DNA from: Pyrobaculum islandicum DSM 4184
GTDB taxonomy: Archaea > Thermoproteota > Thermoprotei > Thermoproteales > Thermoproteaceae
Length of the DNA stretch: 64,000 nucleotides
Reading direction: 5' to 3'
Assembly: GCF_000015205.1 (NCBI RefSeq)
Contig: NC_008701.1
Location: forward strand, 496,001-560,000
Shown: piece by piece, positions 1 through 64,000 of the stretch
How the letters are laid out: each line of letters opens with the position of its first letter
Numbering within the stretch: the first letter of the stretch is position 1
Made by a program: the position numbers and the translations under genes
The notes under the pieces: generated by a model
Told to the model about the DNA's origin: nothing
Database searches by the model: none
The model's input: only the letters and a program-made list of their open reading frames with translations

Positions 1-111
1 GAGTTGCTGCTGCAAAAAAAGTTGATTTGCCGGCGTTTGGCTTGCCTACAATGCCTATCTGTACTCTGGCTTGAGTCACCACGTATATATTTCGGGGTTA
101 TGTTTATAAAA

Positions 112-1323
112 ATGCGGCGCGCCATCGTTATTTTAATAACTATAGCCCTCCTCTTGGTAAATCCAGTTTTAGGTATCACTACGGCGTTTTTCTATATAAC
201 TAGACGCTACATAATTACATATGCTGTTTTGTGGCGACGTCTGTTGAAATGTGAAATCTTCACGCCGTTGATTACATCAGCGAGCCTTATCGCATCGCTT
301 CTTTCACCACACGCGGGCATTGCTAAGGCAATTGTCATCTCTTTGGGAGGAATTGCCCTATATCTCGCTCCCACGATGCCCCGCCTTTCTCGTGCCATCT
401 CTCTATTTACGCTTGGACTGTCGATAGAGACGCCATTTAAGTTGTTCACAGTACTACTCTTTATTTCCATAGCTTTTCTAGTTTACAAAGCGACTTCGTG
501 TGGCTATATTTGTCAAAAGGTTGCAACGGCGCCGGAGGGAGACCTAGGCTATATACCACAGTTAGGTCTAGTTTGTGTATTTGAGAAGGACGGCAACGAT
601 ATGCACACTCTCCTATTCCGCTATAACAATTGGCACGTGAAGTGCACATATGCTATATGTAGAGCTGTAGATAAAGAATCGTTTTACAGCGAGGTAGGCA
701 CGCTAGACAGATATCTGCCAGAGCCCGTTGCCGAGGATTTCAAAGGGCTTATACATATAGTCGCTCCGTCTCAAACCGCGCTTAGGATTGTAGGTAAGTA
801 CTTTAAAACGGCAGTGGTGATAGGCAATATAGAAGCGTCACAGAGACGCCTAGTTTCGATTTCTAAGTTAAAGCCGGATGTTGTCGCTACGGTATTTAGG
901 ACCGTTATGGGATTGTCTGTGGAACAAAGCGTTTTAGTAAGAGAGCTGTTATCTCGCGGATCTAGAGAGGAGTTGTTAACATGGTCTTTACGCCATCCCT
1001 GGCTCAGACCTCTTTACGATCTTTGGGACGGGGGTGAGGAGCCTATAGGCATTGTAAAAAGTATTTTTCCAGATCAGATAGGGACGTTTGAGTCTCTGTT
1101 ATATGCATATACCAAGAGGATTCCGGTGTTGACCGATAGAGCCGACATAGCAAATATCGCGGCCGAGCTAGGTATTTTAACCTTTTTTATCACAGACAGT
1201 CCCCGGGACAATTTCATAATCCTAGGCCCTGTAGTTGTCAAAAGAGCAGATCGGGAGCTCAAGATAGAGGGGGGCAGATATATCGTACATTTAAACGGAG
1301 CGCTTTATGCAGACGAATTGTAA
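112..1323 (+). CDS. Uncharacterised membrane-anchored protein
   Basis: About 403 aa. I do not recognise the family. The N-terminal ~110 residues hold several hydrophobic segments (one near residues 3-20, then a cluster around residues 55-115), followed by a soluble domain of about 280 residues without an obvious nucleotide-binding motif. The frame is open from base 4, but a TATA-like tatatatttc at about 81-90 lies 25 bases before the ATG at 112, so I place a leaderless start there and not further upstream. It ends 30 bases before the CBS-repeat gene on the same strand. It probably has a membrane-anchored cytosolic domain; its role is unknown. Confidence 0.6.
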   Translation: MRRAIVILITIALLLVNPVLGITTAFFYITRRYIITYAVLWRRLLKCEIFTPLITSASLIASLLSPHAGIAKAIVISLGGIALYLAPTMPRLSRAISLFTLGLSIETPFKLFTVLLFISIAFLVYKATSCGYICQKVATAPEGDLGYIPQLGLVCVFEKDGNDMHTLLFRYNNWHVKCTYAICRAVDKESFYSEVGTLDRYLPEPVAEDFKGLIHIVAPSQTALRIVGKYFKTAVVIGNIEASQRRLVSISKLKPDVVATVFRTVMGLSVEQSVLVRELLSRGSREELLTWSLRHPWLRPLYDLWDGGEEPIGIVKSIFPDQIGTFESLLYAYTKRIPVLTDRADIANIAAELGILTFFITDSPRDNFIILGPVVVKRADRELKIEGGRYIVHLNGALYADEL

Positions 1324-1352
1324 TTTTTTTAAAGTGATACGTAGCTCGACGT

Positions 1353-3329
1353 GTGTTAAAGAAAGAAGAAGTTAAAAAAGTCGTGAGGCCCGAAGCCCCT
1401 CAATATGTGAAAGACGTTGTTGAACATCCTCCGTTTAGAGTTACTACAAACACGACTCTGGAGACTCTCGCCTCGTATCTGAGAAAATTCCCAATCGACG
1501 TAGTGCCTGTGTTTAAATCTATCTTTTCAGAAGACGTAGCTGGAGTTGTATATCCACATACATCCCTCTTGATAAAAAGTAAGAAGCTAGATGCCAAAAT
1601 AGGCGATTTCTTAAATCCGCCGATCGTAGTCAAGGAGAGTTGGAAAATAGAGAACGTTGCCGAGATTTTAATAGCGGAATCTAAGTGGGGCGCAGTTGTA
1701 GTAGATGAAGAGGGGAAATACGTCGGAATTGTGACGTTGAGAGGTCTCCTGTCGGCTCTTGCGCTAAAAGAGCCTAAGGCTAAGTCTGTTGCCGCTATTT
1801 ACACCCCCCTAGGCGAGAAGAAAAGCAGAGCGGGGTTTGTGAAAGCTATTGAGAGAGTATCTAAAATTTTCAAAAAGCTTGTCGGGGGCGAGGTAGATGG
1901 CTATGTAGTTCTCAGCAGAGAAAACGGCGCCGTTGGGATTTTGACGATTTGGGACTTTGTAAAGTCGCGGAGGTGGTACAGAGGCGCAGGCGAGCCCAGG
2001 CCGCTATTTGGCACTCGCGTGACTAGAGGCGAGAGTAAGCACACGGGAGTTGTAAGAGTGTGGAGAATTATGTTTAGAGGCGTAGCTGTAGCAACGCCTG
2101 AAACACCTGTGGAAGAGGTGGCGAAGTATATGGCTACGACTGGGTTATATGTAGTACCAGTCGTCGACAAAGACCAGAGGGTCATAGGAGCTGTAACTGT
2201 GTGGGACATACTACATGCATATTTATATGGGCCTAAAGAGGGGAGGGAGGATATAGAGGTTAGAAAAGCTATAGAGATAGTTGTTGAAAAACCGACGTTA
2301 GAAACCGCAATAGGGATTAGGCCGTCTAAACACGTCACAGGCTTAAGAGCTAGAGACGTAATGTTAACCGACATACCATCTGTTAATATCAGAGATACGC
2401 TTTCGAGAATACGTAAAGTTTTCCTAAGAAGCCGCAGTAGTATAGTCGCTGTATTAGACGACGGCGGAAAGATAGTGGGGTTTATAACTAGGCGCGACTT
2501 CCTTACCTATATAGCAGAGAAATCGCTGGGGTACTGGAAGAGACAAAAAGGCAAGATGTTAATATTGAAGGAACAGGTGGCGCCAGGTGAGACGGTGAGA
2601 ATACTAGTTGAGGAGGGCACTGCCGGAGACATAATGAAGACAAACTATCCAGTTGTTGCTCCAAATACAACAGTAGAGGAGATAGCATATAAGATGTTAG
2701 CCGCTGGTACAGACTATGTAGTAATAGTAGGCGAAGACAATACGCCAATTGGCGTAGTGACAAAGGATGAGCTTATAAAGGCGTTTAAAGAGCGTGGCAG
2801 AAAAGCAAAAGTAGGAGAGTTAATGACGCCGGCGGAAATCGCCACGGTGAATTTCTTTGCCAGCTTACACTCTGTGATAAAGAAGATAAATGCATATGAG
2901 CTAGATGGTGTTGTTGTAACAGAGGGTAACGATATAAAAGGCGTGGTATCTGTAGACGACCTCGCTTTAAGACCTATTGAGGAAACGTTAAGAGGCGAGA
3001 AAATCATCTTCTTCACGAAGTCTGGCGTTTTAAGAAAAGTATCAACAGGTCTAAGAAGATTGCGCTATTCTAAAGTCGGCACATTAATGGCATTTGATGT
3101 TATGAGACCCGTAAGTCTAAACATCTCTATTAACAACGACGTAGGCGAAATTATAGATAAATTACTTGAAAACGGAGTATTGCCGGTGTTTGATGAACAG
3201 GGAAGGTTAGTAGGTGTTCTTAATAAAATGGACATAGTAAAAGACCTTGCCAGGGTGTATATTACATACGCCATGCCTGAGAAAGTTGCAGAGGTAAAAG
3301 AGATGGAACGAGAGATCAAACAGTCTTGA
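1353..3329 (+). CDS. Eight-CBS-domain protein
   Basis: 658 aa built almost wholly of CBS repeats. I count eight CBS-like units, i.e. four Bateman modules, each ending in a strand pattern such as VGIVTLRGLL, IGAVTVWDIL, VGFITRRDFL, IGVVTKDELI and VGVLNKMDIV. CBS pairs generally bind adenine nucleotides and act as energy sensors. No catalytic domain or HTH is attached, so this is probably a stand-alone ligand-sensing scaffold. Start is GTG at 1353, with the A/T-rich box ttttttaaag about 24 bases upstream. It lies directly upstream of the CDC48 gene (34-base gap that contains the latter's own TATA box). Confidence 0.85.
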   Translation: MLKKEEVKKVVRPEAPQYVKDVVEHPPFRVTTNTTLETLASYLRKFPIDVVPVFKSIFSEDVAGVVYPHTSLLIKSKKLDAKIGDFLNPPIVVKESWKIENVAEILIAESKWGAVVVDEEGKYVGIVTLRGLLSALALKEPKAKSVAAIYTPLGEKKSRAGFVKAIERVSKIFKKLVGGEVDGYVVLSRENGAVGILTIWDFVKSRRWYRGAGEPRPLFGTRVTRGESKHTGVVRVWRIMFRGVAVATPETPVEEVAKYMATTGLYVVPVVDKDQRVIGAVTVWDILHAYLYGPKEGREDIEVRKAIEIVVEKPTLETAIGIRPSKHVTGLRARDVMLTDIPSVNIRDTLSRIRKVFLRSRSSIVAVLDDGGKIVGFITRRDFLTYIAEKSLGYWKRQKGKMLILKEQVAPGETVRILVEEGTAGDIMKTNYPVVAPNTTVEEIAYKMLAAGTDYVVIVGEDNTPIGVVTKDELIKAFKERGRKAKVGELMTPAEIATVNFFASLHSVIKKINAYELDGVVVTEGNDIKGVVSVDDLALRPIEETLRGEKIIFFTKSGVLRKVSTGLRRLRYSKVGTLMAFDVMRPVSLNISINNDVGEIIDKLLENGVLPVFDEQGRLVGVLNKMDIVKDLARVYITYAMPEKVAEVKEMEREIKQS

Positions 3330-3347
3330 AATTCTTTTTATATCTAG

Positions 3348-5579
<2,232 letters not shown>

Positions 5580-5611
5580 AAAGTTTAAATAGTAGCACAG
5601 GAAGGGTTACT

Positions 5612-6133
5612 ATGTCGATTTTTGATGAATTTGAGAAATTCATGAGGAGATGGCAGAAATTCTTTGAAGAGATAGAGAGACAAATAGAGGAAGACTTTAG
5701 AAGATTTTCTTCACAAGTTGGCGGTGGGAGACCACGCTACTATTACTATGGCTTTGAAATTACTGTGGGACCCGACGGAAGACCCGTAGTTAGAGAATTT
5801 GGAAATGTAAGGAGAAGACCTGATGTCGAACGTATAGAGGTCGTAGATGAGATTGATCCGCTTACGGACATAGTAGAGGAGGACGACAAGATAAAGGTTG
5901 TTGTAGACATGCCAGGGGTAGAGAAGGAGGATATAAAGCTCTACATAAGCGAAGACGGGAAGACGTTAACAATAGACGCTAGGGGTAAGGAGAGGAAGTA
6001 CCATAAGGAGATCAGGTTGCCAGCCGCCGTAGATCCAAACAAGGCCAAGGCGACGTATAAAAACGGTGTTCTCTCCGTAGAGCTAGAGAAGGTAGAGAAG
6101 AAAAAAAGAGGGTTTGAGATAAAGATCGACTAA
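5612..6133 (+). CDS. Small heat-shock protein, Hsp20/alpha-crystallin family
   Basis: 173 aa. The N-terminal arm is rich in Phe, Arg and Glu. The alpha-crystallin domain occupies about residues 75-165, with VVDMPGVEKEDIKLYI and the conserved strand KNGVLSVEL near the C-terminus. It is an ATP-independent holdase for unfolding proteins. A TATA box (agtttaaatag, about 5582-5592) sits 25 bases before the ATG, so it has its own promoter although it closely follows the CDC48 gene. Its stop overlaps the convergent ThermoDBP-like gene by 4 bases. Confidence 0.93.
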   Translation: MSIFDEFEKFMRRWQKFFEEIERQIEEDFRRFSSQVGGGRPRYYYYGFEITVGPDGRPVVREFGNVRRRPDVERIEVVDEIDPLTDIVEEDDKIKVVVDMPGVEKEDIKLYISEDGKTLTIDARGKERKYHKEIRLPAAVDPNKAKATYKNGVLSVELEKVEKKKRGFEIKID

Positions 6134-6579
6134 GGTAGCTCTCTTAGCAATGTTTCGATTTTTTGCTTAATCTCATTTATTCTTCTTTCACACTCTACAA
6201 CTCTCTTTTCAACCTCCGAGTGGGGTATAAACCACTCTATCTTAGGCTCTCCAAACGTTAACTTTCCGCCTTCTATTATAGCCTCTACTGTTATACGTAC
6301 AATATCAAGTTTTCCAACGCCCATGGAAATAAGCTTCTCGTAGATCTTCTTATTGAGCTCAGAGGTTGCCCTCACTATCTCCTCCCGCGGTAGTACACCC
6401 CCAAATACTGCGAAAGCAGTCCGTCTTAGTTTATCTGCAAACCTAGCCGCCACAACTACGCCGGTTCTAATTTCATACCTATTTGGCGCCTTGACCACAT
6501 GTCCGCCGTATAACTCAACATTTTCCTGCGCTTTTTCAAGGTCTCTCTGTATGTTCTCCTCTAGCTTCCAAGCTGCCAT
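6130..6579 (-). CDS. ThermoDBP-like single-stranded DNA-binding protein
   Basis: 149 aa. The N-terminal ~110 residues form a mixed alpha/beta domain and the last ~35 residues form a charged amphipathic helix suited to leucine-zipper dimerisation (PHSEVEKRVVECERRI region). This organisation and length match ThermoDBP, the protein shown to replace canonical OB-fold SSB in Thermoproteales. No SSB/RPA gene is visible in this window. The assignment comes from family memory, not from a search. An AT-rich promoter with TATA at about 6600-6608 lies 25 bases before ATG 6579. Convergent with hsp20. Confidence 0.7.
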   Translation of the reverse strand: MAAWKLEENIQRDLEKAQENVELYGGHVVKAPNRYEIRTGVVVAARFADKLRRTAFAVFGGVLPREEIVRATSELNKKIYEKLISMGVGKLDIVRITVEAIIEGGKLTFGEPKIEWFIPHSEVEKRVVECERRINEIKQKIETLLRELP

Positions 6580-6644
6580 GACTAAATATTATTATATATT
6601 TAAGTTATTAAGTTAGATTTTTTTGTCTACCGCGTGTACCGTTT

Positions 6645-7733
6645 ATGGATTTGATAATAAAGGTGAGAAGAGGGTTTGAGAAAGTTGTAGCCTCGATAAT
6701 AAAGGAGCTTCTGGGTTCTGCTGTCGAGGTAACTCCCGCGCCCCAAGGTTATCTCGGCATAGTTTTTGTAAATGGAGTTGGTGCCGGTAAGTGGGAAATT
6801 GCAAAAATGTTAGTGGAAAAGGTGCCAGAAGCTGACAAAGTGCTTGTGGTGGAGGGCGTGACAAAAGCCGAACTTCCCGAAATAGAGAGAGTTGCTGTGG
6901 AAGTTGCTAAGAGGTATATAAAGAGCGGCGACACCTTTGCAATTCGAACTACCAGAAGGGGGGTACACAGCTTTACTTCTATAGACGTAAATGTGAGAGT
7001 TGGCGCCGCCGTGAAAGAAGCAACAGACGCCGAGGTCGATCTAGAAGAACCATCTAAGCCGTTATATATTGAGATATTTCAAGATATTGCCGCCATTTGT
7101 ATTCCGGCCACGAGAGAATATAGGAAACTAAGACGTGACAAACCACTGCCGTTAGAGACGTTTAGAAAAGTTGCAATAGGCCAGTTTATCTATGAAGGAG
7201 ATGAGGAGGCTGTGCGAAAAATGGGAGAGAGAATAGGCAGAGCAGCACAAACCTTTGAAGTTGGTGAGCTTACAATCTTGCTTTACAAGCAGACGTCTGG
7301 AAAAACGCTGAGGTTGTTTTTAGAAGCTGTAGAGGAGGGCATAGAGAGTAGATACCAAATACAGGTGAAAAGCTATGGAAGAGCTGTGTGGAAAGTCCCC
7401 ATATATGTTTACGAGTTATATCAATATGTAAGAGATAGAGTGGGAGAGCCCTTGGTAGTTACAGATCCTAAGGGGGACTATATAACACATGTCAAAGATA
7501 AATTAGCAGAGTTATTCAAGGCAGAGAGAGTAAACTTTTTAATAGGGTCTAGAGAGGGGGTGCCGCCTGGCGTATTTCGTTTCGCATCTCTAGTAGTAGA
7601 TTTAGTGCCCGAGGTCACCATTGCCACAGATTTTGTAATACCTTCGCTAGCTGTGGCTATCGCAAGCGCGCTAGAGGAAGCAAACGCCTTGCCTAAATAT
7701 GTTGGGAAAAAGAGACCGAGATCCTCAGAGTGA
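6645..7733 (+). CDS. THUMP-domain protein with SPOUT-like C-terminus
   Basis: 362 aa. Residues ~1-160 look like a ferredoxin-like plus THUMP RNA-binding region, including the segment YIKSGDTFAIRTTRRGVHSF typical of THUMP. The C-terminal ~110 residues carry a SPOUT-like ending, with a GSREGVPPGVFRFA turn and a hydrophobic IPSLAVAIASALEEA helix. Together they suggest an RNA-modifying enzyme or RNA-binding protein acting on tRNA or rRNA; the substrate is unknown. Start ATG 6645. It is immediately upstream of ribosomal protein S11, which fits a ribosome or tRNA role. Confidence 0.75.
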   Translation: MDLIIKVRRGFEKVVASIIKELLGSAVEVTPAPQGYLGIVFVNGVGAGKWEIAKMLVEKVPEADKVLVVEGVTKAELPEIERVAVEVAKRYIKSGDTFAIRTTRRGVHSFTSIDVNVRVGAAVKEATDAEVDLEEPSKPLYIEIFQDIAAICIPATREYRKLRRDKPLPLETFRKVAIGQFIYEGDEEAVRKMGERIGRAAQTFEVGELTILLYKQTSGKTLRLFLEAVEEGIESRYQIQVKSYGRAVWKVPIYVYELYQYVRDRVGEPLVVTDPKGDYITHVKDKLAELFKAERVNFLIGSREGVPPGVFRFASLVVDLVPEVTIATDFVIPSLAVAIASALEEANALPKYVGKKRPRSSE

Positions 7734-7767
7734 AAAAGATAAATAGCCCTCATCATATCGAGTTTCG

Positions 7768-8187
7768 ATGTCAGCTACAGAACAGCCGCAGCAGCAACAA
7801 CAGAAGTTGAGGTGGGGCATAGCGTGGATATATTCATCTTCAAATAATACGATAATTACTATAACAGATTTAACAGGTGCCGAAACTGTAGCTCGCGTAA
7901 GCGGCGGCATGGTAGTACGTGCAGATAAAGATAAACCATCTCCCTGGGCGGCGATGCAAGCTGCTTACAAAGCGGCGCAATTAGCTCTTGCAAGAGGTAT
8001 AAATGCAGTACATATAAAAGTGAGGGGACCCGGCGGCTATGGCATGAAAGTGCCCGGCCCCGGCGCCTCGGCTGCAATAAGAGCCCTAGCTAGGTCCGGC
8101 CTTATAATTGGGAGGATAGAAGACGTCACTCCAATACCACATGATACAATAAGGCCGCCAAGCGGGCGCAAGGGGAGGAGAGTCTAA
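7768..8187 (+). CDS. rps11: 30S ribosomal protein S11 (uS11)
   Basis: 139 aa. Recognised by the S11 core: a strand with [14 protein letters not shown], then [20 protein letters not shown], and the C-terminal glycine-rich signature [17 protein letters not shown] followed by [10 protein letters not shown]. It binds 16S rRNA in the platform of the small subunit. TATA-like gataaatagc is about 25 bases upstream. Here it is separated from the usual S13-S4-S11-RpoD cluster. Its stop overlaps the ATG of the next small gene by one base. Confidence 0.97.
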
Positions 8188-8459
8188 TGGAGAAAAAGGA
8201 CTGTCTATTCACCATACTTGACTTTTGTAGTAATCGTAACTCTCGCGGAGTTCCTAATGATCTGCTTAAACAAGCTAGAATAAAAGCCCGCAAATTAATC
8301 ATAGTTAGCAAATGTGGAGATGTTAGAGAGATTTTTTCAGCAATACGTATCATTGCCGGCGAAAACATGGATTTTCCAATGCGCCATTATCATGAGGTAG
8401 AGATCCAGGAAATAGCTAAGTTAGAGAGGTGTAGCACATTTGAAGTTTTAAACCTCTAA
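8187..8459 (+). CDS. Hypothetical 90-aa protein coupled to S11
   Basis: 90 aa, no recognised family. It starts with an ATG overlapping the last base of the S11 stop codon, which suggests translational coupling and a real gene. It contains four cysteines (residues 6, 14, 43 and 81) and a central basic helix with KARKLIIVSKCGDVREIF. It ends before a TATA-like sequence at 8460-8468. It might be a small ribosome-associated or RNA-binding protein, but nothing in it proves that. Confidence 0.55.
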   Translation: MEKKDCLFTILDFCSNRNSRGVPNDLLKQARIKARKLIIVSKCGDVREIFSAIRIIAGENMDFPMRHYHEVEIQEIAKLERCSTFEVLNL

Positions 8460-8571
8460 ACTATATATGTTTAGTGATGACAAGGCATTTATGGCCTCAT
8501 ATGGCCGGCGCTGGAACAGCTGAGTTAAACGGGTTGATGAGAAAAGCTTTGTGAATTGTGAACGCGCTGAG
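8459..8571 (+). ncRNA. Possible small RNA or 5' region with C/D-like motifs
   Basis: A TATA-like actatatatg sits at 8459-8469, followed by motifs resembling box C (GTGATGA 8474-8480), box D' (CTGA 8520-8523), box C' (TTGATGA 8534-8540) and box D (CTGA 8567-8570). Spacings of 39 and 26 bases are too long for a standard archaeal C/D RNA, and the first box lies too close to the TATA box to be in its transcript. The stretch may be an atypical guide RNA, a leader of the radical SAM gene, or nothing. Confidence 0.22.
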
Positions 8572-9712
8572 CTACGCTGACCAAACATTTTTTATTATAA
8601 AAAGCGGTTTTGCTGTGGAAGCTGTACTTAGTAAGAAATTGTCAGATGGCAGAATAGAGTGTTTGGCTTGTGCCAGGAGATGTAAGTTAAGAGAGGGCCA
8701 GACGGGGTTCTGTGGTGTTAGAACTGTAAGAGACGGAGTCTTAAGGCTCGATGTATACGGCTTAATTTCTGCCATAGCTGTAGATCCAATAGAAAAAAAG
8801 CCGTTGACACATTTCTACCCAGGGGCTTTAGTTCTCTCGTTTTCAACTTTTGGATGTAACTGGGCTTGTCAATATTGTCAAAACTACGAGCTAAGCCAGA
8901 GGAGGAGAGCTGAAGGTTTTGAAGTTACGCCGGAGTTATTGGTAAAGATTGCAGAAAGCTACGGAGCCCACGGAATTACATACACATATAACGAGCCGTC
9001 AATTTTCATAGAGTTTGCCCACGACGTCGGCATATTAGCCCGTTCAAAAGGGCTCTTTAATACCTTTGTCACCAATGGCTATATGACCCCGGAGGCTGTG
9101 AAATACGCAAGCGAGTTTTTAGATGCGGCAACTGTAGACTTCAAAGGAAATGCAGACGAGAAATTCCTAAGGAGATATGTGTATATTACTGACGCAGAGC
9201 CCATCTTTGAGACTCTCGCAGAGATGAAAAAATATGGCATATGGGTAGAGATAACAGATCTTGTCGTGCCTGAAGTTGGCGACGACTTAGAAAAGGCTAG
9301 AAAACTCGTGAGACGGATAATAGATATATTAGGGCCAGAAGTCCCAATACACTTCCTACGCTTCCACCCAGATTACAACATGCGCCACCTCTTTCCAACA
9401 CCTATAGAGACCTTGGAAAAACATGTAGAGGTCGCCAAGGAGGAGGGGGCAAAATATGCCTACGTGGGCAACGTGCCTGGCCACCGTTATGAACACACCT
9501 ACTGTCCAGAGTGTGGGCGTGTGGTAATCAAGAGAAGGGGCTTTGACATCTTAGAAATAAACCTTATAGAGAAGGGGGGAGAATACAGATGTAAGTTCTG
9601 TGGCGCCAAGATTAACATAAAGGGGCGTATTATGCCAACGTGGAGAGAGGAGTTTCGCTTTGTCTATGTGCCGATACATGCATTTGCCAAGTGGGTCAAG
9701 CGCGAATCTTAA
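8558..9712 (+). CDS. Radical SAM enzyme, AmmeMemoRadiSam/PflA-like
   Basis: 384 aa. It has the radical SAM cluster motif CNWACQYC (residues 100-107 from the GTG at 8558), a preceding four-cysteine segment ECLACARRCKL...GFCGVR at the N-terminus, and a C-terminal zinc-ribbon-like part with CPEC and CKFC. The layout matches the AmmeMemoRadiSam system radical SAM protein (COG1180); partner proteins Memo and AMMECR1 are not in this window. The true reaction is not established. The start is uncertain: a TATA-like ttataaaa at 8592-8599 would fit better with the in-frame GTG at 8615. Confidence 0.85.
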   Translation: MNALSYADQTFFIIKSGFAVEAVLSKKLSDGRIECLACARRCKLREGQTGFCGVRTVRDGVLRLDVYGLISAIAVDPIEKKPLTHFYPGALVLSFSTFGCNWACQYCQNYELSQRRRAEGFEVTPELLVKIAESYGAHGITYTYNEPSIFIEFAHDVGILARSKGLFNTFVTNGYMTPEAVKYASEFLDAATVDFKGNADEKFLRRYVYITDAEPIFETLAEMKKYGIWVEITDLVVPEVGDDLEKARKLVRRIIDILGPEVPIHFLRFHPDYNMRHLFPTPIETLEKHVEVAKEEGAKYAYVGNVPGHRYEHTYCPECGRVVIKRRGFDILEINLIEKGGEYRCKFCGAKINIKGRIMPTWREEFRFVYVPIHAFAKWVKRES

Positions 9713-9731
9713 TAAATAGTAATATAATAGA

Positions 9732-10391
9732 GTGGTGCAACGGCTGAAAAAGATTTTTTCAAGCGGTTTAGAAGACATAAGGACCAAATTAAAAGTCCAC
9801 ATAGGTCTCTCATTCGAATCTCTTCGCATATTGCAGGAGTTGATATCTGCAAAATCTATTGACAAGAGCTTTGTAGACGAGGCGCTGAGAAAAGTGACAG
9901 CTTTAGAGAGAGAGGGCGACGAGATAGTCAGAGACTTGGTAGATAGAGTTGCCCAGGGAGCTGTTGTGCCGACAATCACAAATGTGGTTTTAATTCTGCT
10001 TGATAACGTAGATAATATCCTCGACTTGATATATTTCGCGATTAAAGAAATCAGAAGAGGCTACCACTTGTGGTCAAGCGACCAGATATATACAATTATT
10101 ATCACAGAGGTAAAAGAAATGCTCGATCTTATAAAAACTATGCTAGAATATTTCCAAAACATGCTTAATGCAAAAGGAGATGAGGATATCAGGCGATATG
10201 CGCGCCTCATAAGTTCTCTCGAAGAAGAAATTGACGAAATAAAGGAGAATATATTAGACAAAGCCTACGGGCTCCAACTAAACGCCGTAGAGTTCAACCA
10301 TTTAATCTCCTTGGTATATACAGCTGATAAAATAGCCGACAATATACAAGACGCGGCCTACCACCTGGCAACTATCTCAACATCAATATAA
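9732..10391 (+). CDS. DUF47 (PhoU-like) putative phosphate transport regulator
   Basis: 219 aa, nearly all helical, with the DUF47/PhoU-like pattern ALEREGDEIVRDLVDRV and paired acidic helices that in PhoU relatives bind metal clusters. DUF47 proteins are usually encoded next to PiT phosphate permeases and are thought to control them. Here the stop codon is followed at once by the ATG of a PiT-like membrane protein (zero-base spacing), so the two are very probably co-transcribed and work together. Start GTG 9732. Confidence 0.85.
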   Translation: MVQRLKKIFSSGLEDIRTKLKVHIGLSFESLRILQELISAKSIDKSFVDEALRKVTALEREGDEIVRDLVDRVAQGAVVPTITNVVLILLDNVDNILDLIYFAIKEIRRGYHLWSSDQIYTIIITEVKEMLDLIKTMLEYFQNMLNAKGDEDIRRYARLISSLEEEIDEIKENILDKAYGLQLNAVEFNHLISLVYTADKIADNIQDAAYHLATISTSI

Positions 10392-11168
10392 ATGGAAGAC
10401 CTAGAAGATATATACACATTTTTACTAGCCCTCATACTGATATATAACAATTCGTTAGTGCTTCTAGGCCCCACCGCATGGGGCACGGGCGTCGGGCCTA
10501 GAAGATCTTTTATAATCGCCGTGGCGGGACAACTTCTAGGCATATCCACAAGCCATATGTCACACATACACGTGGGGACAAGCGAATTCCTATATATCGC
10601 GGCCCTTTACACCGCGTTGTCTATAGCTAAGATAAGCATACCAATATCTATAGTAGGATATGCTATATACTCACTCAGGCCAGACGCCGTAATTCTGTGG
10701 TTGACATCGCCCACAGTCTCTCTTATAGTTTTCCCACTATGTAAATTATTAAAAAGAAGCGACATAATGATATTACCATCGCTTTTCTTACTGATGTACG
10801 TATTCGGATATAACAACGTGGCGTTATTTTCACGCAATATACCACTAGCCACATTAGCGGTTGTAGTCGGAACATATCTTGGTCTCGGCTTTTCACGGTG
10901 GGTGGCAGATCTGGCGGCGCTCAGGCCAAGAACCGTAGTGGCAATAAACTTAGCTACTATAATTGGCGCGTTTATTGGAATATCATTTAACATACCTGTA
11001 TCATTTACATTAGTCGCCTACTCTGCGATGTTAGTTGCCTCATTAAGCTCTAGTATAAGATTAATAAAGATAGAGAAATTCGTAAGAGCTTACGTCGGAA
11101 TAATTATAGCGTTAATAGCCGCCGCTATATTTCCCGCTCTAAAATCACTACTTCTATCCCTGGTTTAA
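10392..11168 (+). CDS. Divergent PiT-like permease
   Basis: 258 aa with about seven to eight hydrophobic segments. Two internal repeats line up with the two halves of PiT inorganic phosphate transporters: one begins LILIYNNSLVLLGP and the other YVFGYNNVALFS. In PiT proteins both positions normally read GAND, with an Asp required for transport; here both read YNN. The protein is also shorter than usual PiT. Its direct coupling to the DUF47 gene supports the family call; its substrate may not be phosphate. Its 3' end overlaps the convergent metallo-hydrolase by 44 bases. Confidence 0.6.
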   Translation: MEDLEDIYTFLLALILIYNNSLVLLGPTAWGTGVGPRRSFIIAVAGQLLGISTSHMSHIHVGTSEFLYIAALYTALSIAKISIPISIVGYAIYSLRPDAVILWLTSPTVSLIVFPLCKLLKRSDIMILPSLFLLMYVFGYNNVALFSRNIPLATLAVVVGTYLGLGFSRWVADLAALRPRTVVAINLATIIGAFIGISFNIPVSFTLVAYSAMLVASLSSSIRLIKIEKFVRAYVGIIIALIAAAIFPALKSLLLSLV

Positions 11169-11796
11169 CAAGCCGTTTAAACTCTTCGGCTTCTCTCCTC
11201 GAGCCCACTATTGCGCCATAGTGCATTGGTATAGCTACCTTTGGCTCTATTGTGTTTACAAACTCGGCGGCTTCAGAAGGCGTCATTACGTATACGCCAG
11301 ACACAGGCACTAGAGCTACGTCTGTTTTTATATCTCTAAACTCTGGTATAAAGTCGCTATCTCCAGCGTGGAATATACTAACGTCGCCCCACTTTATAAG
11401 ATATGCCACTCTTCCATCTTGCTTGGGGTGAAATACCACACCACGCGCAATATCTCTATATTTGTTTATATTATACGCTGGATAAGTCGTAACTTGGATA
11501 TTTTCAATGCTCTTTGTCTCACCTGGCGTCACCTCTACGATATCTGTGACAACTTTGCCTACACATTGCCTGGCGATCTTTGGCGCAACCACTATAGTAG
11601 ACGGCTTCTTTAACCGCTGAATAGACGGTGGATCGCAATGGTCAAAATGTTCATGAGTAATAAGCACAATATCGGCCTTAGGCTCGCCAAGTTGTATCTG
11701 GTATGGATCTATGTATAAAACCGCGCCTTCTCCGACAATTCTAAAAGCGTCATGCCCTAACCAATATATGGTCAGATTTTTGAACCTATATGGCAT
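11125..11796 (-). CDS. MBL-fold metal-dependent hydrolase, UPF0173 family
   Basis: 223 aa. The metallo-beta-lactamase signature is THEHFDHCD near residues 47-55, with further ligands in FHAGDSDF and the late histidine in PMHYGAIVG. Length and motifs fit the UPF0173/UlaG-like group of hydrolases with two metal ions; the natural substrate is unknown. It starts with an ATG at 11796. It converges on the PiT-like gene with a 44-base overlap and ends well clear of the CC1 gene upstream. Confidence 0.85.
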   Translation of the reverse strand: MPYRFKNLTIYWLGHDAFRIVGEGAVLYIDPYQIQLGEPKADIVLITHEHFDHCDPPSIQRLKKPSTIVVAPKIARQCVGKVVTDIVEVTPGETKSIENIQVTTYPAYNINKYRDIARGVVFHPKQDGRVAYLIKWGDVSIFHAGDSDFIPEFRDIKTDVALVPVSGVYVMTPSEAAEFVNTIEPKVAIPMHYGAIVGSRREAEEFKRLVKPGIEVVILEREI

Positions 11797-11834
11797 AAAA
11801 AAGAGTGGAGGTTAAAAAATATTTTTATTTTTCC

Positions 11835-12008
11835 TTATTTCTTTTTGCCGATTAGTCTGTAGACTTTTATTCCTGTGTATGGGGATTTTGCTACTGCAAA
11901 TAACATCGGCCCGCGGGCAGTCTGCTTCTCAACAACCTCATACTGATCAGTCTCAAACGCCTGCTTCGCCTTAATATCGTAGAACTTCAACTTCTGCTTC
12001 TTGGACAT
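11835..12008 (-). CDS. CC1-type chromatin protein
   Basis: 57 aa, very basic (about 12 Lys, 2 Arg), beginning MSKKQKLKFYDIKAKQAF and ending KSPYTGIKVYRLIGKKK. The size, charge and composition match CC1, the small monomeric protein of Thermoproteales that binds both single- and double-stranded DNA and is thought to serve in chromatin. A TATA box on the minus strand (gctttataaac, about 12029-12039) lies 25 bases before the ATG, giving a leaderless mRNA. The call is from family recognition, not search. Confidence 0.75.
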   Translation of the reverse strand: MSKKQKLKFYDIKAKQAFETDQYEVVEKQTARGPMLFAVAKSPYTGIKVYRLIGKKK

Positions 12009-12238
12009 GTGTTGACAATACTCATTGGTTTATAAAGCTTTTGTTTAATTTGGATACTGTATTTTATTCTACAGTATTCTTTATGAAATAAATATTGGGG
12101 ATGTTCTATTTCTTCTTTGTTTTATTTATGTAGTTTTTCTCTTTCTGTATATTCTATATTGCTCTAGACCTTTTTTTGTAGGCCTCAATCTAAATAGTAA
12201 AGATAAGAAAATACATTACATTCAGTATTTAAAGGGAC
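12009..12238. other. AT-rich intergenic region
   Basis: 230 bases, very AT-rich and without a credible ORF. It contains the CC1 promoter at its left end, the inverted repeat described separately, and TATA-like tatttaaa (about 12224-12231) for the small GTPase gene at its right end. I see nothing else in it. Confidence 0.6.
12054..12077. promoter_or_regulatory. Perfect 8-bp inverted repeat upstream of CC1
   Basis: The arms ATACTGTA (12054-12061) and TACAGTAT (12070-12077) are exact reverse complements separated by 8 bases. The site is about 20 bases upstream of the CC1 TATA box as read on the minus strand, a typical place for an activator or repressor dimer. It could also be a stem-loop by chance in AT-rich DNA. 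Confidence 0.35.
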
Positions 12239-12259
12239 GTGGCTCTCTTATCGATATAT

Positions 12260-12723
12260 ATGGTGTATAGAAAAGTTGTTGCTATATTAGGCGTTGGCGG
12301 AGTCGGAAAGACCATTTTTGCTTATAGAATACTTAAGATATCGGATACGCCTGTACTTACGCTAAGACCTAGTTATTATAGAATTTACCTCGGAGATTTA
12401 GAAGTCGATTTAGTAGATGTGCCAGGTCAACGCGTATTTGACGTGGCGATGAAGTTCGCCTCATTTAAAATACCGGTTATTGACAGACTTATCTATATGT
12501 ACGATGTGACAAATTACGAGTCTCTTTTCGCAATTTCAGAATTACATACTTTATTCATAGAGAGGGGTTCTCAAGTAGCAAAAGGGTAGTTGTTGTCGGT
12601 AATAAGATGGATTTTACGACCGAGATAGGGTTTTATATTGAAGCAAACGAGATTGCAACTTCTATAGGTGCCAAAGAGGTATACTATATATCTACCGTCA
12701 GAGACCCCCTGAGGTTTTTGTAA
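12260..12723 (+). pseudogene. Small Ras/Arf-like GTPase gene with a frameshift
   Basis: The 5' part encodes G1 GVGGVGKT and G3 DVPGQ. The frame stops with TAG at 12587-12589. Shifting frame at the run GGGG (12564-12567) gives a smooth continuation that contains G4 NKMD and runs to a TAA at 12721-12723. One extra G would restore one protein of about 154 aa. So this is either a recent pseudogene, a programmed or slippage frameshift, or a sequencing error. The ATG at 12260 fits the TATA box tatttaaa at about 12224-12231; the frame is also open from a GTG at 12239. Confidence 0.7.
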
Positions 12724-12829
12724 AAATTATATTAGGAGACTATGATTAGACAATTAGAATATTGCTTTAGGCATTATGCGATCTAAATTTTTAGAGTATA
12801 ATACTTAATGTCTATTTATCAAAGTGCGG

Positions 12830-13354
12830 CTATATAGAAAGTCCTAATCGTTTGAGTACTTGTTTATATGTCATTTCCCAGTTTTCTCTCGTAAGCCAAA
12901 TGACCTCAAACCCCAATCTTTTCGCGATACCTATATAGTTCCTATGTATGGTCGCTAAAATTCTCGGGGTATTTGATACTACTTCTTCCAAGTCAGTTGT
13001 GAAATTTGGGCACTTGAATTCCATGGCGCCAATTTCATCAACTATAGCTAAGTTGCATGGCTTATGTCGCAAGGCCTTGCTTATAAGAGTACACGTACCT
13101 AGATTAATTACATATTTGCCGACGGAAGGCATGCCAATTCCTTCTCTGGCAAAGGGCTTTCTCTCCCCGGAGTTGACATCTATTATATCAAATCCTATTC
13201 TTTTTCCGCCATCTCTTACTTCTACTGTTATAAACCCACATATGGCAAATTTAGATTTAGCTACTTCCAATACCTTTGTTACTAGTGTTGTTTTTCCAAC
13301 ACCCGGCATACCGGAGATTCCTAATTTAAGTTCAGCCCTTTCACGCAACGTCAT
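12830..13354 (-). CDS. Nucleoside-triphosphatase THEP1 (DUF265)
   Basis: 174 aa, the usual size of THEP1. P-loop [10 protein letters not shown] at residues ~15-24, Walker B-like [14 protein letters not shown], and an ATIHRNY segment as in the thermophilic NTPase family. It hydrolyses NTPs slowly in vitro; the cellular role is unsettled. It starts at ATG 13354 with no close upstream TATA, and the polyprenyl synthase gene ends 43 bases upstream on the same strand, so the two may be co-transcribed. Confidence 0.92.
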
Positions 13355-13397
13355 ATATTCGGCTTAGTCTAGCTTCATCATATGTCTTGGAGATATA

Positions 13398-14186
13398 TCA
13401 AGATATAAAACTTCTTGATGGCGTTAAAGTACCTTCTAGTGCTTTTTCAATAATACCTTTTATAAGTCTTTCAAATGGGGTGAATGTCTCGCCTAATGTA
13501 CTTTTTAATTTCATTAACATTTTCTTTATTTCTATCGCGATATTTACCATATCGTCTTTTTCTCTTTTCTCGTCGCTATAGTCATCTGAATACTGATATA
13601 ATATGCCAAGCAAGCGACCTAGTTTTGTAGCGGTATCAAAAAGTTCTCTTCTACCTAATAGAATGATCGGCAACACCAGCGTGGCCTCAATGAGCGGTGC
13701 AGTTTTAAACTCTGCGGCTTTTTTGTATTCGCCGTCAAGATCTAAGGCTTGCCCTATTGATAGTCTCTGTGCGACATCTGCTAGATATTCTACAACTTCT
13801 GGCCCAAGCTGCAACGCCCTTTTTATAGACTCTGCAATAATCCAGTCGCTTGCTACTATAGATCTTCCATCCCCATATAATGCCCGTGGCGTCTTAACCC
13901 CTCTTCTTTCGTCGTGTTTGTCCATGACATCGTCCTGAAGTAAAGATACAATATGTAATAACTCTACTATAGCCGCTGCTTGTATAATCTTTGTTTCAAA
14001 TATAGACTTTCTGTCAAGACTATAGGAAAATGTGAGAAGGAGAATAGGCCTAAGGAGTTTTCCTGGGGTCTCTATGTAGTAACGTATAACGTCGCGAAGA
14101 GATCTAGGCTCAACACTCTTTCCAACGTTTTGGAGAAGTTCTCTGACTTGTTCGAGCGCCGTTAGAATCTCGCGAGGTAATGACAC
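13398..14186 (-). CDS. Polyprenyl (geranylgeranyl-type) diphosphate synthase
   Basis: 262 aa. It has the two aspartate-rich motifs of trans-prenyltransferases: LLQDDVMDKHDERRG (first) and YQYSDDYSDEKREKD (second). These bind Mg-diphosphates while isopentenyl units are added head to tail. In archaea such enzymes supply C20 or longer chains for ether lipids and quinones. Chain length cannot be read securely from the residues before the first motif. It is somewhat shorter than the usual 290-330 aa. The start at 14186 is followed upstream by the small HTH gene 46 bases away. Confidence 0.9.
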   Translation of the reverse strand: MSLPREILTALEQVRELLQNVGKSVEPRSLRDVIRYYIETPGKLLRPILLLTFSYSLDRKSIFETKIIQAAAIVELLHIVSLLQDDVMDKHDERRGVKTPRALYGDGRSIVASDWIIAESIKRALQLGPEVVEYLADVAQRLSIGQALDLDGEYKKAAEFKTAPLIEATLVLPIILLGRRELFDTATKLGRLLGILYQYSDDYSDEKREKDDMVNIAIEIKKMLMKLKSTLGETFTPFERLIKGIIEKALEGTLTPSRSFIS

Positions 14187-14232
14187 GGGTAAAAAATCTT
14201 TGTGGATTAAATACTAAGCTTTCGCAAAAATA

Positions 14233-14421
14233 TTACTTTGCTCTATAGCGGCCTTCTGCTGTTTTCTCTACCTTTCCCTCTCTCACAAGCCTGGTGAGTT
14301 GTGCTCTTACAATTGCTACTTTTTCTACACCTAGGACTTTTGCTATTTCTTCTGCTGTAAATTCTTTACCTTTATTCTGGGACAGATATTCGTATATTTT
14401 AGCTTTTACGCCAGATGGCAT
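14233..14421 (-). CDS. Small winged-helix DNA-binding protein
   Basis: 62 aa from ATG 14421. It is a single winged helix-turn-helix: FTAEEIAKVLGVEKVAIVRA forms the helices and GKVEKTAEGRYRAK the wing. I start it at the second methionine because TATA-like tttaaatatt (14440-14450) lies 25 bases upstream of it; the first ATG (14442) would sit inside the TATA box. It could regulate its own divergent neighbourhood (ribH lies on the other strand) but no target is shown. Confidence 0.7.
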   Translation of the reverse strand: MPSGVKAKIYEYLSQNKGKEFTAEEIAKVLGVEKVAIVRAQLTRLVREGKVEKTAEGRYRAK

Positions 14422-14503
14422 AAATAAAAATAAAGTCCGCAATATTTAAAGATTTAAGGCGAGAGCGGCGCCAACTTTAATAATGGTGTTGTATCGTTCC
14501 TAT

Positions 14504-14956
14504 ATGGTTAAACTCGCGCTTGTAGTAGCAGAGTTTAACTACGATATTACACAACTAATGTTACAAAAAGCTCTTGAACATGCGAAGTTTTTAGGCGCTG
14601 AGGTCACGTATGTAGTTAAAGTCCCTGGTGTTTTTGACATACCAATGGTGTTAAAAGAGTTGGCGTCGAAAAACGATGTTGATGCGATTGCCACACTTGG
14701 CGCGGTGATACAAGGCGCGACAAAACATGACGAAATAGTCGCTACTCAAGCTGCTAGGAAAATACTAGATATCGCAGTTGAAGTGGACAAGCCTATTACT
14801 CTCGGGATTATTGGACATGGCGCAAATAGAATACAGGCGCTTGAGAGAGTAGAAGAGTATGCCAGACGTGCTGTAGAGGCAGCTGTAAAATTAGCGAGAA
14901 GAAAGAGAGCTCTAAAGGAGGCGAAATATACAGGTTCGACGGTGTATATAGACTAG
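14504..14956 (+). CDS. ribH: 6,7-dimethyl-8-ribityllumazine synthase
   Basis: 150 aa. It makes the direct riboflavin precursor from a butanone phosphate and the ribitylamino-pyrimidine. The signature segments are [10 protein letters not shown] at the start, [14 protein letters not shown], and [19 protein letters not shown] with the active-site His. Start ATG 14504 is chosen because TATA-like ctttaataat at about 14473-14482 is 25 bases before it; the longer frame adds only 7 residues. It converges on ilvC with a 9-base gap. No other rib genes are in view. Confidence 0.93.
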
Positions 14957-14965
14957 CGCAATAAA

Positions 14966-15973
<1,008 letters not shown>

Positions 15974-16204
15974 CTAGCTGTTTATATATTCTTCTATTTT
16001 TAACACCTCGGGTAATTTATCCAGCTTAGCAACTAGCCATCGAACTTCATCTGGAGGTCCCTCTACTCTCATGTAAATCTTATACATAGAGTCCTCTAGT
16101 GTTACAGACATGTTAATCAGTTGGACTTTTGCTCTGCGCGTAATTGCTATAACGCGGCCAAGGGCGTCTAAAGACTTTGGCACAATTATGTTAATATTAC
16201 TCAT
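15974..16204 (-). CDS. ilvN: Acetolactate synthase small (regulatory) subunit
   Basis: 76 aa, an ACT domain only: INIIVPKSLDALGRVIAITR opens the fold and the rest gives the beta-alpha-beta-beta-alpha-beta pattern. Bacterial IlvN has about 160 aa, so this is a short version without the C-terminal domain. It should bind the large subunit and mediate feedback by branched-chain amino acids. Its ATG overlaps the 3' end of ilvB by 8 bases. Confidence 0.88.
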   Translation of the reverse strand: MSNINIIVPKSLDALGRVIAITRRAKVQLINMSVTLEDSMYKIYMRVEGPPDEVRWLVAKLDKLPEVLKIEEYINS

Positions 16205-17959
16205 ACGTCAATTTGACATCCATACCTGGCGGTAATATTGCGGAAGTTAACCAATCGCCAGGCTTAACCCACGGTAGCACTATGTCGTATTCGCTATCAA
16301 TCGTCAAGTCCACTATCAAAGGTTCGTTATTTCTCAACGCTTTTGCCACAGCTTTCTCTAGCTGTTCGTAACTCTCTGGCCTAATTGCATCTATATCGTA
16401 CGCCTCTGCTATCTTTAAGAAGTCGGGCCTCTTGCTAAACTCAGTCGCAATTATTCTCCTCTGGTATAGGTATATCTGCCATTGTTTAACTAACTGCAAA
16501 GCTCTGTTGTCAAAAATTACGACCACTATGGGCAAGTTATAATCTCTTACGAGAGCTAGATTGTTCATAGTCATCTGGAAGGATCCATCTCCGTCAATAC
16601 ACAAGACAGGTCTCTCTCTTGCGGCTAGTTTAGCTCCTAACGCGGCCGGGACGCAGAAGCCCATTGTGCCTAGCCCAGCGGATGTTATAAATGTCCCAGG
16701 TTCATAGACGTCCCATACAATTTCTGCCCACATCTGATGCGAGCCAACGCCAGTGACAGTAATCGTATCTCTAGGAGCCGCGGCCCTTAGGATTTTCAAC
16801 GCCTTCCACGGATGAAATGCCGGCGTTGACGCCGATATCTTAGCCATGGTTTCTTCATATTTTTTTCGAATTTCTAGGAGCCAATCTATAAATTTCTGAT
16901 TTCTAAAACTTGATACGTGTATGTAGTCTAGTAGTAGTCTTAGTGTTTCTTTTGCATCTCCTACTATGCCTATAGTTGGTTTTACATTTTTACCTATCTC
17001 GCTTTTATCTATATCAATATGGATTAGCTTAATTCTGCCGCTCTTTACATATTCTATCAACTCTTTGAAACGTCCCCACGTCCTATCGCTAAATCTAGTG
17101 CCCACTGCTAATATGACATCTGCATTTGCTAACGCGGCATCGGCCTCAGCCCGGCCATGCATACCGGCGGGTCCCATGTATAGCGGAAAGTCGTGGGGTA
17201 TTGCCGCTTTGCCAGGTAGAGTAGAAACGATGGGCGCGTATAGAGTTTTTGCAAGCTCTAAAACCTCTGGAGTGGCGCCTGACCACAACACGCCGCCTCC
17301 TACAAGAATTACTGGTCTTTCGGCCTCCGATAGATATTTAGCTGCAAGTCTAGTTTTATCTACATCTGGCGGAGGCGGTATAAACTTCTCTCTATTTACA
17401 ACGATTTTATCCTCGTAATCGGGTGCAGGGGCAATTTGGATATCTCTGGGGAGATCTATTAATGTAGGCCCAGGTCTTCCTAAGATTGAAATCTCATAGG
17501 CTGTTTTAAACGCTGAAGAAGCTTCTGAGGGTTTTCTAACCTGGTATACAAATTTTGTAATTGGAGTTACCACGCCTAGGATATCTGTTTCTTGGAATCC
17601 GTCTCTCCCAAATATGTTTGTAGCTACCTGTCCCGTGATTACTACTAGAGGCGTAGAGTCCATATATGCGTTGGTTAGCCCAGTCACGACGTTTGTAGCC
17701 CCTGGACCGCTTGTAACAGCTACAACAGCCGGCTTCCCTGAAACTCTAGCATAGCCTTCTGCCGCGTGCATTGCGCCTTGTTCGTGGCGAAATAGGATAG
17801 GCTCTATCTCTTGGTCGTATAATGCATCATATAACGTCATTATAGACCCGCCGGGTATTCCCAAGATATGTTTTATCTTATAGGCTTTGAATGTTTCAAC
17901 TAGTTTGTCTACAACTCGTTTTGAATCCCCGTTTCGAGCCCCGAAATTACCCCCGACAT
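16197..17959 (-). CDS. ilvB: Acetolactate synthase large subunit, 5' end frameshifted
   Basis: ThDP- and FAD-dependent enzyme that condenses two pyruvates. The body reads from 17864 and includes the catalytic Glu in FRHEQGAMHAAEG, and the ThDP/Mg motif from GDGSFQMTMNNL onward. Without in-frame ATG or GTG upstream, the frame would have to start at TTG 17864 and would lack the first N-terminal helices. In-frame codons further upstream still encode RVVDKLVETFKAYKIKHIL, a standard ALS N-terminus, and lead to ATG 17959, which is one base out of frame. One more G in the run of five at 17950-17954 would join them. The TATA box at 17981-17988 is 25 bases before that ATG. Confidence 0.9.
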
Positions 17960-17980
17960 TAGCTATGCAAAAAATACAAA

Positions 17981-17988
17981 TATTTAAA
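17981..17988 (-). promoter_or_regulatory. TATA box of the ilvB-ilvN-ilvC operon
   Basis: TTTAAATA on the minus strand, centred 25 bases before ATG 17959. It overlaps the 3' end of the Nudix gene. Its position marks 17959 as the intended start of ilvB and supports the frameshift reading. Confidence 0.6.
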
Positions 17989-18433
17989 CGTTCTTCCCTC
18001 TATATAGAGTATTTATAGCTCTTGTAGCCAATTTTATTACATTTCGCACATTTGGATACGTCTCTATGCTGTCTATATCTGATATGTCAATCCACATGCC
18101 ACTTCTTAGAACACCTCCCACCTCTCTTACTAAGTAAATGAGATCGAAATGTATATGCACCTCCTCTGGGTATTGTACAACCTCCTCTAATATGACAAAG
18201 GGAAGCGGCCTTTCAACAACATTATCGTCTTTTATGCCGTGAACATATCCTATGGGCTCTACTACTAAGCCCGTTTCTTCTTCAAACTCTCTCACAAGAG
18301 TTTCTATAGGAGTTTCTCCCTCTTCCACATGCCCGCCTGGGTAGAGATATACGCCAAGTCGCCTGTGTTTTACCATTAAGACTCTGTCGTCCCTTATCAA
18401 TACACCGCTAGCAACGACACATTTCTTAACCAT
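17984..18433 (-). CDS. Nudix hydrolase
   Basis: 149 aa. The Nudix box is plain: GHVEEGETPIETLVREF followed by EEETGL. Such enzymes cleave nucleoside diphosphates linked to another moiety; the substrate here is not identifiable. The ATG at 18433 is preferred over the TTG at 18445, because a minus-strand TATA-like tttaaaa lies at about 18451-18458. The stop codon lies within the ilvB promoter. Confidence 0.88.
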   Translation of the reverse strand: MVKKCVVASGVLIRDDRVLMVKHRRLGVYLYPGGHVEEGETPIETLVREFEEETGLVVEPIGYVHGIKDDNVVERPLPFVILEEVVQYPEEVHIHFDLIYLVREVGGVLRSGMWIDISDIDSIETYPNVRNVIKLATRAINTLYRGKNV

Positions 18434-18477
18434 GAGTCTTATCAATAAGTTTTTAAAATGTGAGATGGTACCAGTAA

Positions 18478-18978
18478 GTGTTTAGTAAGATAAAATTGGG
18501 AATTGAAGAATGGAGGAGACTAGAGACAGACCTCATGAGAATATCTTCAGGAGAGCCCCTCGAGATAATTATTAACCTTACTCTGGTGGCTACTGAAGAG
18601 GGAGAGGAGTATGAGGAAGACGAAGAAGAGTATCATCACCATACATTTGAAGAGAATGAATTTACAAAGGAAGTTGCAAAACTGATGGACCACATAGCAC
18701 AAACCTATGGCGTACACATCCATCCACATCTACATAGTAACCATGGCAGTGTTATGTTTGCAGTGAAGGGGGCTCCAAAAGACCTTATAAAAACGCTAAG
18801 AGATACTGTGGAATATATAAAGCTCAATTGTGAGAAATGTATACTACATACACTAGATGGCGAGTTTCACATAGGCGAAGATTTAGCAGCTATATATTTT
18901 GGCGATGCGTATAAGGTAACTTTTATCCTACCTGCTGAAGACGGCAGAAGGCTAAAAATCCACGAAATTCATCTTTAG
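18478..18978 (+). CDS. Hypothetical protein with acidic/His-rich loop
   Basis: 166 aa, GTG start at 18478. Residues ~40-65 form a strongly acidic stretch ending in three histidines (EEYHHHTFEENEF), and a second HIHPHLHSNHG motif follows at about residue 80. Two cysteines in NCEKCIL add a possible metal site. It looks like a metal-binding protein, but I do not recognise the family. The promoter region (18446-18477) is shared divergently with the Nudix gene. It overlaps the next, convergent gene by 27 bases. Confidence 0.5.
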   Translation: MFSKIKLGIEEWRRLETDLMRISSGEPLEIIINLTLVATEEGEEYEEDEEEYHHHTFEENEFTKEVAKLMDHIAQTYGVHIHPHLHSNHGSVMFAVKGAPKDLIKTLRDTVEYIKLNCEKCILHTLDGEFHIGEDLAAIYFGDAYKVTFILPAEDGRRLKIHEIHL

Positions 18979-19224
18979 TTTTATGCAGTTAATTACATCC
19001 AAGACCTCTCTCTCCTTTATCTTTTCCATATCTTCAAGAGATATATGCGGATAACCGCCTATCCATATATGCCTATGGATAAAGGAACTATCTTCCACAC
19101 TCCACACGCACTTCCTCTCCTTGATTTTGTCTAAGTCGTTGACGTGTATAACCACATCGCAATCGCACTGAGTCGGGCATCCAAGAATCTTCGCCAACAG
19201 CGACGGCCCTCTTACAACCGGCAC
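18952..19224 (-). CDS. Hypothetical 90-aa protein
   Basis: 90 aa, unknown family. It has five Cys residues (CPTQCDC near residues 16-22, one at ~39, one near the C-terminus) and a basic helical region KIKERKCVW. It is second after the 64-aa gene (7-base gap) and the beta-CASP nuclease on the minus strand, so probably in their operon. The 27-base overlap with the convergent His-rich gene leaves the exact end certain but the function open. Confidence 0.45.
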   Translation of the reverse strand: MPVVRGPSLLAKILGCPTQCDCDVVIHVNDLDKIKERKCVWSVEDSSFIHRHIWIGGYPHISLEDMEKIKEREVLDVINCIKLKMNFVDF

Positions 19225-19231
19225 GCCGAGC

Positions 19232-19426
19232 TTATATATTTCCCAGTAAAGTTCGCACTTGTAATTCTTTCTCTATAAAATTTAAGTCTATATCATCGTC
19301 CTCTAGGATAATATAAATATCTCTGAGGGAGATCTTCTTCTTACGTAACATCTTAGGGGACACTTCCACAAGCTCCGGCACTAAAGTATCGTCGATCTTT
19401 TTTACAAATATCTTCACATTAAACAA
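19232..19426 (-). CDS. Hypothetical 64-aa protein
   Basis: About 61-64 aa, unknown family, acidic C-terminal half with ILEDDDIDLNFIEKEL. Start is TTG 19426 or GTG 19417. The gene lies 2 bases after the stop of the 430-aa nuclease gene and 7 bases before the next small gene, so it is probably translated as part of that operon. Confidence 0.45.
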   Translation of the reverse strand: MFNVKIFVKKIDDTLVPELVEVSPKMLRKKKISLRDIYIILEDDDIDLNFIEKELQVRTLLGNI

Positions 19427-19428
19427 AG

Positions 19429-20721
19429 CTACTCTTTTAAACTACTGATGCGAACTTCTTCCCCTGGCGCTGTTGGGAGATAGATGTTATCATATCCCTC
19501 GTTTATAAGGCGTCGGATTAATACTGATGCAGATAGAGGATCTGTGTGTACAAGTATGATCTTCGTATCTCTAGAGAACCTCTTTATAAAATGCTCTAAT
19601 TCCCTCCTCCCAGCATGTGCGCTGAAGTCAAACCATTCAAGTCTTGCGTCAACTTTTATTATTGTACCATCAACTACAGCGTATCCTTTGCTTAAAATTT
19701 CAAACCCAGGCGTATTTGGAGCTTGGAAAGATGGTAGGAATATACCATTTTTCTTGTTTTGTGCCATCTTTTTGAAGTAATATAAAGCAGCGCCGCCTTT
19801 TAACATGCCTGCTGGGGCTATAATCACTGAATGTTCCTCTAGCGCCCCTTTTCTCACATACGCGCTAGGTACCTCTATAGCTACTTCTAGGGCTTTTTTA
19901 TAAAGGCCGGGGTCTCTTAACAGATGTGGATATCTCGCAATGATTTGATTTATCTGTCTCGCAAGTCCATCGATATATATTGGGTATTTATCTACGCCAT
20001 GTTTCACCAGCGTTAGTAAAATCTCCTGTGCTCTACCTAGTGCAAAAGACGGTATTAACACAGAGCCGCCGCCCTCTAAAGTTTCTCTTACAGCCTGTAT
20101 AAAATCTCTTTCAAGTTTCTCGCGTGGTGGATGATCCGTAGAGGCATATGTCGCCTCCATTATTATAACGTCGGGGTTTTTCGGCAAGTTATATACATCA
20201 GCCCCCCTAAGTAGGTTTGTATCCACTGTGTTGAAGTCGCCTGTAAAAACCACAACCCAACCCTCCACTTCAACTACGCCTATTGCACTCCCAGGTATAT
20301 GACCGGCGTTATAGATTGTTAAAACAGCGTCTCTACCAATTTCTACGGGCTCGCCGTATATAAGAGGTATAGCGCTTGCCATGGTTTCTCTAACCTCTTC
20401 TTGCGTATAAGGCAGATAATATCCAGAGAGTTTTATTGCATCTGTATACATCAAATCGCTTAGCTCCATAGTAAGAGATGTCGAATAAATAGGAGTCCTA
20501 GACGAAATATAGAGTAAAGGAAGTCCGCCGCTGTGATCCAAGTGGGCATGGCTGAGAAAAACCGCTGTGAGGTCTCGCGGGCGTATGTGAAGCGGAAATA
20601 CCGGCCTGCCTTGTGCGTCAAAAGATACGCCGTAGTCTAGCAATATGCCATTTGACGCTGTTTTTAAAAAAACAGCTAGTCTACCTACCTCGCCTGCGCC
20701 GCCTAAGAATCTTATCTTCAC
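19429..20721 (-). CDS. Beta-CASP ribonuclease, aCPSF2-like mRNA processing factor
   Basis: 430 aa. Metallo-beta-lactamase motif LSHAHLDHSGGLP at ~53-65, FTGDFNT with the next ligand, then a beta-CASP insertion with PSFALGRAQEIL and a C-terminal motif with SAHAGRRELEHFI. There is no N-terminal KH domain, so it resembles archaeal aCPSF2 rather than aCPSF1. These enzymes cut or trim RNA 3' ends in the cytosol. Start ATG 20721. It heads a likely operon with two small genes downstream. Confidence 0.88.
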   Translation of the reverse strand: MKIRFLGGAGEVGRLAVFLKTASNGILLDYGVSFDAQGRPVFPLHIRPRDLTAVFLSHAHLDHSGGLPLLYISSRTPIYSTSLTMELSDLMYTDAIKLSGYYLPYTQEEVRETMASAIPLIYGEPVEIGRDAVLTIYNAGHIPGSAIGVVEVEGWVVVFTGDFNTVDTNLLRGADVYNLPKNPDVIIMEATYASTDHPPREKLERDFIQAVRETLEGGGSVLIPSFALGRAQEILLTLVKHGVDKYPIYIDGLARQINQIIARYPHLLRDPGLYKKALEVAIEVPSAYVRKGALEEHSVIIAPAGMLKGGAALYYFKKMAQNKKNGIFLPSFQAPNTPGFEILSKGYAVVDGTIIKVDARLEWFDFSAHAGRRELEHFIKRFSRDTKIILVHTDPLSASVLIRRLINEGYDNIYLPTAPGEEVRISSLKE

Positions 20722-20761
20722 AAACCTGCCGTAGTTTAGAAATAAAACTATTTTTAGAGGG

Positions 20762-20902
20762 GTGTCTCCTAACCTTGTGGAAGAAGTCAGTAGGTACCTA
20801 GACAGAATAGTCGAAATAAATAGAAGAATTCTTAGAGAGCTGGAAGAGATAAACGAAGTACTAGCAAAAGCTAGGGAAAGAGAGCTCGGGAAGCGCAGAT
20901 AA
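20762..20902 (+). CDS. Small charged helical protein upstream of L24
   Basis: 46 aa, GTG start at 20762 and TAA at 20900-20902. The sequence is a single amphipathic helix rich in Arg, Glu and Leu ([20 protein letters not shown]), likely a coiled coil. It lies divergently from the nuclease gene, with A/T-rich aaataaaacta at about 20739-20750 as a possible TATA box, and 29 bases before ribosomal protein L24. I do not know its function. It is short enough that the coding call needs conservation data. Confidence 0.5.
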
Positions 20903-20931
20903 ATTTATATATCAATCTACTGGGGCGTCTC

Positions 20932-21303
20932 ATGCCGTTTACTACATCTATACAGCCTAGACGACAACGGCTTAGCCTATACACGGCGCCGCTACATTTA
21001 AGACATAAGCTATTCAATGCAAAGCTCTCACCTGATTTACAGAAAAAATTGGGCGTAAAAAGACTTCCTGTAAGACGCGGCGATACGGTTATGATAATGA
21101 GAGGGGATTTCAAAGGTGTTACCGGCAAAGTCGTTAAAGTAGATCTTAAGAAGGTGAGAATATATGTAGAGGGAGCTACCAGGACAAATAGCAAGGGTCA
21201 AACCGTGTATTACCCAATACATCCCTCTAAAGTGATGATAATAGATATCGATACATCGGATAAGATTAGACAGAAAATAATACAGAGAAGAAAGAAGGAG
21301 TAG
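20932..21303 (+). CDS. rpl24: 50S ribosomal protein L24 (uL24)
   Basis: 123 aa. The KOW motif is [20 protein letters not shown] at about residues 46-65, followed by the conserved [13 protein letters not shown] stretch. It binds 23S rRNA early in large-subunit assembly. TATA-like ataaatttatat at 20898-20910 lies about 27 bases before ATG 20932. Followed 2 bases later by S4e, as in the archaeal L14-L24-S4e order, though the rest of that ribosomal operon is absent here. Confidence 0.95.
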
Positions 21304-21305
21304 AT

Positions 21306-22022
21306 ATGGTACATCTACGTCGTACAACTGCACCATACTGGTGGCCTATACCGCGGAAGATCGGAGGAGTATGGGTAGTAAGATCTTCTCCAGGGCCCCA
21401 TAGTCTTGCCTATTCGTTGCCACTTGCAATAATCATAAGAGACGTACTAAAATATGCTAAGACAATGCGTGAAGCAAGATATATAATATCGAGAGGATAT
21501 GTAAAAATCGACGGCGTTATTAGAAAAGACTATAAGTTCCCAGTGGGTCTTATGGACGTTGTAGAAATCGTGCCAACGGGAGAAATTTACAGAGTTGTGC
21601 CAGACGAGAAAAAGTATTATGCCCTCATTCCTATTTCTTCAGAAGAGGCAACGTTGAAATTGCTAAGGGTAGAGGGGAAAACTGCAGTAAAAGGTGGTAA
21701 GTTGCAACTACATTTCCACGATGGTAGAAACTTAATAGTATCTCAAGACGTAGGTCGTCATATAAAAACCTTTGATACTGTGCTATACGATTTACAGAAT
21801 AAAAATATAAAAATGCATATACCATTTAAGCTGGGAGCCTATGCTGTAGTCACCCGCGGTGGTAATGTAGGCTTCTCTGGAAAATTATATGAAATTGTTT
21901 GGACACTAAAAAGAAGACAGTCCGTTGTCGCGTTAAAAAGAAATGAAGAAGTGAGAAGAACAATTCTAGATTACATAATGATAACAGGATCTGAAGCTCC
22001 TGTTATAAAAATCTCTCCTTAA
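21306..22022 (+). CDS. rps4e: 30S ribosomal protein S4e (eS4)
   Basis: 238 aa. It has the N-terminal APYWWPIPRKIGGVWVVRSS region, an S4-like RNA-binding segment (EARYIISRGYVKIDGVIRKD) and a late KOW-like strand with GGNVGFSGKLYEIV. It is an archaeal/eukaryal small-subunit protein. It immediately follows rpl24 and converges with the next gene with a 4-base overlap. Confidence 0.95.
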   Translation: MVHLRRTTAPYWWPIPRKIGGVWVVRSSPGPHSLAYSLPLAIIIRDVLKYAKTMREARYIISRGYVKIDGVIRKDYKFPVGLMDVVEIVPTGEIYRVVPDEKKYYALIPISSEEATLKLLRVEGKTAVKGGKLQLHFHDGRNLIVSQDVGRHIKTFDTVLYDLQNKNIKMHIPFKLGAYAVVTRGGNVGFSGKLYEIVWTLKRRQSVVALKRNEEVRRTILDYIMITGSEAPVIKISP

Positions 22023-22447
22023 TCAGCAGGAGGCTTCTCTTCTGTATAAACCTCAGCCATCTTCTTCGATAAGATTCTCTCCTCGGCTTTCCAATACGCA
22101 TCTCCGTAGTAATCAAGAGCTTTTCCTATATCACTTAGGCTAATGGCTATAGGTTCATACACTCGCACGACGTCGCCCTCCACAACCCACCCCTCTACAA
22201 CGCCCCCTACTGCCCAATCGTATTTTGCATTTATCACATACCGTCTTTCAAACGTAGACCCTCTGACTTTAATGTATACAGTAGCTATGCCAAATTCTGT
22301 AAAAAACCGTGATACTACATCCCGATATCTCTCGTTAGCCTTAGGAGATGGCACCCTCTCAAGATATATTATATCTTCTCGCTTTAAGTCTTCTTCAAGA
22401 AGTTGTAGAAGTTTCGAGACAGGCTGGCCTGTTCTTTCAATTCGCAT
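22019..22447 (-). CDS. Hypothetical 142-aa protein
   Basis: 142 aa from ATG 22447, unknown family. It has no membrane segment; a mixed alpha/beta pattern with DWAVGGVVEGWVVEGDVVRV in the middle and a charged C-terminus. The start at 22447 is preferred to 22462 since A/T-rich aaataaataa at about 22469-22479 lies 27 bases upstream. It overlaps the convergent rps4e by 4 bases and is followed upstream by the peptide-transporter genes on the same strand, from which it appears to be separately transcribed. Confidence 0.5.
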   Translation of the reverse strand: MRIERTGQPVSKLLQLLEEDLKREDIIYLERVPSPKANERYRDVVSRFFTEFGIATVYIKVRGSTFERRYVINAKYDWAVGGVVEGWVVEGDVVRVYEPIAISLSDIGKALDYYGDAYWKAEERILSKKMAEVYTEEKPPAD

Positions 22448-22470
22448 AGTATGTGTTAACACTACGTTAT

Positions 22471-23442
22471 TTATTTATTATACAGCCAACAAGCTACGTA
22501 ATGTCCGCTCTTCACCTCTATTAATTTGGGTTCTTCTTTGTCGCATTTGCCTTTTATCGCATAGGGACATCGAGGATGAAAACGACAGCCAGACGGCGGA
22601 TTTAACAAACTAGGCGGCTCGCCAGGCGGCACTTTTCTAACCTTAAATCTATTAGAGGGATCTGGATCAGGCAGAGCCTCTATTAGAGCTTGAGTATATG
22701 GATGTAAAGGCTCCTTTATAACATCTCTAAATCTACCATACTCTACAACCTTTCCAGCATACATAACTAATATTTTGTCAGATAAATATTTCGCAGTGGC
22801 TATATCGTGGGTAATGTACATCATTGTAATGCCGTATTTAGTCTGTAAGGATCGCATGAGAGAAAGTATCTCTGCTCTAATAGATACGTCGAGCATTGAG
22901 ACGGGCTCGTCGGCAACAATAAACTTGGGTCTTGTAATAAGCGCTCTCGCAATACCCACACGCTGTCTCTGACCGCCGCTCAACATGTGTGGATATTTTC
23001 TGAGGAAGTCTTCAGGCGGTACAAGTTTTACCTCCTCTAGAGCTTTTATGACAAATTCATACCTCTCTTTGGGATCTACGCCTCTGAGTATAAGCGGCTC
23101 CTCTAGTATATACTGTACTGTATGATATGGGTTTAAAGAACTGAAGGGGTCTTGAAACACCATTGCGGTTGAAAATCTATACCACCTAAGTTCAGACTCT
23201 GGAAGATACGTAACATCTTTGCCTTCAAATACTATCCTGCCAGAGGTGGGCTTTATAAGTCTCAAAATTGTCCTTCCTAGTGTAGTCTTTCCAGATCCCG
23301 ACTCTCCAATCACTGCTAAAACCTCGCCTTTTTCCATTGAGAAGCTAACTCCATCTACCGCTTTCACATATCTCACAGGGCTAAAAAGTCCCCTTTTTAC
23401 AGGAAACCATGTCTTAAGTTCTTTAACTTCTAACAACGACAT
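22471..23442 (-). CDS. Oligopeptide ABC transporter ATP-binding protein, OppF type
   Basis: 323 aa. Walker A GESGSGKTTLG, signature LSGGQRQRVGIARAL, Walker B FIVADEPVSMLD, and the C-terminal peptide-transporter extension with GCRFHPRCPYAIKGKCD. It powers import of peptides or other oligomers with OppD and the OppB/OppC permeases, which here lie about 35 kb away (58.3-60.1 kb). ATG 23442 is one base beyond the OppD stop, so the two are translationally close. The last part of the gene (22529-22599) is nearly identical at DNA level to oppD. Confidence 0.92.
   Translation of the reverse strand: MSLLEVKELKTWFPVKRGLFSPVRYVKAVDGVSFSMEKGEVLAVIGESGSGKTTLGRTILRLIKPTSGRIVFEGKDVTYLPESELRWYRFSTAMVFQDPFSSLNPYHTVQYILEEPLILRGVDPKERYEFVIKALEEVKLVPPEDFLRKYPHMLSGGQRQRVGIARALITRPKFIVADEPVSMLDVSIRAEILSLMRSLQTKYGITMMYITHDIATAKYLSDKILVMYAGKVVEYGRFRDVIKEPLHPYTQALIEALPDPDPSNRFKVRKVPPGEPPSLLNPPSGCRFHPRCPYAIKGKCDKEEPKLIEVKSGHYVACWLYNK
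22529..22599. repeat. 71-bp near-identical segment, oppF copy
   Basis: Matches 23493-23563 in oppD over 71 bases with a single mismatch (A against G). It encodes the shared C-terminal peptide with CRFHPRCPYAIKGKC. The rest of the two genes is much more diverged. Confidence 0.85.
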
Positions 23443-23443
23443 A

Positions 23444-24412
23444 TTAATACAACCAGCATGCAACCTCGCTTTCTTCTATATGTTTCATTACAGGTTCTTC
23501 TTTGTCGCATTTGCCTTTTATCGCATAGGGACATCGGGGATGAAAACGACAGCCAGACGGCGGCGTGATGAGACTAGGTACATCGCCTGGGATATATTCT
23601 ATAGTCTTTTCTTCACGTAATGTAGGCACAGCAGCAAGTAGTTTCTGTGAGTATGGATGTTTTGGTTTATAGAAAAAGACATCCGCAGGCGCTAGTTCTA
23701 CAAGTTTTCCGGCATACATAACGCCAATTTTGTCGGCTATTTCAGAGGCTAAAGCTATATCGTGAGTAATAAGGATGTATGATAAATTATATTTTGTTTT
23801 TAGTTCTTTTAATAAATTCATAATATTTGCTTGAGTAATTACATCAAGAGCAGAAGTTGGCTCATCTAGAATTATTAACTTTGGTTTCATCATAATGGCC
23901 ATAGCAATTACTACTCTCTGTTTCATGCCTCCAGAAAGTTCAAAAGGATATCTCATTAATACATCTTTAGTAAGGCCTACGGAACGGAGAGCTTCTTCGG
24001 AAATTTTTAAAGCTTCATCTTCTGAAAGACCAAGATGTAAGACTAGGGGCTCTATCATTTGGTCACGCACTCTCAATACAGGATTCAGGGCGTTCATAGA
24101 CGCTTGAAACACCATAGATATTTTCTTCCAACGTATCTTTCTCCTAATTTCCTCCTCGCTCATCTTCATCAAGTCTATAGTTCCTAATTCGTCGTCATAA
24201 AAGAAAATTTCTCCGCCGATTTCAGCGACATTACGTGGCAACAGTCTTATTATTGTAAATGCTAGTGAACTTTTGCCACTACCGCTTTCGCCTACAAGAG
24301 CCATAGCCTCCCCCTTGTTTAACCTAAAGGAAATTCCGTCAACAGCTCTCACAACACCTCTAGATGTGCTGTAATACATCTTTACATTGCGTAGCTCGAG
24401 TAAAGGCGGCAT
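23444..24412 (-). CDS. Oligopeptide ABC transporter ATP-binding protein, OppD type
   Basis: 322 aa. Walker A GESGSGKSSLAFTI, signature LSGGMKQRVVIAMAI, Walker B LIILDEPTSALD, H-loop in LITHDIALAS, and the same C-terminal cysteine-containing extension as OppF. It is first in the oppD-oppF pair. The promoter region 24413-24451 is shared divergently with the PfkB kinase gene; an A/T-rich tatatatagt on the minus strand at about 24430-24440 lies ~25 bases before ATG 24412. Confidence 0.92.
   Translation of the reverse strand: MPPLLELRNVKMYYSTSRGVVRAVDGISFRLNKGEAMALVGESGSGKSSLAFTIIRLLPRNVAEIGGEIFFYDDELGTIDLMKMSEEEIRRKIRWKKISMVFQASMNALNPVLRVRDQMIEPLVLHLGLSEDEALKISEEALRSVGLTKDVLMRYPFELSGGMKQRVVIAMAIMMKPKLIILDEPTSALDVITQANIMNLLKELKTKYNLSYILITHDIALASEIADKIGVMYAGKLVELAPADVFFYKPKHPYSQKLLAAVPTLREEKTIEYIPGDVPSLITPPSGCRFHPRCPYAIKGKCDKEEPVMKHIEESEVACWLY
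23493..23563. repeat. 71-bp near-identical segment, oppD copy
   Basis: Partner of 22529-22599, same orientation, 964 bases apart, one mismatch. Such DNA-level identity inside two diverged paralogues suggests gene conversion. Confidence 0.85.
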
Positions 24413-24460
24413 AAAACGCTCTAAATAATACTATATATATTTATTTCGTTCTTGCCATGT

Positions 24461-25231
24461 GTGGAAGTAACAATAGTGGGTAATCCAACAATTGACATCA
24501 TATACACAAACAAAGGTATTTTTAAGAGATACGGCGGGCCTACATATTATGCATCTCTTGCACTAGCCGCACTATATAATAATGTAAGAGTCTTAGGTGT
24601 TGTATCATCGGAAGTAGCAATGGAACTAAGAAAAATATTTCAAGAAATGGGTGTAAAAGCCGATTTAATAGAGGCGGACGTCACTACAACATTTGAGCTA
24701 GACTACAGAACAAAGCCCAGGAATGTTAGACTAGTAAAAAAGCCTTCGAGAGGTATAGAGAGAGTAGAGGGGGACATTGTAATTTTGTCCCCAGTGTATG
24801 ACGAGCTTAGGGATGCAGAGATACGTGCAAGAATTGTTGTGGCAGACCTACAGGGGTATTTACGTGCTAAAATACCGCTCCCTGATGCAAATTTGGTACA
24901 TTTTTCATATGACGATATACAAATGTCGATGAAAGAACTCCTAAATTTCGCTAAGAGATGGCTATATGTTGTATATACACTTGGCGAAGAGGGCTCATAT
25001 GTTGTTATGGGTAGCAAATTGTATTATATAAACAGTGCAAGACTTAACGTAGAGGATGTCACAGGTAGTGGCGACGTATTTCTAGCGGTTTTAACCCTCT
25101 ACCACTATATAAGAGGCATGGATTTATTAGCTTCGGTATGTGAGGCTAGTAAGTATACGGCTGGGTTTTTAATAACTAGAAGAGTCCAGCGGTACGAGTA
25201 TGATTGTACTATACAAGTTGTTCAAGAGTAG
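24461..25231 (+). CDS. PfkB-family carbohydrate/nucleoside kinase
   Basis: 256 aa. N-terminal GNPTIDIIYTNKGIFKRYGG and the C-terminal pfkB signature VEDVTGSGDVFLAVLTLY with the catalytic Asp. The substrate (sugar, nucleoside or inositol) cannot be told. I start it at GTG 24461, since TATA-like actatatatatt (24430-24441) lies 25 bases upstream; the frame is open to TTG 24452. The 3' end overlaps the convergent HTH-CBS regulator by 23 bases. Confidence 0.85.
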   Translation: MEVTIVGNPTIDIIYTNKGIFKRYGGPTYYASLALAALYNNVRVLGVVSSEVAMELRKIFQEMGVKADLIEADVTTTFELDYRTKPRNVRLVKKPSRGIERVEGDIVILSPVYDELRDAEIRARIVVADLQGYLRAKIPLPDANLVHFSYDDIQMSMKELLNFAKRWLYVVYTLGEEGSYVVMGSKLYYINSARLNVEDVTGSGDVFLAVLTLYHYIRGMDLLASVCEASKYTAGFLITRRVQRYEYDCTIQVVQE

Positions 25232-26069
25232 CTATTCTTCTGAGAATATCTGTTCTAGTTATAATACCGACCAACCTGTCTTCAGAATCTACTACCAACA
25301 GTCTGCCAATACCCCCCGCGACCATTAAACGTATTGCCTCATGTATGTCTTCATCCTCATATATAGTTGGAGGATCTTTTACCATTACGTCTTTAACCTT
25401 AGCATCAAGTTTACACAAGGATAAAGTCTCCATTAGTTTAGAAGCCATTAGAAGACCAATAGGCTTTCCATTTTCATCTACGACAGGTATGCCCCTGTAT
25501 CTCTTCTCTATAAATAGCTTTACATAAGGAGCTATTGTATCGTCTGGCTTAGCCACCACAGGATTTGGCGTCATTATGTTTTTCACAGATGTCCTAGGTA
25601 TAGAGACGATCGAAGTTATTTCTACCAACGCCTCTATATCGGCCTTTATTATCTTTCCAATTAACACTAAGCCGTTAGGAAGAGGTCCTATTCTTACCTC
25701 TCGTTCTATGTATTCTGTTAAATCCCCTATAACGCGCATTGAAGCAAGAGGTTTATCTGACAGCAAACCTATTAGAGTTACATCTAATGCGTATCCGATG
25801 ACGTTACTAAGCGAAACTATAGGCACAGAGAACGTTTGACGAGATAACATATCTGTGGCTTTTGAAGTAGGTATGTACCCGCCGTGAGGCCCCGCTTTAC
25901 TTATCACAAGTCCCATAGACTTGAGAATTGAGAGCATATTACGCACATAGCCCTCGTGTATACCCAACGCGCTCGCAATATCTTTAGATTTAACGGGAGT
26001 ATTCCCTTTATTATATAGTTCAACAAGCACTTTTAATACACTATATACGGAGTCGGAAAAGTTAACCAT
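25209..26069 (-). CDS. Transcription regulator with winged HTH and two CBS domains
   Basis: 286 aa. N-terminal wHTH with SKDIASALGIHEGYVRNML and a wing GGYIPTSKA; a middle linker domain; two C-terminal CBS domains starting IMTPNPVVAKPDDTIA and VMVKDPPTIYEDEDIH. It probably binds DNA in response to an adenine nucleotide or similar ligand; such HTH-CBS proteins are typical of Crenarchaeota. It overlaps the pfkB gene end by 23 bases. Its targets are unknown. Confidence 0.87.
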   Translation of the reverse strand: MVNFSDSVYSVLKVLVELYNKGNTPVKSKDIASALGIHEGYVRNMLSILKSMGLVISKAGPHGGYIPTSKATDMLSRQTFSVPIVSLSNVIGYALDVTLIGLLSDKPLASMRVIGDLTEYIEREVRIGPLPNGLVLIGKIIKADIEALVEITSIVSIPRTSVKNIMTPNPVVAKPDDTIAPYVKLFIEKRYRGIPVVDENGKPIGLLMASKLMETLSLCKLDAKVKDVMVKDPPTIYEDEDIHEAIRLMVAGGIGRLLVVDSEDRLVGIITRTDILRRIATLEQLV

Positions 26070-26121
26070 CTTTTAGAATTTACCCCCCAATATAAATATA
26101 CTTCTGTAGGCAGATTATATA

Positions 26122-26180
26122 TGCTTCAGCGATCGGTCTCTTGCTCATCGTATCGCTAGACCATCTTCTCATCATAGTCT
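26122..26180 (-). ncRNA. C/D box guide RNA
   Basis: Read on the minus strand from about 26180: box C ATGATGA (26175-26169), a guide of about 13 bases, a poorly matching D' (cgat), box C' ACGATGA (26151-26145), a 15-base guide and box D CTGA (26129-26126). The spacing and total of ~59 bases are those of archaeal 2'-O-methylation guide RNAs. The TATA box TTTATAAA at 26201-26208 is 25 bases before the inferred 5' end, leaving about 5 bases before box C. The rRNA or tRNA targets were not determined. Confidence 0.65.
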
Positions 26181-26200
26181 AGGAAAAAATTCTGGCAAGA

Positions 26201-26208
26201 TTTATAAA
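26201..26208. promoter_or_regulatory. Palindromic TATA box shared by guide RNA and serA
   Basis: TTTATAAA is its own reverse complement. Its centre is 24-25 bases from ATG 26229 of serA on the plus strand and 24-25 bases from the inferred 5' end of the C/D RNA on the minus strand. No second TATA box for either transcript is visible. Confidence 0.6.
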
Positions 26209-26228
26209 GTAGACCGATCCACGCATTA

Positions 26229-27152
26229 ATGTTAGCACTTATCGTAGACAATGTCGATTTACTCATAAAAGAAAGGCTAGAGAAAATTGGAATAAAAGTT
26301 GATATAAAACCAGGTATTTCAAGAGAGCAGTTATTAAATATAATAGGAGACTATGATATTTTAATTTTTAGGGGAAGGCTAAGAATAGATCGAGAGATTA
26401 TTGATGCAGGCACAAATTTGAAAATTTTAGCAAGATATGGCGTTGGGTTAGATAACGTAGATGTTGAATATGCTGTAAAAAGGGGTATTGCAGTTGTTAG
26501 CGCCCCTCGCGCACCTACACAGAGCGTCGCCGAATTAACGATAGGTCTTATGCTTGCAGTCGCCCGTAGAATTCCGTTGCTGAATGCCAAGGTAAAGGAG
26601 GGCGAGTGGCCTAAAGGCAAATATATAGGTATTGAACTAAGCGGAAAAACTCTTGGTGTCTTAGGATTTGGTAGAATAGGTAGGGCTGTAGCTCAAATAG
26701 CTAAGGGCTTAGGTATGAAAATTCTAGCAAGTGACATAGTAGATGTAAGTTCCGACGTGGAGAAACTGGGAGGTAGACAAGTGTCGCTACAAGAGCTTCT
26801 AAAAGAAAGCGATGTATTGTCTATCCATGTACCTCTAACACCGGACACATATAGATTAATTAATGCCGATAGACTCGCTTTAGTAAAAGATAATGCCATA
26901 TTGATAAACACAAGCCGGGGTGAGGTCGTTGATCATGAAGCGTTACTACAACACATAGATAGACTATGGGGCGTTGGCCTAGACGTTTTACCAGAGGAAC
27001 CCCCCAAAAGCCCCTATCTGAGAAAATTGATAACACACGAAAAAGTTGTAATAACGCCACATGTAGGTTCCGAGACTTATGAAGCAATGAGAAGACTAGC
27101 CGAGGAGCTTGTGTTAAACATAGAAGAAGTGGTCTCGAGAATAAGGCTATGA
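26229..27152 (+). CDS. serA: D-3-phosphoglycerate dehydrogenase
   Basis: 307 aa. It is a D-2-hydroxyacid dehydrogenase with the NAD-binding GFGRIGRAVAQIAKGLG, catalytic Arg in NTSRGEVVD, and late catalytic His in ITPHVGSETYEA. There is no C-terminal ACT domain, so this is the short, probably serine-insensitive form. It oxidises 3-phosphoglycerate in the first step of serine synthesis. It overlaps the aminotransferase gene by 4 bases, which supports the pathway call over other hydroxyacid dehydrogenases. Confidence 0.85.
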   Translation: MLALIVDNVDLLIKERLEKIGIKVDIKPGISREQLLNIIGDYDILIFRGRLRIDREIIDAGTNLKILARYGVGLDNVDVEYAVKRGIAVVSAPRAPTQSVAELTIGLMLAVARRIPLLNAKVKEGEWPKGKYIGIELSGKTLGVLGFGRIGRAVAQIAKGLGMKILASDIVDVSSDVEKLGGRQVSLQELLKESDVLSIHVPLTPDTYRLINADRLALVKDNAILINTSRGEVVDHEALLQHIDRLWGVGLDVLPEEPPKSPYLRKLITHEKVVITPHVGSETYEAMRRLAEELVLNIEEVVSRIRL

Positions 27153-28159
27153 AGTATCTAACGCCAGGGCCGGTACAATTGCCGAAGTTTGTAATAGATG
27201 CGATGGCAAAACAACCACCGTTTCACCGAGATAGCGAATTTAAAAAGTTGTTCAAATCTGTATTAGATAAACTACACTCATTGTATCCAACTAGAGCCGT
27301 AGTGATGCCTGGCACAGGTACTCTAGCTGTTGATACAATGATATACAATTACGTAAACCCTGGGGACAAAATACTTGCGCTTGTCTATGGTGAGTTTGGA
27401 AAACGGGCTGTAGAGACGGCTAAGATTAGAGGCGCAAATGTGGTTGAAATTGAGCAAGACAAGCCGCCAGCTCCCGACGAAGTTGAAGACATCTTGCGGA
27501 GAGATCGTGAAATTAGGGCTCTGTTGTTGATACACAATGAGACTAGCACTGGTATCGCCTATAAGCAACTAAAGAAGCTTATCGATATTACAAAGTCGTA
27601 TAACGTCCTTCTTCTTGTAGACAGCGTCTCTGGATTTCCTGCAGAGCCTCTTCCACAGGACATCGATGTTGTTGCGACGGCGTCGCACAAAGCGCTTTTA
27701 GCGCCCCCAGGGGCCTCCATCTTATACCTCTCTACAGAACCAAAGGCAGAGACAGGCGTACCTCCTTCTATGAACTTAAGAAAGTTCATAAAAATGTTAG
27801 ATAATCTAGAAACGCCGTATACTCCACCGATTTCTATACTCTTCGCCCTAGACGTTTCCCTGAGTTATATACTGGAACTAGGGCCTAAGTATGTAGATAT
27901 CCACAGGGAGAGAGTAGAATATCTATATTCTGCGCTGAAGTTAAGACCTATTCCGCCAGCCGGTTTACGTAGTTTTACAGTAACGGCTTTCTATTGTGAA
28001 AAGCCAAAAGAAATCATTGCTAAACTAAAGGAGGCGGGGTACGTCATCTCAGGCGGTATGTACAAATATAGAGAAAAATCAATTAGAATAGGTGTAATGG
28101 GAGATATAACCATGGAGGATCTAAGAAGAGTTGTTGATATAATTAATCGTGTGGATTGA
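27149..28159 (+). CDS. Class V aminotransferase (serine-pyruvate/alanine-glyoxylate type)
   Basis: 336 aa, fold type I. It starts MKYLTPGPVQLPKFV as in the SPT/AGT group; the Lys that binds PLP is in TASHKALLAPPG. In archaea lacking classical SerC, such enzymes are proposed to transaminate phosphohydroxypyruvate or other ketoacids in serine and glycine metabolism. The 4-base overlap with serA and 11-base overlap with DUF89 suggest one operon for serine synthesis. The substrate is inferred only. Confidence 0.85.
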   Translation: MKYLTPGPVQLPKFVIDAMAKQPPFHRDSEFKKLFKSVLDKLHSLYPTRAVVMPGTGTLAVDTMIYNYVNPGDKILALVYGEFGKRAVETAKIRGANVVEIEQDKPPAPDEVEDILRRDREIRALLLIHNETSTGIAYKQLKKLIDITKSYNVLLLVDSVSGFPAEPLPQDIDVVATASHKALLAPPGASILYLSTEPKAETGVPPSMNLRKFIKMLDNLETPYTPPISILFALDVSLSYILELGPKYVDIHRERVEYLYSALKLRPIPPAGLRSFTVTAFYCEKPKEIIAKLKEAGYVISGGMYKYREKSIRIGVMGDITMEDLRRVVDIINRVD

Positions 28160-28943
28160 CGAAGTTAATTGTAAGCTCTGTATAATTTCATCAAGGACCA
28201 GCGATTTAGTAAGGCTTAATAGACCTGAAAAACTCCCTGAGATTCTAAGCGAACTCTCCCGTCTATTGCAAAAGTCTAGCAGAAGTGAAGCATTTTCCGA
28301 GAGCTTTAGATCTGTAGCTAAGCTTGTCGGCGTAGAGGATCCCTATAGAGAATATAAGGAGAGACTAGCTACAATAGGCAAAAAAGTTGCGGAGATCGTG
28401 AGACACAAACTTCAACAAACTTCATGGGATTTAAAAACTGCCCTCAGAATAGCGGCTGCGGCGAATATCGTTGATACAAGCGTATTGGGCTATAGACCTA
28501 AGAAACTAGAGGAAGCCATATGGGATTTGCCAGCAATAGAAGAGTACGTAGAGTTACCCTCTGAATTATATTATGTGCTTGATAATGCAGGAGAGGCGCA
28601 AATAGACTTTGTTGTAGCTGAGGCATTAGAGAGAAATGGTATTAAACCCATATTTGTCGTCCGTTCGGAACCTTATGAAATAGACATGACAGAAAGCGAT
28701 CTGGCAGGATACAGGGTGATAGCTACGCCCGGCAATATATCTCCCATCAGATGGATAAGAGATAGATTCATAATAGCGAAGGGTATTGCCAATTTTGAGG
28801 CATATATAGAATGGGGAGAGGTACCAGCGCTTCTATTGTTCAGGGCAAAGTGTGATGTACTCTCCAGGGTATTTTCAGTCCCTAGAAATTCGCCTATTAT
28901 TATCAGCGGCGAGAAGGCTAAGGCTATTAGCCTAGCACAATAA
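28149..28943 (+). CDS. DUF89 metal-dependent phosphatase-like protein
   Basis: 264 aa, GTG start 28149. It has the N-terminal CKLC pair and the DUF89 core motif YYVLDNAGEAQIDFVVAEAL, with later conserved acidic residues. DUF89 proteins are metal-dependent phosphatases acting on small phosphometabolites. It is third behind serA and the aminotransferase with an 11-base overlap, so it is a candidate for the missing phosphoserine phosphatase. Its 3' end overlaps the convergent hypothetical gene by 17 bases. Confidence 0.8.
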   Translation: MWIDEVNCKLCIISSRTSDLVRLNRPEKLPEILSELSRLLQKSSRSEAFSESFRSVAKLVGVEDPYREYKERLATIGKKVAEIVRHKLQQTSWDLKTALRIAAAANIVDTSVLGYRPKKLEEAIWDLPAIEEYVELPSELYYVLDNAGEAQIDFVVAEALERNGIKPIFVVRSEPYEIDMTESDLAGYRVIATPGNISPIRWIRDRFIIAKGIANFEAYIEWGEVPALLLFRAKCDVLSRVFSVPRNSPIIISGEKAKAISLAQ

Positions 28944-29346
28944 GCTTTACAGGCACTCCATTCTTATATTGAATGGTGATTTTTAGAGACTCTAGCCCAC
29001 CCTCTCTTATGATAGATTGCGCTACTTCTCTCACCTTTTTTAGGACGCTTAGCAGATCTACCATGTGTCTATAAGATTCTTCCAAAATCTCGTATCTGGT
29101 CATAGGATTAGGGTCTATATATAGCTGGAGACCTGTGATTTCAAGAGGTGGACTCTTCTCTGAACTTCCAGTGCTAAATTTCCTCAATAACTCTTGAAGT
29201 CTTTTATACCGCTCTAGTGAAGGCTTTAAATTTTCCAACTCTGTGCTTAACGCCTTAACCAACTCTTCTAATTCTCTGACTTTCTGGTCAAGCTCGGATA
29301 AAAACTGATTTGCATCACTATAAGTCTTCACAGTATATACATCCAT
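28927..29346 (-). CDS. Hypothetical coiled-coil protein
   Basis: 139 aa from ATG 29346 (a longer frame opens at 29367). Residues ~15-60 form a coiled coil with regular Leu and Glu (LDQKVRELEELVKALSTELE); the C-terminal half has short strands ending KITIQYKNGVPVKLIVLG. No family recognised. It lies about 37 bases downstream of the cca gene on the same strand and overlaps the DUF89 gene by 17 bases. Confidence 0.5.
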   Translation of the reverse strand: MDVYTVKTYSDANQFLSELDQKVRELEELVKALSTELENLKPSLERYKRLQELLRKFSTGSSEKSPPLEITGLQLYIDPNPMTRYEILEESYRHMVDLLSVLKKVREVAQSIIREGGLESLKITIQYKNGVPVKLIVLG

Positions 29347-29382
29347 ATACCATATGCCTATAGCCATTTATAAGCACAACGC

Positions 29383-30639
29383 TTAAGTAATCCAAGCGTT
29401 TTTCCTTACAAGTGCCCCTTCGTATAAATTTATACGGATAGTGTAATCACCCTTGCCTAGATACGTTTTTAAACAGTCGGAGATATTGGTATAACGTCTT
29501 CTTTTGATTACATAGACCCTAGAGCCCTGTACAAACGGCCCTATTATGTCCTTATCTAAATATTTTTCTACAAATGCATCAACTGCACCGTCATAGACAG
29601 GGGGCCCCCTGTGTAACATATAAGGCGGAAGCTCGATCTGTTCCACTACATATATAAGAGAGACGTAAGACTTTTCGTCGCTTTCAACACCCCATCGGTA
29701 CACCCTGAAGCCGCATTGTTTAAGCCAATTAAAAACTGATCTCCCAATTCTCTTATAACGTCCCCAGACGATGTCGGGAGGCTCATTAGGGTATGGGAAT
29801 ACCACCTCTACAACATTTGTTTTAATGACGGCGCCTTGTCTCTGTTGGAAATATGTTATAGAGGGGTTTTTTAAAAATCGTCGTGATGCCAATATAAAAG
29901 TTGACATAGATGTCAACGAAACAGCTGCGGCTACGTTTCTCTCAGGGTCTACAGGGTCTACAACAACAAGCGGCGCTTTAAACTTCGCCCTAGATTCAGA
30001 GAAAGTAATATATGTACGATAAGGCCTCCATCGTGATGCCGCTTTAAGAACATCTATAAATGAGCCATAATATGCAACAAGAAGCTCAGTTAAATATCCA
30101 GAAAAGCCTTCAACCTTTATTTCAGCCCCATAAACTCCAATTGTTTTCATAAAGAGCTTTAACAATCTGACATCTCGTCTCTGCTCTTCGCTGAGTTTTT
30201 CAACTAGAAACTTATGGTGAAGTGGCGTTCTATCAGCTGCCGTTATAGGTCTTTCGCCAAAGCTAATTTTATAGCATGGAACAACGTCTACTTCGTATCC
30301 ATCGACAAGGAGAGAAAGATATGGGTGTTGCGCATAACGCATGCTCCATGTGACCCCCCTCTCTGAAAAGTATCTTGATAACAGCGTTATAACATCTTTT
30401 ATATTTATGTTTCTGTTTGTGAGTACAATAAAGATATCTATATCGCGTTGCCCGGGTAGCCATGTAGAACGTGCACTAGAGCCGTATACGCCTATCTCCG
30501 CCTCTATCCCATATTTATTTATTGCATCGGCGATTAAGGCCTTAACTTTCTCCGTAACTTTCTTTAACTCTCTCTCTTCCTCTTCGCTAGGCGTAACGAG
30601 TTTATAGGCCTCTCTAAGTACCTCCTCTAAAGTGCTCAC
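29383..30639 (-). CDS. cca: Archaeal CCA-adding enzyme (class I)
   Basis: 418 aa, typical size. It has the nucleotidyltransferase signature GSSARSTWLPGQRDIDIFIV, with the second catalytic Asp in YEVDVVPCY and the archaeal neck and body domains. It adds or repairs the 3' CCA of tRNAs. The tRNAs in this window encode their CCA, so repair may be its main task. It overlaps thpR by 4 bases in a run that continues to rpc34. Confidence 0.95.
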   Translation of the reverse strand: MSTLEEVLREAYKLVTPSEEEERELKKVTEKVKALIADAINKYGIEAEIGVYGSSARSTWLPGQRDIDIFIVLTNRNINIKDVITLLSRYFSERGVTWSMRYAQHPYLSLLVDGYEVDVVPCYKISFGERPITAADRTPLHHKFLVEKLSEEQRRDVRLLKLFMKTIGVYGAEIKVEGFSGYLTELLVAYYGSFIDVLKAASRWRPYRTYITFSESRAKFKAPLVVVDPVDPERNVAAAVSLTSMSTFILASRRFLKNPSITYFQQRQGAVIKTNVVEVVFPYPNEPPDIVWGRYKRIGRSVFNWLKQCGFRVYRWGVESDEKSYVSLIYVVEQIELPPYMLHRGPPVYDGAVDAFVEKYLDKDIIGPFVQGSRVYVIKRRRYTNISDCLKTYLGKGDYTIRINLYEGALVRKNAWIT

Positions 30640-31199
30640 GTGAGATATTGTACAAAGAGGTCACTATAAATAGGCCCTCTCGGCGTTAGCACTGACTTTT
30701 TTAGTTTCACCTTATCTACTTCGATAACGCCGAATTCGGCTTCTCTATAGCGCTCAATAACCTCTCTGAGTTTATCTATGTTTCTTCCAGATTTAATTCT
30801 CCCTATAGTAAGATGAGGAGAAAATTCGCGATCCTCTCTATGTTCTGCATATTTATCTACTAAATTTCTTACTATATTTGCGAGATTGACAAGATTTTCT
30901 AAACCCTTAGAAACGCCAATCCATAATACACGAGGTTTAGCCAAGTCCGGAAATACGCCAAGTCCAGAAAGCGCGATTTTAAACTTACTGAATCTGATGG
31001 TTGTTAAGGATTTAACAATATCATTAACTCGGCTTTGAGGAATTTCTCCCAAAAAACGCAGAGTTAGATGTAAATTTTCTTTTTCTACAAGCTTTATGTC
31101 GAGACCAAGTCTTAGAACCTCTCTTTGTATTTCCTCTACTTTTTTAACAATCTCCGGATTTTCGACGTCGATAGCTACAAAAGCTCTAACCAAGGTCAT
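30636..31199 (-). CDS. thpR: RNA 2',3'-cyclic phosphodiesterase (LigT/ThpR)
   Basis: 187 aa. The two HxTx motifs of the 2H phosphoesterase family are visible: HLTLRFLG and HLTIGRIKSG. The enzyme opens 2',3'-cyclic phosphates of RNA and in archaea can join tRNA halves at low level. It overlaps both cca and the Rpc34-like gene by 4 bases, which fits a role in tRNA processing. Confidence 0.93.
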   Translation of the reverse strand: MTLVRAFVAIDVENPEIVKKVEEIQREVLRLGLDIKLVEKENLHLTLRFLGEIPQSRVNDIVKSLTTIRFSKFKIALSGLGVFPDLAKPRVLWIGVSKGLENLVNLANIVRNLVDKYAEHREDREFSPHLTIGRIKSGRNIDKLREVIERYREAEFGVIEVDKVKLKKSVLTPRGPIYSDLFVQYLT

Positions 31200-31636
31200 G
31201 ACCTCAGGTTATGTAGCCACTTAGTCAATAAGTTGCATGTAAGGGGGGTTATGAAACTAACGCCGCATCGGTCAGAATATGGACAATATACACAGGGTAT
31301 TGATAACAAAGTTCTAAGCTCATTTGGGAGGGCGTCAAAATCTACTATAAAGGCCTCTACTGTCTCCTCATGTATTTTACTAAGCAGTCTATATGCCTTC
31401 TCAGTCAATCTTACTATGTATACACCTCGTTTGTTTCCGCCAACTCTTTCTCTCGCTATGAGTCCTCTTTTTTCAAGTCTAGCGAGTATGGGTAGGCCGG
31501 TCTTACTATCTATTCCAATGTACTTCCAGAGATTCCTCTGTTGATAGCTACCGCCAAGTCTCTCAAGCCCCTGTAATATCTGTATCTCAACCTCAGTAAG
31601 TACATCAGACTCTTCTGCAAACTCTTGTGTCGCCAC
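31196..31636 (-). CDS. Rpc34/RPC39-like transcription factor with winged helix and Fe-S type cysteines
   Basis: 146 aa. A winged helix occupies residues ~13-80. The C-terminal motif IPCVYCPYSDRCG, then P..C.....WL at the very end, has the same four-cysteine layout as the C-terminus of eukaryal RNA polymerase III subunit RPC39, which binds an Fe-S cluster. A crenarchaeal Rpc34 orthologue has been described in the literature. It sits between tfb (36 bases upstream) and thpR (4-base overlap), so it joins a transcription factor to tRNA maturation genes. Confidence 0.8.
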   Translation of the reverse strand: MATQEFAEESDVLTEVEIQILQGLERLGGSYQQRNLWKYIGIDSKTGLPILARLEKRGLIARERVGGNKRGVYIVRLTEKAYRLLSKIHEETVEAFIVDFDALPNELRTLLSIPCVYCPYSDRCGVSFITPLTCNLLTKWLHNLRS

Positions 31637-31672
31637 GTCACTAAAATAGTGGTCTCCATTTAAAAATTTAAA

Positions 31673-32569
31673 CTACACCGTGACCTCAATATATAGGATC
31701 TCCGAGAGTTCTTTCAATAGATCTCGTATAGGTCCTTCCGTGGTATCTGTAGCTTTTGCCAGCTCTTTCTGAGTCACCTCTACGCCGGCTATGTAACAGG
31801 CGTAATAAACAGCGGATGCTGCGAGAACTTGCGGCTTTCTTCCATTTCTAATACGTGGTGATGATAAAATATAGCGTAATATATCCACGGCTATACGTTG
31901 CACCTCTGCAGATTTCTCGTCGCCTATACCCAACGCCGATACAATCCTGGGTATGTATATTTTTGGATCTATACGCGGCGGTTTTATACCAAGTTTATTT
32001 GCAACACGCATAAGCTCCATATATGCTGAGATAAAAGACGAACGGTTAATTCCGAGGTTTTCTGCTAGGCTCCTTAAAGTAATTGCGGCTACCCCATGTT
32101 TCTTGAGCGTGAAATATAGAGCTGCAGCATACCCCTCAAGTCTTGGCGCCCGATATCCAGCATCATATAACTTTTTATACAACATGACAGTATCCTCTAT
32201 CACAGCTTTTGGGATGTTAAGCTTCTGTTTTGCAGCTTCTAAAAACTCTCTTATGTCTACCTCTATGCGTTCAAGTGGTGTAGAGATAGGTCGTGCAAAC
32301 TTCTTTAAGCTAAGCGCCTTAAGTTTATCGGCTATCTTCACATTGCCGAATTCTATATCTCCCATAGAGGAGCCTATGGGGCCTGAATACGCCCTTGATG
32401 ACTCAGGTTTCCTCCACTCAGGGCCTAAATCTGCAACTCCCTCTCTTAAGACAGTTCCGCAATTCTTACATATAACTTGTCCACGTTCGTAATCAACAAC
32501 TACGTCATTAACTGCGCCGCACACCGGGCAGCGGTGCTCCTCTACTTCAAATATCAGCTTTCTAGTCAT
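31673..32569 (-). CDS. tfb: Transcription initiation factor B (TFB)
   Basis: 298 aa. N-terminal zinc ribbon CPVCGAVNDVVVDY...CKNCG (residues ~14-37), B-finger/linker with SRAYSGP, then two cyclin repeats, each about 90 residues (from ~100 and ~200). TFB binds TBP-TATA and BRE and recruits RNA polymerase. Its ATG overlaps gar1 by 4 bases, a known archaeal arrangement. Confidence 0.96.
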   Translation of the reverse strand: MTRKLIFEVEEHRCPVCGAVNDVVVDYERGQVICKNCGTVLREGVADLGPEWRKPESSRAYSGPIGSSMGDIEFGNVKIADKLKALSLKKFARPISTPLERIEVDIREFLEAAKQKLNIPKAVIEDTVMLYKKLYDAGYRAPRLEGYAAALYFTLKKHGVAAITLRSLAENLGINRSSFISAYMELMRVANKLGIKPPRIDPKIYIPRIVSALGIGDEKSAEVQRIAVDILRYILSSPRIRNGRKPQVLAASAVYYACYIAGVEVTQKELAKATDTTEGPIRDLLKELSEILYIEVTV

Positions 32570-32811
32570 TTTCTCCTCTTCTCTAAGTCCTGTAGTTTTA
32601 CATACAGTGGTTGCCCTATTAAAGATTCATCGCGAACATAAGGTTTTACAAGCCCGTACGGATTTTTTATATTACCTATTACATCGTAGAGAATGCCGAC
32701 TTTTTTCATCGTGTAAGTATAGATGTTTATATAAATGGGGGGAACCTCGTTAAGTTTTACCACGAGGTTCCCGAGACGTGAATAATGAAGAGCAGTTCCA
32801 ATGCGTTTCAT
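32566..32811 (-). CDS. H/ACA RNP subunit Gar1
   Basis: 81 aa. The Gar1/Naf1 beta barrel is recognisable from RLGNLVVKL and MKKVGILYDVIGNIKNPYG, then LVKPYV. Gar1 belongs to the H/ACA ribonucleoprotein that makes pseudouridine in rRNA. It heads the gar1-tfb-rpc34-thpR-cca run. Start ATG 32811. Confidence 0.85.
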   Translation of the reverse strand: MKRIGTALHYSRLGNLVVKLNEVPPIYINIYTYTMKKVGILYDVIGNIKNPYGLVKPYVRDESLIGQPLYVKLQDLEKRRK

Positions 32812-32907
32812 TAAAACCCCATCGCGCCCTAATTAATAATAGTTATGCCTTTCAATATCTAGGTAATATGAGGATCTCCGGCTTATTAGGACCTGAGTTC
32901 AAACACC

Positions 32908-33010
32908 GCCTATCCCTAGGCGACGCCTAGGGACTTTCTCTCCGCCCACGCCGTCACCAGTACCTACGATAATTCAGGCATGGGGTCATGGTGTCTGGCA
33001 GCACTTGGCC
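32908..33010. repeat. 103-bp direct repeat, copy 1
   Basis: Base-for-base identical with 36079-36181 by eye. It begins with the palindrome TCCCTAGGCG-A-CGCCTAGGGA (starting at 32912) and, read on the minus strand, encodes the C-terminal tail of a TnpB-like protein. It is probably the conserved right end of an IS200/IS605-type element. Confidence 0.85.
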
Positions 33011-33318
33011 TTTCACCAGCGCCCTTCCCTCGATGTTTATCACGGCCGCCACGTCTCTACCCCCTCACTCGCAGCGGGGCAACGGAGTGCCCTCGAGACA
33101 GAGCCCCTCACAAGACGCCCCCACACCGCAGGCAAATTGAGGAAGTCCCCCTCGGGTTGACCTTGACGATTGGCATCTTCCCCTCTCTAGCCTTTTGTAT
33201 AATTTCTCTTAAACATAATCATAAACCTAACTCTATAGACTCTATCTCTGAGCTTGGGTCATTAATTCTCAATATCATATACTTCGACATCTCCTTTGGC
33301 AAATTCTCGACGGCTATA
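32954..33318 (-). pseudogene. TnpB remnant (C-terminal part)
   Basis: The minus strand encodes, in pieces, REIIQKAREGKMPIVKVNPR, GTSSICLRCGG and, in another frame, GRDVAAVINIEGRAL followed by a tail to a TGA at 32954-32956. These are the RuvC-adjacent helix, zinc-finger and third acidic motif of TnpB. In-frame stops and a frameshift break it, and the N-terminal half is missing. The GC content is higher than in the neighbourhood. It lies between gar1 and rps8e and ends in the 103-bp repeat. Confidence 0.7.
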
Positions 33319-33356
33319 CGAGAGAAGTTTAAATACCCCACTGTTATTAAAAGGCT

Positions 33357-33752
33357 GTGAAGCTAGCCGCATTTTACAAAGGCAGAGATTTAAAAAAGCC
33401 CAGCGGCGGGAAAAAGGGAAGAGTAAGAAAAACTAAGAAGAAGGCGTTGTGTGGAGGCCCTCCACAAATACCTAAACTAGGTGAAAGAGATTTGAGACTT
33501 GTAGAGAGAGTAACAGGAGGTAACTTAAAGGTTAGAGTCAGGGAGGTAAGATATGCGAACGTTTACATTCCAAAGGAAAGGCGGCATGTAAAAGCTAAGA
33601 TACTCTCAATTTTGTCAACGCCAGCAAATCCAGATTTTGCGCGTCGCAATCTTATAGTCAAAGGTGCGGTGATACAGACCGAGGTTGGCAGAGCTGTCGT
33701 CACGTCGAGACCTGGGCAAGACGGGGTTATAAATGCAGTGCTTATAGAATGA
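33357..33752 (+). CDS. rps8e: 30S ribosomal protein S8e (eS8)
   Basis: 131 aa, GTG start at 33357. It has the basic N-terminus with [18 protein letters not shown] and the later [19 protein letters not shown] strand typical of S8e. TATA-like agtttaaatac at about 33327-33337 lies 25 bases before the start. It leads a run with SRP19 and a GPN GTPase, with 4-base and 1-base overlaps. Confidence 0.94.
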
Positions 33753-34036
33753 AGAAACGAGGCGGGAGAATACTCTGGCTTGTTTACCTAGACTCGTCGG
33801 TCCCTCGTTCTCGGGGTAGAATTTTGCCGCGAAGTAAAGCTGTGAGTAAGCCGACTTTACAAGAAGTTATACAGGCTTTAGAGAGACTGGGGTATAGATA
33901 TCAAGTGTACCAAGATAAAAAGTATCCGGCGCTTTGGTTTGAAGAGCGGCAGGGCTACATCGTGGTAGAAACTAGTGAAAAATTACGTATACTTGCGCTT
34001 AAAGTTGCGGAAGAGGTAAGAAAACTCAGGCGTTAA
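33749..34036 (+). CDS. srp19: Signal recognition particle 19-kDa protein
   Basis: 95 aa. It has the SRP19 features [18 protein letters not shown] and [17 protein letters not shown]. It binds SRP RNA helices 6 and 8 and prepares SRP54 (also in this window at 50.2 kb) for loading. Overlaps rps8e by 4 bases and abuts the GPN gene. Confidence 0.92.
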
Positions 34037-34785
34037 TGTATACAGTATTTTTTGTAGGCACAGCAGGTTCTGGTAAATCTACTCTTGTATCAACTCTCTC
34101 CACGTGGATGGAAGACCAAGGTTTTGACGTCGGCATAGTTAACCTAGATCCTGCGGTAGAGTACTTACCTTATGTGCCCGATATTGACATAAGGGATAGG
34201 ATTAGCGCCAGGAAGATAATGAAGCAGTTTAAACTAGGGCCGAACGCGTCTATAATTGCGGCTGTTGATATGATAGTGACTGAGGCCGAGAGAATTAAGG
34301 AGGAGATGGAGATAATCGGGGCCCCCATTTACCTAATAGATACGCCAGGCCAAATGGAGCTTTTTGCGTTTAGACAGAGCGGTGCATATCTAGTACAAAA
34401 ACTATCTGATGTCCACACCTTAGTAGTATATGTGGCAGATGCTGTCTATGCACAGTCTGTTGATGGTTTTGCTGTGACTATGTTGCTTGCTCTGTCTACC
34501 AGGATACGGTTTAAAAAACCGCAGATATTGGTAATCAACAAATCCGACCTTCTGTCAGAAGACGTACGTATAAATATTTTAAACTGGGTAGAGGATCCAA
34601 CTACATTACTTGAGTCTATAGATTTACCACCTTATGAAAAGGAAATCTTACGCTCTGTCGCCAATATGGGAGGGTTTATAGAACCTCTTTTTGTTTCTGC
34701 CAAAACAAGCGAGGGCATAGACAAACTCTACTACCAACTCCAACTACACTACACTGGGGGCGAAGATGTTCAGCTACCTCCCTGA
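34036..34785 (+). CDS. GPN-loop GTPase
   Basis: 249 aa. P-loop GTAGSGKSTLV, the family-defining GPN within LGPNASIIAAVD, G3 DTPGQMELF and G4 NKSD. GPN GTPases form dimers; the eukaryal ones assist nuclear RNA polymerase assembly, and the archaeal role is less clear. Its position beside SRP19 and close to rpoF is suggestive. Convergent with rpl21e, 16-base overlap. Confidence 0.93.
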   Translation: MYTVFFVGTAGSGKSTLVSTLSTWMEDQGFDVGIVNLDPAVEYLPYVPDIDIRDRISARKIMKQFKLGPNASIIAAVDMIVTEAERIKEEMEIIGAPIYLIDTPGQMELFAFRQSGAYLVQKLSDVHTLVVYVADAVYAQSVDGFAVTMLLALSTRIRFKKPQILVINKSDLLSEDVRINILNWVEDPTTLLESIDLPPYEKEILRSVANMGGFIEPLFVSAKTSEGIDKLYYQLQLHYTGGEDVQLPP

Positions 34786-35072
34786 TGAGGCTTGAGGTGC
34801 TCAGGAGTTACTACAAGAATCTTCTTCTTATCTCCTAAATAGGTCTCTATAACATACGCTCTACCCCTAGTACCGATCACAACGCCAACCTTCCCCTGGT
34901 AACGTCTATGCGGCGCATTTTCCACAAAGGTCGGATCTATATCTATTACAACTCTATCGCCAGGTTTGTATTCATATAAAAGGCGGGAAAGTCCGGAGAG
35001 TCCTCTTTCTCTAGGTTTCTTTCTTAATAACTTTCTGCTCTTGTAACGATAGCCATGTGTTCTCTTAACCAT
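34770..35072 (-). CDS. rpl21e: 50S ribosomal protein L21e (eL21)
   Basis: 100 aa. It has the N-terminal HGYRYKSRKLLRKKPRERG and the YKPGDRVVIDIDPTF region with GKVGVVIGTRGRAYVIE. In most archaea this gene precedes rpoF and the DUF655 gene on the same strand; here it is inverted and divergent, so the two transcripts share the 78-base region 35073-35150. Confidence 0.94.
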   Translation of the reverse strand: MVKRTHGYRYKSRKLLRKKPRERGLSGLSRLLYEYKPGDRVVIDIDPTFVENAPHRRYQGKVGVVIGTRGRAYVIETYLGDKKKILVVTPEHLKPHQGGS

Positions 35073-35150
35073 ACGTCTCTAAAACTCGGCAGTTATTAAA
35101 ATTTTAGTTTTCGGCGAATAAGTTAAAAAGGTGAGATATGATAACGTGTA

Positions 35151-35486
35151 GTGAGCATTAAGAAAATACGCAAATCGGAGGAGATAACTAATGCTAAGGC
35201 ATTGGAAATACTAAGGACGTTGTCTACTACAACTCAACTTTCAGAAGACCAGAGAAAAACGCTTGACTATTTAGAAAAGGTAACAAAGAGAAAGCCTGAC
35301 GAGGCAGAGTCTATAGTGAAAAAGCTAATTGAAAAATTTGGATTCACACGTATTACAGCAGTTCAGTTAACAAATCTGTCTATAGAAAGCTTAGATGAGT
35401 TAAAACTTATACTCTCATATCTTGAGAAAAGGGAGTATTCAGATAGTGAGCTAAAGGAAATATACAAGATACTAACTGGGCAATGA
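35151..35486 (+). CDS. rpoF: DNA-directed RNA polymerase subunit F (Rpo4/Rpb4)
   Basis: 111 aa, GTG start. Helical, with KSEEITNAKALEILRTLS at the N-terminus and the C-terminal HRDC-like helices. With Rpo7 it makes the polymerase stalk. Identification rests on size, the helical pattern and the neighbours L21e and DUF655, the standard archaeal context. It overlaps the DUF655 gene by 4 bases. Confidence 0.88.
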   Translation: MSIKKIRKSEEITNAKALEILRTLSTTTQLSEDQRKTLDYLEKVTKRKPDEAESIVKKLIEKFGFTRITAVQLTNLSIESLDELKLILSYLEKREYSDSELKEIYKILTGQ

Positions 35487-36070
35487 AGGGGAGAAAGGAG
35501 GAGTATGCATATGTAATAGACATACTACCCCCGGAAGTAGCAGTTTACAAACTCCCACCGAAAATGAGAAGGGAATTCCCACATGATGCGACATATGCCC
35601 ATTTAGTTGGTGAAAACCATTTTACGCTTTTGGAAGTGACGCTTAAAAAAGGAGTTACTGTAGACATAGGAGAGAGATTATACGTAGGACTTGGGACTAG
35701 AGATAAGGTTGACAAAATTGTGAGAAGGATAAGATACGACGATCTTCAACCACAGGGCAAAGAGAATCTTCGTGTGATCATAAGAAAGATTGTAGAACAG
35801 CAAGAGGAGCGTTTTATAAAATGGCTCAATGAGGCGGGGCCTATCACTTTAAAACTCCATAGTCTGGAGTTGTTGAAAGGCGTGGGGAAGAAGAAAGTGC
35901 AGGAGATAATAGAAGAAAGGAGAAAAAAGCCCTTTGTATCATATGAAGATGTAAAACAGAGAGTCGGTATAGATCTTGTTGAATTAATTACCGATAGAAT
36001 TCTGAGAGAAATAGCGGGAGAAGATCCGTATTATGTTTTTGCATCGCCTCCTCCTGCTACAAGCCAGTAG
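35483..36070 (+). CDS. DUF655 nucleic-acid-binding protein
   Basis: 195 aa. An N-terminal OB-like part is followed by a helix-hairpin-helix region with LHSLELLKGVGKKKVQEIIE at about residues 123-142. DUF655 proteins are widespread in archaea beside rpoF, and structures suggest RNA or DNA binding; the cellular role is unknown. It ends 8 bases before the second copy of the 103-bp repeat. Confidence 0.9.
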   Translation: MKGRKEEYAYVIDILPPEVAVYKLPPKMRREFPHDATYAHLVGENHFTLLEVTLKKGVTVDIGERLYVGLGTRDKVDKIVRRIRYDDLQPQGKENLRVIIRKIVEQQEERFIKWLNEAGPITLKLHSLELLKGVGKKKVQEIIEERRKKPFVSYEDVKQRVGIDLVELITDRILREIAGEDPYYVFASPPPATSQ

Positions 36071-36078
36071 TTATTTCA

Positions 36079-36181
36079 GCCTATCCCTAGGCGACGCCTA
36101 GGGACTTTCTCTCCGCCCACGCCGTCACCAGTACCTACGATAATTCAGGCATGGGGTCATGGTGTCTGGCAGCACTTGGCC
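36079..36181. repeat. 103-bp direct repeat, copy 2
   Basis: Identical to 32908-33010, same orientation, 3,171 bases away. It starts with the same 21-base palindrome and reads as a TnpB C-terminal tail on the minus strand. Confidence 0.85.
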
Positions 36182-36340
36182 CGCCGCCAGCGCCCTCCTC
36201 TAACCTCCGCCTAATCCAGATGACGTCTCTCTTCTCGTCTAGCTTGAGCCGTGGCTGAGGCTTCAAGCGCCATCGCAAACTTCAATTCTTCATCGCCTAC
36301 CCAAGATGCGACGTAGATTCTTGACGAATTCAAAGCATCA
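36079..36340 (-). pseudogene. Internally deleted TnpB remnant
   Basis: Minus-strand codons next to the 103-bp repeat read LKLDEKRDVIWIRRRLEEGA, which aligns with LRVKDERDV and NIAWIRKRLEEGA of the tnpB at 60.9-62.0 kb. In the latter this lies in the middle of the protein, so here the middle part is joined directly to the C-terminal tail, with the catalytic part removed. Upstream the frame shifts repeatedly. It has the shape of a deletion derivative (MITE-like) of the copy-1 element. Confidence 0.55.
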
Positions 36341-36598
36341 TATTCTGAAGTTTTCTTGAAAACCCTCGGCGGGCGGACACGCCGCCCGACATGTGCAACG
36401 CACAAACGGGGAGGTATAGACCTGATTGTACAACACACAACAGGCCTAGCAGACATGGATTCCTATACGGCGGAACGTCCATTCAACAGAGCGTAAAGGA
36501 TACCTACGACAAGCTGTGGAGCGACTGAAAACCTCGCCCCTTAGGGCGGGGAGGGGTCGTATTTGGGAATTTCTGTTAGACCTTTACCTCAGCTCCAG
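36341..36598. mobile_element. Decayed insertion-element DNA with GC-rich end hairpin
   Basis: No intact gene. It has a 7-bp stem CGGGCGG/CCGCCCG near 36372-36391 and, near 36532-36554, a GC-rich hairpin built on CGCCC-CTTA-GGGCG, similar in look to the ends of archaeal IS200/IS605-type elements. The plus strand carries a 50-codon open stretch ending at a TAA near 36496 that I cannot identify. It ends close to the aIF5A stop codon at 36599. Confidence 0.4.
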
Positions 36599-36997
36599 TT
36601 ATTTCACTCGAGTTATCTTATATCGATTTAATATCTGCCACACCTCTACCTCAACTCCCGGCGCTAACCTCCCCTTAGCCTCTTCCTCAACGTAATCTAT
36701 GGGAACTTCGATAGTCTTATAGTCTCGCATATCCATCAGTTGAATAACGTTGCCAGAGATCGAAAGCACTTGTGCCGTGAACTTCTCAATAATAGGCACC
36801 TCTATCTGGGCGTCCACCGGGAGACTTAAAGTCCTTTTTCCACCATCAAAAACGCCGATGGCAACGATTCGCGCTTTCGCGCTACCGTGTTTCCCCGTTT
36901 TAGACTTCTCTATCTCTACAACTCTACAAGGCTCTCCATCTATTACCACATAGGAGCCCTCCTTTAGCTCTCCTACCTCAACGTACTTAGTTGACAT
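36599..36997 (-). CDS. Translation factor aIF5A
   Basis: 132 aa. The hypusination loop is [17 protein letters not shown], with the Lys between Gly and His as the modified residue. The N-terminal SH3-like and C-terminal OB domains have the normal length. It helps ribosomes through difficult peptide bonds. Start ATG 36997, 30 bases downstream of the MTAP stop codon and preceded by an A/T-rich box, so it may be transcribed both alone and from MTAP. Confidence 0.94.
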
Positions 36998-37027
36998 GGC
37001 CTCCCTTAAGGCACTGATATATAAACT

Positions 37028-37870
37028 TTAGACACAGGCATATTTCAATACATCGCCGCATTTGGGAATTTCTGCCGGAATTCTTGGTACGGCCTCTGCA
37101 ATAACTCTTTTTATAATGTCGATTTTTTCGGTCATCATTTTTTCTACAGCCTCTGCTGTCACAGGTTGGTGAGGAACTAACACATCGTAGTCTGTCACAA
37201 GGGCGATTAAGCCATAACACATGCCTAATTCTCTAGCTAAGTTAATCTCCGGCACAAGAGTCATGCCTATTATGTCGCATCCAAAAACCTCCCGCCATAT
37301 TCTAGATTCAGCTTTTGTACTAAACCGAGGCCCTTCAATACATATGTAGCACCCCCCGTCATGTGTTCTATTATATCTGCTTGCCACCTCTACTAAAACT
37401 TTTCTAATCTCCTGGGTAAAAGGCTCTAGCCCAATTGATATATGACACGTACGCGGCCCGTCGTAAAATGTGTATTCACGCGACTTAGTCATATCGACGA
37501 ATTGATCAGGAACGACGAAATCGCCGGGAGCGTAGTCAGGTCTTAAAGAGCCGACAGCACTTACGGCTATTATAGACCTAACTCCTAATGTATAAAGCGC
37601 GTATATATTAGCGCGATAAGGTATTTTATGCGGAGGATACTTATGTCCTCTGCCATGTCTGGGCAAAAAGGCGACGACACGTCCTGATACACGTCCAATT
37701 ATTACATTGTCAGAGGGTAGACCATATGGCGTATGTATTTGTACCTCCACGGCGTTTTCAAATATGCCAGGGTCGTAAAGACCGCTACCTCCTATAATTC
37801 CTAGTCTTGGAAATTCCTCGACCCCCAACTCTTTTGGCTCTTTAGGTGGTTGTGTGAGTTTTATGACCAT
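37028..37870 (-). CDS. S-methyl-5'-thioadenosine phosphorylase
   Basis: 280 aa. Purine phosphorylase fold with [13 protein letters not shown] at the N-terminus, the phosphate site in [13 protein letters not shown], and [18 protein letters not shown]. It splits methylthioadenosine for methionine and adenine salvage. A longer frame (to 37987) exists, but ATG 37870 lies 24 bases downstream of gttaaaac (37890-37897, minus strand) and is chosen. Confidence 0.94.
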
Positions 37871-37876
37871 AAAGGT

Positions 37877-37897
37877 AATATTTAACGGTGTTTTAAC
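37877..37897. promoter_or_regulatory. Overlapping divergent promoters
   Basis: A plus-strand A/T-rich box (about 37877-37886) and a minus-strand TATA-like gttaaaac (37890-37897) lie side by side between the starts of MTAP (37870, minus) and the 162-aa gene (37902, plus). Only 31 bases separate the two start codons, so binding at one promoter should hinder the other. Confidence 0.4.
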
Positions 37898-37901
37898 AAT
37901 T

Positions 37902-38390
37902 GTGGAAGTTTTTGCGCCTTTGCCTACAGAGCTTGTGAAAAGATTCGGGGCGAGGAAAATAGACGATAAATACGAGATATCTGCCATAAATCTGCCCTGG
38001 GTTATTAAACAGGAGATAAACTTTATTTTTACGCCGGGAGAGAAATATGTAGTAGATGGTGTCGAAATAGACGGGCTTGTTCCACCGTGGGAAGCCTACG
38101 TCTCATTTGTAGACCCCAGCGGAGAATTTGGAATAGGTTATATTGCAACAGGACGGCGTAGGATGTTTGAATGTGTACACAAGGTTTATACAACGCCGTT
38201 ATATCTCCAGCTGGCTCCGTATATTGTGGTAAAGCCTGTCGAACTTCTTTTATCAGACAAACCAAATGTCATAGATTGTGTAGAGAGAGTTTTCCATGCT
38301 AGATATATTGCAGTTTTTATAAATGCCCCTATAAACATTGTACAAAAAATCAAGACGACATTATCGCCAAATATTAAGAGGAACATTTAA
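37902..38390 (+). CDS. Hypothetical 162-aa protein upstream of aIF1
   Basis: 162 aa, GTG start 37902 (an ATG start at 37863 would overlap the MTAP start). Family not recognised. It is mostly beta-rich in the middle ([18 protein letters not shown]) and basic at the C-terminus. It lies 26 bases upstream of aIF1, which has its own TATA-like box in that gap. A role in translation is possible from context only. Confidence 0.5.
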
Positions 38391-38416
38391 ATACTGAGGG
38401 GAGATAGAGACATAGA

Positions 38417-38779
38417 ATGGAGATAAAACTTCCAAACCAAGACGCCGAAGACATCATAGACCAACTGTTGGGCGGCTCTGAGGAAGAGACGTTAATGCAG
38501 ACGCTTACTAAAGAAAAGGCGTTAGTTAGAATAAGGTTAGAAAACCGGAGGGGGCATTACGTAACTATAGTAGATTTTGGAAATTCAGAAGACGCAAAAC
38601 AATTGGGCATAAAAGACATGGCCAGAGAGTTAAAAAAGAGACTAGCCGCAGGCGGCACTATAAGAGACAGTTGGATTGAAATACAGGGCGACCACCGTCA
38701 GAAAATCAAGAAGATATTAATAGAAATGGGCTTTAGAGAAGAAAACATACTTATCGATGAGGGAATCACTGAGACATAG
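38417..38779 (+). CDS. Translation initiation factor aIF1 (SUI1)
   Basis: 120 aa. The SUI1 domain is seen in [20 protein letters not shown] and [19 protein letters not shown]. It binds the 30S subunit and keeps start-codon selection accurate. ATG 38417. The longer N-terminal extension of about 20 residues is usual for archaeal forms. The 3' end overlaps the next gene by 23 bases. Confidence 0.92.
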
Positions 38780-39098
38780 TATAAAGACGGCGTTAGAAAA
38801 GGGCGATTATAGATCTCTTTCAGGTCTCTGTCTCGAGTTATTACAGGCAGATAGTTGGCTGGAGTGTTGGAGAAAAATGGAAGAGGTTATACAACAAAGT
38901 GGAGAATATGTGTTGGCTAAGTTTCTCGCAGCGGCATATGTCCTCTCCCAAAGTGAGATATATGAAACGCTCTCGCCTGAGACAAGGGAGTTTCTAGCGC
39001 GTGATGTAGTTATATGTCTTGAGAAAACAGCGCAAGTTATAACCTCTCTAACTTCACGACAGGGCTCTGGAGATATACGTGAATTAAGAGATGTCTGA
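38757..39098 (+). CDS. Hypothetical helical protein
   Basis: 113 aa, all-helical by appearance, three cysteines, no recognised family. It overlaps aIF1 by 23 bases in another frame, which suggests translational coupling, and its own 3' end overlaps the convergent nuclease-like gene by 62 bases. The long convergent overlap lowers confidence in its exact extent. Confidence 0.45.
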
Positions 39099-39591
39099 TA
39101 TTTTTCAAAACTACAACTTTTTCTCTTTGTATATCTGAGATCTTTCCACCGTTAGTTTTTACCTCAACTGCATAGATTACGCCATTTTTAAAGGCGAAGA
39201 GGTCAAATGTTTTAAGAACGCGCCTATAGCTGAGCAACTCTCTGGCAATAGGCCTAAAGACTTCAAGAAGAGGCCCCATGGCTTTTTTAATACACTTTTT
39301 AACACACGGGGCATATATGCTGTATTCTAGCTGTGTTATACGTCTACCGTCTATAGATAGACAGCGCCCCCTCCAGTACGTAAGACTTATATAGCCGACG
39401 TCTGTCGGCACAGTTAAAGTAAGCGGCTCTGGCGGCTCTTTTTCACAACTCTCGCCTCTTATACCCTCGTATGCGACCGCTAGTTCTAAAAACCGTATGA
39501 ATTTGACAGGTCTCCATGTGATATAGCCATTTTGCCTTAGAAAAATTTCCGCCACATACTCCCCAATTTGCCCCAATTCTTGCGGCTTCAC
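39037..39591 (-). CDS. PD-(D/E)xK nuclease-like protein
   Basis: 184 aa. A C-terminal segment LKTFDLFAFKNGVIYAVEVK shows the D...ExK pattern of PD-(D/E)xK nucleases, preceded at the N-terminus by GEYVAEIFLRQNGYI, which resembles the first helix of such folds. It may act in DNA repair or as an RNA/DNA nuclease; the rest of the sequence is not familiar. It overlaps argS by 4 bases, so it is probably co-transcribed. Confidence 0.6.
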   Translation of the reverse strand: MKPQELGQIGEYVAEIFLRQNGYITWRPVKFIRFLELAVAYEGIRGESCEKEPPEPLTLTVPTDVGYISLTYWRGRCLSIDGRRITQLEYSIYAPCVKKCIKKAMGPLLEVFRPIARELLSYRRVLKTFDLFAFKNGVIYAVEVKTNGGKISDIQREKVVVLKNIRHLLIHVYLQSPVVKLERL

Positions 39592-41486
39592 ATCTTTGTA
39601 AGCGTGGGTATGCCTAAGATATAGAACCCCGCGGCTAGTACTGTCTTAACAGAGTTTACTAAAGCAAGTCTAAAACTTCTCACAGGCTCCTCTGTTTTTA
39701 ACACTGGCGCTTTTTCGTAATAGCTATTAAATATAAGCGCAAGTCCGTCTAAGAATTCTGCCACATAGTCAGGCCTAAGCGCGCGAGTTGCCTCTCTAAC
39801 GACGCTAGGCCATTCTGCAACTTTTAATATGAGCTCTCTCTCCTCTGGGAGTATCTCTTTGGGAATGGCGACTTTTTTAAGATCTATCTCTTGAGCTTTT
39901 TCTAAAATCGAATAGGCTCTTACATATGTGTATTGGAGGAAGGGGCCTGAGTTTTGTCTCATATTTAACACAGTCTCCCACTTAAACTCTATAGGTTTTC
40001 TAGGGCTTGTAGATAAAAAGGCATATCTCACAGACCCCACTCCAACTCTCTCCGCTATAATACCTGCGATCTCCGGGTTTTTCTCTTTTACAAGATCTGC
40101 CGAACGTTCAACAGCTTCATCTAAAATCTCGTCTAGAGATATATATTGACCCCTCCTTGCGGACATTTTCATGCCAGGTAAATTCACCATTTCATAAGCG
40201 TAATGTATCAATTTCTTGGCGACATCTTCATATCCAAGAGCGTAGAGGATAATACGAACATGCGCTTGTTCATGTGTCTGCTCTGTAGATATCACGCGTA
40301 TGACTTTGTCAAATCCGCGTCTTGCCTGCCAAAGCGCATATGCTACATCTCTTGTCACATAGAGCGTAGTGCCGTCAGACCTCGTCAACGTAACAGGAGG
40401 TATGAATTTCGGGAGATCTAACACGTCCCACAGCTTGAAATCTTCTACAAACTTATCGGCGCGGAACACCACGGCGCCACCTCTATCGTCAATATACTGT
40501 GGCCACCTCCTCCGTAGTTCGGACACCACACGTGTTGCCTCGCCAGACCATACAGCTATATCGCTTTCATAATCCCAGCTGTCTAGCTCTATCCCCAATC
40601 TGGCTAAAGTCTCTCTCTGCCCCTTTAGTACTAACTCGACGACTTCTCTAACAATTTTCTTCACTTCCGGGTCGCCTGTTTCATACCTTTTATTAAGCTC
40701 AGCTGCCTCTTCTACAATATTTCTTTGTCCAAGAACCTCCACGAGTTTATTAATAACCTCCCCCTCTGTGTCAATAAGGCGCTTTAATACAGAGACCCAA
40801 CTATCTATTTCGTTTATAATTTCTCTCCTTTTCTCATCGTCTTTCTCTTTTTCTAACTCTTTCTTTAATCTATTTATTTCAGCAATTGCATTAACTGCGG
40901 AATAAATAGCCCCTATTACAACATCGGGTTTCGTCCTCTTGAGAACCTCATCTACGTACTTTTTTACCACATTATATCCAATAGCGGCATACATCACCTG
41001 GACGCCACAGTCGTCAACATAGAAATGAGACTGAACAACATTACCACAGAATCTTAACAATCTAACAAGAGAATCTCCCAATATGGCATTTCTGCCATGT
41101 CCAATATGCAGAGGATGTATTGGATTAGCCGACGTGTGTTCAACAAGAAAACTCCCTATCTTACACTCATCAGTAAAGCCATATTTATCGCCCATTTCGG
41201 CAACTGCTCTAAAAGTCAATTCTGCGACTTTCTCTACTGCCAAGTCAACGTTTAGATAGAGCCCATCTACAGAAATAGATGTGAGGTACTTAAACTGACG
41301 GCTTTTAAGAGAGTCTACTGTTTCTTTAAGTTTTCCAGCGTCTACTCTATACTTATGAAACTTTGCAGAAAAGTAACCAAAGCGTTTCGATCTCTCTATC
41401 TCAGGCACCTCGCCGATACCTATAGCATACGCCACCTCTGCCACAAATTTTTCAAACTCCTCCCGCGGAGGCTTTAGAGGATCCAC
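39588..41486 (-). CDS. argS: Arginyl-tRNA synthetase
   Basis: 632 aa, class I. HIGH motif in EHTSANPIHPLHIGHGRNA, and the KMSKS equivalent as GMKMSARRGQY. It has the N-terminal Add-1 domain and the C-terminal anticodon-binding domain. It starts at ATG 41486, with ttataaat at about 41505-41512 on the minus strand acting as TATA box. It leads the two-gene run with the nuclease-like gene. Confidence 0.96.
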   Translation of the reverse strand: MDPLKPPREEFEKFVAEVAYAIGIGEVPEIERSKRFGYFSAKFHKYRVDAGKLKETVDSLKSRQFKYLTSISVDGLYLNVDLAVEKVAELTFRAVAEMGDKYGFTDECKIGSFLVEHTSANPIHPLHIGHGRNAILGDSLVRLLRFCGNVVQSHFYVDDCGVQVMYAAIGYNVVKKYVDEVLKRTKPDVVIGAIYSAVNAIAEINRLKKELEKEKDDEKRREIINEIDSWVSVLKRLIDTEGEVINKLVEVLGQRNIVEEAAELNKRYETGDPEVKKIVREVVELVLKGQRETLARLGIELDSWDYESDIAVWSGEATRVVSELRRRWPQYIDDRGGAVVFRADKFVEDFKLWDVLDLPKFIPPVTLTRSDGTTLYVTRDVAYALWQARRGFDKVIRVISTEQTHEQAHVRIILYALGYEDVAKKLIHYAYEMVNLPGMKMSARRGQYISLDEILDEAVERSADLVKEKNPEIAGIIAERVGVGSVRYAFLSTSPRKPIEFKWETVLNMRQNSGPFLQYTYVRAYSILEKAQEIDLKKVAIPKEILPEERELILKVAEWPSVVREATRALRPDYVAEFLDGLALIFNSYYEKAPVLKTEEPVRSFRLALVNSVKTVLAAGFYILGIPTLTKM

Positions 41487-41584
41487 ATGAATAAATACTT
41501 AAGGGATTATAAATAAGAAAGTCTTCTGAAATCGTCATTACGATCCTTCGATACGACGAGATCGTTATTGAGAAATTGATCGTA

Positions 41585-41600
41585 GAAAATCGCGATTTTC
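41585..41600. promoter_or_regulatory. Perfect 16-bp palindrome upstream of S28e
   Basis: GAAAATCGCGATTTTC is a perfect palindrome in the region between argS and rps28e. Nearby, GATCG or CGATC recurs at about 41541, 41560 and 41579. It could be an operator or a stem-loop; its distance to the S28e TATA box (about 60 bases) leaves this open. Confidence 0.35.
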
Positions 41601-41686
41601 ACATTCGTGAGGTTTATCTTTATGAGGAACTCTAGCGGTTGAAGTCTAGAAAGAAAATTTTAAATATCGATATTCATACCGTGCGC

Positions 41687-41920
41687 ATGTCGAGTGAGGT
41701 AAAATTTTCGCCATATGAAGACGCCGTTGCGGCTCTAGTTATACAAATACTTGGAAGAACCGGGGTAGCTGGAGAGGTCACACAAGTCAAAGTAAAAATT
41801 CTCGAAGGCCGTGATAAAGGCCGTATCTTGACTAGAAATATTAAAGGGCCTGTGAGACTCGGCGACATAGTGATGTTAAGAGAAACCGAAAGAGAAGCGC
41901 GGAGAATTACGGCACGATGA
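41687..41920 (+). CDS. rps28e: 30S ribosomal protein S28e (eS28)
   Basis: 77 aa. S28e-like OB fold with [19 protein letters not shown] and the C-terminal [15 protein letters not shown] motif. Start ATG 41687 is 27 bases after TATA-like attttaaata (41655-41664); the longer frame from 41639 would run through the TATA box. Overlaps rpl24e by 4 bases. Confidence 0.95.
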
Positions 41921-42093
41921 AGATTTATAAATGTGCATTCTGTGGGGCTGACATCTTGCCGGGCTACGGCATAATGTATGTAAAAACAGACGGCACTACG
42001 CTGAGATTTTGTAGTAGGAAATGTTTTGTAAGCGCTGTGAAATTCAAAAGAGACCCTCGGAGACTCGCTTGGGTGAGAAAACGACAGAAATAG
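41917..42093 (+). CDS. rpl24e: 50S ribosomal protein L24e (eL24)
   Basis: 58 aa. It has the L24e zinc-binding set CAFCG near residues 6-10 and FCSRKCF at about 31-37, with a basic end AWVRKRQK. The ATG overlaps the rps28e stop, and the order S28e-L24e is standard in archaea. It converges with the L7Ae gene, whose stop codon begins one base later. Confidence 0.93.
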
Positions 42094-42561
42094 CTACTTT
42101 TTAGCGGCGCCGCTACTAGGTAGAGGAATAGCGTTTAGACCGTGTTTAGCTCTTATCTCATTTATCTTAGCCACTAGTGCTTCTAAATCGCCGGCAGCTT
42201 GGCCTGGGTCTATAACTACAGCTGATGCCGCAGATACATTAATACCCGCCGCTTTGCCCAACTTCTCTTTAGATGGCACATAGACATAGGGAACTTTCTT
42301 CTCTTCACAAAGAAGTGGCAAATGCGCCACAACTTCCGGCGGGTCGACGTCTTCTGCAATAAGTACAAGTTTCGCAAGTCCTCTTTCCACGGCCTTTGTA
42401 GTTTCATTAGTCCCTTTCTTAATCTTCCCTGTTTGTCTAGCTATTGACAGTATTTCCAACGCTTTCTCAGCAACCTCGGCTGGAACTTCAAATCGTACAT
42501 AAAATGGCTTCCCCGGCGGTGGATTTGCGTAGAACGTTCTTGGGTCTATTGTCACTGACAT
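42094..42561 (-). CDS. rpl7ae: Ribosomal protein L7Ae (eL8), multifunctional kink-turn binder
   Basis: 155 aa. L7Ae fold with [39 protein letters not shown] and [14 protein letters not shown]. In archaea it binds kink-turns in 23S rRNA, C/D and H/ACA guide RNAs and RNase P. ATG 42561 is 27 bases after TATA-like acttatatag on the minus strand, so the longer frame to 42603 is not used. It is relevant to the C/D RNA at 26.1 kb. Confidence 0.95.
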
Positions 42562-42603
42562 GGCCTTAGAAAAAGCAAAAGCTATATAAGTATTTACACC
42601 CAT

Positions 42604-43039
42604 TTACATCTACAAATCTTGCTCTGTGGTGAATAAGAGTTTTTACTCTCCAATCTAATTTCATAAACTCTGTCGTAGAACGGGACAAGACCGAGTAGAC
42701 TCTCGGCGGAGCCTTGTCTCTATATCCGCCATATGAATCGCTTGTCTTCTTTTGATGACAAGGGAGTGAGAATATGATGTGGTGGTATATAGTGGGATAA
42801 AGCTCTACGTTGTGTATGAGGGTCTAGGCGTCAAAGAAGTATCCTTTCTGTGATGTAATCTTGAAGATGGGAGGGTCTATACAAGAGAGGTTCGGTGTTG
42901 TTCTGAACACCGATATAAACATAGCCAGAAATACTGCCGCAAGCTCAGACTATCGTCGTCAAAAACTAAAGTGTATTTCACAACGAGCGACCGACTATTA
43001 CCGCTATGAGGAGCAATGGGCGAAAGCTTCACGCTGTGG
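42604..43039. other. Intergenic region with a possible TnpB relic
   Basis: 436 bases with no intact gene. On the plus strand around 42861-42960 a stretch reads RFGVVLNTDINIARNTAAS, which resembles the last acidic motif of TnpB-family proteins (N-D-N near the C-terminus). The codons after it stay open to about 43214 but run antisense through livM. I see no end hairpin and no N-terminal part. It is a weak call; the remainder of the region shows nothing to me. Confidence 0.3.
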
Positions 43040-44131
43040 TTACACCTCTTTACGTAGTTTCTCTAAAATATTGCGGCTTAAAGTTTTAGAAGGTTTCTCT
43101 CCAAATATACCCTGGGGCCTAAACATAAGTACAAGAATTATTGCTATACCAAATATTATATACTGGAAGAAAATCGGATCTACATTTACGATAGATCTAA
43201 TACTTTCTTTGTAGATACTTATTATTCTTTCTAAAGCATAATATACTGCGACACCTATAAGAGCGCCAATGTTATTACCAGTCCCGCCTATAATCAACAT
43301 AGCCCATGCAATAAAGGTATAGAGTGGGACAAACTGACCCATGTTTACAAAGTTATTGTAGAAGACAAGTAGCGCACCGGCAACTCCGCTGAGAGCAGAT
43401 GCTGTGGCTAACACTCTAACTCTAAACTTTACGATATCTTTGCCGAAAACTCTTGCGGCGACTTCTGCATCACGTATAGCTCTTAAGGCGCGGCCAAAGG
43501 GCGAGTTTCCAAGTCTCTCCAATATTACTAATGTTAGGAGGAGAAAGAGTGCCGTGATTGCTAAATACCCCCAGGGTCTGTAACTTCCCATCCACGCAAA
43601 CGGATCTGGTACGACGGCGCCGAAAACACCGCATGCAATGGGGGGCGTATATGTCGTAATTACTCTAATAGTCTCTGCACTTACAAGAAGAAGAATGCCT
43701 AAATAATCTTCGCGTAGTCTCAATGCGGGACCTGCCATAAGGACGCCGAAGACGCCTGCCAACAGGGCTGCTAGAGTTATGGAAAGTAGGAAAAACAGCG
43801 TTCCATAAAGCGGTGACATACTAAATATATTATTTATAATCGTAACGGTTTGATACTGATAGGCCGAGCAATACCTGTCTATATCAGCTAAGGGATCTAT
43901 GCCAAGTTGAGATGCAATAGTGGCTTTATAAATTTCAAGAGCTATTTTCGTCGTTATGCCTCCCACGGTTAGCCCGCCCAGTGCTAAAAACATGACTTTT
44001 CCAAATTGAGGAAGCCCCAGGTAGCCTACCTCTAAGTTAAGACTTAAGACATATATTCCATATATTGCAAAAAGTACGGCGGTTTCTCTAAAAAGTATAA
44101 TTAATGCGCCAGGGTCTATTTGGAGTATCAT
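43040..44131 (-). CDS. livM: Branched-chain amino-acid ABC transporter permease LivM
   Basis: 363 aa with about ten hydrophobic segments. It has LRLREDYLGILLLVSAETIR and the permease loop with GRALRAIRDAEVAARVFGKD that contacts the ATPases. Together with LivH it forms the membrane channel of the LIV-type importer. It overlaps livH by 4 bases and lies on the minus strand, divergent from the binding protein and livG. Confidence 0.92.
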   Translation of the reverse strand: MILQIDPGALIILFRETAVLFAIYGIYVLSLNLEVGYLGLPQFGKVMFLALGGLTVGGITTKIALEIYKATIASQLGIDPLADIDRYCSAYQYQTVTIINNIFSMSPLYGTLFFLLSITLAALLAGVFGVLMAGPALRLREDYLGILLLVSAETIRVITTYTPPIACGVFGAVVPDPFAWMGSYRPWGYLAITALFLLLTLVILERLGNSPFGRALRAIRDAEVAARVFGKDIVKFRVRVLATASALSGVAGALLVFYNNFVNMGQFVPLYTFIAWAMLIIGGTGNNIGALIGVAVYYALERIISIYKESIRSIVNVDPIFFQYIIFGIAIILVLMFRPQGIFGEKPSKTLSRNILEKLRKEV

Positions 44132-45084
44132 TTTCTAATTCTCTGGACTAATGATGATATAATTTCAACAAGCCCCTGTGGAGCAAACAACAGTATTACA
44201 ATAACAAACGCGAAGGGAATCACAAGTTGGAATTCTGTAGGTATATTCAATGGTGTTAGTATATAGGTCGCACCTAATACGAGACTTAATCCAACGACAT
44301 AACCTCCCAACACAGCTCCATAGATATTCGATAAGCCGCCTACAACAGACACTATAAACACAACTGCGAGTCTAAGCCATCCAAGTTCCTCTGTCATGGG
44401 GAAAAACATAGCCATATAGACCCCCGCTATACCAGTCACAGCTCCAATTAAAAGCCAAGCGGCTGTAAATACTTTCTCTACGTTTATGCCTACCGCTCTT
44501 GCTAAGTAGAGGTTGTCAATGCTGGCTCTCATGACTATGCCGTATCGAGTCTTATACAATAGGAAGTAGAGAAGTGTTGTGATTATGGCCACCATTATGG
44601 TGGTGTTTATCAACGCGGAAGTTAAAAAATCTGTGCCAGGCCATATATATTCCCACCTTGTTAGAAGTATGTTTCTCGTGAGATATCCAAATGTATTCTG
44701 TACATAGTCGGCCACTATGGCTATAGAGGCAAATATTACATAATGTAGGCCAAAAGACGCAATCATAAGAGGAGTTATGCCAGCACCTCTCCTAATCATG
44801 GGTTTAAAGACAGCTATGTAGCTTAAAACAGCTACAAGACCTGTGACTAGTGCAACTAATGGAAAAGTCAGATAGATATTCGCAGGAAGCCCGAAAGGTT
44901 GAAGTAGAAATACTATAGTAAAGTAGCTAACATAGGCCCCCACCGTTGCTAAATCGCCATGGGCAAAAGAAGGGATCTTAGTAGTGATATAAGTCAGATT
45001 TAAGCCAAGACCTAACAGTACATATATATTTGAGAATATTATTGCTCTAGCTAATGTAGGATAGTCGATGCCCAGGAATTCCAT
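44128..45084 (-). CDS. livH: Branched-chain amino-acid ABC transporter permease LivH
   Basis: 318 aa, about eight membrane segments. LivH-like start with LGLGLNLTYITTKIPSFAHG and the EAA-like loop GIVMRASIDNLYLARAVGI. ATG 45084, with TATA-like atttatatttg on the minus strand about 25 bases upstream. The 34-base gap to base 45119 and the region up to 45190 separate it from the divergent binding-protein gene. Confidence 0.92.
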   Translation of the reverse strand: MEFLGIDYPTLARAIIFSNIYVLLGLGLNLTYITTKIPSFAHGDLATVGAYVSYFTIVFLLQPFGLPANIYLTFPLVALVTGLVAVLSYIAVFKPMIRRGAGITPLMIASFGLHYVIFASIAIVADYVQNTFGYLTRNILLTRWEYIWPGTDFLTSALINTTIMVAIITTLLYFLLYKTRYGIVMRASIDNLYLARAVGINVEKVFTAAWLLIGAVTGIAGVYMAMFFPMTEELGWLRLAVVFIVSVVGGLSNIYGAVLGGYVVGLSLVLGATYILTPLNIPTEFQLVIPFAFVIVILLFAPQGLVEIISSLVQRIRK

Positions 45085-45190
45085 ATGGCGAGAAAAGCAA
45101 ATATAAATAAATCTTATTATGCAAACCTCTATACAATATACAGTATTATATAGATTTTCAAAGTATTTAAATTCTCGTTATCTACACGCT

Positions 45191-46534
45191 ATGGCATCAA
45201 AAATACTATACATAGGAATAGCAGTTGTAGTGGTAATACTAGTCGCAATAGTCGCTATTTTAGCAACAGGCGGTAAACAGACCGCGCCAACCACGCCAAC
45301 GCCCCTTACGCCAAGTCCAACACAAACGCCGAAGCCTACACCAACTCCCACACCATCTCCCTCACCTACCCCAGTTAGGAAAGTTGTCTACATTGGTGCT
45401 GCGTTGCCTTTGACTGGTGGTCTGCAGTCCTACGGCATTGGTGTTAAGAATGCTGTTGAGTTGGCTGTGGAGGATGCCAATAGGATGTGTCCCAGCTATA
45501 GGTTTGAGCTTCTTGTGGAAGACACTGGGACTAATCCGCAGCAGGCTCTTCAGAAGGTGCAGGTCTTGTATGCTAAAGGTGTGCGTTTTGTTGTAGGGCC
45601 TATGGCCAGCGGAGAGGTTAAAGCAGTAAAGCCTTTCGCCGACCAGAACAAGATCATAATCTTCAGCCCCTCCTCCACCTCGCCAGCTCTGGCAATACCC
45701 AACGACTGGGTCTATAGGATAGTGCCTACGGACTTCGCCCAGGCGGCGGCGATAGCCGACCTCCTAAAGCAACTGGGCGTTAAGAAGGCCGTCATCCTCT
45801 ATAGAAACGACGAGTGGGGCGTCGGCCTTAAAGACGCCATAACTAAGGAGGCTGAGAAACTCGGCATACAGATCGCCTCAGCGCAAGGCTACGACCCAGA
45901 CCCCAAGGCCTTCCCCACCGCAATTCCAGAAGTTGTTAGAAAGCTCTCAGCCGCCCTCGGCCAGCCGAGTGGCGACTCTGCAGTTATATTTGTGACTTTT
46001 GAAGACGACGGCGTGGTGGCTATGCAATCCGCGGCGCAAGACCCAGTCCTCGGCAAGGTCAGATGGATTGGCACAGACGGCATTGCCTACAGCGACGCCT
46101 TGATTAAACAGGTTGGGAAAGAGATGGCGGCCCGTAAGTTGCTCGGCACTATCACCGCCCCAGACCCCAACGACCCCAAGTACCAGGAGTTCAAGAAGGA
46201 GTACAGGGCTAAATACGGCAGAGAGCCTGTGGCCTACGACCCATATGGCTACGACGCCGCCATGATGCTAATGCAGATAATCTGCAAGACCGGCACAGAC
46301 GACCCAGAGAAAGTACGCGCCACCCTAGAGCAGTGGGGTAAAGAAGGCACATACCAAGGCGCCACAGGCAAGGTATATCTAGACCAGGCGGGAGACCGCG
46401 CCTACCCCAACTACGTGATATGGGGCGTCGCCATCGTCAACGGCACAGCTAAATACGTGGACGCTGCCTACTACTACGGCGCAGAGAGGAGGATCACAAT
46501 CTTTGACCAGGGCAAGTCTCTATTCCAGAGTTAA
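45191..46534 (+). CDS. Branched-chain amino-acid ABC transporter substrate-binding protein
   Basis: 447 aa from ATG 45191. One hydrophobic N-terminal anchor (residues ~4-25), then a Thr/Pro-rich linker (TPTPTPSPSPTP), then a type I periplasmic binding fold starting VVYIGAALPLTGGLQSYG. It captures the substrate outside the membrane. TATA agtatttaaat (45162-45172) is about 24 bases upstream of ATG 45191. Codon use shifts within the gene: T/G-ending up to about 45600, C-ending after about 45640. The gene is followed by livG after 28 bases. Confidence 0.9.
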   Translation: MASKILYIGIAVVVVILVAIVAILATGGKQTAPTTPTPLTPSPTQTPKPTPTPTPSPSPTPVRKVVYIGAALPLTGGLQSYGIGVKNAVELAVEDANRMCPSYRFELLVEDTGTNPQQALQKVQVLYAKGVRFVVGPMASGEVKAVKPFADQNKIIIFSPSSTSPALAIPNDWVYRIVPTDFAQAAAIADLLKQLGVKKAVILYRNDEWGVGLKDAITKEAEKLGIQIASAQGYDPDPKAFPTAIPEVVRKLSAALGQPSGDSAVIFVTFEDDGVVAMQSAAQDPVLGKVRWIGTDGIAYSDALIKQVGKEMAARKLLGTITAPDPNDPKYQEFKKEYRAKYGREPVAYDPYGYDAAMMLMQIICKTGTDDPEKVRATLEQWGKEGTYQGATGKVYLDQAGDRAYPNYVIWGVAIVNGTAKYVDAAYYYGAERRITIFDQGKSLFQS

Positions 46535-46562
46535 TTTTAAAAATAAATAGTGTTTTTTCCAA

Positions 46563-47330
46563 ATGGTTCTTTTAGTTACCAAAGGTATTGTAAAACAGTT
46601 TGGTGCTTTTAGAGCTCTTGATGGCGTTGACGTAGAAATAGAGAAGGGGAGAGTGACGCTGATTATCGGCCCTAACGGCTCTGGAAAGACTACGCTTGTC
46701 AATGTTATTACAGGAGTTTACAAGCCTGAGGCAGGCAGGGTGTTTTACACAAAGCCGGATGGCAAGATGATTGATATTACGGGGTGGCCTCCGCACAAGA
46801 TTTTCGAAATTGGGATTGTAAGAACTTTCCAGATACCGCAGATCTTCCAGAAGCTTACTGTGCTTGAAAACCTACTTGCTGTTGCCAGAGGCCAACGTGG
46901 GGAGAGTGTAATATCTGCTCTGTTAAAAAATTGGGTTAAAGAAGAGGAGGAGTTGGCCAGAAGGGCATTTGGAATTCTTAAGGCTGTTAGACTTATAGAT
47001 AAGTGGGATGTTCCCGCATACTTATTATCTGCCGGTGAAATGAAGTTGCTTGAGCTTGCCAGGGCGTTGATGGCGGGGGCAAATCTTATAATATTAGACG
47101 AGCCTATAGCTGGCGTACCTGTCGACCAGGCGCACGAGGTGTTTAAAATAGTGCGTGACATAAATAAGCAACAAAACGTGACTTTTCTCGTTATAGAACA
47201 TCGTATTGATATAGCGTTTAAATATGTAGACTATGTCTACGCTATGGCCAGCGGTAAAGTAATAGCCAAAGGCCTCCCAGAGGAAGTTGCTAACGACCCA
47301 AAGGTCAAGGAGGTGTATATCGGAGGATAA
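46563..47330 (+). CDS. livG: Branched-chain amino-acid ABC transporter ATP-binding protein LivG
   Basis: 255 aa. Walker A IGPNGSGKTTLVN, a LivG-type insert IVRTFQIPQIFQKLTVLENL, signature LSAGEMKLLELARALMAG and Walker B LIILDEPIAGV. It follows the binding protein with its own A/T-rich box in the gap. The second ATPase of LIV systems, LivF, is not present after it; a tRNA gene starts 31 bases downstream. Confidence 0.93.
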   Translation: MVLLVTKGIVKQFGAFRALDGVDVEIEKGRVTLIIGPNGSGKTTLVNVITGVYKPEAGRVFYTKPDGKMIDITGWPPHKIFEIGIVRTFQIPQIFQKLTVLENLLAVARGQRGESVISALLKNWVKEEEELARRAFGILKAVRLIDKWDVPAYLLSAGEMKLLELARALMAGANLIILDEPIAGVPVDQAHEVFKIVRDINKQQNVTFLVIEHRIDIAFKYVDYVYAMASGKVIAKGLPEEVANDPKVKEVYIGG

Positions 47331-47360
47331 AGCTTAAAAACATACCGCCAAGAAGACTCA

Positions 47361-47445
47361 GCCGGGGTGGCCGAGCGGCCCAAGGCGCGGGACTGGAGAT
47401 CCCGTCCCCGTCTAGGGGGCCCGGGTTCAAATCCCGGCCCCGGCG
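47361..47445 (+). tRNA. tRNA-Ser (GGA)
   Basis: 85 bases plus encoded CCA (47446-47448). Acceptor stem GCCGGGG/CCCCGGC, anticodon loop CTGGAGA with anticodon GGA, long variable arm typical of class II, T loop TTCAAAT. TATA-like gcttaaaaaca is about 25 bases upstream. No intron. Confidence 0.93.
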
Positions 47446-47479
47446 CCAGTTTCTGTAAAAATTTCATAAGCTGGTATAG

Positions 47480-47537
47480 ATGTGGTGATGAACGCCTAGT
47501 TGGGGATGGGGATGTCCGTAGTGGCCAGGTCTGATTG
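47480..47537 (+). ncRNA. Possible C/D box RNA between the tRNA-Ser genes
   Basis: Box C GTGATGA (47485-47491) and box D CTGA (47531-47534) are 39 bases apart, the right spacing for two guides with internal C'/D' boxes, but the internal boxes (around ggggatg) match poorly. A weak A/T-rich box aaaatttcata lies about 25 bases upstream. It may be chance. Confidence 0.33.
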
Positions 47538-47575
47538 GGCTCAACTTTATAAAGGCCGAAAAATATAGGGGTAGA

Positions 47576-47660
47576 GCCGGGGTGGCCGAGTTGGTCCAAG
47601 GCGCGGGCCTGCTAAGCCCGTCCCCGTTCGGGGGCGTGGGTTCAAATCCCACCCCCGGCG
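47576..47660 (+). tRNA. tRNA-Ser (GCT)
   Basis: 85 bases plus encoded CCA (47661-47663). Anticodon loop CTGCTAA with anticodon GCT, long variable arm, acceptor stem nearly the same as the upstream tRNA-Ser, so the pair probably arose by duplication. TATA-like actttataaag (47544-47554) is about 27 bases upstream. No intron. Confidence 0.93.
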
Positions 47661-47741
47661 CCAAACCCGTTTATACACAATTATTCTTTGGTCATGTGAG
47701 GATGGGAAAATTATATAAAAAACGTAAGAGTTGGGCCCGTT

Positions 47742-48836
47742 ATGAATCTCAGGCTTATACTCATTCTTGGCCTAGTATCGCTTCTTGCCGACTGGCTTTA
47801 TGAGAGCGTGCGTGCCGTAGTTCCGCAGTATCTATACTACCTAGGCGCTTCTGCGGTTTTTGTAGGCTTTGTCTTTGGCCTTGGCGATGCCTTGGGCTAC
47901 GCTGCTAGGTTTATAACAGGCCCGCTTGCTGATAAAAGAGGGGGTTACTGGCTTGAGACTTTCCTTGGTTATGCGTTGCAAGTGGCGGCAGTGGCGGGGC
48001 TTGTGTTTGCTAGAGATATGTGGCAAGTTGCTGGCCTGATATTTTTGGAGAGGTTTAGCAAGGCGTTGCGTACGCCGGCGCGTGACGCAATAATTTCCGC
48101 GGCGGGGGGAGCGGAAGCTAGGGGGAGGGCATTTGGCATACATGCCTCTCTTGACCAAATTGGGGCGATTATTGGTGTAGCTATGGCGACGGCGATGTTA
48201 TATTATAAATTCACGCCACGCGACGTATTTCTCATATCGCTTGCTCCAGGGGTTGCCGCATTATTTACGCTGTATGTGGCATATAGGGTTGGCAAATTAA
48301 AGCCGGAGAAGAGGAAGTCTACAATCCTTATGGATTTAACTGTTTTTAAATTTGGCGTGACCCAATTTCTCTTGGGGCTATCTCTAATTCACATATCTCT
48401 TTTCATGTATAAACTCGCTGAAGTTGCTTGGATGGCCTCGCTTCTTTATCTAGTCGCTATGGTTTCGGAGGTGCCTGTGTCTTTGCTACTGGGGCATTTC
48501 TATGATAAGAATGCCAAAGCCCTATTGGTCGCTCCACTTTTCTCAATCCTGTTGGCGGCTATTTTTGTGGCTGGAAATATTCCAGCGTTGTTCTTAGGTG
48601 CCGTGCTTTATTCTGTTGTGACGTCATACGCAGACGTGGTTGCGAAAGCACACGCCGCTAGACTTGGGGGCGCGACGTCGCTGGGCGTGATAAATGCTAT
48701 GTGGGGCTTTGGTCTTCTCGTAGGCGGTATTTTATATGGCTACTTCTTTGACATAGGTGCAAGTATTCCGATTTTTATATTAGCCACTGCTTCGGCTTTT
48801 ATCTCTTTGGTGTTACTATGGCGAGAGAATACTTAA
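47742..48836 (+). CDS. Major facilitator superfamily transporter
   Basis: 364 aa with about ten to twelve membrane segments. A typical MFS loop sits after the second segment (GPLADKRGGYWLETFLGYAL) and a second near DPKN-like positions in the C-terminal half. The substrate is unknown; drug or metabolite export is common in this group. TATA attatataaa (47711-47720) lies 26 bases before ATG 47742. It overlaps the methyltransferase gene by 19 bases. Confidence 0.85.
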   Translation: MNLRLILILGLVSLLADWLYESVRAVVPQYLYYLGASAVFVGFVFGLGDALGYAARFITGPLADKRGGYWLETFLGYALQVAAVAGLVFARDMWQVAGLIFLERFSKALRTPARDAIISAAGGAEARGRAFGIHASLDQIGAIIGVAMATAMLYYKFTPRDVFLISLAPGVAALFTLYVAYRVGKLKPEKRKSTILMDLTVFKFGVTQFLLGLSLIHISLFMYKLAEVAWMASLLYLVAMVSEVPVSLLLGHFYDKNAKALLVAPLFSILLAAIFVAGNIPALFLGAVLYSVVTSYADVVAKAHAARLGGATSLGVINAMWGFGLLVGGILYGYFFDIGASIPIFILATASAFISLVLLWRENT

Positions 48837-49237
48837 TAGAGCTCTATAGGAGGTTGGCCCCAATATACGAAGAGGTGTATGGCGTGGAGCAACGTCTCAA
48901 GTATTGGCTTATTCTGTCACAGGTGGGCGAGAAGGTAGTAGACGCCGGATGTGGAGTTGGGCTGGCTTTTGAGGTATTAAAAAGCTACGTGGTTTGTCTT
49001 GACATATCTCTCGACATGTTGGAAAGAGCTAGGGCGAAGAGTGGAGAGTGGGGCGATTTGATACTTGCCGATTATTGGTTGCCGCCATTTAGGGAAAATG
49101 CGTTTATCTCTGCCCTCTTTATTTCATCTGTAGAGCCGGAGCTCTTTGAGAAACTTCACGCTGTTTGGCGTCAAATCGCATATAAATTCTTCTACGAATT
49201 CCGTGGCAAATGGCGTATTTTTGAGCAACGTAACTAA
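48818..49237 (+). CDS. Class I SAM-dependent methyltransferase, short
   Basis: 139 aa, shorter than usual. SAM-binding motif I VVDAGCGVGLAFE, then LDISLDMLERARAK as motif II. The part after the sixth strand seems missing, so it may be a minimal or a decayed enzyme. It starts inside the MFS gene (19-base overlap). The methyl acceptor is unknown. Confidence 0.75.
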   Translation: MAREYLIELYRRLAPIYEEVYGVEQRLKYWLILSQVGEKVVDAGCGVGLAFEVLKSYVVCLDISLDMLERARAKSGEWGDLILADYWLPPFRENAFISALFISSVEPELFEKLHAVWRQIAYKFFYEFRGKWRIFEQRN

Positions 49238-49311
49238 GTTAAATAAGTGATTAATATGTCGTATGGATATGTGAACAAAACAAATATATTTATGCTCGCC
49301 ACAGGAGGCGT

Positions 49312-50157
49312 ATGTCTTTTCAGGAACAGTACTATGAATACCAGGATTATTACCCAGTATATGATAACAGAGCGCCCACAGGGATTTGGTATATCGACCA
49401 GTTACTACAGGGCGGCTTTAGAAAGGGAGAGATCTATTTAGTTGCAGGAGAGGCAGGCCAGGGGAAGACAATATTTAGTCTTCAATTTCTAAAAACCGGG
49501 GCTGAGATATATGACGAGCCCGGGCTCTATATTACAATAGACGAACCCTCTGAGGATGTAAAACGTGGAGTAAAAGACTCTCTTGGCTGGGATCTCGACA
49601 TACTTGAAAACCAGAATAAGCTAATATTTGTAGACCTCAGGACGCATTTTAGGACGTACGCTAAAGAGGAAAAGGTAACTGCAGATCCACGAGATATTGC
49701 TAAAATAATTCTTGAATATGTCAAAAAATTTGGAATAAAGAGACTTGTCATAGATCCAATAGCTCCCTTGATTATCACATCGCATACAGACATCTTATGG
49801 GTGAGAGAGTATATGAGGGAGCTTGTATTCCAGCTGAGAAAGATAAAAGACATAACCACACTGCTGACCTCTGAGATTCCTACTGGTGAGAATAAAATAA
49901 GCCGCTTTGGTGTAGAGGAGTATTTAGCAAGCGGCGTGATAAAGCTTGAGCTTATGGAATACAGAGGCTTTGTATTTAGAGTTATGTTTATAAGAAAGAT
50001 GAGGTGGACAGCGGTGCGGCCACAGAAACTTGTCTTTGAGATATATCCCCACTATGGCATATACATCTTAGATCGTCTCGAGAATTTTATGAAACAAATA
50101 GATATTTGGTACGCGACGTTAAGTCAGCAAGCGCAAGCGCCACCGGTGACACAATAA
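49312..50157 (+). CDS. KaiC-like RecA-family ATPase
   Basis: 281 aa, single KaiC domain. Walker A GEAGQGKTIFSLQFL near residues 45-59, Walker B KRLVIDPIAPLI, and a catalytic-looking pair of Glu in YITIDEPSED. Such archaeal KaiC-like proteins are thought to act in signalling, not clocks. TATA aaatatattta about 27 bases before ATG 49312. It ends 26 bases before the SRP54 start. Confidence 0.87.
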   Translation: MSFQEQYYEYQDYYPVYDNRAPTGIWYIDQLLQGGFRKGEIYLVAGEAGQGKTIFSLQFLKTGAEIYDEPGLYITIDEPSEDVKRGVKDSLGWDLDILENQNKLIFVDLRTHFRTYAKEEKVTADPRDIAKIILEYVKKFGIKRLVIDPIAPLIITSHTDILWVREYMRELVFQLRKIKDITTLLTSEIPTGENKISRFGVEEYLASGVIKLELMEYRGFVFRVMFIRKMRWTAVRPQKLVFEIYPHYGIYILDRLENFMKQIDIWYATLSQQAQAPPVTQ

Positions 50158-50183
50158 ATTTAAGCTCCCACTGCAGTTACTAC

Positions 50184-51485
50184 GTGAAGGCGCTTGGCGA
50201 AGTATTTAGTAAGCTTGTCGAAAAAATTAGAGGTGTTAGTTATATAGACGAAGCAACGTTACAAGAGCTTTCAAGAGAGATTCAAAGAGCGCTTCTTAAA
50301 GCCGACGTTCCTCTAGATATGGTAAAGACGTTTACTGAAAATGCAGTAAAGAGAATGCGTGAGGAGAAGCCGCCTGCCGGTATACCGCCGAGGGAATACG
50401 TCTTATATATCCTATACGATGAATTAGTAAAGCTGTTGGGCGGGGAGCAACCCGCCGAGTTTAAACCAGTTAAAAAACCCTATTTGGTGCTCCTCCTAGG
50501 TGTCGAAGGAAGCGGGAAAACAACGACAGCCGCAAAATTAGCTAGATATTTGGTAAAGAGAGGATATAGAGTGGGGCTTGTGGAGACAGATACTATAAGA
50601 CCCGCCGCGTTTGACCAGTTGAAACAACTTGCGGAAAAGATAGGTGTCCCTTTCTATGGCGAAAGAGATAGTAAAGATGCTGTAGAAATCGCACGTCGCG
50701 GTGTCCAAAATTTCAAAAATATGGACGTGGTAATTATAGACACTGCAGGGCGTCATAAAAACGAAGAGGCTCTACTACAAGAGGTAAAGATGATATATGA
50801 AGCTGTAAACCCCGACGAGGTTATACTTGTAATAGATGCGACAGTTGGTAAACTAGCGGCTGCACAAGCGGAGGCCTTTATGAAATATCTACCGATACAT
50901 TCGGTAATAATTACAAAGATGGATAGCACTGCGAGAGGCGGCGGCGCATTAGCCGCTGTTATTAAAACGGGGGCTAGGGTGAAGTTTATAGGCGTTGGCG
51001 AAGACGTAGACGAATTCGATTTGTTTAACCCACGTAAGTTTGTGGCAAGAGTCCTCGGGATGGGCGACCTAGACGCGTTAGTAGAAAAGATAAAAGCCGT
51101 ATTTGAAGAAGAGAAGGTTCTACAGGAGATAGAGTCTGGGAGATTAGATCTTTTAACTTTTAAAAAACAGATAGAGGGTTTGTTAAAACTTGGGCCGCTG
51201 AGTAAGGTACTTCAACTGTTGCCAGGGGGTTTTGCCGCAAAAATCTCGGAGGAGCAAGTTGAACTTTCGCAAAAGAATCTAAAGAAGTGGTATGCCATAT
51301 TAAGTTCTATGACAATAGAAGAGTTAAAGAACCCAGATATTCTAAATGCTTCAAGAATCCGCAGAATAGCGCTTGGCGCTGGCGTTACACCTAAAGACGT
51401 AAAAGAGATGCTAACTGTATATGAAAACCTGAAGAAGATGTCTAAGACTTTAAAGAGACAGCTGAGAATGAGGATACCAAAGTGA
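50184..51485 (+). CDS. srp54: Signal recognition particle GTPase SRP54
   Basis: 433 aa. N domain, G domain with GVEGSGKTTTAAKLA, IIDTAGRHKNEEAL and TKMDS, then the M domain that ends in a basic helix with KRQLRMRIPK. I start it at GTG 50184, since TATA-like taaatttaag (50157-50166) lies about 24 bases upstream and SRP54 usually starts with this ALGEVFSKL region; the longer frame overlaps the KaiC gene. It overlaps the TrmY-like gene by 4 bases. Confidence 0.96.
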   Translation: MKALGEVFSKLVEKIRGVSYIDEATLQELSREIQRALLKADVPLDMVKTFTENAVKRMREEKPPAGIPPREYVLYILYDELVKLLGGEQPAEFKPVKKPYLVLLLGVEGSGKTTTAAKLARYLVKRGYRVGLVETDTIRPAAFDQLKQLAEKIGVPFYGERDSKDAVEIARRGVQNFKNMDVVIIDTAGRHKNEEALLQEVKMIYEAVNPDEVILVIDATVGKLAAAQAEAFMKYLPIHSVIITKMDSTARGGGALAAVIKTGARVKFIGVGEDVDEFDLFNPRKFVARVLGMGDLDALVEKIKAVFEEEKVLQEIESGRLDLLTFKKQIEGLLKLGPLSKVLQLLPGGFAAKISEEQVELSQKNLKKWYAILSSMTIEELKNPDILNASRIRRIALGAGVTPKDVKEMLTVYENLKKMSKTLKRQLRMRIPK

Positions 51486-51952
51486 GGCGTTTTCTCGTAG
51501 TGACTTCATTACGAAGATTTACGGCGGAGCCGCATATACATGCAAAACTGCTTGTCGCCGCCCTCTTGATTTCCAATGGCATACGTAAAGACGCCGAAGC
51601 TGTGTTTTACCTAGTAGATTTACAAAAGACAGTAAAAATTCTTGGCAGCCGGGTAAAGAGACTTTTTCCAGATGAAGACTCCTCAGTGGGATTTCTAAAA
51701 AAGGCATTTGCAGGCGAAAAATTAACAGGTGTGATAGTAAAGAGGGGGGCTTCTGACTTAACTATAGGAACGACAGTGGGGCCGGGAGGTCGACGTAGGT
51801 GTATGCCTAACCCACCCTTTACCTACGTGGTAGTGTTTGAGCCATTTGACATAGACTTGGAATGTGATGCTGGGTTAGGAAAACTACCACCACATCACCA
51901 AGTCGTAATTATTAATATTGAAACTGATAGACTTCTCTACCACAGGCGATAA
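51482..51952 (+). CDS. TrmY-like SPOUT methyltransferase (pseudouridine-54 N1)
   Basis: 156 aa. It aligns from memory with TrmY: RRFLVVTSLRRFTAEPH, then LISNGIRKDAEAV and RVKRLFPDEDSSVGFLKKAF. TrmY methylates N1 of pseudouridine 54 in archaeal tRNA. The neighbour gene Pus10 makes that pseudouridine, which supports the call. Overlaps srp54 by 4 bases and is followed 20 bases later by Pus10. Confidence 0.8.
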   Translation: MRRFLVVTSLRRFTAEPHIHAKLLVAALLISNGIRKDAEAVFYLVDLQKTVKILGSRVKRLFPDEDSSVGFLKKAFAGEKLTGVIVKRGASDLTIGTTVGPGGRRRCMPNPPFTYVVVFEPFDIDLECDAGLGKLPPHHQVVIINIETDRLLYHRR

Positions 51953-51972
51953 GTTAAATATTATCTCTAGTT

Positions 51973-53214
51973 GTGGACGTCGTGGATATACTAGAAAAAT
52001 CTCTTGAAATTCTCAAGGCCTACCCACTTTGTGACTCTTGTCTTGGTAGACTTTTTGCACAAATGGGTTACGCGCTGGAGAATTGGGAAAGGGGTTTTAG
52101 TATAAAGACGATGTTACATATGAAATTAGTCACACTTTTCCGCCAAGGCGTTGATGTTACTACAGATTTAAAAAGCCTAGCTCGTATACATAAACCTACT
52201 AGGCGCTTTCTCTCAACTATTGGAATTACTGTGGAGGAGGCTCAGTGTTATATATGCGGAGGTCTTCTCTCGAATGTTGAACGTTTTGCTAAAGAGGCTG
52301 TATCAAAAGTCGATGGAATAGAGTTTGAAACTTTTGCAGTAGGTACCACAATACCAAGAGAAATTCTTGAAAGAGAGTCAGAGGTTGTAAAAAAATTCCT
52401 CGTCTCTACAGGAGAATCTATTAAACATGAGATTAATAGGAGAATCGGCAAGGAGCTTTTAAGACTACTAGGCAGACGCGTTGATAAACAACGGCCAAAT
52501 ATCTTAATAAAGATAGATTTGATAAACGGTAAGATAGATATAGTGAAGAATCCTCTTCTTATAGAAGGGGTATATCTAAAACTTAGCCGGAGGATTTCTC
52601 AAGCTAAGAAATTCGGTAATGTAAAATCCTCCTTGTTGGAGAAGCTACAGTACATCAGGGATATGTATGGCGGCGTAGAACACATAATTCATGTATCAGG
52701 GAGGGAGGATAGCGACGCTAGAATGTTGGGGCCCGGCAGACCTCTTGTTGTGGAAATCAAACAGCCGACTAAATACAAAGGACTCCCACATCTATACTCC
52801 GACGGGGACGTGATCTTTATCCCACTTGGTTTTACCACTAGAGATGAAGTCAGAAAGCTAAAAGAAAAGGCTAAGACAGATATAAAATTATATCGTGCAT
52901 TAGTATACTCCGATCGCCCGCTTTCTGAGGAGGAGCTTAGAAAACTTGCTGAACTTTCGGGCAAGACAGTAGTCCAATACACACCGCGTCGAATTAAGAG
53001 ACTTAATCCAAGAAAGAAGAGGACGAGGATGGTTTATGAAATCGTTTGGCGTTTTATATCGTCTCACGTCTTTGAGCTTTATGTAAGATGTCAGGGTGGG
53101 CTCTATGTAAAAGAGTTTATTCACGGCGATGGAGGTAGAACTACGCCAAGCGTTGCTGAAATTTTAAACACGTACTTAGAAGTGTTAGAGCTTGACGTGC
53201 TATCTATAGAATAG
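51973..53214 (+). CDS. pus10: tRNA pseudouridine synthase Pus10
   Basis: 413 aa. It starts VDVVDILEKSLEILKAYPLC with CDSCLGR, has the zinc-binding cysteines and CYICGG at about residues 92-97, and the pseudouridine synthase motif GREDSDARMLGPGRPLVVEI with the catalytic Asp. It makes pseudouridine 54 (and 55) in archaeal tRNA. GTG start at 51973. The C-terminal thumb domain is present. Confidence 0.92.
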   Translation: MDVVDILEKSLEILKAYPLCDSCLGRLFAQMGYALENWERGFSIKTMLHMKLVTLFRQGVDVTTDLKSLARIHKPTRRFLSTIGITVEEAQCYICGGLLSNVERFAKEAVSKVDGIEFETFAVGTTIPREILERESEVVKKFLVSTGESIKHEINRRIGKELLRLLGRRVDKQRPNILIKIDLINGKIDIVKNPLLIEGVYLKLSRRISQAKKFGNVKSSLLEKLQYIRDMYGGVEHIIHVSGREDSDARMLGPGRPLVVEIKQPTKYKGLPHLYSDGDVIFIPLGFTTRDEVRKLKEKAKTDIKLYRALVYSDRPLSEEELRKLAELSGKTVVQYTPRRIKRLNPRKKRTRMVYEIVWRFISSHVFELYVRCQGGLYVKEFIHGDGGRTTPSVAEILNTYLEVLELDVLSIE

Positions 53215-53241
53215 TTTTTAACTAAATGATTTAACAATCCT

Positions 53242-54759
53242 GTGGAGAGAATAGTAGTTGTAAATTTCGGCGGGCAATATGCCCATTTAATTGCCAGACG
53301 TCTCAGAGAAAGGGGGGTGTATACGGAGATTGTTACGCCTGAAGACGCCGTTGAAATAGCCAAAGCGCCAGATGTAAAAGCAATAATTCTCTCTGGAGGC
53401 CCTAGTTCTGTTTATCAAGAAGGTGCGCCTGACGTACCAGATGAGTTATTTGCTATTGGTAAGCCTATACTTGGCATATGCTATGGACACCAATTGATTG
53501 CAAAAAAGTTGGGGGGTTTGGTAAGGCGGGGTAAGGGTGAATATGGTAAGACGTTGGTAAGGGTGTTGGTAAACGACCATATTTTCGACACATGGGAAAG
53601 CGAAGAGATAGTTTGGATGAGCCATAGCGACTATGTAGCGCAACCTCCAGAAGGGTTTACCATTTTGGCAGTAAGCGAGAATGGGTACGTGGCTGCTATG
53701 AAGAAGGATTATATCTACGGTGTACAATTCCACCCAGAGGTTGTCCATACGCCAAAAGGCGGTGTATTGTTGGAGAATTTTGCTAGGAAAATAGCCGGGG
53801 TAAAGCATGTGTGGAAACCAGAGGATCAGATAGGCAAACTCATTGAGGAGATTAGAAAGGAGGTAAAAGATGGCGATATAATTATCGGCGTAAGCGGTGG
53901 CGTTGATAGTACTGTAGTTGCTGTACTTGTACATATGGCAGTTGGAGAGAGGGCAAAGGCTGTGTTTATAGACCATGGGTTGTTTAGAGAGGGAGAGCCT
54001 GAGCAAGTTGTGAAACTATTAAATTCGCTTGGCATAAAAGTTTACTACGTTGACGCGCGTGAGCGATTTCTAAAGCGGCTAGAGGGCGTCTCTGACTGTG
54101 AAGAAAAACGTAGAATAATAGGGGAGACATTTGCAGAAGTATTTACAGAGACTTTATCCAAGTTCCCAGAGGTGAAATATTTAGCTCAAGGCACTCTGTA
54201 CCCTGACGTTATAGAAAGCGGAGCGGTAAAGGGAGCAGATAAAATAAAGAGTCATCATAACGTAGGCGGTTTACCAAGGTGGTTTAACTTAAAACTTATC
54301 GAGCCGCTTCGCGAGTTCTACAAAGATGAAGTAAGAAAATTGGCAAGGGCCCTAGGCTTGCCAGACGAGGTGGTATACAGACACCCATTTCCAGGCCCTG
54401 GTTTAGCAGTACGTATAATCGGGCCGTTTACCAGAGAGAAGTTGGAAATTGTGAGAAAGGCTACTAAAATTATAGAAGAGGAGTTGGAGAAAGGAGGTAT
54501 TTTGAGAAAGGTGTGGCAAGCTTTTGCAGTAGTTGGCGATGACAAATGGGTGGGTGTGAAGGGTGATAGACGTACTGTCGGTTATATTGTAACTATAAGG
54601 GTTGTAGAGAGTGAAGACGCGATGACGGCAGATTGGTCGCGTTTACCCTATGAAGTCATAGAGAGAATCTCAACACGTATAACTTCCGAAATCCCCCAAG
54701 TGACTATGGTTACATATGCCGTCACTACAAAACCGCCGTCAACTATAGAACCCTGTTAA
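53242..54759 (+). CDS. guaA: GMP synthase, single-chain form
   Basis: 505 aa. The N-terminal glutamine amidotransferase has LGICYGHQLIAKKLGG with the nucleophile Cys and VQFHPEVVHT; then the ATP-pyrophosphatase P-loop with GVSGGVDSTVVAVLV; then the C-terminal dimer domain. Many archaea have these as two separate subunits; here they are fused as in bacteria. GTG start at 53242. Confidence 0.96.
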   Translation: MERIVVVNFGGQYAHLIARRLRERGVYTEIVTPEDAVEIAKAPDVKAIILSGGPSSVYQEGAPDVPDELFAIGKPILGICYGHQLIAKKLGGLVRRGKGEYGKTLVRVLVNDHIFDTWESEEIVWMSHSDYVAQPPEGFTILAVSENGYVAAMKKDYIYGVQFHPEVVHTPKGGVLLENFARKIAGVKHVWKPEDQIGKLIEEIRKEVKDGDIIIGVSGGVDSTVVAVLVHMAVGERAKAVFIDHGLFREGEPEQVVKLLNSLGIKVYYVDARERFLKRLEGVSDCEEKRRIIGETFAEVFTETLSKFPEVKYLAQGTLYPDVIESGAVKGADKIKSHHNVGGLPRWFNLKLIEPLREFYKDEVRKLARALGLPDEVVYRHPFPGPGLAVRIIGPFTREKLEIVRKATKIIEEELEKGGILRKVWQAFAVVGDDKWVGVKGDRRTVGYIVTIRVVESEDAMTADWSRLPYEVIERISTRITSEIPQVTMVTYAVTTKPPSTIEPC

Positions 54760-54762
54760 TAT

Positions 54763-54846
54763 GCGGTCGGCCCTACCGGCTCCGCCTTCATACTCGCCCG
54801 TCACGCGGGCGTAAATCTGGCGGGCGGGGAACCGGGGGTTCTTTTT
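54763..54846 (+). ncRNA. GC-rich structured element, possible RNA
   Basis: 84 bases between guaA and the ggt gene, much richer in G+C than its surroundings. The segment folds as CGCCCG-tcacg-CGGGCG, enclosed by a second stem CCGCC/GGCGG, and ends with a run of five T after GGGGTTC. A stable small RNA or a strong transcript end for guaA are both possible. Boxes of C/D or ACA type are not evident. Confidence 0.35.
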
Positions 54847-54888
54847 AATCTTCGCCTAAATTTAAAAACTTTAATCTGGTGGGAGGGT

Positions 54889-56277
54889 ATGTACATAGGT
54901 ACAGATTTCGTAATTGTCAGCGAGAGCTATCTAGCGACGCGGGCGGGCTACGAGACTTATAAAGCTGGCGGCAACGCTATAGATGCTATTACTTGTGCCT
55001 CTATAGTATTAACATATACGTTGCCACATCTAGGCGGTGTTGGAGGAGATTTTCTGGCGCTTGTACATAGCGGCAGTAATGTAGAAGCTATATTGGGGCT
55101 GGGGTGGGCTCCAAGGAGAATCCCAGAGAAACCCCCGCGGAGGGGTTTACGCTCAGCTACTGTGCCGGGCTATGTGGCTGGTCTCTATGAATTCCACAGG
55201 AGACACGGCGTTTTAGAGTGGAGGGAGGTTGTAGACATAGCACTTAATGCTATGGAAAAAGCGACGTTGCACCCATCTCTAGCGTACGCAATAGAGAGAC
55301 ATAAAGATGTACTTGTTGCAGACCCTGGTGGCCGTATATATCTTAGTTTACCTCGACTATCTGGCGCGCCTTATCGTATAGACCCGTTAATAAAGCTGTG
55401 GAACAAACTTAGAGAGAACCCACTGTCTTTTTACGACGAAATTGCTAACGACATACTATATGACTATTTTGAACTAGAGGATTTCTCGAGATTTAAAGCC
55501 GAAGTGAAAAAGCCCGTGTATATAGAGTTGGGGGATTGGATTATATATGAGGCGCCGCCCCCCTCTCTTGGTTTTGCTGTGTTACTTGCGGTGAAGTTGA
55601 CTAAACGCGCCGAGGGGGCGTTTAGCTATTCCAGGATTCAGAATACTGTTGCGGCGTTGAGAAAAGCGCATTGGGCACGCGACCGCTATTTACACGACGG
55701 CTATATACCACTTGACGATTTACTAAGTGGCAAGATAGAGCTAGGCGAAGCCGAAGTCCCAGAGCCCACCCCAGGCACTACATATCTCGCGGCGGCGGAT
55801 AGAGACTTTGTAGTTTCTGCTATACAATCTCTCTACTATCCCTTTGGCGCAGGGTTTACAGATGCCAAATGGGGGATAACATTTAACAATAGGGCAAGCG
55901 ATTTTACACATGGTTTAAACAGTGCATCTCCTCACAAAAGACCTGCACATACCCTCTCGGCTGTAGTAATGGAGAGAGGGGGCGAGATTTATGCACTCGG
56001 GGCAAGCGCCGGTCATTATAGACCTGCCATTTATACACAATTAATACACAATATAGTATGGTATGGAATGGATCCACGCCAAGCCATATGGGCCCCCCGT
56101 TTTATTTGGTTGCGTGGCGCCGAGGTTCAAGCAGAGGAGGGTTGGGAAGGGGGGCCTGGAGTACATATCGTAAAATACCCCAGCCGCATGGGCGTAGCGG
56201 CTTTAGCGGCTAGAAAAAACGGCACACTAGTTGCAGTCTCCGATATACGTGGCGACGGCTTAGCCTTGGGGATATAG
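54889..56277 (+). CDS. ggt: Gamma-glutamyltransferase
   Basis: 462 aa. The N-terminal AGYETYKAGGNAIDAITCAS is typical, and the nucleophile Thr that begins the small subunit after self-cleavage is within PGTTYLAAADRD. A distinct glycine pair near GASAGHYRP marks the substrate site. It transfers gamma-glutamyl groups; in archaea the natural substrate is unclear. No signal peptide is visible. ATG 54889. Confidence 0.9.
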   Translation: MYIGTDFVIVSESYLATRAGYETYKAGGNAIDAITCASIVLTYTLPHLGGVGGDFLALVHSGSNVEAILGLGWAPRRIPEKPPRRGLRSATVPGYVAGLYEFHRRHGVLEWREVVDIALNAMEKATLHPSLAYAIERHKDVLVADPGGRIYLSLPRLSGAPYRIDPLIKLWNKLRENPLSFYDEIANDILYDYFELEDFSRFKAEVKKPVYIELGDWIIYEAPPPSLGFAVLLAVKLTKRAEGAFSYSRIQNTVAALRKAHWARDRYLHDGYIPLDDLLSGKIELGEAEVPEPTPGTTYLAAADRDFVVSAIQSLYYPFGAGFTDAKWGITFNNRASDFTHGLNSASPHKRPAHTLSAVVMERGGEIYALGASAGHYRPAIYTQLIHNIVWYGMDPRQAIWAPRFIWLRGAEVQAEEGWEGGPGVHIVKYPSRMGVAALAARKNGTLVAVSDIRGDGLALGI

Positions 56278-56312
56278 CGAAAAATTTATTTTCAAAGATC
56301 AAAGAAATAGCT

Positions 56313-56477
56313 ATGGGCTATCGGTGCGCAATCTGTGGCAGGGAGGACACCCCACTTTTAGAGGCTAACATAAAGGGTATAGGACCCGCGCTAGTATGTC
56401 CAGACTGTTGGTCTAAACTTATGGCAGAAAACAAGATAATTGTAGGAACTAGTGGCGGGGGTTGTCCCTGCGGTTAG
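56313..56477 (+). CDS. Small zinc-ribbon protein
   Basis: 54 aa, missed by simple length limits. Paired cysteines CAIC (residues 5-8) and CPDC (29-32) form a zinc ribbon, and the protein ends GGGCPCG. A/T-rich aaaatttatttt (56281-56292) is about 27 bases before ATG 56313, and the downstream tRNA has its own promoter. The terminal Cys-Pro-Cys-Gly could bind another metal or an Fe-S cluster; its function is unknown. Confidence 0.6.
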   Translation: MGYRCAICGREDTPLLEANIKGIGPALVCPDCWSKLMAENKIIVGTSGGGCPCG

Positions 56478-56530
56478 ACGTAGTTGTCGTGTAAAATATT
56501 TAAATCGTCATAAATACTATAGCAGGAAGC

Positions 56531-56615
56531 GCGGGGGTGCCCGAGCCAGGTCAAAGGGGCAGGGTTGAGGTCCCTGTGGCGTAGGCCTGCGTGGGTTCAA
56601 ATCCCACCCCCCGCA
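56531..56615 (+). tRNA. tRNA-Leu (GAG)
   Basis: 85 bases plus encoded CCA (56616-56618). Acceptor stem GCGGGGG/CCCCCGC, anticodon stem CAGGG/CCCTG with loop TTGAGGT and anticodon GAG, long variable arm. TATA-like tatttaaat is about 28 bases upstream. No intron. Confidence 0.92.
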
Positions 56616-56673
56616 CCACCTCTATAGTCTTATATAGATCTTAACATATTTTAACAGTCTCATTCTTGTAGTT

Positions 56674-58311
56674 ATGAATAAGTCTCTAGCTGTAGGAATA
56701 GTTGTTTTAGTTGTCGTGTTGGCAGTTATAGCAATATTCCTATCTCAACAACAAGCCCCTGCGCCCCGTCCGTTGCCACAGTCTTCAAGTCCCACTACAA
56801 CGCAGACTCCTATTCCCACCACGCCGAAGTCTTCTCCCACTTCTACAACGCCGCAACCAACTTCGCTTACGATCGGAGTGACAGATAAAGTCACCGACTT
56901 AGATCCAGCGAACGCCTACGACTTCTTTACATGGGAAATTTTCTACAACACAATGGCGGGGCTCGTTAGATACAAGCCGGGAACAACAGAGCTAGAGCCC
57001 GACCTAGCTGAGAATTGGACGGTGCTAGAGGGGGGCAAGGTGTGGGTGTTTAAACTAAGGCCAAATCTTAAGTTCTGTGACGGTACCCCGCTTACTGCCA
57101 GTGATGTAAAGCGGTCTATCGAGCGCGTAATGAAGATAAACGGGGACCCTGCTTGGCTTGTCACAGATTTTGTAGAAAAGGTAGAGACACCCAACGCAAC
57201 TACAGTGATCTTCTACTTGAAGACACCTGTCTCCTACTTCCTAGCGCTTGTAGCAACGCCGCCTTACTTCCCCGTACATCCAAAATATGTACCCGATAGA
57301 ATCGACTCGGATCAGACGGCAGGCGGCGCAGGGCCCTACTGTATAAAGTCATTTGTGAGAGACCAACAGATAGTGCTAGAGGCAAATCCATACTACTATG
57401 GGCCTAAGCCGCAGATATCTAAAGTTGTCATAAAGTTTTATAAAGACGCTACGACGCTGAGACTTGCCCTAGAAAGAGGCGAGGTCGATATAGCCTGGAG
57501 GACTCTTAATCCGCCTGATATTGAGGCGCTAAAGGCATCAGGCAAGTTTAAAATCGTCGAAGTGCCTGGTTCTTTTATACGTTACATAGTACTTAATCTC
57601 AATATGCCAGAGCTAAAGGACGTTAGAGTAAGACAAGCGCTGGCCGCCGCCGTGTGTAGAAAGGACATTGTGCAGACGGTATTCCGTGGCGCTGTTACGC
57701 CGCTTTATACTCTAATACCAGAGGGAATGTGGGGTTCTTACCCAGTCTTTAAGGAGAGGTACGGGGACTGTAACATAAGCCTAGCCAGATCCCTTCTACA
57801 GCAGGCTGGGTATAGCCAGAGCAAGAAACTGTCGATCGAGCTCTGGTATACGCCGACACACTACGGCGATACCGAAAAGGATCTTGCAGCAGTGTTGAAA
57901 GAGCAGTGGGAAGCCACAGGGCTTGTTTCTGTTACCGTGAAGTCGGCCGAGTGGGCTACATATGTACAGCAACTTAGAAGCGGCGCTATGATGGTATCTC
58001 TGCTGGGTTGGTATCCCGACTACCTGGATCCAGATGATTACACAACGCCGTTTCTCAAAAGCGGCTCTAACAAATGGTTGGGTAATGGCTATAGCAATCC
58101 AAAAATGGACGAGATACTCACCAAAGCCTCTGTTGAGGAAAGTCGGTTAGTTAGAGAACAGTTATATAGACAGGCACAACAACTGTTGGCGGAAGATGTG
58201 CCCATAATTCCTCTTGTACAAGGTAAGCTGTTTATAGCAACGAAGCCAAATATACAAGTCGTAGTAGATCCGACAATGATCCTGAGATATTGGGCAATAA
58301 AAATAGCCTAG
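56674..58311 (+). CDS. Oligopeptide/dipeptide ABC transporter substrate-binding protein
   Basis: 545 aa. N-terminal hydrophobic anchor (residues ~6-24), then a Ser/Thr/Pro-rich linker, then a type II binding fold (SBP family 5) with TDLDPANAYDFFTWEIFYN, the usual start of peptide-binding proteins. It captures peptides or sugars outside the cell. The gene is convergent with oppC-oppB, and the matching ATPases lie at 22.5-24.4 kb. Confidence 0.9.
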   Translation: MNKSLAVGIVVLVVVLAVIAIFLSQQQAPAPRPLPQSSSPTTTQTPIPTTPKSSPTSTTPQPTSLTIGVTDKVTDLDPANAYDFFTWEIFYNTMAGLVRYKPGTTELEPDLAENWTVLEGGKVWVFKLRPNLKFCDGTPLTASDVKRSIERVMKINGDPAWLVTDFVEKVETPNATTVIFYLKTPVSYFLALVATPPYFPVHPKYVPDRIDSDQTAGGAGPYCIKSFVRDQQIVLEANPYYYGPKPQISKVVIKFYKDATTLRLALERGEVDIAWRTLNPPDIEALKASGKFKIVEVPGSFIRYIVLNLNMPELKDVRVRQALAAAVCRKDIVQTVFRGAVTPLYTLIPEGMWGSYPVFKERYGDCNISLARSLLQQAGYSQSKKLSIELWYTPTHYGDTEKDLAAVLKEQWEATGLVSVTVKSAEWATYVQQLRSGAMMVSLLGWYPDYLDPDDYTTPFLKSGSNKWLGNGYSNPKMDEILTKASVEESRLVREQLYRQAQQLLAEDVPIIPLVQGKLFIATKPNIQVVVDPTMILRYWAIKIA

Positions 58312-59096
58312 TCTTTTTTCCCCAGTCTCTCCCCTAGTCCTTCTCCCAAAAGTGAAAACCCCAGCGCAGTTAACACTATAAATATGCCTGGAATAAGTAG
58401 CCACCAATAGCCGTTTATTATATAGGATTTGGCACTAGAAAGATCAAGACCCCAGTCAGGTGTTGGCGGTGTCACAGTATATCCAAAGAAGGCAAGCGCC
58501 GATTCTGTAAGCGCAGCGTCTGCTATGTTTATAGTCGCCACGACGACTAGAGAAGGCACGAGATTCGGCAGTACGTGTCTAAAAATTATCCTATGTCGTG
58601 GCATACCCAGGGAAACTGCAGCCTCTATGAAAAGACTGGATTTGACTACTAAAGTCTCGTTTCTTGCCATTCTGAAGTAAGTGGGTATATAGACGACGCC
58701 TATTGCCAATGCTGCGTTTAAAGGACTAGGTCCCAGCACGCTTGCGATAGCTATTGCAAGTATCAAACTGGGGAATGCGTACATGCTATCCATTACCATG
58801 TTTAACACCCTATCTGTTTTACCTCCGATGTAGCCTGAGAACATGCCAAGAGTAAATCCTATAGATGCAGAGAATAATGTGGCTAAAAGCGATACTCCTA
58901 TGATTACTTGTCCTCCGTAGAGAACTCGGCTTAATACATCACGACCTAAATTGTCTGTCCCAAAGGGGTGTTTTATACTAGGCGGGCTCAGCGGCTCTGC
59001 GACTTTTTTTGTAGGGTCGTATGGTGCCACCACCGGCGCGAGTGCTGAGAATATAATGACGAAAGCTACTAGGAAGGCGCCGGTTTTTAGCATCAT
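58308..59096 (-). CDS. Peptide ABC transporter permease, OppC/DppC type
   Basis: 262 aa, about six membrane segments. It has the loop GTDNLGRDVLSRVLYGGQ typical of DppC and the EAA loop EAAVSLGMPRHRIIFRHVLP that docks to the ATPase. Overlaps oppB by 4 bases on the minus strand and converges with the binding protein with a 4-base overlap. Confidence 0.92.
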   Translation of the reverse strand: MMLKTGAFLVAFVIIFSALAPVVAPYDPTKKVAEPLSPPSIKHPFGTDNLGRDVLSRVLYGGQVIIGVSLLATLFSASIGFTLGMFSGYIGGKTDRVLNMVMDSMYAFPSLILAIAIASVLGPSPLNAALAIGVVYIPTYFRMARNETLVVKSSLFIEAAVSLGMPRHRIIFRHVLPNLVPSLVVVATINIADAALTESALAFFGYTVTPPTPDWGLDLSSAKSYIINGYWWLLIPGIFIVLTALGFSLLGEGLGERLGKKD

Positions 59097-60106
59097 AGGC
59101 CTTTCCTAACCCTAGGGTCCAGTAATGCGTTTATTATGTCTACTAAGATATTCATGAATACAACAATAAATACAAACACAACTACTGTGCCTTGTACCGT
59201 AGTATAGTCGAGATATTGAATTCTCTCAAGAAGAAGAGTGCCAAGACCCGGCCACGAAAAAGTCGTCTCTGTCAAAACGGCGCCTTGTAATAAAAGCGCC
59301 AGTTGTAACCCCATCATTGTGACTGTTGGGACTATAGCTACACGATACGCCTTCCACAATACGCTCCACTCTCTAAACCCCATAGCTCTATATGCAAATA
59401 TAAAATCCTCTCCGAGAGTCTTTTTCATATTGTTTCTAATTAGACGTACAAAGACGCCAGATAACACCAGACCTAGCGTAAATGAGGGTAGTGCTAAATG
59501 CCAAACAGCGTCAAAAAACGAGTCTAGTCTCCTCGCTAAGAGAGAATCCAATAGGTAGAGACCCGTTATCTTCGGTGGCTCTAGACCCGGCGTTATACGG
59601 CCGGCGACGGGGAATAAGTTAAGCCACACTGAGAATATAAGCTGTAGCGCTAAGCCGATAAAAGGTATAAAAAGCACATATGCTACCATGGCATATACCC
59701 TGGTGGCCGTGTCGAATTTTCCGCCGTATTTTACCGCTAGAAATCCAAATAGATGGCCTAACACGATGCTTACGAAAAACGCCGAGATTGCTAATTCTAC
59801 AGTCGCCGGCAATCTGTCTATGATTTCATTAACTACTTCTCTTTTTCCAAATATTAAACTTCTCCCTAAGTTTCCTGTAAAGATTTGTGATAAGTAGTCA
59901 AAATATTGTATATAGATTGGTTTGTCTAATCCTGCCTCTCTTATTAATTGTTCTACATACTCTGGTGGAGCTTTCATGCCGACCATCGCTATTATAGGGT
60001 TCCCCGGTATGACCCTTAGTATAAAAAACACTACAGTAAGTAGAATTAATAAAGTCGGCACCGCTAAAAGAGTTCTAAAGGCGATATATCGTAATAGACT
60101 TGACAT
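59093..60106 (-). CDS. Peptide ABC transporter permease, OppB/DppB type
   Basis: 337 aa, six membrane segments. It has RVIPGNPIIAMVG near the N-terminus and the EAA loop AYRAMGFREWSVLWKAYRVA. First gene of the oppB-oppC pair. ATG 60106, with the minus-strand ataaatttt at about 60125-60133 as TATA box. That same A/T-rich stretch also serves as plus-strand TATA for tRNA-Ile. Confidence 0.92.
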   Translation of the reverse strand: MSSLLRYIAFRTLLAVPTLLILLTVVFFILRVIPGNPIIAMVGMKAPPEYVEQLIREAGLDKPIYIQYFDYLSQIFTGNLGRSLIFGKREVVNEIIDRLPATVELAISAFFVSIVLGHLFGFLAVKYGGKFDTATRVYAMVAYVLFIPFIGLALQLIFSVWLNLFPVAGRITPGLEPPKITGLYLLDSLLARRLDSFFDAVWHLALPSFTLGLVLSGVFVRLIRNNMKKTLGEDFIFAYRAMGFREWSVLWKAYRVAIVPTVTMMGLQLALLLQGAVLTETTFSWPGLGTLLLERIQYLDYTTVQGTVVVFVFIVVFMNILVDIINALLDPRVRKGL

Positions 60107-60154
60107 GAGTTTCTCAAAGAGACAAAATTTATAAGTTGGGGAGTATGCATCAAA

Positions 60155-60273
60155 GGGCCCGTGGCTTAGCCCGGTTAGAGCGCCCGGCTGATAGCCGGCC
60201 GGTCAGAGACCGGGAGGTCCCGTCAACCCCCTCGGCGGGGGGTTGGGATAGGGTTCAAATCCCGGCGGGCCCA
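60155..60273 (+). tRNA. tRNA-Ile (GAT) with two introns
   Basis: 119 bases plus encoded CCA (60274-60276). Acceptor stem GGGCCCG/CGGGCCC. Anticodon stem CCCGG/CCGGG with loop CTGATA-A, anticodon GAT. An intron of about 15 bases follows loop position 37, and a second of about 29 bases (GC-rich hairpin TCAACCCCC...GGGGGGTTGGGA) interrupts the 5' strand of the T stem. Removing both gives a normal 75-base tRNA. TATA atttataag is about 23 bases upstream. Confidence 0.85.
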
Positions 60274-60276
60274 CCA

Positions 60277-60903
60277 AATACGGATTTGTTTTTACCCTCC
60301 TCACGGCGTCTATTGTCAACGCCACGATGGGTATTGCCAGTGGGAGTAGGGCTTGGGGCGGTAGTAGTGGTATGTTTACGGCGCAGGCAAGGACGAGCGC
60401 GTTGTTTACCACGGCAGTTTAGCGACGGTGGCCAAGACCGCCGCGACGTGTCTAGCAACGCCGACCCCCTCCACCGAATAGGCCCACCTTCTTGTGTATA
60501 GTATCGCCATTGTAATGCCGACGTTGAGCGCGACTGCGAGCCAAGGGGTGTCTGCGAAGTACTGGTTCGTCTCGACGGCGCTGAAAGTCAAGTGTGTTGC
60601 ACTCTTGCCTTTCTTTCCAGGCGGGGGTTGCGACATGCGAATGTTGGCCGCGTTCTTGGCCGCGGTGGCGGGGGTCACGGCCGTCGTGTGGTACACTGCC
60701 TTCGCACTGACGCACTCCAAGACCGTCCTCCGGGCGCTCGCCGTGGTGTTGTCCACATCGGCCATCTCTGCCGTGGTTCTGGACATACTCACTTGGATAC
60801 TCCCCAAGGCCGTACAAGCGGCCGCCGCCTTGAGAGACGCCGAGACATGGGAGTAGGCTTGTTCCCGACAACCTAGTTTTTCTCTCCCACGCCATATGCG
60901 CCC
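60277..60903. other. GC-rich region with broken membrane-protein ORFs
   Basis: About 630 bases, richer in G+C than the rest of the window, starting at the 3' end of tRNA-Ile. On the minus strand two frames join across one missing base near 60408 to give a hydrophobic protein (ETNQYFADTPWLAVALNVG ... VVNNALVLACAVNIPLLPP) that ends by running into the tRNA. On the plus strand 60635-60856 is open for a 73-aa protein with two hydrophobic segments (LAAFLAAVAGVTAVVWY). Neither is recognised. It may be the remnant of an integrated element. Confidence 0.35.
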
Positions 60904-62032
60904 ATGAGCCAAACATACAGAGCGCCGAAGGTCAAAATCCCATGGCATCTCGTCGAGGAGAGGCCAGACGTCTTAGACACTGTAACGCGTATGTATTTAG
61001 CCGTCGAGGAATATGTAAAGAGACTGCTAAAGGAGTTGACGGGGCAAGAGGAGCCGAGACTCACGGCGGAGGAGTTGGACAGACTCCTCACGCTAGACAG
61101 GCGGGAGTTGGCGCACGGGATTATTGAAGAGACGTTCCACAAGTACGGACTTAAGAAGTACCTTGCAGAGTGGGCTAAATTCCTTTGGCGCGACGTAGTG
61201 TTCCATCGGGCGGTTCCGCTCTATGCCCAGTTGAGAGTCAAAGACGAGAGAGACGTGGGCAAAGCCGTCAAGTTGAAGAAGGGTAACATTGCTTGGATCA
61301 GAAAGCGGTTGGAAGAAGGCGCCAAGTCGAAACTCGCTTTCCTCGGTGTGGAGGTGAAGAGGAGCAAGAAGGAATCAACATACGGAAAGCTCTATATAGC
61401 GCTTGTCTTCGCCCGTGAAGCGACGCCGGTGGAGCTCAAGGCGATAGTTACCGTTGATATTAACCGTCTTGACTATGGCATAATAGTAGGCCTTCTCGTG
61501 GAGGGGAAGTTGAGACAGACGTTGAGACTTCCAGATGCGTCTGTAACTAGGGAGTCGGGGGAGACTTCACGAGGAGATAAGTAGGTTGGAAGAACGGGCC
61601 GCAAGGGAGACGGGCCCCGTCAGAAGGAGGCGGCTTGAGGAGAGGACGCGCCACCTCAAGTCCAGGCGGTTTAGGAAAATAGGGGGCGTTGTGACGCAGA
61701 TCGCTAGAGAGATTATTGAACTTGCTAGAGCAAACGACGCCGCAATCGTGGTTGACAAGATCGAGAACGAGAGTTACCGAGAGCTCAAGGAGAGCAACTG
61801 GAGTGGCGGAAAGAAGTACTTCCTAGACGGACTGGGTCAACTGAAGAGGAGACTGATGGAGTTGGCATTGTGGTACGGCCTGCCGTATTTAGAGGTTATA
61901 CAGCACAGCCTGCCCGAAATGCGGCGCCAAAATGGCAGAAGAGAGAAGCTACATCACGCATCGCCCCGCCTGCACTGACCATAGGGACCGGATTCCGCTG
62001 TTGTGGGCCAAGAGACGTTATTGAGAAATCCT
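60904..62032 (+). pseudogene. TnpB-family transposon protein, frameshifted
   Basis: Three plus-strand frames together encode a TnpB-like protein. Frame one (from 60904) has a helical N-terminus and the first RuvC part AIVTVDINRLDYGIIVG. After the GGGGG run at about 61555-61560, frame two (to about 61895) has AIVVDKIENESYRELKESNW, the second catalytic Glu region. Frame three then has STACPKCGAKMAEERSYITH and PACTDHRD, the zinc finger and third acidic motif, to a TGA near 62032. At least two frameshifts. No intact TnpA is next to it. Confidence 0.75.
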
Positions 62033-62110
62033 ACAGAAGACAAAACAACCGGCTTTTTCCTCCGTCCGGCGACCACCTCACTTTTAAACTCGTAAGTCCT
62101 TTCGCCCACG

Positions 62111-62264
62111 AACCAACCGGCCCTGGGGACCGGCCGGCTATTGCGGTCTGACGCGCCCGTCCGCCCGGGCACGGCCGGACCCCCACGCCCCGGGTTGTCC
62201 AGCGCGACTCGGGCACGTGCCCCGAGCCCCCAGGGAAGGCCGGTGAAGCAAAGGGGAACTCACC
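62111..62264 (+). ncRNA. Candidate structured RNA downstream of tnpB remnant
   Basis: A very GC-rich tract. Distant arms pair: CCGGCC+CTGGGG (62117-62128) with CCCCAG (62228-62233) and GGCCGG (62238-62243). Inside is the hairpin CTCGGG/CCCGAG (62208-62226), and after it GGTGA/TCACC (62242-62264). A plus-strand TATA-like cttttaaact at about 62081-62090 lies ~26 bases before 62111. Strand is inferred from that box. Universal RNase P and SRP motifs were not found, so the class is unknown. Confidence 0.45.
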
Positions 62265-62304
62265 AAAGTCTCTAAGTTTTTAAACTTAGCAAAAAATCGG
62301 CTTT

Positions 62305-62895
62305 ATGCATGTAGTATATAGCGTGGAGGAGGTTGAGATTCCTCAAAATGTTAAAGTAAGTGTCGAGAAGATTGGGCCGTTTGATTATGTAGTTAAAGTG
62401 AAGGGGCCTCTTGGCGAAATTACCAAGGAGTTTAGAAATACGCCGGTGGTTATGAATTTAAGAGATGGAAAGGTAGTGCTTGAAGTATTTAACGCTAGAA
62501 AAAAAGAGTATGCCATCCTTGGCGCTTACAAAGGCATTCTTAGAAATATGTTTCTTGGAGTCACCAAGGGCTGGAGGTACAAGCTGAAGGTTATATACAC
62601 GCACTTTCCTATGCTTGTAAAAGTGCAGGGAAATCAACTAATAATTGAGAATTTCCTTGGAAGAAAGTCAAAAATCGTACTTACAATACCCAGTGGTGTA
62701 AAGGTAGAAGTAAAAGGCAAGGAGGATATAATAGTAGAGGGCGTAGATAAAGATCTTGTTAGCCAATTTGCGGCTACGATACAGTCGGCCGTAGAGTTGA
62801 GAGGAGACGAGAGGCCCTCTCCACACGGCCGCGAAGGCGGTTTAGGCATTGTCGACGGAATCTACGTCGTTGGATATGAACATATTAAAAGTTAA
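62305..62895 (+). CDS. rpl6: 50S ribosomal protein L6 (uL6)
   Basis: 196 aa. Two L6 domains; the first starts IPQNVKVSVEKIGPFDYVVK with KGPLGEITKEF, the second has the HFPMLVKVQGNQLIIENFLG strand and a late KDLVSQFAATIQSAV. It binds 23S rRNA near the factor site. TATA tttttaaac (62277-62285) lies 24 bases before ATG 62305. It is separate from the main ribosomal operon. Confidence 0.95.
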   Translation: MHVVYSVEEVEIPQNVKVSVEKIGPFDYVVKVKGPLGEITKEFRNTPVVMNLRDGKVVLEVFNARKKEYAILGAYKGILRNMFLGVTKGWRYKLKVIYTHFPMLVKVQGNQLIIENFLGRKSKIVLTIPSGVKVEVKGKEDIIVEGVDKDLVSQFAATIQSAVELRGDERPSPHGREGGLGIVDGIYVVGYEHIKS

Positions 62896-63109
62896 ATTTT
62901 TGGAGCTTACGTGTCGTCTGCGCCTTTGTCTCTGCACTTTATGTCATCATAATATGTACAGTCTTAAATTAGCAGATCTGTTAGTCGGAGGTGCAGAGGG
63001 AATAAGCCCTTTGGCAAATGTAGCAAGCTTCGCCCTTTAGGACAGTGAGGAAGCCTCGTTTTGTTAAGAGTTTTGTATTTTTATAGCTAGACTTAATGCT
63101 TAACTAGTG

Positions 63110-63979
63110 CTAGTAGTACCCGACGAAAATTCCAAAAGGTATAAAGATGCCTACGGCGAGGTTTAAGTTAAATCCGCGCGCTACGTCTCCTCTTATGCCT
63201 AGTACTGCTGAGTATATTTCCAAGAAAGCCCCTATCGACGTTAGAACAAGCCCCCATATGTTAAGTCCGTAGCTTATGTAATTGACAATATACAAAGTTG
63301 CAGACGCGGACATTAGGAGAGCAGTTACTATATCGGCAGCTTTTAATCCAAAACACGCCGGTATACTCCCCAGCCTTTGTCTTTTATCAAATTCGTAATC
63401 TCCCTTTGAATACATGACGTCAAATCCGGCGACCCACAATGCCGAAGCTACAACTAATATCCATGGTGTTTTTGCTAAAGCTATTTGTATATCGTCTGGA
63501 TATGTCGCAATAGCCGCGCCCAGGGGTACTAATGCGTAAACTAAGCCTAGGTGTAAATGAGGAATACAGTGAACCCTCTTCGCGTAGGGATACGTCATGA
63601 CGACAGCCAGATATGGCAACGAAAGCGTCAAAGGCCATTTTCCAAGCGCCATCGCTGAAAGTATAAAAATGGCAACGCCGAAGAGGAAGACGCCATAGGC
63701 CTCTCTGAAGCTTATTTTACCAGATACAAGCATCCGTCTTTGAGTTCTAGGATTCAGCTTGTCTATAGGGTAGTCTGCAATATTATTCCAAGCCATCCCA
63801 GCAGTTCTAAGGCCAAAAACAGCAAGTCCTATAAATACGGCTTTCCAAAAGTCGATTACTCCACCTGTTAGTAGTGCCGCGGCATATGCCATGGGAAGGG
63901 TAAAAATAGTGTGTTCTACTCGTATAAACCTGAGGATTCTTATTGTAGTTGTGCCGACAACCTCAGGGTCGAATAGCAC
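63110..63979 (-). CDS. UbiA-family prenyltransferase
   Basis: 289 aa with about eight to nine membrane segments. First Asp-rich motif NNIADYPIDKLN and second DVMYSKGDYEFDKRQ, the Mg-diphosphate sites of UbiA proteins. The family attaches prenyl chains to aromatic acceptors, here perhaps for a menaquinone-type electron carrier, or to lipid heads. GTG start at 63979 is tentative: no TATA box is visible before the window ends, so the gene could begin slightly downstream. Confidence 0.88.
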   Translation of the reverse strand: MLFDPEVVGTTTIRILRFIRVEHTIFTLPMAYAAALLTGGVIDFWKAVFIGLAVFGLRTAGMAWNNIADYPIDKLNPRTQRRMLVSGKISFREAYGVFLFGVAIFILSAMALGKWPLTLSLPYLAVVMTYPYAKRVHCIPHLHLGLVYALVPLGAAIATYPDDIQIALAKTPWILVVASALWVAGFDVMYSKGDYEFDKRQRLGSIPACFGLKAADIVTALLMSASATLYIVNYISYGLNIWGLVLTSIGAFLEIYSAVLGIRGDVARGFNLNLAVGIFIPFGIFVGYY

Positions 63980-64000
63980 TTTTGTCTACACTACTGGATT

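Follow-up and report, generated by a model that had tools for sequence, protein, structure and literature searches.

Gene content of the locus

The window, a stretch of 64,000 nucleotides of the Pyrobaculum islandicum DSM 4184 genome, lies within a single contig of 1,826,402 bases. On its minus strand five open genes follow one another closely: gar1, tfb, a gene for a 146-residue protein, thpR and cca (Table 1). The spacings given in an earlier note made from the sequence alone are exact, with overlaps of 4 bp between gar1 and tfb, between the third gene and thpR and between thpR and cca, and a gap of 36 bp between tfb and the third gene. Its naming of the neighbours as a TFB, a 2',3'-cyclic phosphodiesterase and a CCA enzyme agrees with the family matches. 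While these five gene calls stand, the range that it assigned to them begins at 28927 and also takes in a coiled-coil protein gene downstream of cca, which it did not mention.

The assignment of gar1 draws on matches to eight NCBIfam Gar1 models, the best of which is listed in the table, and on a Pfam Gar1 match of 6e-4, all of them below the respective cut-offs. No RNA genes were found by Rfam between positions 28000 and 35500.

Table 1. Features of the gar1-cca region (positions in the window).
Feature	Position	Strand	Basis
gar1 (H/ACA RNP component, 81 aa)	32566..32811	-	NCBIfam Gar1 5.5e-14; orthologs at the same position in the genus
tfb (gar1-linked TFB paralog, TFB2-type, 298 aa)	31673..32569	-	Pfam Zn_Ribbon_TF 5e-15, TFIIB 1.4e-14
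tfb-tfeβ gap, predicted to hold the tfeβ-thpR-cca promoter (TATA-like stretch TTTAAATTTTTAAAT)	31637..31672	-	
tfeβ ("Rpc34-like", 146 aa)	31196..31636	-	Winged helix and FeS/RPC39-type domain
thpR (RNA 2',3'-cyclic phosphodiesterase, 187 aa)	30636..31199	-	TIGR02258 equivalog, 171 bits (cut-off 65.7)
cca (archaeal CCA-adding enzyme, 418 aa)	29383..30639	-	TIGR03671 equivalog, 476 bits (cut-off 281)
Coiled-coil protein gene (139 aa with corrected start), preceded by its own TATA-like box	28927..29346	-	Starts of orthologs
Retained gar1 promoter region, TATA-like element ~25 bases upstream of ATG	32812..32905	-	Upstream-region alignment

The 146-residue protein is TFEβ

The 146-residue protein is archaeal TFEβ, the β subunit of the general initiation factor TFEα/β. 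It is composed of a winged helix (residues ~13-80) and an FeS/RPC39-type domain (~110-142). The C-terminal four-cysteine motif reported for it earlier is present as C115xxC118-x5-C124-x9-C134; it is invariant in 27 orthologs and fits the C-terminal family motif CxxC-x(3-5)-C-x(4-10)-C. Searches of Pfam, NCBIfam and the PDB with the single protein gave mainly MarR-type matches, so profiles of orthologs were needed. A profile built from the 27 orthologs finds human RPC6 (RPC39), with the match covering the four-cysteine domain (E-value 2.5e-4), and 8 of the 27 match PF05158 (best 5.7e-9). A protein from another genome of the order (39% identity) exceeds the curated cut-off of PF05158 with both its winged helix and its C-terminal region. 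The proposed kinship with RPC34/RPC39 is thus borne out through the orthologs; the window sequence alone had no significant PF05158 match in a Pfam search.

In the AlphaFold model (pLDDT 80.8, pTM 0.55) the winged helix is followed by a small C-terminal part. The MarR-like character of the former is supported by the Pfam MarR match, the predicted helices and wing, and matches to MarR structures. RPC39 is absent from the 50 best fold-search matches of the model, where MarR-type regulators appear instead; hence the fold search does not decide family membership.

The genome carries exactly one copy of TFEβ, and all near-complete genomes of the order have an ortholog. A candidate for its partner TFEα scores above the PF02002 cut-off (G000:C1:969955-970215). 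Searching with the TFEβ profile also retrieved an ortholog from a Sulfolobales genome of 2,225,959 bp, where it immediately follows gar1 and a TFB, in agreement with the neighbouring numbers of TFB2 (saci_1341) and TFEβ (saci_1342) in S. acidocaldarius (PMC6335949). With the TFEβ of Sulfolobus (Sso0944 / Saci_1342; the "Rpc34" of Blombach 2009) the window protein shares the winged helix, the C-terminal CxxC...C...C FeS-type domain, a similar length, and the adjacency to gar1 and a second TFB. The two differ in that thpR-cca follows tfeβ in many Thermoproteales and two genomes from a different family of the same class; we found no further difference. Eukaryotic RPC39/RPC34 has in common with the archaeal protein the FeS domain, as matched by the profile in human RPC6, and winged-helix architecture, but is an RNAP III subunit with three winged-helix domains (PMC4495717), where the archaeal protein has one.

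Conservation of gene order

Ten of the 11 genomes of the genus have the complete order gar1-tfb-tfeβ-thpR-cca uninterrupted, which is far from chance; a look at other Thermoproteales confirms that the neighbourhood is conserved. In the one exception (G036), gar1-tfb is found ~20 kb away, and a tRNA-Leu gene (positions 6945-7029 of locus L038) stands where it would be, upstream of tfeβ. Of five genomes of the next genus, one has the full run contiguous, and all have an intact tfeβ-thpR-cca. In the rest of the order gar1-tfb and tfeβ-thpR-cca occur as separate, partial or rejoined modules. In another genome (G041, locus L043, 1903-3050) gar1-tfb is inverted with respect to tfeβ, so that gar1 and tfeβ are divergent.

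The gar1-tfb-tfeβ part is found in much of the phylum. Of 36 loci sampled outside the order, 18 have gar1-tfb immediately upstream of tfeβ; this fraction is illustrative, since the loci were drawn from the stronger profile hits and may include a few winged-helix proteins of other kinds. The continuation into thpR-cca was seen outside the order in two genomes only, both of the same class.

Transcription units

Of 27 Thermoproteales loci, 24 have a TATA-like 8-mer at about -27 relative to tfeβ, against 4.2 expected from shuffled sequences; here, as in the following counts, the loci are related and do not represent independent events. Similar boxes precede gar1 (26/32), eS8 (20/22) and the coiled-coil gene (13/17). 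Among internal genes, they precede tfb in 1 of 29 and srp19 in 2 of 22 loci. The count is 7/25 for thpR and 11/20 for cca, where none of the boxes is perfect and their position is near -33.

The run is probably not one operon, because tfeβ has a TATA-like box of its own and the order breaks repeatedly, in several genera, between tfb and tfeβ. The borders predicted from consensus sequences, which make a single operon unlikely, would delimit at least two adjoining units, gar1-tfb and tfeβ-thpR-cca, followed by the separately promoted coiled-coil gene. Within each unit the 4-bp overlaps might allow translational coupling. The adjacency from gar1 to cca on which the earlier note built holds; a single transcription unit is improbable. 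Most likely, the clustering with RNA-processing genes reflects a shared, growth-linked expression of information-processing genes.

A second TFB without B-reader

The genome encodes two full TFBs, besides one partial match. The gar1-linked one is 32% identical to the other (TFB1), with which it aligns through both cyclin repeats; this region is kept, as are all four zinc-ribbon cysteines (14, 17, 34 and 37). What it lacks is the B-reader, which normally extends into the polymerase. Its linker counts 47 residues compared to 66 in TFB1 (~19 fewer), and the distance from the ribbon to the first cyclin repeat is 46-49 residues in the gar1-linked TFBs of Thermoproteaceae versus 61-68 in TFB1. The reader span itself is 17 residues in the window protein versus 31 in TFB1, and 16-17 in all 17 gar1-linked copies of Thermoproteaceae versus 29-33 in TFB1. 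In other lineages a segment of reader length is mostly kept. We considered whether loss of the B-reader follows adjacency to tfeβ and rejected it: genomes in which the two genes are separated have lost the B-reader too.

With the B-reader missing, the gar1-linked protein is, as judged from its sequence, a fast-evolving TFB paralog and not a canonical TFB. Within the genus its orthologs are 62-85% identical to the window copy, versus 83-96% for TFB1 of the same genomes. A tree of 60 TFB sequences places all the gar1-linked TFBs together on one side of a well-supported branch (SH-aLRT 99%); the tree is unrooted and its long branches leave the inner order unsure.

Sulfolobus TFB2 (Saci_1341 / Sso0946) is likewise a paralog placed between gar1 and tfeβ, with a zinc ribbon and a cyclin region, and stands on the same side of this branch of the unrooted tree as the window TFB. 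It differs in the motif at issue: the B-reader is retained in Sulfolobales copies but gone from those of Thermoproteaceae. Sulfolobus TFB2 has been reported to be cell-cycle regulated; on its mechanism we found little work in the literature. Sulfolobus TFB3 is also a paralog without B-finger/B-reader, but its core domain is shortened and it is induced by UV (PMC2246294), whereas the window TFB has the whole cyclin-repeat region.

Having lost the B-reader, the gar1-linked TFB of Thermoproteaceae probably cannot act alone as a normal TFB, and may be an auxiliary or condition-specific factor. In the literature, covered mostly without subscription papers, we found no description of B-reader loss in crenarchaeal TFB paralogs. 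We regard it as a modest lead. A TFB that lacks the B-reader by nature but is otherwise complete in its core would offer a useful means of telling recruitment apart from DNA opening. A second TFB has been kept beside gar1 in much of the phylum, and has lost its B-reader in one family.

Function of TFEβ and alternative readings

We consider it very likely that the locus combines a general factor, TFEβ, with at least two adjoining transcription units and a second TFB kept beside gar1. The function of TFEβ in Pyrobaculum is inferred from Sulfolobus; a literature search found no experiment on the TFEβ of a Pyrobaculum. In S. solfataricus TFEβ has a [4Fe-4S] domain through which it dimerises with TFEα. 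The Sulfolobus protein is essential and declines in stationary phase; it raises transcription two- to fourfold from mRNA, tRNA and rRNA promoters, with the 16S/23S rRNA promoter among the weaker responders (Blombach 2015, PMC4495717). By analogy, TFEβ and TFEα would bind RNAP in the initiation complex and aid the melting of promoter DNA at genes of all kinds.

The homology, the neighbourhood and a proposed part in making non-coding RNA were all in print in 2009: Blombach and colleagues described the RPC34 relationship together with a MarR misannotation, noted that the gene sits with a TFB paralog and with genes for tRNA/rRNA modification, and suggested a function in non-coding RNA transcription (PMC2770514). 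The earlier note, which held that archaeal Rpc34 helps transcribe non-coding RNA and linked it to tRNA maturation, arrived at the same hypothesis, superseded in 2015 by the same group. Gene order had led the field to this idea before, and later experiments did not support it. In its full form, an RNAP III-like Rpc34 would steer the one RNAP of archaea to non-coding genes, those for tRNA included, while being co-expressed with tRNA-maturation enzymes. We judge this highly improbable despite the sequence relation to RPC39, the presence of Gar1, ThpR and the CCA enzyme as neighbours, and its proposal in print. In Sulfolobus the ortholog is no stable part of RNAP and acts on mRNA and non-coding promoters alike, rRNA being among the weaker responders (PMC4495717); in ChIP-exo of S. 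solfataricus its occupancy correlates with that of RNAP at 298 transcription units (PMC8448881). The adjacency to thpR-cca was seen only within one class. By these analogies TFEβ would be neither a tRNA-specific factor nor an RNAP III-like subunit. Still further from the evidence is a MarR-family repressor with a metal-binding tail, regulating its own neighbourhood, to which we assign almost no likelihood. MarR gives the sole Pfam match of the window protein above a curated cut-off (31.6 bits, cut-off 24.6; E-value 1.5e-7), and MarR-family proteins are its best structural matches; but its invariant four-cysteine domain matches RPC39 by profile, this genome has a single copy of it, with orthologs throughout the order, and the MarR label is explained as a known misannotation (PMC2770514).

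Another reading leaves the general role of TFEβ in place and adds to it: TFEβ and the B-reader-less TFB would form a dedicated initiation pair for condition- or growth-specific promoters, with TFEα/β supplying the open-complex function that this TFB has lost. The two genes are adjacent in 10 of the 11 genomes of the genus and in 18 of the 36 loci sampled elsewhere in the phylum, and the B-reader is absent from 17 of 17 Thermoproteaceae copies. TFE is reported to be able to complement mutations in the TFB linker (Werner and Weinzierl 2005, as cited in PMC3223566), which makes a TFE-dependent role for the gar1-linked TFB conceivable. On nutrient depletion of S. acidocaldarius TFB2 and TFEβ transcripts both rise, but so do those of TFB1 in the same starvation experiment (PMC6335949). 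Moreover, tfb and tfeβ have separate predicted promoters, and several Thermoproteaceae have the two genes apart while their TFB still has no B-reader. We thus see such a pair as unlikely. A related proposition, that TFEα/β is indispensable for any activity of the gar1-linked TFB in Thermoproteaceae, likewise has a small chance of being right; if true, these archaea would have a second, TFE-dependent mode of initiation.

Flanking features

The start of the coiled-coil gene downstream of cca is better placed at 29346, because orthologs in 16 other loci begin at the corresponding methionine or close to it. The protein is conserved in Thermoproteales, including the motifs TGL and GxPxK, and is predicted to fold as a strand, a helix of 46 residues, a helix of 35 residues and two strands; a fold search against the PDB gave no match with E < 0.001. 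In two genomes of another genus (L115, L116) its gene lies near gar1-tfb instead.

On the other side of the locus, the 3' part of an IS200/IS605-type tnpB survives in decayed form at 32906-33317, between eS8 and gar1 and on the strand of the latter; eS8 and gar1 are only ~110-150 bp apart in relatives. A fragment of 118 bp located 3 kb away (36079-36196) is 97% identical to part of this remnant. About 30 related fragments are found elsewhere in the genome, at least one of them inside an intact-looking tnpB-like ORF, and many other copies are pieces of ~50 bp derived from the same end of the remnant.
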